Assembly: GCA_024278695.1 (NCBI GenBank)
Contig: JAJRSR010000005.1
Location: forward strand, 1 to 41,318
DNA length: 41,318 nt
Direction: 5' to 3'
Source: Planctomycetota bacterium
GTDB lineage: Bacteria; Planctomycetota; Phycisphaerae; UBA1845
Shown: one piece after another, positions 1-41,318 of the stretch
Layout: every line of letters starts with the position of its first letter
Numbering within the stretch: position 1 is the stretch's first letter
Notes under the pieces: model-generated
What the model was told of the DNA's origin: nothing
What the model saw: the letters and a program-made list of their open reading frames with translations, nothing else
Databases searched by the model: none
Made by a program: the position numbers and the translations under genes

Positions 1-1
1 A

Positions 2-865
2 CCGGCAGCTAACCCGAATCACCCACACAACATACCCACGACGACAGGAGCCACGAACGGACCAGCCAATGGCAACGGTACGAGCCGGCTTGACGGTATT
101 CGCGTGGCACTGGTCGATGACCATGATGACGTGCGGCACATTCTCGCACTATCGCTCGAGGAGTTGGGTGCCCATGTCTCGCCGGTTTCATCCGGCAAGG
201 CTTTGGTTGAACGCTGCACCAAAGACACTTTCGATATCGCCCTGATTGACATTCACATGCCGGAAACCAACGGCATCGCGACGCTACGCGAGCTTCGCCG
301 TCGCGACGTTGGCGTTCCGGCGCTGGCGGTGACGGCCGACATCACGGCTACAACCTCTCAAGAATGCACGACGGCCGGCTTCGCAGGTATGCTGGCCAAA
401 CCGTTTCGGGTCGCAGACCTTGTAGCCGCCATTCAACCGCTCGTCGCTAAGCGTATGGCTCACACCGACAACGTGCCCAAAGCACCCGAAGCCTTGCCTC
501 CATCCAAAGCATCGCATGATGATGACGCAGCAACGCCGCTTTACTCTGATCTCGTGTCGCTATCTCCACGGTTGGCCAAAGCAGCCGTGCAGTTCGTGGT
601 TCATCTTGGCGATGACATCGAACGCTTGCGCATGGCCGCACGCACGGAGGATACAACGACACTCCGCGAAACCGCCCACCGGCTCAAAGGTGCCGGAGGC
701 ATCAACGGTTACTTCTGCGTATCGGAAGTGGCGGCAGAACTGGAAAAGTCGATCATCTGTCGTGACTTCGACGCCACAAAGCGACACGTCGCACAAATCG
801 GAAAACTACACATCAGAATGGTACACGGACTCGAGACGAACGGGGGACCGCACGGGAACTTGTGA
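2..865 (+). CDS. C-terminal part of a (probable hybrid) histidine kinase: receiver domain + HPt domain; 5' truncated by window edge
   Basis: Frame is open from base 2; receiver motifs (VALVDDHDD, phosphoacceptor in DIALIDIHMP, K in MLAKPF) followed by HPt motif TAHRLKGAGGINGY; stop TGA at 863-865. Confidence 0.8.
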   Translation, partial: PAANPNHPHNIPTTTGATNGPANGNGTSRLDGIRVALVDDHDDVRHILALSLEELGAHVSPVSSGKALVERCTKDTFDIALIDIHMPETNGIATLRELRRRDVGVPALAVTADITATTSQECTTAGFAGMLAKPFRVADLVAAIQPLVAKRMAHTDNVPKAPEALPPSKASHDDDAATPLYSDLVSLSPRLAKAAVQFVVHLGDDIERLRMAARTEDTTTLRETAHRLKGAGGINGYFCVSEVAAELEKSIICRDFDATKRHVAQIGKLHIRMVHGLETNGGPHGNL

Positions 866-868
866 CGC

Positions 869-1255
869 CTACGCCGCACCTGGGCGGTGCGCATCGACAC
901 AGCGCAACAGTTGCTTCACGGTAAGCGGCTTGGCGATGAAGTCATCAACGCCGGCTTCGACGAACTCATCGCGGCAATGACGCCCACTCATCCCGATGAT
1001 GGTCACGGGGCTGGCAGCATGACGGATACGAACGACAGTCTCGGCCAACGCCCCGACCACGAGCCCTCGATCAAGCAAAACACTCGTGACGTCATGATGT
1101 TCTTCCAAAATCGAGATGGCGTCATCAACCGCAGACGCCCGGTAGCACACACGTCCCGCACCTTGCAAGGCCCAAGATAGCGCCTCCGCCACTGAGACTT
1201 CGTCTTCGACGAGCAGCAGCGCGCCGCGAGTTGGATTGTTACTTGCGTTACTCAT
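869..1255 (-). CDS. Stand-alone response-regulator receiver protein
   Basis: 128 aa; LLVEDE acidic pocket, VLLDRG phosphoacceptor, GMSGR, FIAKPL. Confidence 0.8.
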   Translation of the reverse strand: MSNASNNPTRGALLLVEDEVSVAEALSWALQGAGRVCYRASAVDDAISILEEHHDVTSVLLDRGLVVGALAETVVRIRHAASPVTIIGMSGRHCRDEFVEAGVDDFIAKPLTVKQLLRCVDAHRPGAA

Positions 1256-1348
1256 TCATCCGACGTCCCGACCTATGCCGCAACGTACAGAAAGACGCAC
1301 ACAAATGCAAGTGAATATTTACAGGGAACGGTACTGAGAACAAAAAAG

Positions 1349-3358
1349 TCAGACAGAAGACGTCTGGGATACCGAATCCGCCGGCTCAGCGGGCGACTCA
1401 GCCCCATCGACATTCGGAACATAGTCCGGAACCAGCGATTGCAGCATGGCGCGCTGAGCAGATGAGTCTCCGCCGTCCGCCATTTCAACGAGTCGAGATA
1501 TACCCAGTTTGACCGTTTCAACATCAGACGACTGGCGCATCCAGATTCCGATCTTAGGGTGGGCCGTGTCGCCAACGCCTTCGCCCTCGTTGGAGAGTTC
1601 CTCGAACAGCTTCTCTCCTGGGCGCGTGCCGCTGAATACGATTTCGATATCAACTCCTGGTCGCAGACCGCTCAACGCGATCATGTCTCGGGCGAGATCA
1701 ACGATTTTTACCGGATCACCCATGTGCAGCACATAGATTTCTCCACCCTTGCCCATCGTCCCGGCCTGTAGCACGAGTTGAGCGGCTTCCGGGATGGTCA
1801 TGAAATAACGAGTCATGTCCGGGTGTGTGACCGTCACAGGTCCACCGGCCGCTATTTGTCTCTGGAAAATCGGGACCACGCTGCCGCTGCTGCCGAGCAC
1901 ATTCCCAAAACGCACGGTCACGAACTGCGTTTCGACGTGATCGCTCAAACCTTGGACGTACATTTCGGCCACCCGTTTGGTGCAACCCATCACGCTCGTA
2001 GGATTGACGGCCTTGTCCGTCGAGATCATCACCATTTTTTCAACGCCCGCGCTCACGGCCTCATCCGCTACGGTCATCGTTCCGACCACGTTGTTCTTGA
2101 TCGCCTCGCCGATGTTCCACTCCATCATCGGGACATGCTTGTGCGCCGCGGCATGGAACACAACCGAAGGTCGTTCCGTTTGAAGAATCGTTTTGACGCG
2201 TTGGCGATCTGAGATGTCGGCCACCCGGGGCACGACATCGAGCTCTGGAAAAGCGCCACGCAATTCTCGATCAATTTCGAACAGGTTATTCTCCGCACGT
2301 TCAATGAGAATCAGCCGTCGTGGCTGAAATGACGCGACCTGCCGACACATTTCCGAGCCGATACTACCACCCGCGCCGGTCACGACGATGCACCGGTCAC
2401 GCAGCTCGGCCGCGATCTCCTGAATATCAAGCTCGACCGCGTCACGCCCGAGCAGGTCGGCGATGTTCACGTCGCGAAACTGGCTGACCTGGACACGTCC
2501 CTCGATCACATCGCTCACGGCTGGAATGGTACGAAAGCGCACGCCCGCGCCATCGCACCGCTCGACGAGCGTACGAATCGTACGCGGTGTCGCGTTCGGA
2601 AATGCGATGAGCACTTCATCAACCTGCGCCTTTTCACAAATCGCACGAATATCTACGGACCGCCCCAAAACCTCGACGTCGTGAATGCGGCCGTGCAGTT
2701 GCGCCACCTCATCATCCACAAATCCGACGCATTCATACCGTCTGGGACGCATCCGAAGCAGTTCGCGCACGACGGCCTCACCGGTATCACCGGCTCCACA
2801 AATGAGAACGCGCGTCGCGGCTGAACCGAGCTGCGGCTTGATGTCCTCATAATAGAACCGCACGAACACGCGCGCGGCCGAAATGAAAACGATCGTCGCC
2901 GCCCAGTCGAGCGTGAACACGGTAGATTGACGAAGGTATTGCCGCGGCCAATCGTCAATCAACGAGTGACCGAAGCGGACCATCCAAACGTTCTCAAGCA
3001 GAAAATAAGCCGACAGAAAGAAGAAACTCGCAATCAACGAAGCGCTCACGACGGCCAACAGGTCGCGCAGCCCCACATACCGCCAGGAGCCGCGGTACTG
3101 CTTGGACAACCGAAACACGACGAGCTTGATGGGTAGCGCGATCGCCAAGAGCGGGACATAGAGCCGCCCGATCCACGTCTCACCGGTGTCCGCGTCGATC
3201 ACAAACCGAAAGTTGTACGCCAGCAAAAACGCCGCCGCGAGCGCACCAGCCAGCAAGGCCACATGCGTACCGACCACAAGAGCAGTTCGGTACCGCACGA
3301 GCAGCTCGTCTGCGCCGGGTATTGACTGATCCGTGATCGACTCTGGTTCTTGTGTCAT
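1349..3358 (-). CDS. Membrane-bound nucleoside-diphosphate-sugar epimerase/dehydratase, CapD/WbpM/FlaA1 family
   Basis: N-terminal TM segments, CoA-binding-like Rossmann region (VLICGAGDTGEAVVREL), SDR motif VTGAGGSIGSEMCRQ, STDKAVNPTSVMGCTKR (Met in the Tyr position, as in WbpM). Start placed at MTQEPES. Confidence 0.9.
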   Translation of the reverse strand: MTQEPESITDQSIPGADELLVRYRTALVVGTHVALLAGALAAAFLLAYNFRFVIDADTGETWIGRLYVPLLAIALPIKLVVFRLSKQYRGSWRYVGLRDLLAVVSASLIASFFFLSAYFLLENVWMVRFGHSLIDDWPRQYLRQSTVFTLDWAATIVFISAARVFVRFYYEDIKPQLGSAATRVLICGAGDTGEAVVRELLRMRPRRYECVGFVDDEVAQLHGRIHDVEVLGRSVDIRAICEKAQVDEVLIAFPNATPRTIRTLVERCDGAGVRFRTIPAVSDVIEGRVQVSQFRDVNIADLLGRDAVELDIQEIAAELRDRCIVVTGAGGSIGSEMCRQVASFQPRRLILIERAENNLFEIDRELRGAFPELDVVPRVADISDRQRVKTILQTERPSVVFHAAAHKHVPMMEWNIGEAIKNNVVGTMTVADEAVSAGVEKMVMISTDKAVNPTSVMGCTKRVAEMYVQGLSDHVETQFVTVRFGNVLGSSGSVVPIFQRQIAAGGPVTVTHPDMTRYFMTIPEAAQLVLQAGTMGKGGEIYVLHMGDPVKIVDLARDMIALSGLRPGVDIEIVFSGTRPGEKLFEELSNEGEGVGDTAHPKIGIWMRQSSDVETVKLGISRLVEMADGGDSSAQRAMLQSLVPDYVPNVDGAESPAEPADSVSQTSSV

Positions 3359-3585
3359 ACAGCAGTCGCGTTTACGAACGATCGGCATGGCTGACGGCAC
3401 CACACATGATGACCCCTGTCGCCAAGCAGCCGCTCACCCCAGGGCGTCGGCACCGAACAGGCACCGCCCGCCACCGGCAGCACCAGCCTCGAATGTAGTA
3501 TCGGACGTTGCGACGTGCGACGATAGCACCCCGATACGGGCAACATCGAACGGTCCAGGGGGCAAGCGACCAAAGACCAAGGCCA

Positions 3586-4686
3586 TCAGGGTGTCGGGGC
3601 AGCATCCGCACCCATCGCAGCCCTCATTTTAACCGGCCAATCGTCGAACGGCGTACCTGGAGATTGCCTTACGATGGCCGTAGCCACCGTCAACGCCTGG
3701 TCACGATCCCCCAAATACCAAGCCACAAACGCATTCATGGCGGCGACGTTCGGGGCTCGCGCCGGTGCATCCGAAGCCACGACCGACCGCGCCCGCAGCA
3801 AGGCCACACGCTCGCGGTTTTCGAGCACGTCGGCCACGTTAACCTGGTGAAGAAACGGGTTCGGATCATGCTGGTTGAGCGTTAGCAGTACCGTGTGAGC
3901 CGCCCGCACCGAACCAAGCTGCATCATGGAGAAAAACATACCCACCTGAGCAATATAATCATCCGAGTCGAGCACGGCCGCCGACTCAAACGCCCGCCGA
4001 GCTTTGCGGTATTCACCGTCACGAAACGAATCCCACGCTTCCTGCAACACGCGCCGGTGCGACCGCGCCACATCGTACGCAAGCACATCCACCAATTGAG
4101 ACTTCGCCGGCTCCGTCAGATCAGCGCCGCGCTTATCGAACGGGGTCATATCAATCGAGGTGAGCATGCCAGCCACCGAGGCATGGCGGATATTGGCACG
4201 ATGCACCGGTGCTGCGTTGGAGGTAGCCGCAATCAGGTCATAACGACGGGCGAAGGCGTGTTGCACATCGCTCACTTGTGGTCCCGACGATCGCGCGCCA
4301 AACCCACCGTAACCGCGAAAAGCCTGCAAACGCCGAAACGCGCTACGCTCTGCGGCACCAGACGTGGAAAAGGGGAGCACCGGTGTGGTATCTTGCGATC
4401 GCTGGTTCCTGCGGTAAGTATCAGCAGGCAACGAAAATGGAAGAAACCCGCCACGCTGCTGTTGCCGCCGCCCGCGCTGTTCGTACAGCTTCAGCACGGC
4501 TCGCTGGGCTGAGTTTTGAAACACGTCCAATTCACGCCTGAGCGGCGCATTAGCGGAGGCGTTACCGTACAGATCAATCTGGGATGCCATGGTGGTACCA
4601 CGGCTCCGCGAGGCGCGGCGACCGGCCTGAGCCGAAGCCGTGGACGCCTCCGCCAAGAGCACCAAACCCCCGAGACCCAAAATCAT
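3586..4686 (-). CDS. Exported TPR-like hypothetical protein
   Basis: Signal-peptide-like MILGLGGLVLLAEASTASAQA; C-terminal TPR-like helices (YRKARRAFESAAVLDSDDYIAQVGMFF). Start placed at the signal-peptide Met. Confidence 0.6.
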   Translation of the reverse strand: MILGLGGLVLLAEASTASAQAGRRASRSRGTTMASQIDLYGNASANAPLRRELDVFQNSAQRAVLKLYEQRGRRQQQRGGFLPFSLPADTYRRNQRSQDTTPVLPFSTSGAAERSAFRRLQAFRGYGGFGARSSGPQVSDVQHAFARRYDLIAATSNAAPVHRANIRHASVAGMLTSIDMTPFDKRGADLTEPAKSQLVDVLAYDVARSHRRVLQEAWDSFRDGEYRKARRAFESAAVLDSDDYIAQVGMFFSMMQLGSVRAAHTVLLTLNQHDPNPFLHQVNVADVLENRERVALLRARSVVASDAPARAPNVAAMNAFVAWYLGDRDQALTVATAIVRQSPGTPFDDWPVKMRAAMGADAAPTP

Positions 4687-4912
4687 GACCCGCCTTGCCT
4701 GCAAGTATCTGCCCCCTGAAGGACCGCCGATTACCAAATCGGACGCACAACGCCAGCGCCAACACCATGCTGATCTCATCGGCAGATCGTAGGAACCGCA
4801 GCAACGTAAATCAAGCGAATCGGCCTGCCTGATGTTGATATCGCCGAGGGGACGCCCTGCGGCGACCCCACGAAGTGGCCAACCCCGCAACACCGGCGGG
4901 GCACACCGCCCG

Positions 4913-5488
4913 CTACTTGCGGCGACTGACGCCTTTCATATCGGCGTACTTCGGAAAACCCCACACGCTCCACTGCTCCCAGGTCCACGCCAGTGTGTTG
5001 TCGTCCAGGACCTTAATCGTGCCCTTGTTCTTGACGTTACACCGGGTGCTTTGGCCCCGCGTCGTAATATGCCACGTCTTGGCACCTTCATCGTAACGTG
5101 CCGTGCCTGATGCACTTTCTCCAAATCCGTCAAACCACCAGAACGCAAACTGCTTACGCTGGGCGTCCCAGCCCCACATGCTTACGCCCTTGAGCGGGCC
5201 GAGTGGCCCCATGTCGTAATCGCTACGGTCCATCAAAAATCGACCGTCGCACTCCCACTGTGCGTGAGATGTCCCGGTCGTGTGGATCGGCTCGTCCATC
5301 CCGATAAATTGCACCTGCCCCTCCGTCACCCAATCACCGGCAAGCATATTGAGCTTATCCAACTCCGAGGAGCGTTCGGGCATCATCGCCTTCATCGATT
5401 CCAAGCTCATACCGGGCGATGCGCAACCCGGCATGAGGCAAGCGGCTAGTATCAGCGTGGCTACGCACATGAAACGGCGATCGTACAT
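4913..5488 (-). CDS. Putative lipoprotein, DUF1579-like
   Basis: Lipobox LMPGC; LAGDWVTEGQVQF...DGRFLMDRSDYDMGPLGPLKGVSMWGWD pattern typical of DUF1579-like proteins. Confidence 0.65.
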   Translation of the reverse strand: MYDRRFMCVATLILAACLMPGCASPGMSLESMKAMMPERSSELDKLNMLAGDWVTEGQVQFIGMDEPIHTTGTSHAQWECDGRFLMDRSDYDMGPLGPLKGVSMWGWDAQRKQFAFWWFDGFGESASGTARYDEGAKTWHITTRGQSTRCNVKNKGTIKVLDDNTLAWTWEQWSVWGFPKYADMKGVSRRK

Positions 5489-5607
5489 CGAGGTTTTCTC
5501 CCAAGGCCAGGGCTGCGTGTGGATCAAGACAACGAAAGACATCATAGAAATACTGCAACAACGCCACAAGATCCGGCGACACGTCGCGACGACTTTCTAC
5601 AGCGTTG

Positions 5608-8532
5608 CTAACCATCTGTATCGAGCAAGCCCGATAACACTTCCGCGACGTGCCTCGGCTTGGCATTCGTACCGTGTTCAATCTGATGCCGACAGCTAAA
5701 ACCCGTGACGGCGACACCGGCTGATTCACACGCACGAATGGCCGGAAGCAGCCGACTCTCACCGATCGCTTGGGCGATGTCGTAATGCGATGCCTCGTGA
5801 CCGAACGCGCCGGCCATGCCGCAGCAGCCCGCATCCAGATCGCGAACCGAGTCACCAAACGCAAGCCGCAGCAGGGAAACGCTGTCATCGGTGCCGACGA
5901 GCGACTTTTGGTGGCAGTGGGCGTGGAGCATGAGCGGGGTCAATGGCTTCGAAAACCTCAGCGCACCAGGATGGTCTTCCAGCACACGCCGAAGGAAGGA
6001 TTCCAACAAATAGGTTCTGCTCGCGAGCCGCCTGGCTTGCGCCGTCCGTATTAGTTGCGGGTATTCGTCGGTCAACGCAGAGAAGCAGCTCGGCTCCGTG
6101 CTGATGACGGGCACTTCCGCGCCAAGGGTGTTGCTCAAACGGGCCACGTTCCACTCGGCCAACAGCTTGGCATCGGTCAGCAACCCCTGACTGATGGCCG
6201 GGCGTCCGCAGCAGTAGGTCGGCGGACAATGCACCTCAAAACCGGCCGCCTCCAGAAGCGTGACAGCCGCCACACCCACTTGCGGCGTGATGTAGTTTGT
6301 CCAAGTGTCCACAAAATAGATCACCACGCCGCGGTTTTTTTCAGGGGCGCGCGACCGACTGCGGCTGTATTTTCGAAACCAGGCGCGGAAGGTCTGCGCG
6401 GCGAGCTTTGGCGGGGGCATTCTTCGGTCCATCCCATACCGCCGCTCGACCAATGCGCTCACCAGGACGCTGCCCATGACAGCGTTAGCCAACCGGGGAA
6501 AACGACTGAGTGTTTGCAGTCGCGTGGGCATGTCCGCCACAAACCGAGCGCGGCGCGGTACGCCGTGCGTCATGTTTTTGTGAGATAGGTGTTCCGATTT
6601 GAGCCGAGCCATGTCGACCCCCGTGGGACATTCGGACTGGCACGCCTTGCACGAGATGCAGAGATCCATCGCCTCATCCAACGCGGAGTCATCCATCCCC
6701 GACAGCACATCGCGATTCGAAAGCGCCAGGCGTAGCGCATTCGCCCTTCCGCGTGTGGTGTGCGTTTCGTCGAGCGTGGCCACATACGACGGGCACATGC
6801 TACCCGTGAGCGTTTGCCGGCACTGCCCCACCCCGCTGCACATCTCCGCCATGCCGGCCATACCCCCAAAGAGCGAGAAATCCAGCGATGTCTTGACCTC
6901 GGTCGCACGGTACGCACCGCCGTAGCGAAGGTGCTCTGTCATGGGCAAGGGATTAACGATCTTGTTCGGGTTGAGCCGATGCTCGGGATCAAAAAGCGCT
7001 TTCACCTCGGCGAACGCTGCTATGATCAGCTTACCGTAGGTCTTTTCGAGCCAGCACGAACGTACGATGCCGTCGCCGTGTTCTCCGGTCATCGCGCCAC
7101 CGAACGCCAGCGCCAGATCACTCGCCGCCTCCGCAATGCGGCCCATCTTCGACACGTCCGCGACAGACTTGAGATTCAGCACGGGCCGCACATGGATGCA
7201 ACCTACGCTGGCGTGCGCGTAGAAGCTGGCCGTCACGTCTTCCCTAGCGAGTAGCTCGCGGAACCGACCGATGTAGTCGCTAAGCCGATCCGGATCGACA
7301 GCCGAATCCTCGACGAAGGCGTGCGACTGCGCATCGCCCGGCTTCGACATCAGCAACCCCAACCCGCTCTTTCTCAAATCCCAAAACGCGGCTTGGTCGG
7401 CGGCGCTTTCCAGCTTGGCAACTTCGCTCGCGGCCGATACCGCTGCACGATCGGCACAGAGCTTCCCTACAAACGCTGCAACTTCCGACGCGTCATCCCC
7501 CTGGAACTCGACCGCGAGAATAGCCGTCGGCGTACCCCGTAGAAAACCACGCTGCCGGGCGATCCGCGCGTTGGTCCGACCGGCTGCGATGATGGTATCG
7601 TCCACGAGTTCCACGGCCGACGGCTTGTGCACAAGAATTGCGGGCGTGGCCGCTAATGCCCCAAGAATATCATCAAAGCTAAGCAACACCAACGCCGTGC
7701 AGGCTGGTACCGGCGTGAGGGAAAGCGTGGCCGAGACAATGACGCCAAGCGTACCCTCGCTACCGCACAGGATTCTCGTGGCGTCGGCTCGCGTGCCCGG
7801 CGGGCCAAGGCGATCGAAACCGTAACCACCGTTGCTACGCAGGACATTGGGGAAACGCCGCTGAATTTCTTCGTAATTGTCATCGCGGATGCGCGACAGC
7901 TCGGACTCGATGTGTCCGGCCCGTGATTCCGCTTCGGCCGGCATGTCGCGATCAAACACGACGACGTCGCCTTGCGCGGTGGCAACGGAAAGACTGCGCA
8001 CATGATCGACCGTGCGCCCGTAGCGAATCGACCGTGCGCCGCAGGAATTATTGGCGATCATTCCACCGATGGTCGCGCGACTGCTCGTGGCGACATCCGG
8101 CGCGAACATGAGCCCGTGCGGCGTAAGGCGTGCGTTAAGCTCATCCAACACGACGCCCGGTTCCACGTCTACCGTGCGCCGGTCCAAATCCACCGGACCA
8201 ATGCGTCGCATGTGCCGCGACAGGTCTAGCACCACCCCCGATCCAACAACACCGCCGGTCAGACCCGTCCCCGCACCGCGCGCCATGATCGGCACACGAT
8301 ACTGCGCACAGCGCCGTATCGTCTCGGTCACATCATGCGCGTCCTCCGGAAACACGACACCGGCCGGAATGATTTCGTAGATGCTGGCATCCGTGGCGTA
8401 GAGCGCTCGGGCGAGCCGGTCGAAACGCACCTGACCCCGCAGACGCGTCGCCAAGTGTTTCGAAAGCTCGACCAGAATGCCTTCGGGTTCAGCCGGGGGA
8501 TCGGGTTCCGGGGGAATAGCCACGCGCGTCAC
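5608..8532 (-). CDS. FAD-binding (GlcD-type) and 4Fe-4S/CCG-domain oxidoreductase, YdiJ/D-2-hydroxyacid dehydrogenase-like
   Basis: PCMH FAD-binding domain (PIMARGAGTGLTGGVVG, GMIANNSCGARSIRYG), CISCKACQSECPTGVDM ferredoxin motif, C-terminal CCG motifs (HCHQKSL..GCCGMAGAFG). GTG start. Confidence 0.9.
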   Translation of the reverse strand: MTRVAIPPEPDPPAEPEGILVELSKHLATRLRGQVRFDRLARALYATDASIYEIIPAGVVFPEDAHDVTETIRRCAQYRVPIMARGAGTGLTGGVVGSGVVLDLSRHMRRIGPVDLDRRTVDVEPGVVLDELNARLTPHGLMFAPDVATSSRATIGGMIANNSCGARSIRYGRTVDHVRSLSVATAQGDVVVFDRDMPAEAESRAGHIESELSRIRDDNYEEIQRRFPNVLRSNGGYGFDRLGPPGTRADATRILCGSEGTLGVIVSATLSLTPVPACTALVLLSFDDILGALAATPAILVHKPSAVELVDDTIIAAGRTNARIARQRGFLRGTPTAILAVEFQGDDASEVAAFVGKLCADRAAVSAASEVAKLESAADQAAFWDLRKSGLGLLMSKPGDAQSHAFVEDSAVDPDRLSDYIGRFRELLAREDVTASFYAHASVGCIHVRPVLNLKSVADVSKMGRIAEAASDLALAFGGAMTGEHGDGIVRSCWLEKTYGKLIIAAFAEVKALFDPEHRLNPNKIVNPLPMTEHLRYGGAYRATEVKTSLDFSLFGGMAGMAEMCSGVGQCRQTLTGSMCPSYVATLDETHTTRGRANALRLALSNRDVLSGMDDSALDEAMDLCISCKACQSECPTGVDMARLKSEHLSHKNMTHGVPRRARFVADMPTRLQTLSRFPRLANAVMGSVLVSALVERRYGMDRRMPPPKLAAQTFRAWFRKYSRSRSRAPEKNRGVVIYFVDTWTNYITPQVGVAAVTLLEAAGFEVHCPPTYCCGRPAISQGLLTDAKLLAEWNVARLSNTLGAEVPVISTEPSCFSALTDEYPQLIRTAQARRLASRTYLLESFLRRVLEDHPGALRFSKPLTPLMLHAHCHQKSLVGTDDSVSLLRLAFGDSVRDLDAGCCGMAGAFGHEASHYDIAQAIGESRLLPAIRACESAGVAVTGFSCRHQIEHGTNAKPRHVAEVLSGLLDTDG

Positions 8533-9638
8533 TCCGCCAGCGAGAAGGTCGCCCGAGCGACAGCCAGTTTGCGATAGGTGGCGGCAAGGCTCTGGGCCAT
8601 CGTGCTCACGGCGTGGTGCTCGCGGGCGTATTGTTGTGCGGCCAGCGCCATCCGATGAGCAGCGGCCGGGTCCACCAGCACTTTGTCAATCGTATCGATG
8701 AGAGACTGCGGCGTTGCCCTCGGACAAATGTGGGCGGTTTCGCCGTCACGCAGGTGATCCACCGAGGCGTTAGCGTTCGACACGACCACGAGCCCGCTGG
8801 CCATCGCCTGCAAGCTGTGCTCTCTAAAGGCGGGCTCGTTCGAGGTATCGACGAACACGTCGGCACCATGCATCGCAGAGATCGGATCATCCATCGACAG
8901 GCTGAACGCCACCCGCCCGAGTAACCCGCGATCCCGAACCATGCGACGCAAGGTCGACTCCTCCCGACCGCGCCCCATCAGGAACGCCATGATCTTGTGC
9001 CCACGAGCGCAGAGCGCGTCGATAGCCTCGATTAAGTGCTCGACGCCACCATGCCGCTCGAACGGGCTTGTGCAGAGCAGGGTCGTCGTGCGGTCTGGGT
9101 CATCAAACGAAGTGACGCCCTGCCCAACCTGCACACCAGGGCGGATCAACGTGATCTTGTCCGGCGTAATTTTCAGATGTTGGGCCAACACCTCAGACAA
9201 CGTTTCACTGGCGACGATAAACTTCTCGACGCGTGCGGGGTTCACCGAACTCAACACGTCGCAATCACGCAACGATGAGGCCGCAAGAACCAGATCGGCA
9301 TCTACGGCCGCAGCGATATCACCGGCCAGCTTGTAGGAGGTCCCCGACATGGCATGAATAATGGTTGGCGCTTGCCGTTCGAAATGATGAATCAGGTCGA
9401 TGCGATCGCGACGGCGGAAAGGCCAACGCAACGGGCGGTGGATCTTCGCCTCGACCGGACCCAATGCGAGCGAAGCCACGCGCGGATCAGGGCTGAGCCA
9501 ACGCAGTACGACCGCCTGATCCAACAAACCAACCACCAAATGCCGCAGCACGCAGTGCCACCGCTCGAACGCGTCGTCATCCACAAGAATCACGACGTTG
9601 ACGGCGAGTGCCTTGGATTCAGCCGGGTTCTCACTCAT
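8529..9638 (-). CDS. Glycosyltransferase, GT-B/GT4-like
   Basis: TLLCTSPFERHGGVEHLIEAIDAL, ADVFVDTSNEPAFREHSLQAMASGLVVVSNANASVDHLRDGETAHICPRATPQSL. Overlaps the downstream gene start by 4 nt. Confidence 0.8.
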   Translation of the reverse strand: MSENPAESKALAVNVVILVDDDAFERWHCVLRHLVVGLLDQAVVLRWLSPDPRVASLALGPVEAKIHRPLRWPFRRRDRIDLIHHFERQAPTIIHAMSGTSYKLAGDIAAAVDADLVLAASSLRDCDVLSSVNPARVEKFIVASETLSEVLAQHLKITPDKITLIRPGVQVGQGVTSFDDPDRTTTLLCTSPFERHGGVEHLIEAIDALCARGHKIMAFLMGRGREESTLRRMVRDRGLLGRVAFSLSMDDPISAMHGADVFVDTSNEPAFREHSLQAMASGLVVVSNANASVDHLRDGETAHICPRATPQSLIDTIDKVLVDPAAAHRMALAAQQYAREHHAVSTMAQSLAATYRKLAVARATFSLAE

Positions 9639-9755
9639 TTTCGTTCACAAACATCATCAGACCACTCGCCAAGCCGCGTGTCAACCAAATCGCGATAATG
9701 CGGCGGTTTGCCTTGGCCCCCGGCTCGCTTTATCCTGCATCGGTCTCATGGCAAG

Positions 9756-10748
9756 ATGAACGACCAACGGCGGGCAAGCGACGTGAAAGTAATCGACGGA
9801 TTGGACAAGCTCCCAGCCCCGGTAGCGCAATCCGTACTCACCATCGGTAACTTTGACGGCGTCCACCGCGGGCACCAACAACTGCTCGCTCAGGCCGGCC
9901 TGTTCGCGGCCAACACCGGCGGCCCCGTGATTGTCCTGACTTTCGAACCGCACCCGCTCACGATCGTCGCACCCGAGCACGCACCTCAACGGTTAATGTC
10001 TGGCACGGAAAAACACCGCGCACTCGCCGAGGCCGGTGCGGATATGGTCGTGGTCGCCAAGAGCGAACCGAAGCTGCTCGGACTGGAGCCGGAACAATTC
10101 GTGAACGACGTCATCTGGAAACAGTTTCATCCGACGCATATCGTCGAGGGGCCCAACTTCGGTTTTGGACGAAAACGACGCGGCACACCCGAAATGCTTG
10201 CCGAGCTTGCAGCGCAACACGGATGCGAGGTGCATATCCTCAAGCCCGTCACGCTGGAAATCGACGACCGCGACACGCTACTCGTATCAAGCACGGTGAT
10301 CCGTGACCTGATTCGGCAGGGCAAAGTGCGGCGGGCATCTCTATGCCTCGGGAAACCGTATGCCCTGCTCGGAACTGTGGTACGCGGCTCGCAACGTGGG
10401 CGCACCATCGGCGTACCCACGGCCAACTTAAAACCGGAGGATCAGCTTATCCCCGGCGAAAGTGTCTATTCAGGCTTGGCGCGGATCGGTAATGTGCAGC
10501 GCCCGTGCGCGATTAGCATCGGACGCACACCAACTTTTTCCGGTGGCGCGCTACAGGTTGAAGCCCACCTGCTCGACTTCGATGGCGACCTCTACGACCA
10601 GCCGATGCGACTGGAGTTTCACCGCCGGCTCCGGTATCAGCAAAAGTTTGAATCCACCGAGGCGCTCGCCGCCCAGCTTCAGCGAGACATCGCGGCCGTG
10701 CGGCAGGACGCCGGAACCATAGACACTACGGAGACTCACTCACCATGA
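9756..10748 (+). CDS. ribF: Bifunctional riboflavin kinase/FAD synthetase
   Basis: SVLTIGNFDGVHRGHQQLL adenylyltransferase motif, GxxRGRTIGVPTANL flavokinase motif. Start placed at MNDQRRAS (ORF extends to 9708). Confidence 0.93.
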   Translation: MNDQRRASDVKVIDGLDKLPAPVAQSVLTIGNFDGVHRGHQQLLAQAGLFAANTGGPVIVLTFEPHPLTIVAPEHAPQRLMSGTEKHRALAEAGADMVVVAKSEPKLLGLEPEQFVNDVIWKQFHPTHIVEGPNFGFGRKRRGTPEMLAELAAQHGCEVHILKPVTLEIDDRDTLLVSSTVIRDLIRQGKVRRASLCLGKPYALLGTVVRGSQRGRTIGVPTANLKPEDQLIPGESVYSGLARIGNVQRPCAISIGRTPTFSGGALQVEAHLLDFDGDLYDQPMRLEFHRRLRYQQKFESTEALAAQLQRDIAAVRQDAGTIDTTETHSP

Positions 10749-11779
10749 GCAGCACGTTATCACGATCCTTCGATGAAGCCACTGCGACGATCGAACCTTG
10801 GAAACGACCGCTTCTCCTAACGCATGCCAAGCCGGACGGCGATGCGCTTGGCGCGATGGTGGCGATGTTTTCCAGTTTGCAGCAGCGCGGGGTTAATCCT
10901 GTCGCGATCGTGTTCGACGATATCCCCGACCGGTACCGGTTCTTGATTGATGCCACGCCGGTTCAGCGTCTCGGCAAAGACGTTGCGCTGAACGACCTGA
11001 GCACGTTGGACCTCGACGGCGTGATCGTACTTGACACGTGCAGCTACGGGCAGCTTGAACCAGTAGCCCACTGGTTACGCGAAAGCCCACTGCCCAAGTT
11101 CGTCGTCGATCATCACATGACGCGCGACGAGCTTGCCGACGGTTACCTTCTCGATAATACCGCGTCGGCCGCGTGTTTGATTCTATGGGAGTGGTTTCAA
11201 CACGAAGGCGTAACGATCAACCCGACCATGGCCAAGGCGCTCTATGTCGGCATCGCCACCGACACCGGCTGGTTTCGACACTCCAACACCGATGCACGAA
11301 CGCTATCGGCCGCGACAGAACTCGTGCGTAGTGGCGTGCGACCATTCGCCATGTATGACGCTTTGTTTCAACATGAATCATCCGCTCGGTTTCGACTTCG
11401 AGCGGCCGTCACGAGCAAGCTGGAGCTTCTCGCCGACGACGCGATTGCCGTGATGACACTACCCGCGGCGCTCCTCTCCGAAACCGGCGCAACGCTCTCC
11501 GATACGGAAGACTTGGTCAACGAACCGCTGCGCATCAGCGCCACCGTAGCGTCCGTATTTCTGGCGGAACACGAAGGCGACGTGATACGGGCCGGATTCC
11601 GAAGTCGGGCACCGCTCACCGATGGCGCTCCTGATGTGGACGTGGCTGCGGTGGCCAAACATTTCGGCGGCGGCGGACACCGCCGGGCATCTGGTGCAAG
11701 AATCAGCGCAACATTAGAGGACGCACGCCGTCAAGTGGTTGAGCATCTCACAAGCATCATCGAGCACCGGAAAGCCTGA
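10745..11779 (+). CDS. nrnA: DHH-family phosphoesterase, NrnA-like (nanoRNase/pAp phosphatase)
   Basis: THAKPDGDALGAM, LDTCSYGQL, VDHHMTRDEL, C-terminal DHHA1 GGGGHRRASGARI. ATGA overlap with ribF. Confidence 0.88.
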   Translation: MSSTLSRSFDEATATIEPWKRPLLLTHAKPDGDALGAMVAMFSSLQQRGVNPVAIVFDDIPDRYRFLIDATPVQRLGKDVALNDLSTLDLDGVIVLDTCSYGQLEPVAHWLRESPLPKFVVDHHMTRDELADGYLLDNTASAACLILWEWFQHEGVTINPTMAKALYVGIATDTGWFRHSNTDARTLSAATELVRSGVRPFAMYDALFQHESSARFRLRAAVTSKLELLADDAIAVMTLPAALLSETGATLSDTEDLVNEPLRISATVASVFLAEHEGDVIRAGFRSRAPLTDGAPDVDVAAVAKHFGGGGHRRASGARISATLEDARRQVVEHLTSIIEHRKA

Positions 11780-12199
11780 GCCACGTGCTGGCAGGTAAAG
11801 GCCTTCAACAGACAATGGTACGTAGGACGACTGAACGACTCTCGCCACCACGGTCCGATATCATCTCGTCCAAAACTCGAACGTCCGAGAATCGCAGCAG
11901 CACAACCAACGACCTACTTTACCCCGCCGAAATGACCACAAAACTTCTTGCATCTTGTCGCCGGAAATCGTACTTGTTTCATTTGGAAGACTGTTGGGTA
12001 ACTATCCGCAGCGATAGAGGCGCTTCCCGGCTGCGCGTATGTGGGCACTGGTCATCAAGACGCTGTCCACGCTCTCGCAACTGTGACACCACGGAGTCAT
12101 TCGCGCACGCAGCGAGTGATCACGGCAAACGCTATTGACGCAAACGCCGCACGACGCCAAACCCAACGCCGAAGCGCTTCCTTTGTAAGGGGGGAACAA

Positions 12200-14023
12200 A
12201 TGCAGACACACAGAAGAACTTCAAAAACCCAGAAGCGCCGAGCCGTTGTGGCGGTGATGGTCACAGTAGCAATGGTCGTACTGTTGGGGTTTGCCGCCCT
12301 CACCATTGACGTCGGCGCGATGTACAACGCCCGTGCAGAACTGCAACGCACGGCCGATGCCTCCGCTCTGGCGGCGGCCTCCATGCTCACCGATTTCAGC
12401 CAGGGCGACCCGGCCGGAGCAGCCCGAATCGCGGCACAGGATATGGCCACCGCGAACAGGGTATTGGGGCGACCCATGCTGCTCGATCCGGCGACCGACG
12501 TCGTCCTTGGACGATCCAACTACAACGCCGACACGAACACCTTTGCGTTCTCACCAACGGAAATCTTTCCGGACGCGATACGGGTAAGCGTACGCATGTC
12601 CGAAGACTCTCCAAACGGCCGGATGTCGCTGTTCTTCGCCGGCATTTTGGGAAAATCCTCAACGGCGCTCTCCGCTTCCGCGATCGCGATCATGCTCCCG
12701 CGTGATATCGCCATCGTGGCCGACTTGTCAGGGTCTCACAATGACGACAGCGAACTGCGTAACTACCGGGTGACGCAAATCAACATCCATTCCGTATGGG
12801 ACGCACTACCGGGCGGGATCGACGATGTCAGCGGCAGCTTGTGGAACGAGTCTGAGATTCCCGCGAACTGGGTTGAACCGGGCGGTGACATTCCTCAGGC
12901 AGCGGGACCAGCTTGGGGTTTCATGCAGGATCTCGGGTTTGGAACCGTCGATATTGACGAAAACTACGACCCAACGAGCGACACCGGCCTCATTAACCTA
13001 GCCTACAACCAGAACTGGAACGACACGCAGCTCGAAAGCGCCCTCTACGCTCAGGGGTATGTGGCCAGCGAGGTCAATGCGATCATGTCGTCGGACTATG
13101 ACGGCAACGGCGCGTATCAGTATCGCGTCGCGGCGGCACTTGGCCTGGCGTTTTGGAACAGCGGACATCCCGGAGGCCTCTGGTCTCAGCGCGGCGTGGC
13201 ACCAGCCGACACCGGCAACGCCAACAACTGGGTGGGTCGAACTGAACTCGAATGGACTGAAGCCATCCTCGGAAACACCATCAATGAATCCGAAGATATT
13301 TGGCTCGACTACATCGACAGCTACATGTCGCGAACATGGTCACGGCTCTATCAAGCAAACGCTGACTTCCGCTACAGCTTCGGCGCGAAAACGTTCATGA
13401 ACTATCTCTTGGAACGCCGCCCCACGAGCAGCCAGACGCCGGAGTTGGCCGGCATTCCGACGCAGCCGATGCAGGCCGTCAAGGGTGCCGTACGTCGAAT
13501 GATGGACACCATCATCTCAATCGACACCGACGATCAGGTTTCGCTGGAGGTCTACGGTACGACCGCACGCCATGAAATGGACCTGACCTCAAACTTTAAC
13601 GCAATCAGCGACCGGCTCAGCAGCATGCAGGCGGCCCACTACGATGGTTGGACGAATATGGGCGGCGGTATTGATCGTGGCATCGAAGAACTCACCAGCT
13701 CACGAGCGCGCACGACGTCCCGCAAAGTCATTATCTTGCTCACGGATGGTAACGCCAACGTCGATGCCAACGGAGCCTACCCGACCAATTCCGGCGGCAG
13801 GGCTTACGCCTTGTCAGCCGCATCGAGAGCGGCCGCAGCCGGAATCGATATCTTCACCATCAGCGTCGGTGCGGGCGCGGACACCGCAACCATGCAACAA
13901 ATCGCCGATATGGGGAGCGGCGAGCACTTCTATGCCGTCGGTTCGATCGACCAGTACAGCGCACAACTAGACGCCATTTTCAACCAGCTCGGTGGGCGTC
14001 GACCGGTACAACTAATTCAATAA
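12200..14023 (+). CDS. TadE/TadG-like protein with von Willebrand factor A domain
   Basis: N-terminal TM and GFAALTIDVGAMYNARAELQRTADASALAAA (TadG-like); MIDAS VADLSGS, TNMGGGI, KVIILLTDGNA. SD-like aagggggg upstream of ATG at 12200. Confidence 0.85.
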   Translation: MQTHRRTSKTQKRRAVVAVMVTVAMVVLLGFAALTIDVGAMYNARAELQRTADASALAAASMLTDFSQGDPAGAARIAAQDMATANRVLGRPMLLDPATDVVLGRSNYNADTNTFAFSPTEIFPDAIRVSVRMSEDSPNGRMSLFFAGILGKSSTALSASAIAIMLPRDIAIVADLSGSHNDDSELRNYRVTQINIHSVWDALPGGIDDVSGSLWNESEIPANWVEPGGDIPQAAGPAWGFMQDLGFGTVDIDENYDPTSDTGLINLAYNQNWNDTQLESALYAQGYVASEVNAIMSSDYDGNGAYQYRVAAALGLAFWNSGHPGGLWSQRGVAPADTGNANNWVGRTELEWTEAILGNTINESEDIWLDYIDSYMSRTWSRLYQANADFRYSFGAKTFMNYLLERRPTSSQTPELAGIPTQPMQAVKGAVRRMMDTIISIDTDDQVSLEVYGTTARHEMDLTSNFNAISDRLSSMQAAHYDGWTNMGGGIDRGIEELTSSRARTTSRKVIILLTDGNANVDANGAYPTNSGGRAYALSAASRAAAAGIDIFTISVGAGADTATMQQIADMGSGEHFYAVGSIDQYSAQLDAIFNQLGGRRPVQLIQ

Positions 14024-14054
14024 TGATCGGAGGAAGAGATCGCGTCTGGGTGAC

Positions 14055-14081
14055 GCGGCGCACCGTGCAGCGGTGCGCCGC
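14055..14081. terminator. Strong GC-rich hairpin between convergent genes; possible bidirectional transcription terminator (no T tract)
   Basis: Perfect 10-bp inverted repeat gcggcgcacc-gtgcagc-ggtgcgccgc, between the + gene ending at 14023 and the - gene ending at 14126. Confidence 0.45.
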
Positions 14082-14125
14082 CTAGCCCTTGCGCGAGAAA
14101 GCGCGGCAGCTCATCAGGGTGTGAT

Positions 14126-15607
14126 CTACAGTTCCTTCACCGCCGCGATCAGTTCCATAAACGCCTTCTTGCCATCGTTGAAAAACATCAACGTCTTATC
14201 CTCAGCGAAGAGCGGGTTCGGAATCCCCGCAAAACCAGGACTGAGGCTACGCTTGATGACCACTACGGTGCGGCTCTTGTTAATTTCAATGATCGGCATA
14301 CCAGCGATCGGAGAGTCCGGATCAGTTAAGGCCACGGGGTTCACCACGTCGTTTGCGCCAATCACCAACGCCACATCCACGGTATCCAACGTCGGGTTCA
14401 CCGCGTCCATCTCAAGCAGTTTGTCGTAAGGCACATCAGCCTCAGCCAGCAGCACGTTCATGTGCCCCGGCATACGTCCGGCCACCGGATGAATCGCAAA
14501 CTCAACGGTCGTGCCACGGGCTTCGAGAACATTGGCCAAGTCGCGCACGGTATGCTGTGCCTGAGACACAGCCATACCGTACCCCGGTACAATCATGACA
14601 CGCTGCGCATCTTCGAGCAACATGGCGATCTCATCGGCCGACGTGGATTTCACTTTACCTTCGTAGACGTCATCCGCCGAAGGACCATCGGAACTGGACG
14701 CACCCATCGTCGCGAACATGACATTCGCGAGCGAGCGGTTCATCGCCTTGCACATGATCCCTGTCAAGATGAGACCAGACGCCCCAACCAGCGATCCTGC
14801 GACGATCAGCACGTTGTTGTTAATCACGAAACCGGTCGCACAAGCAGCGAGTCCGGAATAGGAATTGAGCAACGCAATCACCACCGGCATGTCGGCCCCA
14901 CCGATCGAAAGCGTAATCAACACACCCAAGGCGGCCGCCACAATGACAAGCAGCCAATACCACATGGCCGTCGTTGGGTTCATCACCACGGCCGCGCATA
15001 ATCCAACCGCAGCCAGTGCCGTGAACAGGTTGATCGCATGACGCCCAGGCAAACAGATGGAACTGCTCATCCAGTATTTCTTGCCGCCGATGGTGATCTT
15101 CATCTCGGCGAGCTTGGCGAACGCGATCAGGCTTCCCGTCAGTGTGACCGCGCCGATCAGGCCCGATAGCGCCGTGGCGACAAGAAGCTGCGTCGAAAGA
15201 CCCACGTGGGTAGCGGATTCCGAAGCCTCAGCGGCCTCACCCGTGACATGCACCGCAGCCATCACGATCGTCAGCTCGGCACCGGCCACCAGAAACGAGG
15301 CCGCTCCGCCCAAACCGTTGAAGATCGCCACCATCTGCGGCATGCCGGTCATGGGCACCTTCAGCGCCATCACCAAACCAACCACAGAACCAAGCGCAAG
15401 CCCAACCACAATCCAAGTCCACGACACCACCCCGCCGCCCCAAAGCGTAGCGACAATGGCAATGAGCATCGCGAGCGAACCCATCAGGTTGCCACGGACG
15501 GCCGTGCGCGGGTGCGTCAGCCCCTTCAAGCCGCGAATAAACAACACACTCGCGACCAGATAAGCCACGTTTTGAATGATTGTAGTTGTATCGGTTGACG
15601 GATCCAC
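14126..15607 (-). CDS. pntB: NAD(P) transhydrogenase subunit beta
   Basis: Multi-TM N-terminus, dIII motifs VMIVPGYGMAVSQAQHTVRDL, VALVIGANDVVNP, VVVIKRSLSPGFAGIPNPLF. Confidence 0.95.
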   Translation of the reverse strand: MDPSTDTTTIIQNVAYLVASVLFIRGLKGLTHPRTAVRGNLMGSLAMLIAIVATLWGGGVVSWTWIVVGLALGSVVGLVMALKVPMTGMPQMVAIFNGLGGAASFLVAGAELTIVMAAVHVTGEAAEASESATHVGLSTQLLVATALSGLIGAVTLTGSLIAFAKLAEMKITIGGKKYWMSSSICLPGRHAINLFTALAAVGLCAAVVMNPTTAMWYWLLVIVAAALGVLITLSIGGADMPVVIALLNSYSGLAACATGFVINNNVLIVAGSLVGASGLILTGIMCKAMNRSLANVMFATMGASSSDGPSADDVYEGKVKSTSADEIAMLLEDAQRVMIVPGYGMAVSQAQHTVRDLANVLEARGTTVEFAIHPVAGRMPGHMNVLLAEADVPYDKLLEMDAVNPTLDTVDVALVIGANDVVNPVALTDPDSPIAGMPIIEINKSRTVVVIKRSLSPGFAGIPNPLFAEDKTLMFFNDGKKAFMELIAAVKEL

Positions 15608-15621
15608 AGCGTGAGCCCTTC

Positions 15622-15903
15622 CTACTTCTTGCGAAACATCGCTAACATGCGATGCGACACGACGAACCCACCCACGACATTCACCATCGCCAACGTAATC
15701 GCGATCGTACCCAGGGCTGTCGGGAACGCCCCCTTATCAGCACCAGCAGCGACCAACGCACCCACCACCGCAATACCGGAAATCGCATTCGACCCGGACA
15801 TCAACGGTGTGTGCAGCGTCGGCGGCACCTTCGTGATAATCTCAAACCCCACGAAAATCGCGAGCATCAGAATCGTCAGCAATCCGACGAGATCCGTTTC
15901 CAT
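15622..15903 (-). CDS. pntAB: NAD(P) transhydrogenase subunit alpha, part 2
   Basis: 93 aa TM protein: VPPTLHTPLMSGSNAISGIAVVGAL; located between pntAA and pntB. Confidence 0.93.
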   Translation of the reverse strand: METDLVGLLTILMLAIFVGFEIITKVPPTLHTPLMSGSNAISGIAVVGALVAAGADKGAFPTALGTIAITLAMVNVVGGFVVSHRMLAMFRKK

Positions 15904-17097
15904 CTAGTTTTCCTCTGCCTTTGCAGGTTCGGGGGCGAGCGGCGGCAGCTTCAGAATCTCACGAATCCGAGCATTCACCACGTCGCCGTCACGTGCCACG
16001 ATCGTATCACAGTGGACCTGGTTTTCCATATCGAGGGCCAACGCGCCCTCCTTGTCCGTAAGTTCTTTGAATAGCGTCAGCAAGTTTCGGGCGTACATCT
16101 GCGACGCATGGAACGGAATGGTCGAGGCCAAGTTCGTCGGACCGGTGATGGTGACGCCATGCGCCACGACCGTCTCGTCGGCCTTGGTCAGTTCGCAGTT
16201 GCCGCCGCGCTCCGCCGCAAGGTCCACAATGATCGAACCCGGCATCATGCCCTTGACCATCTCCCCGGTCACAATCACGGGAGACTGCCGACCCGGAATC
16301 GCAGCGGTCGTAATGATGATATGGCTGTCGGCACAGACGCCGGCCATAAACTCCCGCTGCTTGCGAATGAAATCCTCACCCATTTCCTTGGCGTAACCGC
16401 CCTTATCCTCAGCGCCGCCCGTTTCGAGGTCCATCTCGACAAACTTCGCACCGAGGCTCTCGATCTGTTCTTTCACCGCAGGTCGCACGTCATAAGCGGA
16501 AACAATCGCCCCAAGGCGCTTGGCCGTGGCGATCGCCTGCAAGCCCGCGACCCCGGCACCTACCACCAGTACGTGCGCTGGCTTAATCGTCCCCGCAGCA
16601 GTCATAAACATCGGAAACATGCGCGGTGCCATGTCGGCCGCCAGCAGTACGGCCTTATACCCGGCCACCGTCGCCATCGAAGACAACACGTCCATGCTCT
16701 GTGCGCGTGTGATGCGCGGGATCATCTCGAGCGCAAACGCGATCACGTTCTTCGCGGCCAACTCCTGAATCGCGCCGGGCTCCCCAAGCGGATCCATCAT
16801 CGCCAGCACAATTTGCCCAGACCGCATCAGCTCAAGATCAGCCCGTCCGGCGGCCTGGTTGGCCCCGAAGCCCCGCACCTGAAAAATAGCATCGGTCGCA
16901 CTAAACACGGTCGCCCGATCAGGCACAACCGTGGCCCCACGCTCCGCGTAGGCTTCATCCGGGTAGCCGGCCGCATTACCCGCTCCGGCCTCAATCACCA
17001 TCTCATGCCCGGCCTTCGCCAGGGCAGTGGCCGAGTCCGGGATCAGGGCGACACGCCGCTCACCAGGGAAAGTTTCTTTGGGAACTCCGATTTTCAT
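15904..17097 (-). CDS. pntAA: NAD(P) transhydrogenase subunit alpha, part 1
   Basis: MKIGVPKETFPGERRVALIPD; HVLVVGAGVAGLQAIATAKRLGAIVSAYDVRP. Confidence 0.95.
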   Translation of the reverse strand: MKIGVPKETFPGERRVALIPDSATALAKAGHEMVIEAGAGNAAGYPDEAYAERGATVVPDRATVFSATDAIFQVRGFGANQAAGRADLELMRSGQIVLAMMDPLGEPGAIQELAAKNVIAFALEMIPRITRAQSMDVLSSMATVAGYKAVLLAADMAPRMFPMFMTAAGTIKPAHVLVVGAGVAGLQAIATAKRLGAIVSAYDVRPAVKEQIESLGAKFVEMDLETGGAEDKGGYAKEMGEDFIRKQREFMAGVCADSHIIITTAAIPGRQSPVIVTGEMVKGMMPGSIIVDLAAERGGNCELTKADETVVAHGVTITGPTNLASTIPFHASQMYARNLLTLFKELTDKEGALALDMENQVHCDTIVARDGDVVNARIREILKLPPLAPEPAKAEEN

Positions 17098-17475
17098 GCT
17101 ACGCATTCCAGCGATGTTTCAGTTCCGGCGGCAGCACCCACCAAGCACCCGCGCTCGCCGTCTCTCCGATCGAGTGGGCACCATACCGCACATCGACGCC
17201 CCATGCCACCAAGATGCAGACGAACACCCAATCTGCTGAGATTCCACAGTGAATCACCGGTGGCAGCAGGCTAATCGCCCTTTCGAGGTGTTCCTACAAC
17301 CCCTCCGCACCCTGTTTGCTCGACTCCAAAATCAGGAATGGCAGTTTGCGTGCCACGTCTCCCATTTCGCAGCCCCAAGAGCACAAAAAACATCTGCATG
17401 CCAAAAAGTCATGGTCCGCCGCCGCTACCCAACGAGTTCAAAAGGGGGTTCCAGTGGTCTCCGCTATGCGTCGAG

Positions 17476-18792
17476 CTAGTGCGACGGTTCGAGCCATCCC
17501 CGTTCCACGAGAAAAGCGTAGACCGCATCGGCCGCTAACCGGTGGGCCAACGCATTCGGGTGAATGTCATCCGGGAACAGACGGCTCCCTTCCAGCCCAT
17601 TGGCCCGCGCGTACTGCCGATACACCGGTGCCAAGTCGAGCAGCGGCACCTTGTATCGATGACAAAACTCAGCCAGCCAATCCTGCGGGCGCGACCATTC
17701 GCCCTCCGGCCTGTCGATCTGATAAGCTGTAGGAAAATAGACAATGGCGAAGGATAGCCCGCTGTCATGAGCGGCCGAGGTGATCCAGGCCAAACTTTCA
17801 CCAGTCATTCGAAGCGCCTCTTGGATATGCGGCGCGTCGAATTGATCGATAATCGTCTTGGGCGCGTAGGCGGTTTCGCGAGCCTTGAGTTCGTCGCGCG
17901 TCGGGCCGAACCATTGAAACGTCAGCGCCCGGCTCATACGAAACAAGCCCGACCACTCAAGTACAGACGGCTCCGGTGGCGCAAGGTCTTTGGTTCGTCC
18001 GCCGTACTTGACGACCCTGAACTTCTGCCCGATGTCATTCAAGCAAAACACCTGCACGATCACGTCAGGCTCATAACGAAAGCCCTGTGCCATAAGAAGA
18101 TCGTACTCTTGCCACGGCGAGTACCCTATGACAGATGCGTTCACTACAGAAAGATGCGCATCGCCGCTTGCCTTTTTGGCTTTCGTCTCGATCAGACGCA
18201 CAAACCCGTCTTCGTCGTTGACGCCCTGCCCAAACGCAACCGAATCACCAAGAAACAATACGCGATGTTCGTCTGCGCGTTTCTCGTAGGAGACTAGCGG
18301 ACCACGCAGACCGTGTTCGTTGATCCCGTAGCTTGCAGAGCCATCGTTGTATTCAAAGCCGGGTCGAAACGTCCAATACCGCGTCGGGTGCGGCACCATG
18401 ATTTCGACCTTCGGCCTGATGGCCCGGTAGCCGACCGTGGCAGCCCTATCCGCAGAAACAAGCAACAGCGGGCAAGCACTCGCCAGAGCGACGCGGCTCC
18501 ACCAACGAGCCACACGCGCGCGAAGCCGTACCAACAGGATGAGCAACCCGATACCCGTAGCCAATCCGACATGGCCCCAAAGCGCCTGCCGCAATGCCGA
18601 GAACTGCCAATCCGCCAGGATCAATCCCCATCGATGCATTTCCCATCGGATCAACAACCCCAACGATACGACGACCAAATAGGCGAGCACGACAGACAGG
18701 CAGACGATGAACGCGCGCCGACCATCGCGCATCCCAGGCAAGCTGGAAGAACGCCCTTCGACCTCAGTTGGGGATGCAGCAGGCTCGACCAT
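17476..18792 (-). CDS. Membrane-anchored SGNH/GDSL-type hydrolase
   Basis: Several N-terminal TM helices; LFLGDSVAFGQGVNDEDGF (GDS block), DDIHPNALAHRLAADAV (DxxH block). Confidence 0.75.
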   Translation of the reverse strand: MVEPAASPTEVEGRSSSLPGMRDGRRAFIVCLSVVLAYLVVVSLGLLIRWEMHRWGLILADWQFSALRQALWGHVGLATGIGLLILLVRLRARVARWWSRVALASACPLLLVSADRAATVGYRAIRPKVEIMVPHPTRYWTFRPGFEYNDGSASYGINEHGLRGPLVSYEKRADEHRVLFLGDSVAFGQGVNDEDGFVRLIETKAKKASGDAHLSVVNASVIGYSPWQEYDLLMAQGFRYEPDVIVQVFCLNDIGQKFRVVKYGGRTKDLAPPEPSVLEWSGLFRMSRALTFQWFGPTRDELKARETAYAPKTIIDQFDAPHIQEALRMTGESLAWITSAAHDSGLSFAIVYFPTAYQIDRPEGEWSRPQDWLAEFCHRYKVPLLDLAPVYRQYARANGLEGSRLFPDDIHPNALAHRLAADAVYAFLVERGWLEPSH

Positions 18793-18842
18793 CGCTACGA
18801 TTATACGCGATGTGCGGACGCCGTCGCATGAGATTCAAAAAA

Positions 18843-18892
18843 CACCAACACAACACACAAGAGACCCGCGACACCAAAGCGCCGCGGGCCTC
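18843..18892 (-). terminator. Probable terminator of the DUF4097 gene (minus strand)
   Basis: On minus strand: GAGGCCCGCG...CGCGGGTCTC stem (one G-U) followed by a U-rich TTGTGTGTTGTGTTGG tract. Confidence 0.5.
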
Positions 18893-18950
18893 TACGGGGG
18901 GAGATAAACCCTGGATGTTCGATCGGGCGATCAGCCCACTCGAACCTATT

Positions 18951-19793
18951 CTATTGAACCACGCGCACGCTGCCGTTGTGCGTTTGGACGGCCAGACGCT
19001 CGCCGCCGCCACCAATGGTTCCGGTCAGTCGCCGTTTGGTTGCTTCGATCGTCTGCATCGGTACGGCGCAACGAATCCCACCGTTATGAGTCTCGGCCAC
19101 AAAATCCATAGAGGTTGAATCGCTGACCATGATCTCCACGCCGCCATTGTGGGTCTCGACGCGCCCGCCAACCGCACCGCACTTGGTCAGGTCGGCCATA
19201 ATCGACCCGTTGTGGGTTTCCAAGTCGATCTCACGCCCGGAAAACGTCGCTTGGATGCCGCCGTTGTGCGTCGCCGCAACCAGCTTCATCCCAGACGTGT
19301 CGGCGTTGATCGTGCCGTTGTGGGTTTCAAAATTCAGATCGCCAGCCAAGTCGGAGATGCTGACATGCCCGTTATGCGTGGTGCCGCTGAGATCAATCTC
19401 GCTCGGCGCGTAGACATCAAACGAAACAGTGGCGTGCCACGCTGGCGACTTGATGCCCTTCCAACGGTATCCAATCTGCTGCGTGCCTGGGCCGCCGGGC
19501 TCGACAAAAACCACCAAGGCCTCCATCGCTGCGGCGGCGTCGGCTGCCGATTTGCCACGCGTCTTTTTCGTAACCGTGACGTAGGCGTCGCCGGTTGTGC
19601 CCGTGAAGTGAACGAACCCGTTGTGCGTGTTGACGTCAAGCCGCTTGAGGTCTGACGCATCCACGGCGATTCGCTCCGTGGTTTTCTCCGTCCAAACACC
19701 CCTGCCCCAATTCCCGTGAATGCTAATACAACCGACGCTCGACAGCGCCATACCAGCCACCAGCATACCCAGCACGCCCCGTCGCATGTTCAT
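18951..19793 (-). CDS. DUF4097 (toast-rack-like) repeat lipoprotein
   Basis: Lipobox-like ALSSVGC; eight 'THNG' repeats (NTHNGFVHF, TTHNGHVSI, ETHNGTINA, ATHNGGIQA, ETHNGSIMA, ETHNGGVEI, ETHNGGIRC, QTHNGSVRV). Start placed at MNMRRG. Confidence 0.75.
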   Translation of the reverse strand: MNMRRGVLGMLVAGMALSSVGCISIHGNWGRGVWTEKTTERIAVDASDLKRLDVNTHNGFVHFTGTTGDAYVTVTKKTRGKSAADAAAAMEALVVFVEPGGPGTQQIGYRWKGIKSPAWHATVSFDVYAPSEIDLSGTTHNGHVSISDLAGDLNFETHNGTINADTSGMKLVAATHNGGIQATFSGREIDLETHNGSIMADLTKCGAVGGRVETHNGGVEIMVSDSTSMDFVAETHNGGIRCAVPMQTIEATKRRLTGTIGGGGERLAVQTHNGSVRVVQ

Positions 19794-19966
19794 CGCTAAC
19801 TCCCTGATAACCATTACCATTCGACGCGAGCGCGACGCCACGCCTTCCGCAGTCGAAGTCATTTCCAGCAACTCATTCGTAAAAGCGTACCGTATATTCC
19901 CGGTGCTGGTCGGCTTTGCCACGATATCTTACAGAATTGGTGCCGGGATCGGCGACGAGACGAACC

Positions 19967-21094
19967 CTAACGACGCCACGCACGCAGCAAAATCAAAAAT
20001 AGCGGCACGCCAACGATGGCCGTCACGACACCGATGGGGAGGGTCGCGCTACCAAGCTGTTGCCCAGACACCCACCCGGCGATTCGCATGGTCACCTGAG
20101 ACCCCCAATCGCACAAAATCAAAAACGCCCCACCCAACAGCGCCGACACCGGCAACAAAACCCGACAGTCCGAACCCACCAACAACCGCGCCATGTGCGG
20201 CACGACCAACCCGACAAACCCGATCGGCCCGCATTGACCGACGGCCGCGGCCACCGCGAGTGTACACGCACCCACGCAAATGACCTGCACACGGCGGATG
20301 CTCACGCCGCGCATGGTCGCAAGCTCATCACCAAGCCGGTATTGGTTGAGCGCCCGCGAAAGCACCACCACTGCAACCCACGCGGGAAGCATGAGCGGCA
20401 GCAACCGCGTCCCCGCGACCATCTCCACAGCGTCGAGCGAGCCCATCATCCAACGTACCATCGCGAAGGTCTGCCGTTGGCTCGACACGGACGTCACCAG
20501 CATCATCATGGCTGAACAAAACAACCCCATCGTCACACCAGCCAGCAGCAGTTCGTTTGAAGTTAACCGGCGTACCCCCGAGGCGATCAACATGACAATA
20601 CCCACCACCAACACCGCACCAGCAAAGGCCGACACCGCGAGCGAGGAAATGCCACCGAGTGACACAATCCAGCCGATCTTGATCGCGATCATCGCACCGA
20701 GTGAACCACCGCTGGCCACACCGAGCGTATAGGGCGTCGCCAAGGAGTTGCGAAACAGAATTTGAAACGTCGCCCCGCACAGCGCCAGTGTGATACCCAC
20801 CTGAAGCGCCAGCAGCGTGCGCGGCATGCGCTGGTCAAAAATCATACGTGCGGTCTGCGCAAAAACATCCCGCTCTGACTCGGAGACGGTGCCGTCACCG
20901 TCAAGATCAGCCCCACCGCGGTCGACCAACTCACTAGCCGAAATGACAATCCCCAACCGCGCCCGCCACGCATCTCGCCAGCCGAACCGCGACGATTCCG
21001 TACCCACGCCTGGACTCAGCAGCACCAACAGCAGCAAAAAAACCGCACAACCGCCGAGCCGCAGCCAATACCTTGATGGCGACAGCGCCGTCAT
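19967..21094 (-). CDS. FecCD/BtuC-family ABC transporter permease
   Basis: LALCGATFQILFRNSLATPYTLGVASGGSLGA, GPIGFVGLVVPHMARLLVGSDCRVLLPVSALLGGAFLILCD. Confidence 0.92.
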   Translation of the reverse strand: MTALSPSRYWLRLGGCAVFLLLLVLLSPGVGTESSRFGWRDAWRARLGIVISASELVDRGGADLDGDGTVSESERDVFAQTARMIFDQRMPRTLLALQVGITLALCGATFQILFRNSLATPYTLGVASGGSLGAMIAIKIGWIVSLGGISSLAVSAFAGAVLVVGIVMLIASGVRRLTSNELLLAGVTMGLFCSAMMMLVTSVSSQRQTFAMVRWMMGSLDAVEMVAGTRLLPLMLPAWVAVVVLSRALNQYRLGDELATMRGVSIRRVQVICVGACTLAVAAAVGQCGPIGFVGLVVPHMARLLVGSDCRVLLPVSALLGGAFLILCDWGSQVTMRIAGWVSGQQLGSATLPIGVVTAIVGVPLFLILLRAWRR

Positions 21095-21894
21095 TGACGC
21101 CTCCCGGAAACCGGCGTAAGCCAGCCGGTGCCCGACGCCTGATCCGTCGCACACACCATCTCCACGCCGAAGACCCTGGAAAGAAGCGCCGGCGTCAGCA
21201 CATGCGTCGGCACACCAGCCGCAGCCACCGCCCCATCATCAAGCACAATCACATCCGTGCAAAACCTAGCGGCCAGATTCACATCGTGCGTCACCACCAC
21301 CACCGCCAGTGACTCGCGATCGGCCGTGTCACGCAGCAATTCGAAAATGCTCAGTTGATGTTTCAAATCCAAAGACGCGGTAGGTTCATCCAATAGCAGA
21401 ATGGAAGGCGTCTGCGCGAGGGCGGCCGCGACATGGACGCGCTGCGCCTCACCACCGGAAAGTGTACCCAGCTTGCGATCCGAAAACACAGCCGTCTCCG
21501 TCATCGACAACACCCGCTCGACCACGCGAACGTCCTCGCTCGATTCAAACAGACCAAACGACCGGTGCGGATAGCGCCCCATCAGGACGGTTTCACGAAC
21601 ACTGAGATCGGCATCACCCGACACGGCCTGCGGCACGAGTGCCATCAGCTTGGCGCGGTCCCGCACGACGAGATCGCGCAAACACTTACCGCCAAGCAAA
21701 ACCTCACCCGCGCTCGCCGTCAGAAGTCCGGCCATCAGCCGCAGCAACGTACTCTTGCCCGCCCCATTGGGACCAACGATCCCCCAGCACTGCCCGGACC
21801 GAATATCGAGCGTTACGGGACCGAGAAAGTTTGGACGCTCAGGAAAACCAACACGCACATCGCGCAACTGCAAGTTCGCTACGTCCACGCTCAC
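21091..21894 (-). CDS. ABC transporter ATP-binding protein, BtuD/FecE/FhuC type
   Basis: Walker A GPNGAGKST, signature LSGGEAQRVHVAAALAQ, Walker B ILLLDEPTASLD. GTG start in GTGA overlap with the upstream stop; ATGA overlap with the permease. Confidence 0.92.
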   Translation of the reverse strand: MSVDVANLQLRDVRVGFPERPNFLGPVTLDIRSGQCWGIVGPNGAGKSTLLRLMAGLLTASAGEVLLGGKCLRDLVVRDRAKLMALVPQAVSGDADLSVRETVLMGRYPHRSFGLFESSEDVRVVERVLSMTETAVFSDRKLGTLSGGEAQRVHVAAALAQTPSILLLDEPTASLDLKHQLSIFELLRDTADRESLAVVVVTHDVNLAARFCTDVIVLDDGAVAAAGVPTHVLTPALLSRVFGVEMVCATDQASGTGWLTPVSGRRQ

Positions 21895-22754
21895 TTCGAT
21901 GGCTCCGGATGCAACAACCGTGCGACCTGCTCGACAATCTTCGCGAAACGCGGTGAGGGCATCAGGCTGTGATCGGCCGTGATGATGTAGATGCGGTCGT
22001 TCGCCACGGCCGGCACCGTGCCCATCGCACGCCACTCGCGCCGAAGCGACGCCAGCTTCTCGGGCGACGCCTCCGTGCCCGGCATGAACTCGATAATCAC
22101 ATCCGGTCGTTGCGCGGCGATGCTTTCAGGGCTTACCTGTGGGTAGGTCATGTCCAGATGCCCGAACACGTTTTCACCGCCGGCAATCTCGATCATCTCA
22201 TCGAGAAACGCACCATGCGAGGATGTCAGAATGTTGGCCAGCTTGCCGCGCAGCCTCGATACCGTCACGAAGACGCGCGGCTTCTTCTTTCCGGCGACGC
22301 GTTGTCGAACCGCGTTCAGCCGTGACTCAAACGACGCCACCAACGCCTCGGCCGCGTCTTGACGATCCAAACGCTTGCCAAGCTCACGCACGCATTGACC
22401 AATGCCCGCGATGGTATCCGTCTCATCGAAAAAGATGCGCACGTTCAAGCTATGGGCCAACCGCTCCACCGACTGGTTGCGACCGCGCAGCACAATCAGA
22501 TCGGGCCTCAAGATGACAATTTTCTCCAAGTCGGCATCAAACAAGCCGCCAACCCGAGCGCGCTGTGCCAACTCCGGCGGGTACACACAAAACTTGCTCA
22601 CCCCCACCAGCCGATCACACGCACCCAGCGCGCAAACAATCTCAGCAGCATGTGGCGCGATGGTAATGATGCGCTGCGCCGGGGCGTCCACAGCGCGTAC
22701 GACAGGTACAGAAAAAGCCAACACGAACCACCAAATCACACGCGGTTTCAGCAT
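21891..22754 (-). CDS. Periplasmic substrate-binding protein (BtuF/FecB-like)
   Basis: Signal peptide; RIITIAPHAAEIVCALGACDRLVGVSKFCVYPPE; LRPDLIVLRGRNQ; GGENVFGHLD.. typical of PBP class III. Confidence 0.88.
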   Translation of the reverse strand: MLKPRVIWWFVLAFSVPVVRAVDAPAQRIITIAPHAAEIVCALGACDRLVGVSKFCVYPPELAQRARVGGLFDADLEKIVILRPDLIVLRGRNQSVERLAHSLNVRIFFDETDTIAGIGQCVRELGKRLDRQDAAEALVASFESRLNAVRQRVAGKKKPRVFVTVSRLRGKLANILTSSHGAFLDEMIEIAGGENVFGHLDMTYPQVSPESIAAQRPDVIIEFMPGTEASPEKLASLRREWRAMGTVPAVANDRIYIITADHSLMPSPRFAKIVEQVARLLHPEPSK

Positions 22755-22818
22755 ACGCCTATCGTATGACGACAGGCGAACCCATGCAAAGCCAAGGCAC
22801 GCAGCTCAAGGGGTGAAC

Positions 22819-22862
22819 GGGTGCCCCATGCTTCGGGTACGCCCGAAAGGTGGGGGACGAAC
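22819..22862. repeat. Palindromic intergenic repeat, copy 1 (degenerate)
   Basis: ggtgccccatgcttcgggtacgcccgaaaggtgggggacgaacc; near-identical to copies at 26676 and 27146. Confidence 0.8.
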
Positions 22863-22933
22863 CGACAGCACCAAGACCTGCGTGAACTCACGAACTGACG
22901 ACAACCGCCCGGCATGGGCGCTATCGTGAAATA

Positions 22934-24700
22934 CTAGACCCGGGGCACCAAACACACGTCTTGCACGCTTCGTCCCGTGAGGCTCGATACCGGAATCGTG
23001 CCGTGCGGCTGTCCCGGCTTGTTCGGAGCCCAACAGATGATCCGATCACGAATGTCAGACGTCGCCACGATCAGATCAGCCGCGACCTCGGCCCGGCGCA
23101 GCGTCTGACCACCCGCTTCATACTCGCACAAGAAACTGTCACCGAGCACGCGTGCGCGAACACTCAAGGAGGTGTCCGTGTAGATGAGCCGCTTCACGCC
23201 GCCGCCGTCGAGCACGCAGATTGACTCGGCCGCCCGCCGTGACCCACGATGAAGCCGCTCGGGGTCGTCGTGTTGACCGTGCGTCCATAGCAACACATCA
23301 CCGTCGCTGTTACCCGCAAACACGCCATCACCCGTCACGCACAGCGCCGTGATTGCGTCCGCACTGCCCGTATAGACATGGCTCGGATGATCCACGGCGT
23401 CGGGTCGCCAGACAATCACGCGGTCATCCACAGCGCAATACAACGAACCACCATAAGCGCAAACACCGCGGACCGTCTTCGCGCCGCCCGTCAACGCCTC
23501 AAACAACACCTGACCATGACCCGGATCATCCGCGCGCCACTGGTACAAGCCGAGCTCGGAATGCGCACCGTAGATCGAATCACCCAAAAGCGCCGCTGAA
23601 TTAAACCCGCCGCGAACGGAACGGGCGTGGTCGACAGTATAGGTAGGGTCCAGCTCGGACTGATCGAGCCGCAACGAATAAATCCCCGTCGCAGCCCCAA
23701 GCAGTAGCACCGGCGAACCCGTTTCACCAAGCACGCACTGAACCGATCGCACGCCACCGACAGCCCCGGACACCGTGAGCCTACGCTTCGGCGCAGCGAA
23801 GTCACCCGGCTTATAAAACAGCAGCTCTGCACCGGCGGCCACCACAATCCACTCGGTCGCATTCGCAGCGATCTGAGAAGAAAAGAGCGCCGTATAGAGC
23901 TCACCGCGCTGCTTTTCGGAAAACGTCTTGATTAAGCCGGAAAACGCCGCGCCCGGAGAGTCGGCGGCCAGCGCCGTCAGCCGCTCCAGCAAACCGGTGA
24001 GATGATCGACATGCTCGCGCTGCGCTGCGGCCAGCGCCGTACGCAGTTCACGAGAAGCCTCGTGCTCGACCGTCTTGCGGACAGCCTCCTCCCGCGATAC
24101 CTGCACACGCCGCACCGCATCCGACTCGAACCGAACATCCACGCCCCCCTCGATCACAAGCCCGGCCTCGAAGCATGTCCCTTGCAACGCCTTGGCCACG
24201 GTACCCGCGACCTGTTCCGCCGCACGCCCATCAACCAGAGACGCCGCCTCACAATCCCCGGCCGCATCAACCAACCCCAGCCGCAGGGACGGCGATAAAT
24301 AGCGCAACAGGTCCACCGTGTTAATCGTCCGCCGCGAGCCGAGTACCGTCTTTCGAAACGTCGCAAGATCGCCGCGTTCGGGAATCACACCCACACGGAT
24401 TCCCACGGTCGCGACGCATCGGAAACCATCCTGGCTCGTCACCACACATTCATCGAACGCGAGTGCCATCGGCGTGACGCGAACGAAGAACACATCTTCC
24501 ACACCGCCGTCGCCTTCCACCACCTGGCCCGGGCGAACCAACACCTGCCCGCCGGACGCCTTAGTCACCAGCGCAGACCAAGCCGCCGGTAGATCAACCC
24601 GGCGTCGCATCAGACCGAACAGATCATCACCGGGAACCAACAACGCAGCGTGATCGACGCCGTCGAAGAAAACTTGTAGATCAATCTTGCTGCCGCTCAT
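22934..24700 (-). CDS. SPFH/band-7-like domain fused to a C-terminal WD40-like beta-propeller
   Basis: N-terminus with band-7-like beta pattern (GGQVLVRPGQVVEGDGGVEDVFFVRVTPMALAFDECVVTSQDGFRCVATVGIRVGV) and long helices (ASRELRTALAAAQREHVDHL); C-terminus with repeated blade-like segments (AITALCVTGDGVFAGNSDGDVLLW, TVRGVCAYGGSLYCAVDDRVIVWRP). Confidence 0.6.
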   Translation of the reverse strand: MSGSKIDLQVFFDGVDHAALLVPGDDLFGLMRRRVDLPAAWSALVTKASGGQVLVRPGQVVEGDGGVEDVFFVRVTPMALAFDECVVTSQDGFRCVATVGIRVGVIPERGDLATFRKTVLGSRRTINTVDLLRYLSPSLRLGLVDAAGDCEAASLVDGRAAEQVAGTVAKALQGTCFEAGLVIEGGVDVRFESDAVRRVQVSREEAVRKTVEHEASRELRTALAAAQREHVDHLTGLLERLTALAADSPGAAFSGLIKTFSEKQRGELYTALFSSQIAANATEWIVVAAGAELLFYKPGDFAAPKRRLTVSGAVGGVRSVQCVLGETGSPVLLLGAATGIYSLRLDQSELDPTYTVDHARSVRGGFNSAALLGDSIYGAHSELGLYQWRADDPGHGQVLFEALTGGAKTVRGVCAYGGSLYCAVDDRVIVWRPDAVDHPSHVYTGSADAITALCVTGDGVFAGNSDGDVLLWTHGQHDDPERLHRGSRRAAESICVLDGGGVKRLIYTDTSLSVRARVLGDSFLCEYEAGGQTLRRAEVAADLIVATSDIRDRIICWAPNKPGQPHGTIPVSSLTGRSVQDVCLVPRV

Positions 24701-24825
24701 GGTGACTTTCTGATGATGTACTTCGTGCACTCATGGGCACCCCCGTGCGCTCACGGTGTACCTTCGTGCGTGGCACGCAGCCCTAACCTCACCCTGGTAT
24801 TCGCAAATCCCCAGACGCTATTCCA

Positions 24826-25974
24826 CTATTTTGATTGCGAAGCGGGCTTTCCCTGGCCGTCGAACGTCTCAAACCGGACCAGGTCGGCCGGGTTGACCGA
24901 CGGTGCCGTCTCCTCGATCACGGCCAGCACGTCCTTCATTTCGATCATACGGGGCTCACCGCCGGCGACGGCCTCCATGAACGGTTTTTGCGCGGCCTGT
25001 GCCGCGATGTTCTTAATATCCGCACCGCTATACCCCACGAGCCGATCGCAAAGCGCCCCATAGTCCACATCTACAGCGAGCGGGCGACCGTCAAAGTAGA
25101 TTTCCAACAACCGGTACCGCGCCGGCGCGTCAGGCAGGTCCACATAGATTTTTGCGTCGAGCCGCCCCGGACGAAGCATCGCCTCGTCCAGCATCCACGG
25201 CCGGTTCGTCGCGCCGATAAAAAGCAGCGCCCGACCGGCCTTGCGATCAAACCCCTCAAGCTCCTGCAAAATCTGAGGGACCACGCGTTGCATCACGCTC
25301 GAACTGTCGCTCTTACGCTTGGGCACCAGCGCTTCGATCTCATCCAAAAAGATCACGGCCGTCGGCTCGGCCTTGGCCGCCTCAAACAGCTTCCGCACGT
25401 TTTGCTCCGCCTCACCGACCCACTTGCTCAGCATCTGCGCGGGCGACACGACGAAAAACGTCGCATCAATCTCGTGGGCGATGGCCCGGGCGATCATCGT
25501 CTTGCCCGTCCCCGGCGGGCCATACAACAACACGCCGCCGCCCGTGCCAATGCCGTAACGCTGCGCCAGCTCCGGATGCATGAACGGATAGATCATCTTC
25601 AGCCGGATTTCTTCCTTCACGTCTTCGAGCCCGGCGATATCATCAAAGCCGATGTCCGGCTTTTCCTTGACGATCCAGTCCGAGGCGTCCGCGCCGGAGT
25701 CGCCCTCCTTTTCACCCTGACGCGCGGTGACCGGTCGGCGTCCCTTGCCGCCGGACTTATGCTGCGCGTCGCTATCCTTGGCCAGGTCAATCAACTCGGC
25801 CGCCAGCTCCTCATGCTGACGCCGCGCCTCGGGCGACTTCGCGGCCTCGGCCAGTTCAATCAGACACTCGGCCGCATCCACCAGATAAGTCTTTGCGGCC
25901 AGGAAATCACCATTCTTGTAAGAGGCAACGCCCTTGGTCTTGAGCCGTTCAAATGTAGAAAAGGATACGGTCAT
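24826..25974 (-). CDS. AAA ATPase, Vps4/katanin (meiotic-clade)-like, with MIT-like N-terminal helical domain
   Basis: GFDDIAGLEDVKEEIRLKMIYPFMHPEL, Walker A GPPGTGKT, SKWVGEAEQNVRKLFEAAKAEPTAVIFLDEIEALVPKR, GATNRPWMLDEAMLRPGRLD; C-terminus VNPADLVRFETFDGQGK similar to the Vps4 C-terminal helix; N-terminal KGVASYKNGDFLAAKTYLVDAAECLIEL. Confidence 0.87.
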   Translation of the reverse strand: MTVSFSTFERLKTKGVASYKNGDFLAAKTYLVDAAECLIELAEAAKSPEARRQHEELAAELIDLAKDSDAQHKSGGKGRRPVTARQGEKEGDSGADASDWIVKEKPDIGFDDIAGLEDVKEEIRLKMIYPFMHPELAQRYGIGTGGGVLLYGPPGTGKTMIARAIAHEIDATFFVVSPAQMLSKWVGEAEQNVRKLFEAAKAEPTAVIFLDEIEALVPKRKSDSSSVMQRVVPQILQELEGFDRKAGRALLFIGATNRPWMLDEAMLRPGRLDAKIYVDLPDAPARYRLLEIYFDGRPLAVDVDYGALCDRLVGYSGADIKNIAAQAAQKPFMEAVAGGEPRMIEMKDVLAVIEETAPSVNPADLVRFETFDGQGKPASQSK

Positions 25975-26019
25975 GGTGTTTCGCAACGTCGTGCCCGACG
26001 CAATCTTCGGCGTTTGGAA

Positions 26020-26628
26020 TTACTTTTGCTTCTCACCCGGAGCCTTGAGTGAATCCAACTCCGCCCGGAGACCGGCCAACTTGTCCAGTTCCTTTTGATG
26101 CTCGGCCTCGGTCTCGGCGTCGATCAGACGATCAATCTCAGCATCGCTCACAACCTCCGACGCACCGGACATCTCCGCGTCTTGGGCGGCCATGTCTTCT
26201 ACGGAATCGAGGAACATGTCCATACGTTCCTCCATCGTCTGCGATTGGACCATCGCCTTTTCCCAATCGCCCTGGGTTTTCACCAAGTCGGTCTCACCGA
26301 AGAGCTTACTGATCTCAGAAGCCATCATCCCCATCGCACCGGCGAAATCCGCAGACGCCTCAGCCTGCCGCTTGATGAGCAGCGCGTTCTTCACGGAAAG
26401 CAACTGCCGCTCGAGCATTTTTCGAACTGTGGCCGTCTTCTTCAGCGAGTTACGGATGAAATTGTACTGCCCGGTGTCGCCGATCTTCTTGGCGTGCTGC
26501 GCGTTCTTGATGAACTCATCCTGAAACTTCGCCTGCTCGCGAATCGACTTCTCAATCCGGCGGATGCCCTGACGAATCTTGATGTCGCGCTCGATCCGAC
26601 GCTCTTCCGATGATTTGAACAATCCCAT
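26020..26628 (-). CDS. ESCRT-III/Snf7-like coiled-coil protein with MIM1-like C-terminal tail
   Basis: 202 aa: MGLFKSSEERRIERDIKIRQGIRRIEKSI.. basic helical hairpin, then ADFAGAMGMMASEISKL and MEERMDMFLDSVEDMAAQD acidic half, C-terminal LAGLRAELDSLK. Layout resembles CHMP2-type proteins. Confidence 0.7.
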   Translation of the reverse strand: MGLFKSSEERRIERDIKIRQGIRRIEKSIREQAKFQDEFIKNAQHAKKIGDTGQYNFIRNSLKKTATVRKMLERQLLSVKNALLIKRQAEASADFAGAMGMMASEISKLFGETDLVKTQGDWEKAMVQSQTMEERMDMFLDSVEDMAAQDAEMSGASEVVSDAEIDRLIDAETEAEHQKELDKLAGLRAELDSLKAPGEKQK

Positions 26629-26675
26629 AATAACTGCCTCTACAATCGAAGAGCGACCCACCGTCCAACGCCAAC

Positions 26676-26721
26676 CGGGTGCCCCATGCTTCGCGTACGC
26701 CCGAAGGGTAGGGGACGGACC
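26676..26721. repeat. Palindromic intergenic repeat, copy 2
   Basis: cgggtgccccatgcttcgcgtacgcccgaagggtaggggacggacc. Confidence 0.8.
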
Positions 26722-26872
26722 GCACATCACTCAACGCAGGTGCCCCAAACTTCGCCACCGACGAAGCACGGGTGGCCCATGGCTTCAGCCGTGGGGGACG
26801 CGAACCGAACGCTATTCGACGCCCCCACCTCCAAAAAGGTGAACCATCCAATAGATTCGCTACCCGCGTTTC

Positions 26873-27079
26873 CTAGTAATACTCACGCTCCGGAATCAAG
26901 ATCCACAACAACACGTAAACGAAGATCCCGGGAAAGCCCGCCGAAAAAATCGACAGCAACACATACCCAACGCGCACGGCCGTCGGATCAATACCGAAGT
27001 ATTCTCCCAGCCCACCGCACACGCCGGCCACCTGCCGGTTGGCCGCGCTTCGACGCAAAACATTTCCCGATGAACTCAT
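26873..27079 (-). CDS. PspC domain protein
   Basis: 68 aa: NVLRRSAANRQVAGVCGGLGEYFGIDPTAVRVGYVLLSIFSAGFPGIFVYVLLWILIPER, a classical PspC domain pattern. Start at MSSSGN. Confidence 0.9.
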   Translation of the reverse strand: MSSSGNVLRRSAANRQVAGVCGGLGEYFGIDPTAVRVGYVLLSIFSAGFPGIFVYVLLWILIPEREYY

Positions 27080-27145
27080 CAACCTACCTTTGCTCAATCC
27101 CTTTCGATCCAACCACCGCACAGGTGCCCATTCTTCGCCACCGAC

Positions 27146-27191
27146 CGGGTGCCCCATGCTTCGGGTACGCCCGAAGGGTGGGGCACGGACC
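27146..27191. repeat. Palindromic intergenic repeat, copy 3 (most intact; 38-nt hairpin at 27149-27186)
   Basis: GTGCCCCA-TG-CTTCGGG-TACG-CCCGAAG-GG-TGGGGCAC: 8 bp + 7 bp stems around a 2x2 internal loop. Confidence 0.85.
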
Positions 27192-27206
27192 ACTTTCCCT
27201 ACGAAA

Positions 27207-27809
27207 CTACTCAGCAGCCGCCCGCTTATCGCGAACGCCGCGATCGGCCTCCTCGAACGCCTCAGTCGAGTCCGTAATCACGCCCGCATCCATCTTGCCC
27301 CAGATGTCCATCACACCCTGACCCGCGGCACTCAAGCCCGCATCGCTCTCATCAGCGCCGGACCCGATCGCAAGAATGTCGTCAAGCCGCTCCTGATACA
27401 ATTCCGCACGCACCGAATCCGATTCGATCATCTTGCCGAGCCGCAGCATGTCCCCGGCGCTAATCAGCCCCAGCTTGCTACTGTTCCCCGCGCGGTCCGC
27501 GTTTTCACGAAGCATCCGAAGCCGCGACACCGTCATCGCCTCTTTGCTGCGAATGTTGAGCTGGCGACCCAGCATCAACTGCTCCGTCGTACGCAGCTCA
27601 AACTCTTGCGCCAAAATGCGCCGCACCTCCGGCGTTTTTTCCTGAGCGCCGCGGTCAAAAAGCTGCTGCTTCTCATTGGCCAACTTCTGCACTTTCTTGA
27701 GAAGCTGCGTACGGTCCTTCTCCAGCAGCAATTCCTGCCGACGCAACTCCGCCCGTGTCATCTGCGACACGGATTTCTTTCGTTTCGTCAGCCACTCAAA
27801 AAAAGCCAT
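27207..27809 (-). CDS. ESCRT-III/Snf7-like coiled-coil protein, second paralogue
   Basis: 200 aa helical: LLKKVQKLANEKQQLFDRGAQEKTPEVRRILAQEFELRTTEQLMLGRQLNIRS... aligns by eye with the C-terminal part of the 27884-29344 product (KFEEKEAALFEQGKKATSSVPKRRIAAQLNQVRKDVARQNTVAAMLNQQINVLS). Confidence 0.55.
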   Translation of the reverse strand: MAFFEWLTKRKKSVSQMTRAELRRQELLLEKDRTQLLKKVQKLANEKQQLFDRGAQEKTPEVRRILAQEFELRTTEQLMLGRQLNIRSKEAMTVSRLRMLRENADRAGNSSKLGLISAGDMLRLGKMIESDSVRAELYQERLDDILAIGSGADESDAGLSAAGQGVMDIWGKMDAGVITDSTEAFEEADRGVRDKRAAAE

Positions 27810-27883
27810 AGACCCACTACCTCACTCTTCTCAATATCCGAAAACGCCCGACCACTTCGCGTCACGATCGACGCCATGCTAAC

Positions 27884-29344
27884 TCAAGACGCTTCGGCAT
27901 CTTTCTGTTTATCCGGCTCCGCCGGCGCTACCGGCGGCGGCTGAACCACCTCCGGGCTATCCGTCGTCACGGCGTCGGCCACAGTCTGCGACGGTGTTGC
28001 TGCGGACGGCTGCGCAGCATTCGGCTCCGGCGGCTCCGGCACGTCCTCAAACTCGCGAAGGATCGCCAGCTCCTCATCGCTCGTGAGCGACGATTCCATT
28101 TCCGTCTCAAGCGTGGCCACCATATCCACGTCCGCCTTGAGGCTTTCCAGCATCTCCTCCGCCTTGACCGCGTTCTCCGTCAACTCCGCCGTGTCCGGGA
28201 GCTTGGCCATCGTGCCCTGCTGGATCAACGTCAAGTTATGGATGTCCGTGCTGAGCACGTTGATCTGCTGATTGAGCATGGCCGCAACGGTGTTCTGCCG
28301 CGCCACGTCCTTACGCACCTGGTTGAGCTGCGCCGCGATCCGCCGCTTGGGTACGGAAGAGGTCGCCTTCTTGCCCTGCTCGAAGAGTGCCGCCTCCTTC
28401 TCCTCAAATTTGCCGATGTCTTCGTAGATGCGATCTCGACGCTGGCTCAACGCCGCACGGCGCTCGGCAAGCAAGTTGATCTTCGCAACCTCATCGCCCT
28501 CACCGGATAACATCTGACGGATGCGGTCGATCATATTCATGGAACGTCTCTCCTCGGTCGTCGTCATCGCGCCGCGAAACAGCAAGGTCTCACCGTGCGT
28601 CTTCGCCAGCCTTAGCTCGGGCTCGGCATCTGCGACCGCCTCAAAACCCTGCCGCACGACATCTTCCGGCAGACCGGACTTCCGAGCAACCGCCGAGACC
28701 GACAAACCGCCCGTGAGCAGGTCCGCGCTGCTTTCTTCGATATACTTCTGCACGCGGGCCACCTTTTGCTCGGCATTTTCCGGGTCAAAGATCTTCAAAA
28801 CTCTCGGGTCCGCACCCTCACCGGCCTGCGAGACGCGCCAACCCCCCACGCCGTACGGCTCCACCAGCACGACCGTCACATTCGCCATCTCGATACGCCC
28901 CTCGCGGGCGTCATCCGTAAACCCGCTGGGACTGCACACACCAATAATCTGCGGCGTCTTCGCGTCACCCACCAACTGCCGAACGTGATCGACCAGCTCA
29001 CCCAGACCAACCGGCGGTGCGGGTTCCGTCGAGGACTTCGCATAGTGGCTCAACGGCGACAACACCGACGCGATCGCCACACCCGTGCGGCGCTTCCAAA
29101 ACAACAACCGCCGTTCAAACCCGGTGAGGCGCAGCCGACGGTTAGCCGGCAGCGTCTTGAGCAACTCACGGTCCGGACGGCGGTTGGAAGCCAGCAGCGC
29201 GCGCGGCCGATCGCAATCATCCACACGCACAGTCTGCCACGTCGAACCGCGAAAATGCGTCCCCTTGGCCGCCTCGAAATTCGTCTCTAACGCAGAGAGA
29301 AATTCGGTCTCATATTGAAACGCCTTTTCGGCACTTACGGTCAT
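27884..29344 (-). CDS. Multidomain protein: uncharacterised N-terminal domain + winged-helix + ESCRT-III/Snf7-like C-terminal coiled coil
   Basis: 486 aa; wHTH-like ADLLTGGLSVSAVARKSGLPEDVVRQGFEAVADAEPELRLAKTHGETLLFRG (~28571-28729); helical Snf7-like region AERRAALSQRRDRIYEDIGKFEEKEAALFEQG... (~28055-28492); Pro-rich tail. Confidence 0.6.
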   Translation of the reverse strand: MTVSAEKAFQYETEFLSALETNFEAAKGTHFRGSTWQTVRVDDCDRPRALLASNRRPDRELLKTLPANRRLRLTGFERRLLFWKRRTGVAIASVLSPLSHYAKSSTEPAPPVGLGELVDHVRQLVGDAKTPQIIGVCSPSGFTDDAREGRIEMANVTVVLVEPYGVGGWRVSQAGEGADPRVLKIFDPENAEQKVARVQKYIEESSADLLTGGLSVSAVARKSGLPEDVVRQGFEAVADAEPELRLAKTHGETLLFRGAMTTTEERRSMNMIDRIRQMLSGEGDEVAKINLLAERRAALSQRRDRIYEDIGKFEEKEAALFEQGKKATSSVPKRRIAAQLNQVRKDVARQNTVAAMLNQQINVLSTDIHNLTLIQQGTMAKLPDTAELTENAVKAEEMLESLKADVDMVATLETEMESSLTSDEELAILREFEDVPEPPEPNAAQPSAATPSQTVADAVTTDSPEVVQPPPVAPAEPDKQKDAEAS

Positions 29345-29364
29345 CGTCTGATACGACCTTTCCT

Positions 29365-29652
29365 CTAGTCAACGTCGATCAACTTCTCACCACATTGGCT
29401 GCAATAGCTCGCGGGTCGGTGCTCTACGTGTCGGCACCGCCGGCTCGGGCATACGCGGGGCGTCCTTTCGCCCATCGGCGTCGCCGCTGGCACCGCCTCC
29501 GCGCTCCGCCGTTTCATGCCGCGCGGCATGAGCACCCGCAGGACACTTTTACGCGTCGAGGCCAATGCTTGGCACACGACATAGATAATCCCAAAGAAAA
29601 ACGCGGCCACACCAACGACGAACAGACACAAGATGATCAGAATGTTTGACAT
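29365..29652 (-). CDS. Small TM protein with C-terminal zinc ribbon
   Basis: 95 aa: N-terminal TM (ILIILCLFVVGVAAFFFGIIYVVC), C-terminal CPSRRC..YCSQCGEKL. Confidence 0.7.
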   Translation of the reverse strand: MSNILIILCLFVVGVAAFFFGIIYVVCQALASTRKSVLRVLMPRGMKRRSAEAVPAATPMGERTPRVCPSRRCRHVEHRPASYCSQCGEKLIDVD

Positions 29653-29677
29653 TCACGCCGCTATGAACCCACAATAA

Positions 29678-30721
29678 TCACGACATCACCGTCAAGCTCT
29701 TACCGCACTTGATACAATAACGATCGCCAAGCTGTACGAAATCGCCGCAATGCCGGCACTTCGGTGCCTGCGCCACCAACTGATGCCCGCAGCCGATGCA
29801 AAAATTATCCACCCGCGACACAACCGCCCGACACGCCGGGCATGTCACGCCCGCCGCATCAGCCCGAACCGCGCCGACTGGCAGCGGTGGTGGGTCCACG
29901 ACAGCACCATCCCGATGCAGCGACGCCAGCATTTCCTGCGCCGAGGCGTACCGCCGATCACGCCGGGCATAGCATCCCTGAAACACCTCATCCAAGTGCG
30001 GCGGCGCATCCACCCGCAACGCGGTCGGCACCTCACTCCCGTGCGGACGCTTGCCCGTTAGCATTTCAAACAGCACAATCCCGCACGCGTACAAATCAGA
30101 TGACGCATCGACGTCGGCCCCCTCCTTGTGCTCCGGGGCCATGTACGCCAGCGTACCCGCGATGCGATGTTCCGCATCACCTTCCAAACTCCCGCTCTGC
30201 ATGATGGACTCGGTCGTCGCGCGTCCGACCTTACCCAGCCCGAAGTCCGTCACCCGGACCGCTTGTTCCGTGATCGACGCCAGTTCCGCCAACGGGTGCG
30301 CCAGTAAGATGTTCGCGGGCTTAATGTCTCGATGAATCAGACCCTGCTCGTGTGACGCGGCCAACGCACCGAGCACGCCACGCATCACCGCGACGGCCGC
30401 CGATATCGGAAACGAGTCCGCATAGTGATCGATCGCCTCGCGAAGCGACGGGCCTTCCACGCACTCCATCACCATGTACGGCGGCTCACCGTAGGGATCG
30501 AGATCAATCACCCGAACGATGTTCGGATGCTTCAGCCCATGAACTACGACGCCTTCACGCTGCAAGTGACGCACATACTGCGAATCCATCGGCACCTTAA
30601 TCGCGACGATATCGCCCAGCACATGGTGGCGCGCACGCCACACCTCCGCGAAGCTGCCCGTACCCAGGCAGCGATCGAGCAGGTAATTGTTGATTCGGTC
30701 GCCTTGTTTAAGCATCGACAT
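29678..30721 (-). CDS. Ser/Thr protein kinase (Hanks type) with C-terminal double zinc ribbon
   Basis: VAIKVPMD, HRDIKPANILL, VTDFGLGK, AYMAPEHKEG; C-terminal CPACRAVVSRVDNFCIGCG..CRHCGDFVQLGDRYCIKCG. Start at MSMLKQGDRINNYLLDRCLG. Confidence 0.9.
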   Translation of the reverse strand: MSMLKQGDRINNYLLDRCLGTGSFAEVWRARHHVLGDIVAIKVPMDSQYVRHLQREGVVVHGLKHPNIVRVIDLDPYGEPPYMVMECVEGPSLREAIDHYADSFPISAAVAVMRGVLGALAASHEQGLIHRDIKPANILLAHPLAELASITEQAVRVTDFGLGKVGRATTESIMQSGSLEGDAEHRIAGTLAYMAPEHKEGADVDASSDLYACGIVLFEMLTGKRPHGSEVPTALRVDAPPHLDEVFQGCYARRDRRYASAQEMLASLHRDGAVVDPPPLPVGAVRADAAGVTCPACRAVVSRVDNFCIGCGHQLVAQAPKCRHCGDFVQLGDRYCIKCGKSLTVMS

Positions 30722-30775
30722 TCCAAAACTCTTTGGCGGCACCGCCCGTGGCCGAACGTTGTCCAAAACCTTAGG

Positions 30776-31180
30776 CTAGAAATCCTCCGCACGTTCCGCC
30801 AGGTATTCGCACACCTTGAAATTATAGACGGCGGCCGACAGGAATCCAAGAAACAACACCATCCACGTCAGCGTGCCCAGCCCGCCGACACCGCCGATCA
30901 AGAAAACCGCGAGCAACACGTCCGCCACCACATACCCGCCCAGCATCATCGCGGCCGCCCCGTTGGAATCCTTCGCCATGACCCAAGTCGTCACGAAAAA
31001 GGTCGCCCACGGAAGCATGGCCACCACACCGAGCCAAACTGTTGCATATTTGACCGCATGCCAAACCGTCCGCAAATCATCCGGATTCCGGTAGCACCAG
31101 TACCCACCGCCCAACAGCGCCGCAACGAGAATCGCCGTGACCACCTTACCACCGATGTAACCTCCGGCCGTCGTCAACAT
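30776..31180 (-). CDS. Small polytopic membrane protein of unknown function
   Basis: 134 aa, about four hydrophobic segments; 54 nt upstream of the kinase gene on the same strand. Confidence 0.65.
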   Translation of the reverse strand: MLTTAGGYIGGKVVTAILVAALLGGGYWCYRNPDDLRTVWHAVKYATVWLGVVAMLPWATFFVTTWVMAKDSNGAAAMMLGGYVVADVLLAVFLIGGVGGLGTLTWMVLFLGFLSAAVYNFKVCEYLAERAEDF

Positions 31181-31351
31181 ATCAAGCTCTCACCAACTCG
31201 AACCCTGGGCGGGCACCCCAGCCGATACCAACCGGACCGCCACCTGTAGTAATCTACCCGCGAACCACCCGTCGGGCGATGATAAACCGCTCCCACGATT
31301 GTAATTCGTGACTTTTATCGTTTTATCTGTACGAAATCGCCACGAAATGGC

Positions 31352-32788
31352 TTAGCTGGCGGATGTGCTCGTGGATTCGTTCGCGACGACAATCCGGTTT
31401 TTCCCGGCTGCCTTCGCTTGGTACAAGGCGCGGTCGGCCGCCCGCATCAGTGCGTCGGCCGAATCCACATCGACGGCGTGCAAGCTGGCGAGCCCGACAC
31501 TCATCCCCACCTTGACGCCGGGATACCCTTCCTGAAGGTCAACCGCGAACTGCTCGACGATTCGCTCGGCGAGTACGGCAGCACGGTCTCCATCGGTCTG
31601 AGGCAGGAGGACGATAAACTCATCACCGCCATACCTTGCGGCCACATCGGCGGTCCTTAATTGAGCCTTGATCGTCTGAGCCACGAGGATCAACAATTCA
31701 TCACCAACCTGATGCCCAAACTCATCATTGGCCGACTTGAACTCGTCGAGATCAATCATGATGCACGACAAATCAGACTGGTAACGATTGGCCTCGGCAA
31801 AGGAACGCTCCACGACCTCGCTAAAATGCCGTCGATTGTAAAGCCCCGTCAGCGGCTCACGAGACGCCAACTCTCGAAGCTGATGCGTACGAAAGGCCAC
31901 ACGATCTTCCAGTTCCGCGTTGAGACGTACCAGCCGATCGTGCGTCTGCTGGTGCTGATCGGCCATGTAGTTAAACGCATTCGACAACCGACCGATCTCA
32001 TCGCTCCGCCTGACGGGCGCACGAACGTCGAGCCCACCCCGTGAAAAACGCCGCATCAAATCCGCAAGACCATCCAACGGGCTGATAATCTGCCGGATTA
32101 GCAAAAAACCAAGCGGTATCGCAAGAACCATCGCTACGAGTCCCACGCCCACGAGAATATCAAGACGGCTCGACAACGACTGATTCCAGACGTCGCCGAT
32201 CACACCCGTGCGAACGTAACCCAAAAGCTCCATGTCACCGTCGTCGGACCGATGCGTGACCGGATAGGTAACGTCCAGGAGGACGCGACTCGCATCAACC
32301 GCGGTGACATAGGCCGGTCGCCCGGGAACCGGAAGCCGACCCTCAGCCGGCAAGTTCAACACCGACGACACTTTACCTTTCCCGTTCGACGCCTGAGCCA
32401 CACGCCGACCGCCAGGGTCGGTAATCACCACATACTGCAACGGCGAACCGTTTGCAGCGGCGTCCACCAAATCCTCCAGCGCGGGTAAATCGTCCTCCAA
32501 CATCGACCGTTCGACAGACTTGGCCAGTAGACTCGCAGCGTTAATCAGTTGAACGTCCTGCTCGTTCCTGGAGGCTTTTCGCGTGGTATCAAGCAGGTAG
32601 GTGGCAACACCGCCTGTCACACACAGCGTCATCCCCACAACGAGCAGCGTGGCCTTGACCTGCAAGCTGCACAACATGGTGATCACCGCGCGCCGACGCC
32701 GGTAACGTTCCCAAGAATTCGTTTTCACCGAATCACCCAAACCGCCCCCAGTTCCTCTCAGGTCCAGTGCGCGCCATGCCAGAAACAC
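31352..32788 (-). CDS. Membrane GGDEF diguanylate cyclase with HAMP domain
   Basis: RYGGDEFIVLLPQ; HAMP-like LIRQIISPLDGLADLMRRFSRGGLDVRAPVRRSDEIGRLSNAFNYM; two TM segments flanking an extracytoplasmic region. Start uncertain (an internal Met lies at 32677). Confidence 0.88.
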   Translation of the reverse strand: MFLAWRALDLRGTGGGLGDSVKTNSWERYRRRRAVITMLCSLQVKATLLVVGMTLCVTGGVATYLLDTTRKASRNEQDVQLINAASLLAKSVERSMLEDDLPALEDLVDAAANGSPLQYVVITDPGGRRVAQASNGKGKVSSVLNLPAEGRLPVPGRPAYVTAVDASRVLLDVTYPVTHRSDDGDMELLGYVRTGVIGDVWNQSLSSRLDILVGVGLVAMVLAIPLGFLLIRQIISPLDGLADLMRRFSRGGLDVRAPVRRSDEIGRLSNAFNYMADQHQQTHDRLVRLNAELEDRVAFRTHQLRELASREPLTGLYNRRHFSEVVERSFAEANRYQSDLSCIMIDLDEFKSANDEFGHQVGDELLILVAQTIKAQLRTADVAARYGGDEFIVLLPQTDGDRAAVLAERIVEQFAVDLQEGYPGVKVGMSVGLASLHAVDVDSADALMRAADRALYQAKAAGKNRIVVANESTSTSAS

Positions 32789-33098
32789 GACGCACCTAGT
32801 ACTGTCTCCAATAAGGTCGTTCAGCTTCTTACCCCCTCCCTTGGCAAGGGAAAAAGAAAGAGCGTCAATCTTGTTGATAACGGCACTAGCTGAGAGAATA
32901 TCGACGGCTGGCTGATGCGACTCAATAAGCCGCTATCGGACGAAAATTACAGACAGGGGAAACAATGAGGCCCAGAAGCCAAACCAACCCCGCGCATAGA
33001 CCGATAACCCAGGCGTTGGTCCTGCCGGCCATGGAGTAAGATGTGAAACGAGATGCGGCTAGCGCCAGTGGAGCCGAACGAGCGTCGTCACCGAGCGG

Positions 33099-34109
33099 CT
33101 ATTCGGAAGCGTGAGCCGGAGCGTTGTCGGCCGCCTGATGGGCTCGCTGGCGCAGCATATCCAGCGCTTCGCGAACTTCGGTGGCCATGCGCGTATTCGG
33201 AAAATCACGAATGATTTCCAACCCAACCGTCAAGGCATCCTGCCAACGACGCTCGGTAACTGCAAAACGGAATTGAATGCCAAGCTGCAACAGCTTTTCC
33301 TTGAACACCGTACGCGCGGTATTCTGAAGCTCCTCTGCCTCAGCGGGCGAAAGGTATTGGTCCAACTCTTTCAACACGTCAATCGCGAGATCCGTATCGG
33401 TTCGGCGTACCGCGTCATCCCACGCGAGCTTGAGCTCCTGCTTGTGCTGCTCCTGCAAAGCGTTCATACGGTCCTGAAGATTCTGCACGCGTGAATCACC
33501 GGGCAAAGCCGTGAGCAAACGGTCGATCTCTGCCTGAGCCCGAGCCCAGTCGTGCGACTCGAAATGACTATCAATCATCTCAATCGCTTCAGTCAAGCGG
33601 GCCTGGATACGCGCCTCGCGCGCATCGTCAATTTCCTCACGAATGCCCGCGCCTTCTTCATTGAAGCCGAACCGCCGCTCCATCTCATCAACCAAGTTCA
33701 GGGCAGCATCCCAACGCTCGCCACGGACATTGTTCCGGATCGTATCGCGTAACGCGTCGAGTTCCTCATCCCGCCGGGCCAAAGACTTGGCAGCGTCTGA
33801 AATCCGAGTGTTTTGCGCGATCGCCTCGAGCGCTTTGTGCTGGGCCGTGAGCACACCCTGCAAATCGCGTATCTCGCCAAGCTGCCGGTTGACGGTAGAT
33901 TCCACCTTCAACAACAGCGGCACGAAAGTCAGCACCACCACAGCGGCAAACGCCAAGAAGCCGCCGGCCACGATCATCCAGGTACCACCCGAATCACCGT
34001 ATCCGGAAAGCCCAAGCACCACGAGCGCCAACGAACCCAGCATGGCCAACACACACGCCGCGTTCTGAAGCCAACGCACTCTAGAGAATCTTGTTATAGG
34101 CTCCGCCAT
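33099..34109 (-). CDS. Membrane protein with long coiled-coil/TPR-like C-terminus
   Basis: Two N-terminal TM helices (VLAMLGSLALVVLGLSGY, MIVAGGFLAFAAVVVLTFVPLLL) then extended helical region. Confidence 0.6.
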   Translation of the reverse strand: MAEPITRFSRVRWLQNAACVLAMLGSLALVVLGLSGYGDSGGTWMIVAGGFLAFAAVVVLTFVPLLLKVESTVNRQLGEIRDLQGVLTAQHKALEAIAQNTRISDAAKSLARRDEELDALRDTIRNNVRGERWDAALNLVDEMERRFGFNEEGAGIREEIDDAREARIQARLTEAIEMIDSHFESHDWARAQAEIDRLLTALPGDSRVQNLQDRMNALQEQHKQELKLAWDDAVRRTDTDLAIDVLKELDQYLSPAEAEELQNTARTVFKEKLLQLGIQFRFAVTERRWQDALTVGLEIIRDFPNTRMATEVREALDMLRQRAHQAADNAPAHASE

Positions 34110-34197
34110 GACTGACCATCCATTTGATGCGAAACTCCCAGGACCGCCGCAGCAATCCGACCGATCACACTACCCAACAGTCTAACCGGATTCCGGG

Positions 34198-34434
34198 TCA
34201 GTTTCGAACCACAAATTCGCGACCACCCGCACCGGAGCCCACCGCCTGAATCACAACTGGCTCCTCAGACTCGGAAGCCTCACGTAACAACCGATCACGC
34301 TCTTTCCTGGCCTTAGCGTTCTTCGCCGAAAGACCCTGCTCCGTTCGTTCGACCTCGTAAGCGACGATCCGCAAGAAGGACAACGCGCCCAAGCCACAAA
34401 CGCCACCCCAACCTGCCACTTTCCAGCTACCCAT
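34198..34434 (-). CDS. Small hypothetical protein with N-terminal hydrophobic segment
   Basis: 78 aa MGSWKVAGWGGVCGLGALSFLRIVAYEVERTEQ...; same strand, upstream of the coiled-coil membrane protein. Confidence 0.4.
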   Translation of the reverse strand: MGSWKVAGWGGVCGLGALSFLRIVAYEVERTEQGLSAKNAKARKERDRLLREASESEEPVVIQAVGSGAGGREFVVRN

Positions 34435-34668
34435 GATACGCCCCAATCAAGTGTCCCAGAGCCTTATCGGCATAATTATGGGTCACGGCAACCCCACTAG
34501 CTGGAATCTCAATCATGGAAGATTATCGGACTATGGCTGCCTCAATGCAACGCAGCTTGAAGTACTAGCGAAATTTGGGCGATCTTGGAACAATGGGCGA
34601 TCAGGTGGCGGAGCGATCCCAAGCCGTGGCCACACCATCTCAGCGTATGACTACATCCCAGCGCATGA

Positions 34669-35586
34669 CTACGCGTTACGGTAGGCGATGAAGTCAGCGA
34701 TAAGCTGCTTCGTAATCGGGCCGGGTTTGCCATCACCAACGACGCGCTTCTCGACCTCCGTGATCGGGATCACCTCGGCCGCTGTGCCGGTCGCGAAGCA
34801 CTCATCCGCAATATACAAATCGTGCCGAACGATCGACTTCTCCGAAACCGCGATGCCGCGTTTTTCGGCGAGTTCCATCACAAGCTTGCGCGTGATACCG
34901 TCGAGAATCCCCTCGCAGGTTGGCGGCGTGACGATCTTCCCGTCCATGACAAGAAAAATGTTGTCTCCGGTACACTCGGCCACATTCCCCTGTGCGGTCA
35001 ACATGATTGCCTCGTCGGCTCCCGCGTCACGCGCCTCTAGCTTGGCCATCACGTTGTTCAAGTAGTTGAGTGATTTCACCCGCGGGCTGGTGCTGTTCGG
35101 ATGGTTGCGTGTGATACTTGATACGATGCAATGCAAACCGCGTTCATAAGCCTCTGGCGGGTAGAGCGCAATCTTGTCGGCAATGACGATCACCATCGGA
35201 CATGCCGTGTGCGCAATCGAAATCCCAAGCGAACCGACGCCGCGTGTCACAATCAAACGAATATAACCATCGGCATCAATGCCATTCGCGGCCATGGTCT
35301 CATGCATGGCGTTGGCCACTTCATCCGGCGTCATGGGGATTTCAAGCCTCAGCGCCTTGGCCGACTCGTAGATGCGCTTGATATGCTCTGCCTCTTTGAA
35401 GATCTTGCCGTTGTAAATACGGATGCCTTCAAAGACGCCATCACCATAAAGCAGCGCATGGTCGAACACGCTCACACGGGCTTCCGCAGCCGAAGCAAGT
35501 TCAGTACCCATCCAGATTTTCAGATCGGCGCGAGGCTCAAACGGGTTTTGCGACATCTTCTGTACCTCTGTTGCGGTCGTTGTCAT
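34669..35586 (-). CDS. ilvE: Branched-chain-amino-acid aminotransferase (class IV)
   Basis: IWMGTELASAAEARVSVFDHALLYGDGVFEGIRIYNGKIF; SLNYLNNVMAKLEA; ECTGDNIFLV; DECFATGTAAEVIPITEVEKR. Start at MTTTATE. Confidence 0.93.
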   Translation of the reverse strand: MTTTATEVQKMSQNPFEPRADLKIWMGTELASAAEARVSVFDHALLYGDGVFEGIRIYNGKIFKEAEHIKRIYESAKALRLEIPMTPDEVANAMHETMAANGIDADGYIRLIVTRGVGSLGISIAHTACPMVIVIADKIALYPPEAYERGLHCIVSSITRNHPNSTSPRVKSLNYLNNVMAKLEARDAGADEAIMLTAQGNVAECTGDNIFLVMDGKIVTPPTCEGILDGITRKLVMELAEKRGIAVSEKSIVRHDLYIADECFATGTAAEVIPITEVEKRVVGDGKPGPITKQLIADFIAYRNA

Positions 35587-35673
35587 ATGCTGACCTCCCT
35601 TGCCTGCGAGCGCACCACCTGCGAACGCACTTACCAAGAACGTAACCTACTGCTCTGAAAATCTGAGACACCG

Positions 35674-36387
<714 letters not shown>

Positions 36388-36395
36388 GTTGGTTT

Positions 36396-37982
36396 CTACT
36401 CGTAACGGAGTGCCTTCACCGGCCACACCCGCGCCGCCAAGATGGCCGGAACCAAAGAACCCACCATCGACGCAACGATCGCCATCACCCCGACCCACAC
36501 CGCATCGGCCTGCTTCACGACCTCGGGGATCTTATCAAACGAGTAAACATCCGGACTCCAAATCCGAAGCTGCGGGTTGAGCTGCGCGAGAAGGTCCTGA
36601 ATGTCATTCACATTCCACACAAACAGGCAGCCAAGAAAAACGCCAAGAATAGCACCGACAATACCCACAGCACCCGCGTATGCTACGAACAACGCGGCCA
36701 CCCCCCTCGCACTACCACCGAGCGCCTTAACGATGCCGATGTCGCGCGTCTTCTTTTCCACGATCATGTAAAAGATACAACCGACCAAGACAACCGCCAC
36801 CATACTAATCAAGCCAAACAGCGACGTAACAAGCACCTTTTCCTTTTCCACGGCCGCGATGAAATCACGTTGCAAGTCCTCCCAGGTGGACACACGCACC
36901 GAACCCAAGAGACGAATATCATACGCGTCCAACACGCCGGCGTTTAACACCAAGAACTCCATCCACGCAGCCTGAATCGCGGCCTTCCCCTCATTCAAAC
37001 CCACACCCTCTTTCAGCTTGATCAGAAGCTGGTTCGTGCGGGCTCTTGTCATCGTACCGTCCATTCGTTCTTGCGGGTCCATAGCGAGCTTGTGCTGCAA
37101 TGTCTGGAAGTCAACGTACATCTGAAGACTATCCACCTCGAAAATACCGGTGTGGGAGTCATCAGAATAACGCATCAAAAGCTTCACCGGCGGCTCACCA
37201 CCAACGTTACCCGTGGTACTCAGCGGCATCAGCGTAACCGCGACGGTGGCACCACGCGCCAAGTGCCGACTAAAACGACCGTCCGCATTACGGTAAAACA
37301 CAAGGTCACAGCCAAGAATCGCACCGGGCAGCGCCTTGTTGCGGTAGCCCGGCTCGCCAAGACCTTCCGCGAACATGCGCTCACTCGAATAGCCGTCGGT
37401 TAGCGGATACGCCACGGTCACATAGGGGAGCTCATCGAATGTTTCGATCGCCTTCGGATTGGTCTCGGCGGCGCGCCACTGACGGTTGGCTTCTTCCAGT
37501 TCCTTGGGCAATTCGAGCTTGCCGGATGCGGTATGACCGGCCACCGGTATCTGCTGCTTTTCCAGGCTCGTCGTACCGGGGTAGTAGCGTTCGTAGTGAA
37601 GCCCCTCGCCGAACTCAGTCACGCGCGCGTAGTCGTCGAGGCAAATTCCCATGATTCGCGTCGGGACGGTCTGGGTCGTGGCCGGGACGCGGAACACGCC
37701 GTAGCTGTTGATCGCAGGCGTCGATAGCGCCACCGTATCGGGAAGTTCTTTTAACAGATAATCCGTGAACTCCTGGTACATCGGAAAGCCCTGCAACGTG
37801 GCGTTGGCCATGACGATGTCGCCGAACAACCCCTTGGACCGCGTGCGCACGGAATCCAGGAAACCGCCCATCACGCTAAGCACCACGAGCACCATCGCCA
37901 CGCACAACGAAACCGCAGCCACGCCGAAAAAGGCAATCAGCTTCGTGTGCAGGTAGCGCCAGGCTAAAAACCACTTATACAT
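36396..37982 (-). CDS. LolC/LolE-like ABC transporter permease (FtsX/MacB type)
   Basis: MYKWFLAWRYLHTKLIAFFGVAAVSLCVAMVLVVLSVMGGF; EKKTRDIGIVKALGGSARGVAALFVAYAGAVGIVGAILG; C-terminal LAARVWPVKALRYE. Confidence 0.88.
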   Translation of the reverse strand: MYKWFLAWRYLHTKLIAFFGVAAVSLCVAMVLVVLSVMGGFLDSVRTRSKGLFGDIVMANATLQGFPMYQEFTDYLLKELPDTVALSTPAINSYGVFRVPATTQTVPTRIMGICLDDYARVTEFGEGLHYERYYPGTTSLEKQQIPVAGHTASGKLELPKELEEANRQWRAAETNPKAIETFDELPYVTVAYPLTDGYSSERMFAEGLGEPGYRNKALPGAILGCDLVFYRNADGRFSRHLARGATVAVTLMPLSTTGNVGGEPPVKLLMRYSDDSHTGIFEVDSLQMYVDFQTLQHKLAMDPQERMDGTMTRARTNQLLIKLKEGVGLNEGKAAIQAAWMEFLVLNAGVLDAYDIRLLGSVRVSTWEDLQRDFIAAVEKEKVLVTSLFGLISMVAVVLVGCIFYMIVEKKTRDIGIVKALGGSARGVAALFVAYAGAVGIVGAILGVFLGCLFVWNVNDIQDLLAQLNPQLRIWSPDVYSFDKIPEVVKQADAVWVGVMAIVASMVGSLVPAILAARVWPVKALRYE

Positions 37983-38036
37983 AGATGTTTGAGAACATTG
38001 TGATCGCAGCTTTCGAGCGATCCTACCTTTAGCGTG

Positions 38037-39716
38037 TTAGCCCTGAAACCGCGCCTCGGCTTCTGCTGCTTCGGGCGGTGCGGCGTCGGCAGCACCGGTC
38101 TTCGGCGTTCGTTGCAACGGGAAAAGGATGACGTCACGAATGCTGGAGCTACCCGTGAGCATCATCACCAGCCGATCAATTCCAACACCAAGCCCCCCCG
38201 CCGGCGGCATACCATACTCCAAAGCCAAGACAAAATCCTCATCCATGACCGCCATCGTTTCGTCACCCTCACCCGCAAGCTTCTGCTCGAAGTTGGCCTG
38301 CTGCACCTGGGGGTCGTTGAGCTCGGTATACGCGTTGCCCAGCTCCATCCCACACACAAACGCCTCAAACCGCAACGCGATGTTGGCGTCGTCAGGATGC
38401 CGCCGCGTCAGCGGACAAATGGCGGCCGGATAGTCGTACACGAAAGTCGGCTGCATGAGGTGCGACTCCACCGTCGCCTCAAACACATCGTTCACGACTA
38501 CGGCGTCGGCCTTGCCTGCGTGATCCATCCCAAGCTCGCCGGCCTTTTTTCGCACAGCGACCACATCATCCATCGAGACGCCGGCGTGCTCAAGCAGCAG
38601 CTCGCCGTACGACTTTCGGTTCCACGGCGGCGTGAAATCGATCACCTTGCCCAGGAATACGGCCATCATTCTGCCCTGCGCGATGCCATCGCGTGCCTCA
38701 CGATAGGCGGCCAGGTGCGCCCGCTCGGCGAACTCAGCCGCCGCCGTCTCGTTCGCGTCTTCACCTTCTTTGGGTTCGCTAAGGCGCGCGAACTCCCGCT
38801 CCAGCGCCTCGCACCTGGCGGGTAACGCGGTCTTGGTAGACACCTCAAAGGCAGCCGACGTCATCTGCTCCACGCGCTCCATCATTACATGATAATCCGC
38901 GTACGCCTCATACAGCTCGATCATCGTGAATTCGGGGTTGTGCTTGGTGCTGATACCCTCATTGCGAAAGTTGCGACTAATTTCAAAAACGCGATCCATA
39001 CCACCCACCAGCAGCCGCTTGAGGTAGAGCTCCGGGCTGATACGCAAAAACAAATCCATATCCAGCGTATTGTGGTGCGTCGTAAAAGGTCGAGCCGCAG
39101 CGCCACCATACATCGGCTGAAGCACCGGCGTCTCCACCTCGCAATAGCCCAGACCCACCAAACTCTCCCGCACCGCGTGAATAATCGCGCTGCGCTGCTT
39201 GAACACGTCTCGAACATCGGGATTGGTAAACAGATCCACATAGCGCCGCCGGTACCGCAGATCAATATCGGTCAGCCCGTGCCATTTTTCCGGCGGCGGA
39301 CACAATGATTTGCAGAGCACGGTGAGCGAATCCACCCAGAGCGTGAGCTCGGCCGTCTTCGTGCGACCGAGGACACCTTCAGCCCCGATGATGTCACCCA
39401 GGTCCAGCTTTTTAAGCACGGGCCACGCATCGCCCAAGTCGGCCTTGCTGAGCCCAAGCTGAAGATCACCCGTACCGTCGCGAATGGTCAAAAACGCGAG
39501 TTTGCCCATCACCCGAAGCAGCACAATCCGCCCCGCGAGGCGAAGGCGAAGCTCGCTCCGTTCACCGGTGGGAAGGTCCATTTGGCCGGCTTGCGCACGA
39601 ACGTCACTGACGGCCGTCAGATCGGGAAAACGCCCACCGTAGGGGTCCACGCCCAGTTCGACCAGGGCGTCCCGCTTATTGATTCGCTGCTGGCGTAGGT
39701 TGTTCTGCTCGCTCAT
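38037..39716 (-). CDS. lysS: Lysyl-tRNA synthetase (class II)
   Basis: DIDLRYRRRYVDLFTNPDVRDVFKQRSAIIHAVRE, RISPELYLKRLLVGGMDRVFEISRNFRNEGISTKHNPEFTMIELYEAYADY, motif 3 GLGVGIDRLVMMLTGSSSIRDVILFP. Start at MSEQNNLRQQR. Confidence 0.95.
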   Translation of the reverse strand: MSEQNNLRQQRINKRDALVELGVDPYGGRFPDLTAVSDVRAQAGQMDLPTGERSELRLRLAGRIVLLRVMGKLAFLTIRDGTGDLQLGLSKADLGDAWPVLKKLDLGDIIGAEGVLGRTKTAELTLWVDSLTVLCKSLCPPPEKWHGLTDIDLRYRRRYVDLFTNPDVRDVFKQRSAIIHAVRESLVGLGYCEVETPVLQPMYGGAAARPFTTHHNTLDMDLFLRISPELYLKRLLVGGMDRVFEISRNFRNEGISTKHNPEFTMIELYEAYADYHVMMERVEQMTSAAFEVSTKTALPARCEALEREFARLSEPKEGEDANETAAAEFAERAHLAAYREARDGIAQGRMMAVFLGKVIDFTPPWNRKSYGELLLEHAGVSMDDVVAVRKKAGELGMDHAGKADAVVVNDVFEATVESHLMQPTFVYDYPAAICPLTRRHPDDANIALRFEAFVCGMELGNAYTELNDPQVQQANFEQKLAGEGDETMAVMDEDFVLALEYGMPPAGGLGVGIDRLVMMLTGSSSIRDVILFPLQRTPKTGAADAAPPEAAEAEARFQG

Positions 39717-39889
39717 AGGGATTCCGTTGAAATAGCCCGCCGGGTGCCACGCCGCGCGGGAAACACTCCGGCGCGATCCTAACAGCACACACGTCGATCA
39801 GCAACGAAGGAATCATAGAACGACAGTTCCAAACAACTCCAGGAAACGCCGAACGCAGCCTGCCGGATAGTCTTGAAGGATATGTTCGC

Positions 39890-39935
39890 AAAAAAAAGCC
39901 CCCGCCGGCGAGCCATCTGACTCATCGGCGGGGGC
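39890..39935 (-). terminator. Rho-independent terminator for the minus-strand gene at 40016-41317
   Basis: Perfect 10-bp stem GCCCCCGCCG/CGGCGGGGGC (39898-39907 / 39926-39935) followed on the minus strand by eight Ts. Confidence 0.85.
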
Positions 39936-40015
39936 ATAGGATGAACACTTACGCCAACCCGATCGGTTCCTGCGGTAGAAAAATCCGCTTCCTCCCGGTC
40001 GAGCAGGCCACGGTA

Positions 40016-41317
40016 CTACGGCGTGGCGATCGGGCAAACCCCGCAGGTATCACCAGTCTCAATAGAAACACCGTTCCAAGGTGTGAAACAACCAGCACCA
40101 TTGAGCAGGTCAATGACGGCCAGGATATCCGGTGCTCCGGTAACGCCGCTCGTGTCGACATCGGTGCTGTAGGCACCCCAAGCCGCCAGTGCGTTACCGT
40201 TGAGGATATCGATCAGGTCCAAAATGTCGGCGGGACCGGCCGTCCCGTCACCACTCACGTCGGCCGGCAGGAACGAGAACTTCGCGGTCTGAGCCACACC
40301 CGTTTCATCGTAGGTGAGCGTCGTACAAGACCCCGGCGTGATGGGACGATTCAACGTGATCGTGTACTCACCCGCGGCACCCTCGACAACCGAGGCGATA
40401 CCGTTCGGACCTAAGCCGCCGTCACTCGCCTCACACAACGACCAGCAGTCCGCCGTGGCACCGGGGGCGCCCGTTACGGAGAAGGTATCAATACCGAGTG
40501 CCGCACCGCCGTTAGCACAATCCTGCGGGTAACGCGCATCCACCGTACCCGAAAGCGGATCGTTCCAAGTCACCGTACCTGCGGGACAACTGGAATCCGG
40601 AATCAGCGTGAGTTCCATATCGCCCTGAGCACCACTACCGCTGTTATCACCAAGACGCAGCAGATAACAGTTGCCCGCCACGACCGAGATGTCGCAATCA
40701 CTACCGCCGAGGCAGTCGAACGGATCACCGGTGGCGCTACAGCAGAGTTCCTCGCCAAGCTCCACGATCCGCTCCTCAATCAGGCCAGACCCACAATCGC
40801 AACCGTCATAGATAATCAACTCGGTATCCGGCGTAGCCGCGTTGGTGCCGCCACAGGTCGAAGCGAGCAGCCGACCGGTTTCGGTGGCCTCATACCGGTA
40901 CCAGACATCGTTCTTCAAGTTACCCAGACAACTGGGTGCCCGACAGTCTTCCGAAGCACCACCCACGTTGAATCGCTGGGTCATGGCATTGTCGCCGTTG
41001 AGATCAACGATGTCCTCCGCGAACGGGCAGGCGTCATTGGCCGGTATCACAGCAACGGCACACTCAGCATCGATGGTACAGGCGTCGCCATTGAAAGCAC
41101 CGCCGACACAAACATCGGACACACAGGAGCCAATGTCCTCGCCGCTGCATGACGACGCCGATCGAACCGTGACGCTGTACTTACCGCGGGTGGCCTCTGA
41201 CTTACCCGAAACCAACAGGTAGAAGGTGTCGCCACGAGGCAAGTTGGGCAGGCAAAGTTTCGAGTTCAGCGCCTGCGTGGGATCGCCACAGCCGTCGGGC
41301 GCATCGTCGTTACAACC
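40016..41317 (-). CDS. C-terminal part of a large secreted Cys-rich protein with a dockerin-like tail; 5' truncated by window edge
   Basis: Frame open to the right edge; tandem Ca-loop-like repeats DVSGDGTAGPADILDLIDILNG and DVDTSGVTGAPDILAVIDLLNG near the C-terminus; upstream beta-rich region (VWYRYEATETGRLLASTCGG..DTELIIYDGCDC). Confidence 0.75.
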   Translation of the reverse strand, partial: GCNDDAPDGCGDPTQALNSKLCLPNLPRGDTFYLLVSGKSEATRGKYSVTVRSASSCSGEDIGSCVSDVCVGGAFNGDACTIDAECAVAVIPANDACPFAEDIVDLNGDNAMTQRFNVGGASEDCRAPSCLGNLKNDVWYRYEATETGRLLASTCGGTNAATPDTELIIYDGCDCGSGLIEERIVELGEELCCSATGDPFDCLGGSDCDISVVAGNCYLLRLGDNSGSGAQGDMELTLIPDSSCPAGTVTWNDPLSGTVDARYPQDCANGGAALGIDTFSVTGAPGATADCWSLCEASDGGLGPNGIASVVEGAAGEYTITLNRPITPGSCTTLTYDETGVAQTAKFSFLPADVSGDGTAGPADILDLIDILNGNALAAWGAYSTDVDTSGVTGAPDILAVIDLLNGAGCFTPWNGVSIETGDTCGVCPIATP

Positions 41318-41318
41318 C

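Follow-up and report, generated by a model that had tools for sequence, protein, structure and literature searches.

A planctomycete gene cluster that probably encodes an ESCRT-III/Vps4-type membrane-remodelling system

Introduction

ESCRT-III and Vps4 form the machine with which archaea and human cells bend, cut, and mend membranes. In Sulfolobus, CdvB and CdvC drive cytokinesis, and PspA is an accepted homologue of ESCRT-III. Systems that combine Vps4 with ESCRT-III are confined to archaea and eukaryotes according to Makarova et al. (2024; PMC10936438). Ravi et al. (2024; PMC11237479) note that bacteria have received Vps4-like ATPases by transfer and that PspA/Snf7 has AAA partners in bacteria, and report bacterial Vps4 loci in which snf7 is displaced by a TPR/6TM protein; the string "Planctomycet-" is absent from the main text of that paper. 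The literature searched, from which many subscription papers and preprints were missing, contained no account of an ESCRT system in planctomycetes, nor did it contradict the view, taken in a preliminary description of this DNA, that an experimental account of the full gene combination is lacking.

The cluster considered here comes from a Planctomycetota bacterium (GTDB Bacteria; Planctomycetota; Phycisphaerae; UBA1845; assembly GCA_024278695.1). The window, i.e., the whole stretch of DNA analysed, comprises 41,318 nt (contig JAJRSR010000005.1, positions 1 to 41,318, forward strand). The locus, genes g1 to g9, probably encodes a bacterial ESCRT-III/Vps4-type machine in which ATP drives a membrane-remodelling polymer; there are no polymer, membrane-binding, or phenotype data.

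The traits shared with the archaeal Cdv/ESCRT systems (CdvB, CdvC) are (i) ESCRT-III-like subunits encoded with a single-AAA ATPase that bears an MIT-like domain and Vps4_C and (ii) a subunit, g7, whose nearest folds are CdvB and CdvB2. In contrast to those systems, the planctomycete cluster is bacterial, its ESCRT-III-like proteins are too divergent for Pfam Snf7, and it adds an SPFH-like protein with a putative propeller, a kinase, and PspC. Its parts list of Vps4, ESCRT-III, winged helix, Ser/Thr kinase (STK), SPFH-like protein, and zinc ribbon parallels that of the archaeal main-clade and Meth_adaptin ESCRT loci (PMC10936438), whereas the adaptin appendage, FHA, and GOLD are not recognised in it. 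With the bacterial Psp system (PspA/Vipp1, PspC) and PspA-SPFH operons, it has in common PspC, an SPFH-like partner, and a PspA-similar profile in the C-terminal part of g4 (g4C). Unlike Psp, it possesses a Vps4-like ATPase with an MIT-like domain alongside at least three ESCRT-III-like paralogues and resides in a genome in which PspA was not found; unlike in the bacterial Vps4 loci of Ravi et al. (PMC11237479), three ESCRT-III-like genes adjoin the ATPase.

Gene layout and conservation

The nine genes follow one another on the minus strand between 22934 and 31180, each opening at a plausible ATG and separated from the next by 20-244 bp; the starts of g2, g6, g7, g8, and g9 were corrected, and Table 1 gives the corrected coordinates. 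The window sequence thus confirms the run of nine minus-strand genes and the domain content announced in the preliminary description, including the Ser/Thr kinase with zinc ribbons (g2) and PspC, which matches above cut-off (g6). Three of its statements hold in part. The TM segment of g3 stands, and its zinc ribbon is a weak match. For g9, put forward as SPFH-like with a beta-propeller, 10 of the 21 family members have a Band_7 match (best 9.6e-7), which the window copy itself lacks, and the propeller has weak matches only; these family-level matches favour, without settling, the assignment of g9 to the SPFH family. The suggested link to Psp is upheld by PspC and not by PspA, since PspA_IM30 was not found in the organism's own genome (90.5% complete).

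Table 1. Features of the planctomycete cluster, in window coordinates
Feature	Position	Strand	Evidence or remark
g1: small polytopic membrane protein, 134 aa	30776..31180	-	same family in cluster of other Planctomycetota
g2: Ser/Thr protein kinase with C-terminal double zinc ribbon, 347 aa	29678..30721	-	Pkinase 9e-40, DZR 7e-7
g3: one TM segment and putative zinc ribbon	29365..29652	-	zinc-ribbon match weak; Phycisphaerae version only
g4: N-terminal alpha/beta domain and winged helix, fused to ESCRT-III-like domain	27884..29344	-	AF2, Foldseek, split genes elsewhere
g4 ESCRT-III-like domain (g4C), residues 271-433: alpha0, alpha1-alpha2 hairpin, alpha4, alpha5	28046..28534	-	AF2 model, hhalign
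g5: second ESCRT-III-like coiled-coil protein, g4C paralogue	27207..27809	-	hhalign vs g4C
g6: PspC membrane protein, 68 aa	26873..27079	-	PspC 1.1e-23; Phycisphaerae version only
g7: principal ESCRT-III-like subunit, 202 aa	26020..26628	-	model, Foldseek, hhalign
g7 C-terminal amphipathic helix LRAELDSLK, degenerate MIM1-like	26044..26091	-	motif search in g7 orthologues
g8: Vps4/CdvC-like AAA ATPase, 382 aa	24826..25974	-	Pfam, NCBIfam, tree
g8 MIT-like three-helix domain, about residues 5-66	25777..25962	-	hhalign vs archaeal CdvC N-terminus
g8 Vps4_C oligomerisation region, residues 341-371	24862..24954	-	PF09336 24.0 bits, cut-off 21.3
g9: SPFH/Band_7-like domain, coiled coil, putative C-terminal beta-propeller, 588 aa	22934..24700	-	Band_7 in family members
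Probable upstream extension: membrane diguanylate cyclase (sCache-HAMP-GGDEF)	31352..32788	-	Pfam; 5' of g1 in about 11 loci
Probable upstream extension: two-TM protein with long helical region	33099..34109	-	5' of GGDEF gene, same loci

At least 15 Phycisphaerae loci share the g1-g9 order, and the conserved block reaches past g1 to the two upstream genes of Table 1. Other Planctomycetota carry a rearranged cluster in which the winged-helix and ESCRT-III-like genes are separate and a second ATPase is usual; PspC was not found in these distant loci. The membership of PspC and the Ser/Thr kinase in the conserved cluster is supported. The gene for g7 is present in 56 of 392 sampled Planctomycetota genomes; it does not adjoin g8 in seven genomes, four of which still have g7 elsewhere. 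Because loci from independent assemblies, including contigs of up to 1.3 Mb, repeat the same gene order, the locus is not due to chance, and part of the cluster lies on one complete 3.8 Mb chromosome. Contamination or misassembly is ruled out by the many independent assemblies and long contigs. The preliminary description had named two grounds on which it would fall, namely genes that do not co-occur in related genomes, and coiled-coil proteins that match only generic families and whose models lack the ESCRT-III hairpin; the genes do co-occur, both in the Phycisphaerae loci and in other Planctomycetota.

The Vps4/CdvC-like ATPase

The g8 protein has a single AAA domain (PF00004, 4e-41) followed by a Vps4_C region that scores above its cut-off. 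Its top NCBIfam match is CdvC over residues 16-370, from the MIT domain to the C-terminus, with a score of 232.8 bits; since this lies below the 650-bit equivalog cut-off, g8 is not a CdvC equivalog and can be called only "Vps4-like". As judged by profile comparison, its N-terminal domain is homologous to the MIT domain of archaeal CdvC (hhalign 89%, E 2e-6 against archaeal CdvC N-termini; reversed controls 1-2%). In a AAA tree built without eukaryotic Vps4, g8 is sister to CdvC with moderate support (UFBoot 88). AU topology tests, run under a simpler model, reject a position inside Cdc48 D2 (0.014) and only marginally disfavour a clade with all Cdc48 domains (0.054, few replicates). The identification of g8, proposed at the outset as MIT-like and Vps4-like, as a Vps4/CdvC-like ATPase with an MIT-like domain is supported at the level of sequence.

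The ESCRT-III-like proteins

The g7 family is the most conserved of those aligned (82% mean column identity, 30 sequences). Its AlphaFold model, of moderate confidence (pLDDT 69), has six helices with an ESCRT-III-like alpha1-alpha2 hairpin layout, and the first seven PDB ranks in Foldseek are all archaeal CdvB/CdvB2 (probability 0.87-0.98). The Foldseek E-values for the g7 and g4 models are 0.04-0.3, with none below 0.001, and helical folds inflate such matches. Against archaeal ESCRT-III, g7 reaches hhalign probabilities of 57-69% (at 57%, E 1e-4 over 148 columns; reversed <1%), above PspA, which attains only 4% in the same set-up; these probabilities are pairwise and lack database calibration. 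When 22 neighbourhood families are ranked by profile against archaeal ESCRT-III, g7 comes first and g4 second. A strict MIM1 motif occurs in the g7 tail of 6 of 40 orthologues from distant Planctomycetota (0.006 expected by shuffling); the window g7 has none, its C-terminal helix being degenerate MIM1-like.

The AF2 model of g4 (pLDDT 86) displays the ESCRT-III hairpin layout at high confidence in g4C. The Foldseek matches of the model include both winged helices, among them ESCRT-II 3cuq, and Asgard ESCRT-IIIB 9ftl; in most distant loci, each half has a gene of its own. In hhalign, g4C scores 38-74% against PspA and about 6-12% against archaeal ESCRT-III (reversed <1%). The third protein, g5, resembles g4C (94%, E 1.5e-7) and gives no hhalign signal of its own against ESCRT-III or PspA. 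Profile similarity thus supports g5 as a g4C paralogue, whose link to ESCRT-III is only indirect, through g4C and g7.

None of g4, g5, and g7 has a Pfam Snf7 or PspA match, and neither family is listed in a Pfam scan of 60 g4-family members. HMMER searches of PDB sequences with the g7, g5, and g4 profiles returned no usable match, only CdvB at E 0.73 (g4). In the absence of Snf7/PspA_IM30 matches, the coiled-coil proteins are not ESCRT-III members by existing models. The grouping of g7 and g4C with ESCRT-III/PspA is supported by predicted fold layout and profile comparison. Thus, of the three Snf7-like proteins first proposed, g4 (with its winged helix) and g7 are borne out by model and profile, direct ESCRT-III similarity is not shown for g5, and the hairpin is seen in both models that bear on it.

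Proposed mechanism and alternatives

In the proposed mechanism, g4 would nucleate the polymer through its winged helix and ESCRT-III unit, an arrangement of the ESCRT-II-to-III or CHMP7 type. On the cytoplasmic membrane, g4, g5, and g7 would then co-assemble into a hetero-polymer wherever the SPFH-like g9 and the membrane proteins g1, g3, and PspC mark a site, with assembly gated by the kinase g2 and possibly also by the upstream diguanylate cyclase. The MIT domain of g8 may grip the C-terminal helix of g7, an MIT-MIM contact not shown in this species, and subunits would be pulled through the pore of a g8 hexamer, which would turn over the polymer and constrict or reseal the membrane. The task of this machine is the least certain step, and its function has not been shown. 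The leading candidate, in which the machine mends or reshapes the cytoplasmic membrane when the envelope is stressed, is held only tentatively and rests solely on the PspC and SPFH context.

Other tasks can be envisaged for the same parts. Sorting, in which polymers acting with the SPFH-like protein, propeller, and kinase would pick out phosphorylated or microdomain cargo and commit it to budding or degradation, has an analogue in what is proposed for the archaeal main-clade and Meth_adaptin systems (PMC10936438), whose parts list accommodates the SPFH-like g9, kinase, zinc ribbons, and winged helix; but the cluster has no recognised FHA, adaptin-appendage, GOLD, or ubiquitin-like domain, no cargo is known, and PspC points to envelope stress, which leaves sorting unlikely, if worth keeping in view. 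The PspC gene, the undetected PspA_IM30, and the g4C profile match to PspA would also suit a variant Psp response in which cluster proteins stand in for PspA. This is improbable, as PspA co-exists with g7 in about 6-7 of the 17 g7-bearing genomes in the sample and distant loci have no detected PspC. A general replacement of PspA by the g7 system is ruled out because the two are not mutually exclusive.

A possible role in cytokinesis, with the polymer driving or completing division in FtsZ-less planctomycetes, draws on the nearest g7 folds being division proteins and on the binary-fission-like division of Phycisphaerae without FtsZ, the driver of which is unknown (PMC6952346). Neither the organism's own genome nor 19 of 20 relatives yielded FtsZ (one match was weak and below threshold; the control found FtsZ in 13 of 14 genomes). 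However, FtsZ is missing practically phylum-wide (three matches, all below cut-off, in 392 genomes) while g7 occurs in so few of them, and there are near-complete Phycisphaerae genomes that have neither FtsZ nor g7. Since most sampled FtsZ-less planctomycetes lack the g7 system, it is not their general division motor; general FtsZ replacement is ruled out, and the narrower role is rather unlikely. A further alternative holds that g8 is a Cdc48-like quality-control ATPase, its coiled-coil partners adaptors instead of polymers and the ESCRT likeness convergent. The best PDB sequence matches of g8 are indeed Cdc48/p97 (scores summed over two AAA domains), the joint clade with all Cdc48 domains is not firmly excluded, and the Foldseek E-values are weak, but the MIT-like domain, Vps4_C, and CdvC placement of g8, together with the ranking of g7 and g4, make this very improbable.

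Significance

If the interpretation as an ESCRT-III/Vps4-type machine is true, the ATPase-driven ESCRT-III machine would extend to bacteria, in the form of a Vps4-like ATPase with an MIT-like domain encoded beside three ESCRT-III-like genes across Planctomycetota, and a bacterial system for studying ATP-driven polymer turnover would become available. The force generator of planctomycete division is an open question (PMC6952346). The finding, if true, would bear on the history of ESCRT, on planctomycete membrane remodelling, and on FtsZ-less division.

Cluster Layout and Domain Assignments

The putative ESCRT-III/Vps4 cluster comprises nine consecutive genes, g1-g9 in transcription order, separated by intergenic gaps of 20-244 bp. 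The g2 kinase, g6 PspC, and g8 AAA assignments of the preliminary description were all recovered by Pfam/NCBIfam, which also gave g8 a Vps4_C match above cut-off. A Pfam/NCBIfam scan gave no Snf7 or PspA match for the three coiled-coil proteins g4, g5, and g7. Within the g9 family, 10 of 21 members match Band_7. Repeat copies with the core CGGGTGCCCCATGCTTCGGGTACGCCCGAAGGGTGGGGCACGGACC occupy the g5/PspC gap, the PspC/g7 gap, and the region after g9; they may be REP-like or a small mobile element, possibly splitting the transcript.

Cluster genes and other features (window positions unless a compared locus is named)
Feature	Position	Strand	Description
Cluster	22934-31180	-	g1-g9
g1		-	small polytopic membrane protein
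g2		-	Ser/Thr kinase, double zinc ribbon
g3		-	TM protein, putative zinc ribbon
g4		-	486 aa
g5		-	200 aa
g6		-	PspC
g7		-	202 aa
g8		-	AAA ATPase
g9		-	588 aa
Repeat copies	22784-22863; 26642-26721; 27112-27191
Upstream pair	31352-34109		adjoining the cluster on its upstream side: diguanylate cyclase (sCache-HAMP-GGDEF) plus 2-TM helical protein
Toastrack protein	18951-19922		DUF4097, downstream of cluster
Pilus-assembly-like protein	12041-14023	+	Tad/Flp type, von Willebrand factor A domain
Second MIT-bearing AAA ATPase	L047 7068-8258; L062 8621-9925; further distant loci

ESCRT-III-like Subunits

AlphaFold models g7 with two long helices, 7-49 and 52-91, followed by four shorter ones (pLDDT 69 overall, 80-86 over most of the hairpin). 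Its best seven PDB matches are archaeal CdvB/CdvB2, with weak E-values (0.06 at best); Loki CHMP4-7, CHMP2A-CHMP3, Vipp1, Vps24, and CHMP3 appear lower down, as do some designed helical proteins. Profile-profile comparison of g7 with archaeal ESCRT-III gave 57% (E 1e-4, 148 columns) against <1% for reversed controls, while the accepted homologue PspA reached only 4% against ESCRT-III in the identical set-up. Among 22 protein families recurring in the loci, the ESCRT-III profile ranked g7 first (42.1) and g4 second (32.2), with all others <22. A strict MIM1 motif is present at the C-terminus of 6 of 40 distant g7 orthologues, some of them closely related, versus 0.006 expected by shuffling; the C-terminal MIM1 of the window g7 is degenerate.

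The g4 model (pLDDT 86) combines an alpha/beta and winged-helix part with an ESCRT-III layout at residues 271-433 (g4C). Among the structures it matches are many winged helices, along with human ESCRT-II and a filament of Asgard ESCRT-IIIB. In profile-profile comparisons, g4C scored 38% against PspA and 94% against g5, and the distant g5 orthologue family scored 83% against g4C and 44% against g7; no direct tie of g5 to ESCRT-III emerged.

Conservation and Gene Order

A scan with g8 matched mostly Planctomycetota, foremost Phycisphaerae, at 63-80% identity, and the order g1-g2-(g3)-g4-g5-(PspC)-g7-g8-g9 is kept in at least 15 of the resulting loci. Mean column identity is highest for g7 among the aligned families (82%, 30 sequences) versus 47% for g9. 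Across the phylum, a profile search recovered g7 in 56 of the 392 genomes sampled. Among seven genomes in which g7 does not adjoin g8, four have it elsewhere. Two loci labelled Alphaproteobacteria (L015) and Armatimonadetes (L009) have g8 at 68-71% identity and are probably mislabelled planctomycete bins.

Distant planctomycete loci usually run winged-helix gene, g4C-like, g5-like, second AAA ATPase, g7, g8, g9, g1-like TM protein, kinase. Because the g4 halves are mostly two genes there, the window g4 is a fusion. PspC and g3 are found in the Phycisphaerae version only. The second MIT-bearing ATPase, paralogous to g8, lies beside g7 in most distant loci and was not found in Phycisphaerae clusters. 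By eye only, the winged-helix genes of three loci (L049, L059, L061) show an N-terminal extension resembling a MerR-type DNA-binding domain.

The GGDEF and 2-TM genes lie ahead of g1 in about 11 loci, which makes the conserved block longer than the nine genes; the conserved cyclase suggests c-di-GMP input. Downstream, genes for an ABC importer (its binding protein, ATPase, and permease) separate the cluster from the Toastrack gene, a linkage retained in close relatives only. Ravi et al. (PMC11237479) tied this domain to Psp systems.

Identity of g8 and Alternative Roles

The g8 ATPase was compared with Vps4/CdvC and with Cdc48. Its best NCBIfam match is CdvC, near full length and far under the equivalog cut-off. 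The proposed MIT-like part held up: in a profile comparison the N-terminal domain reached a probability of 89% against archaeal CdvC MIT domains (E 2e-6; reversed controls 1-2%). In a maximum-likelihood AAA tree that took in 30 archaeal CdvC, 14 Cdc48-like double-AAA proteins, and the FtsH-like ATPase of this genome, without eukaryotic Vps4, g8 and the second ATPase form a single clade (support 100) sister to CdvC (88). Placement inside Cdc48 D2 was rejected (AU 0.014); grouping with all Cdc48 domains was marginal (AU 0.054, few replicates). On sequence evidence a Vps4-like g8 is favoured, and the tree alone does not settle its identity.

FtsZ is absent from this genome, its relatives, and practically the whole phylum; since most genomes sampled from the phylum also lack g7, genomic context rules out a general FtsZ replacement. 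PspA is likewise absent from the window's genome, but it co-occurs with g7 in other genomes, which rules out simple PspA replacement as the rule.

Proposed Function

Makarova et al. (2024, PMC10936438) confine systems that combine Vps4 with ESCRT-III to archaea and eukaryotes. Transfer of Vps4-like ATPases to bacteria, with snf7 displaced, and AAA partners for bacterial PspA/Snf7 have been reported (Ravi et al. 2024, PMC11237479). The planctomycete cluster is apparently undescribed, no description having been found in the literature searched (supplements and subscription papers lay outside the search). By inference, g4 would nucleate a polymer of g4, g5, and g7, with g9, PspC, and the TM proteins determining where on the membrane it forms; the g2 kinase would gate assembly, and g8, contacting g7 by its MIT domain, may extract subunits. 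No task has been demonstrated; PspC and SPFH suggest envelope maintenance.
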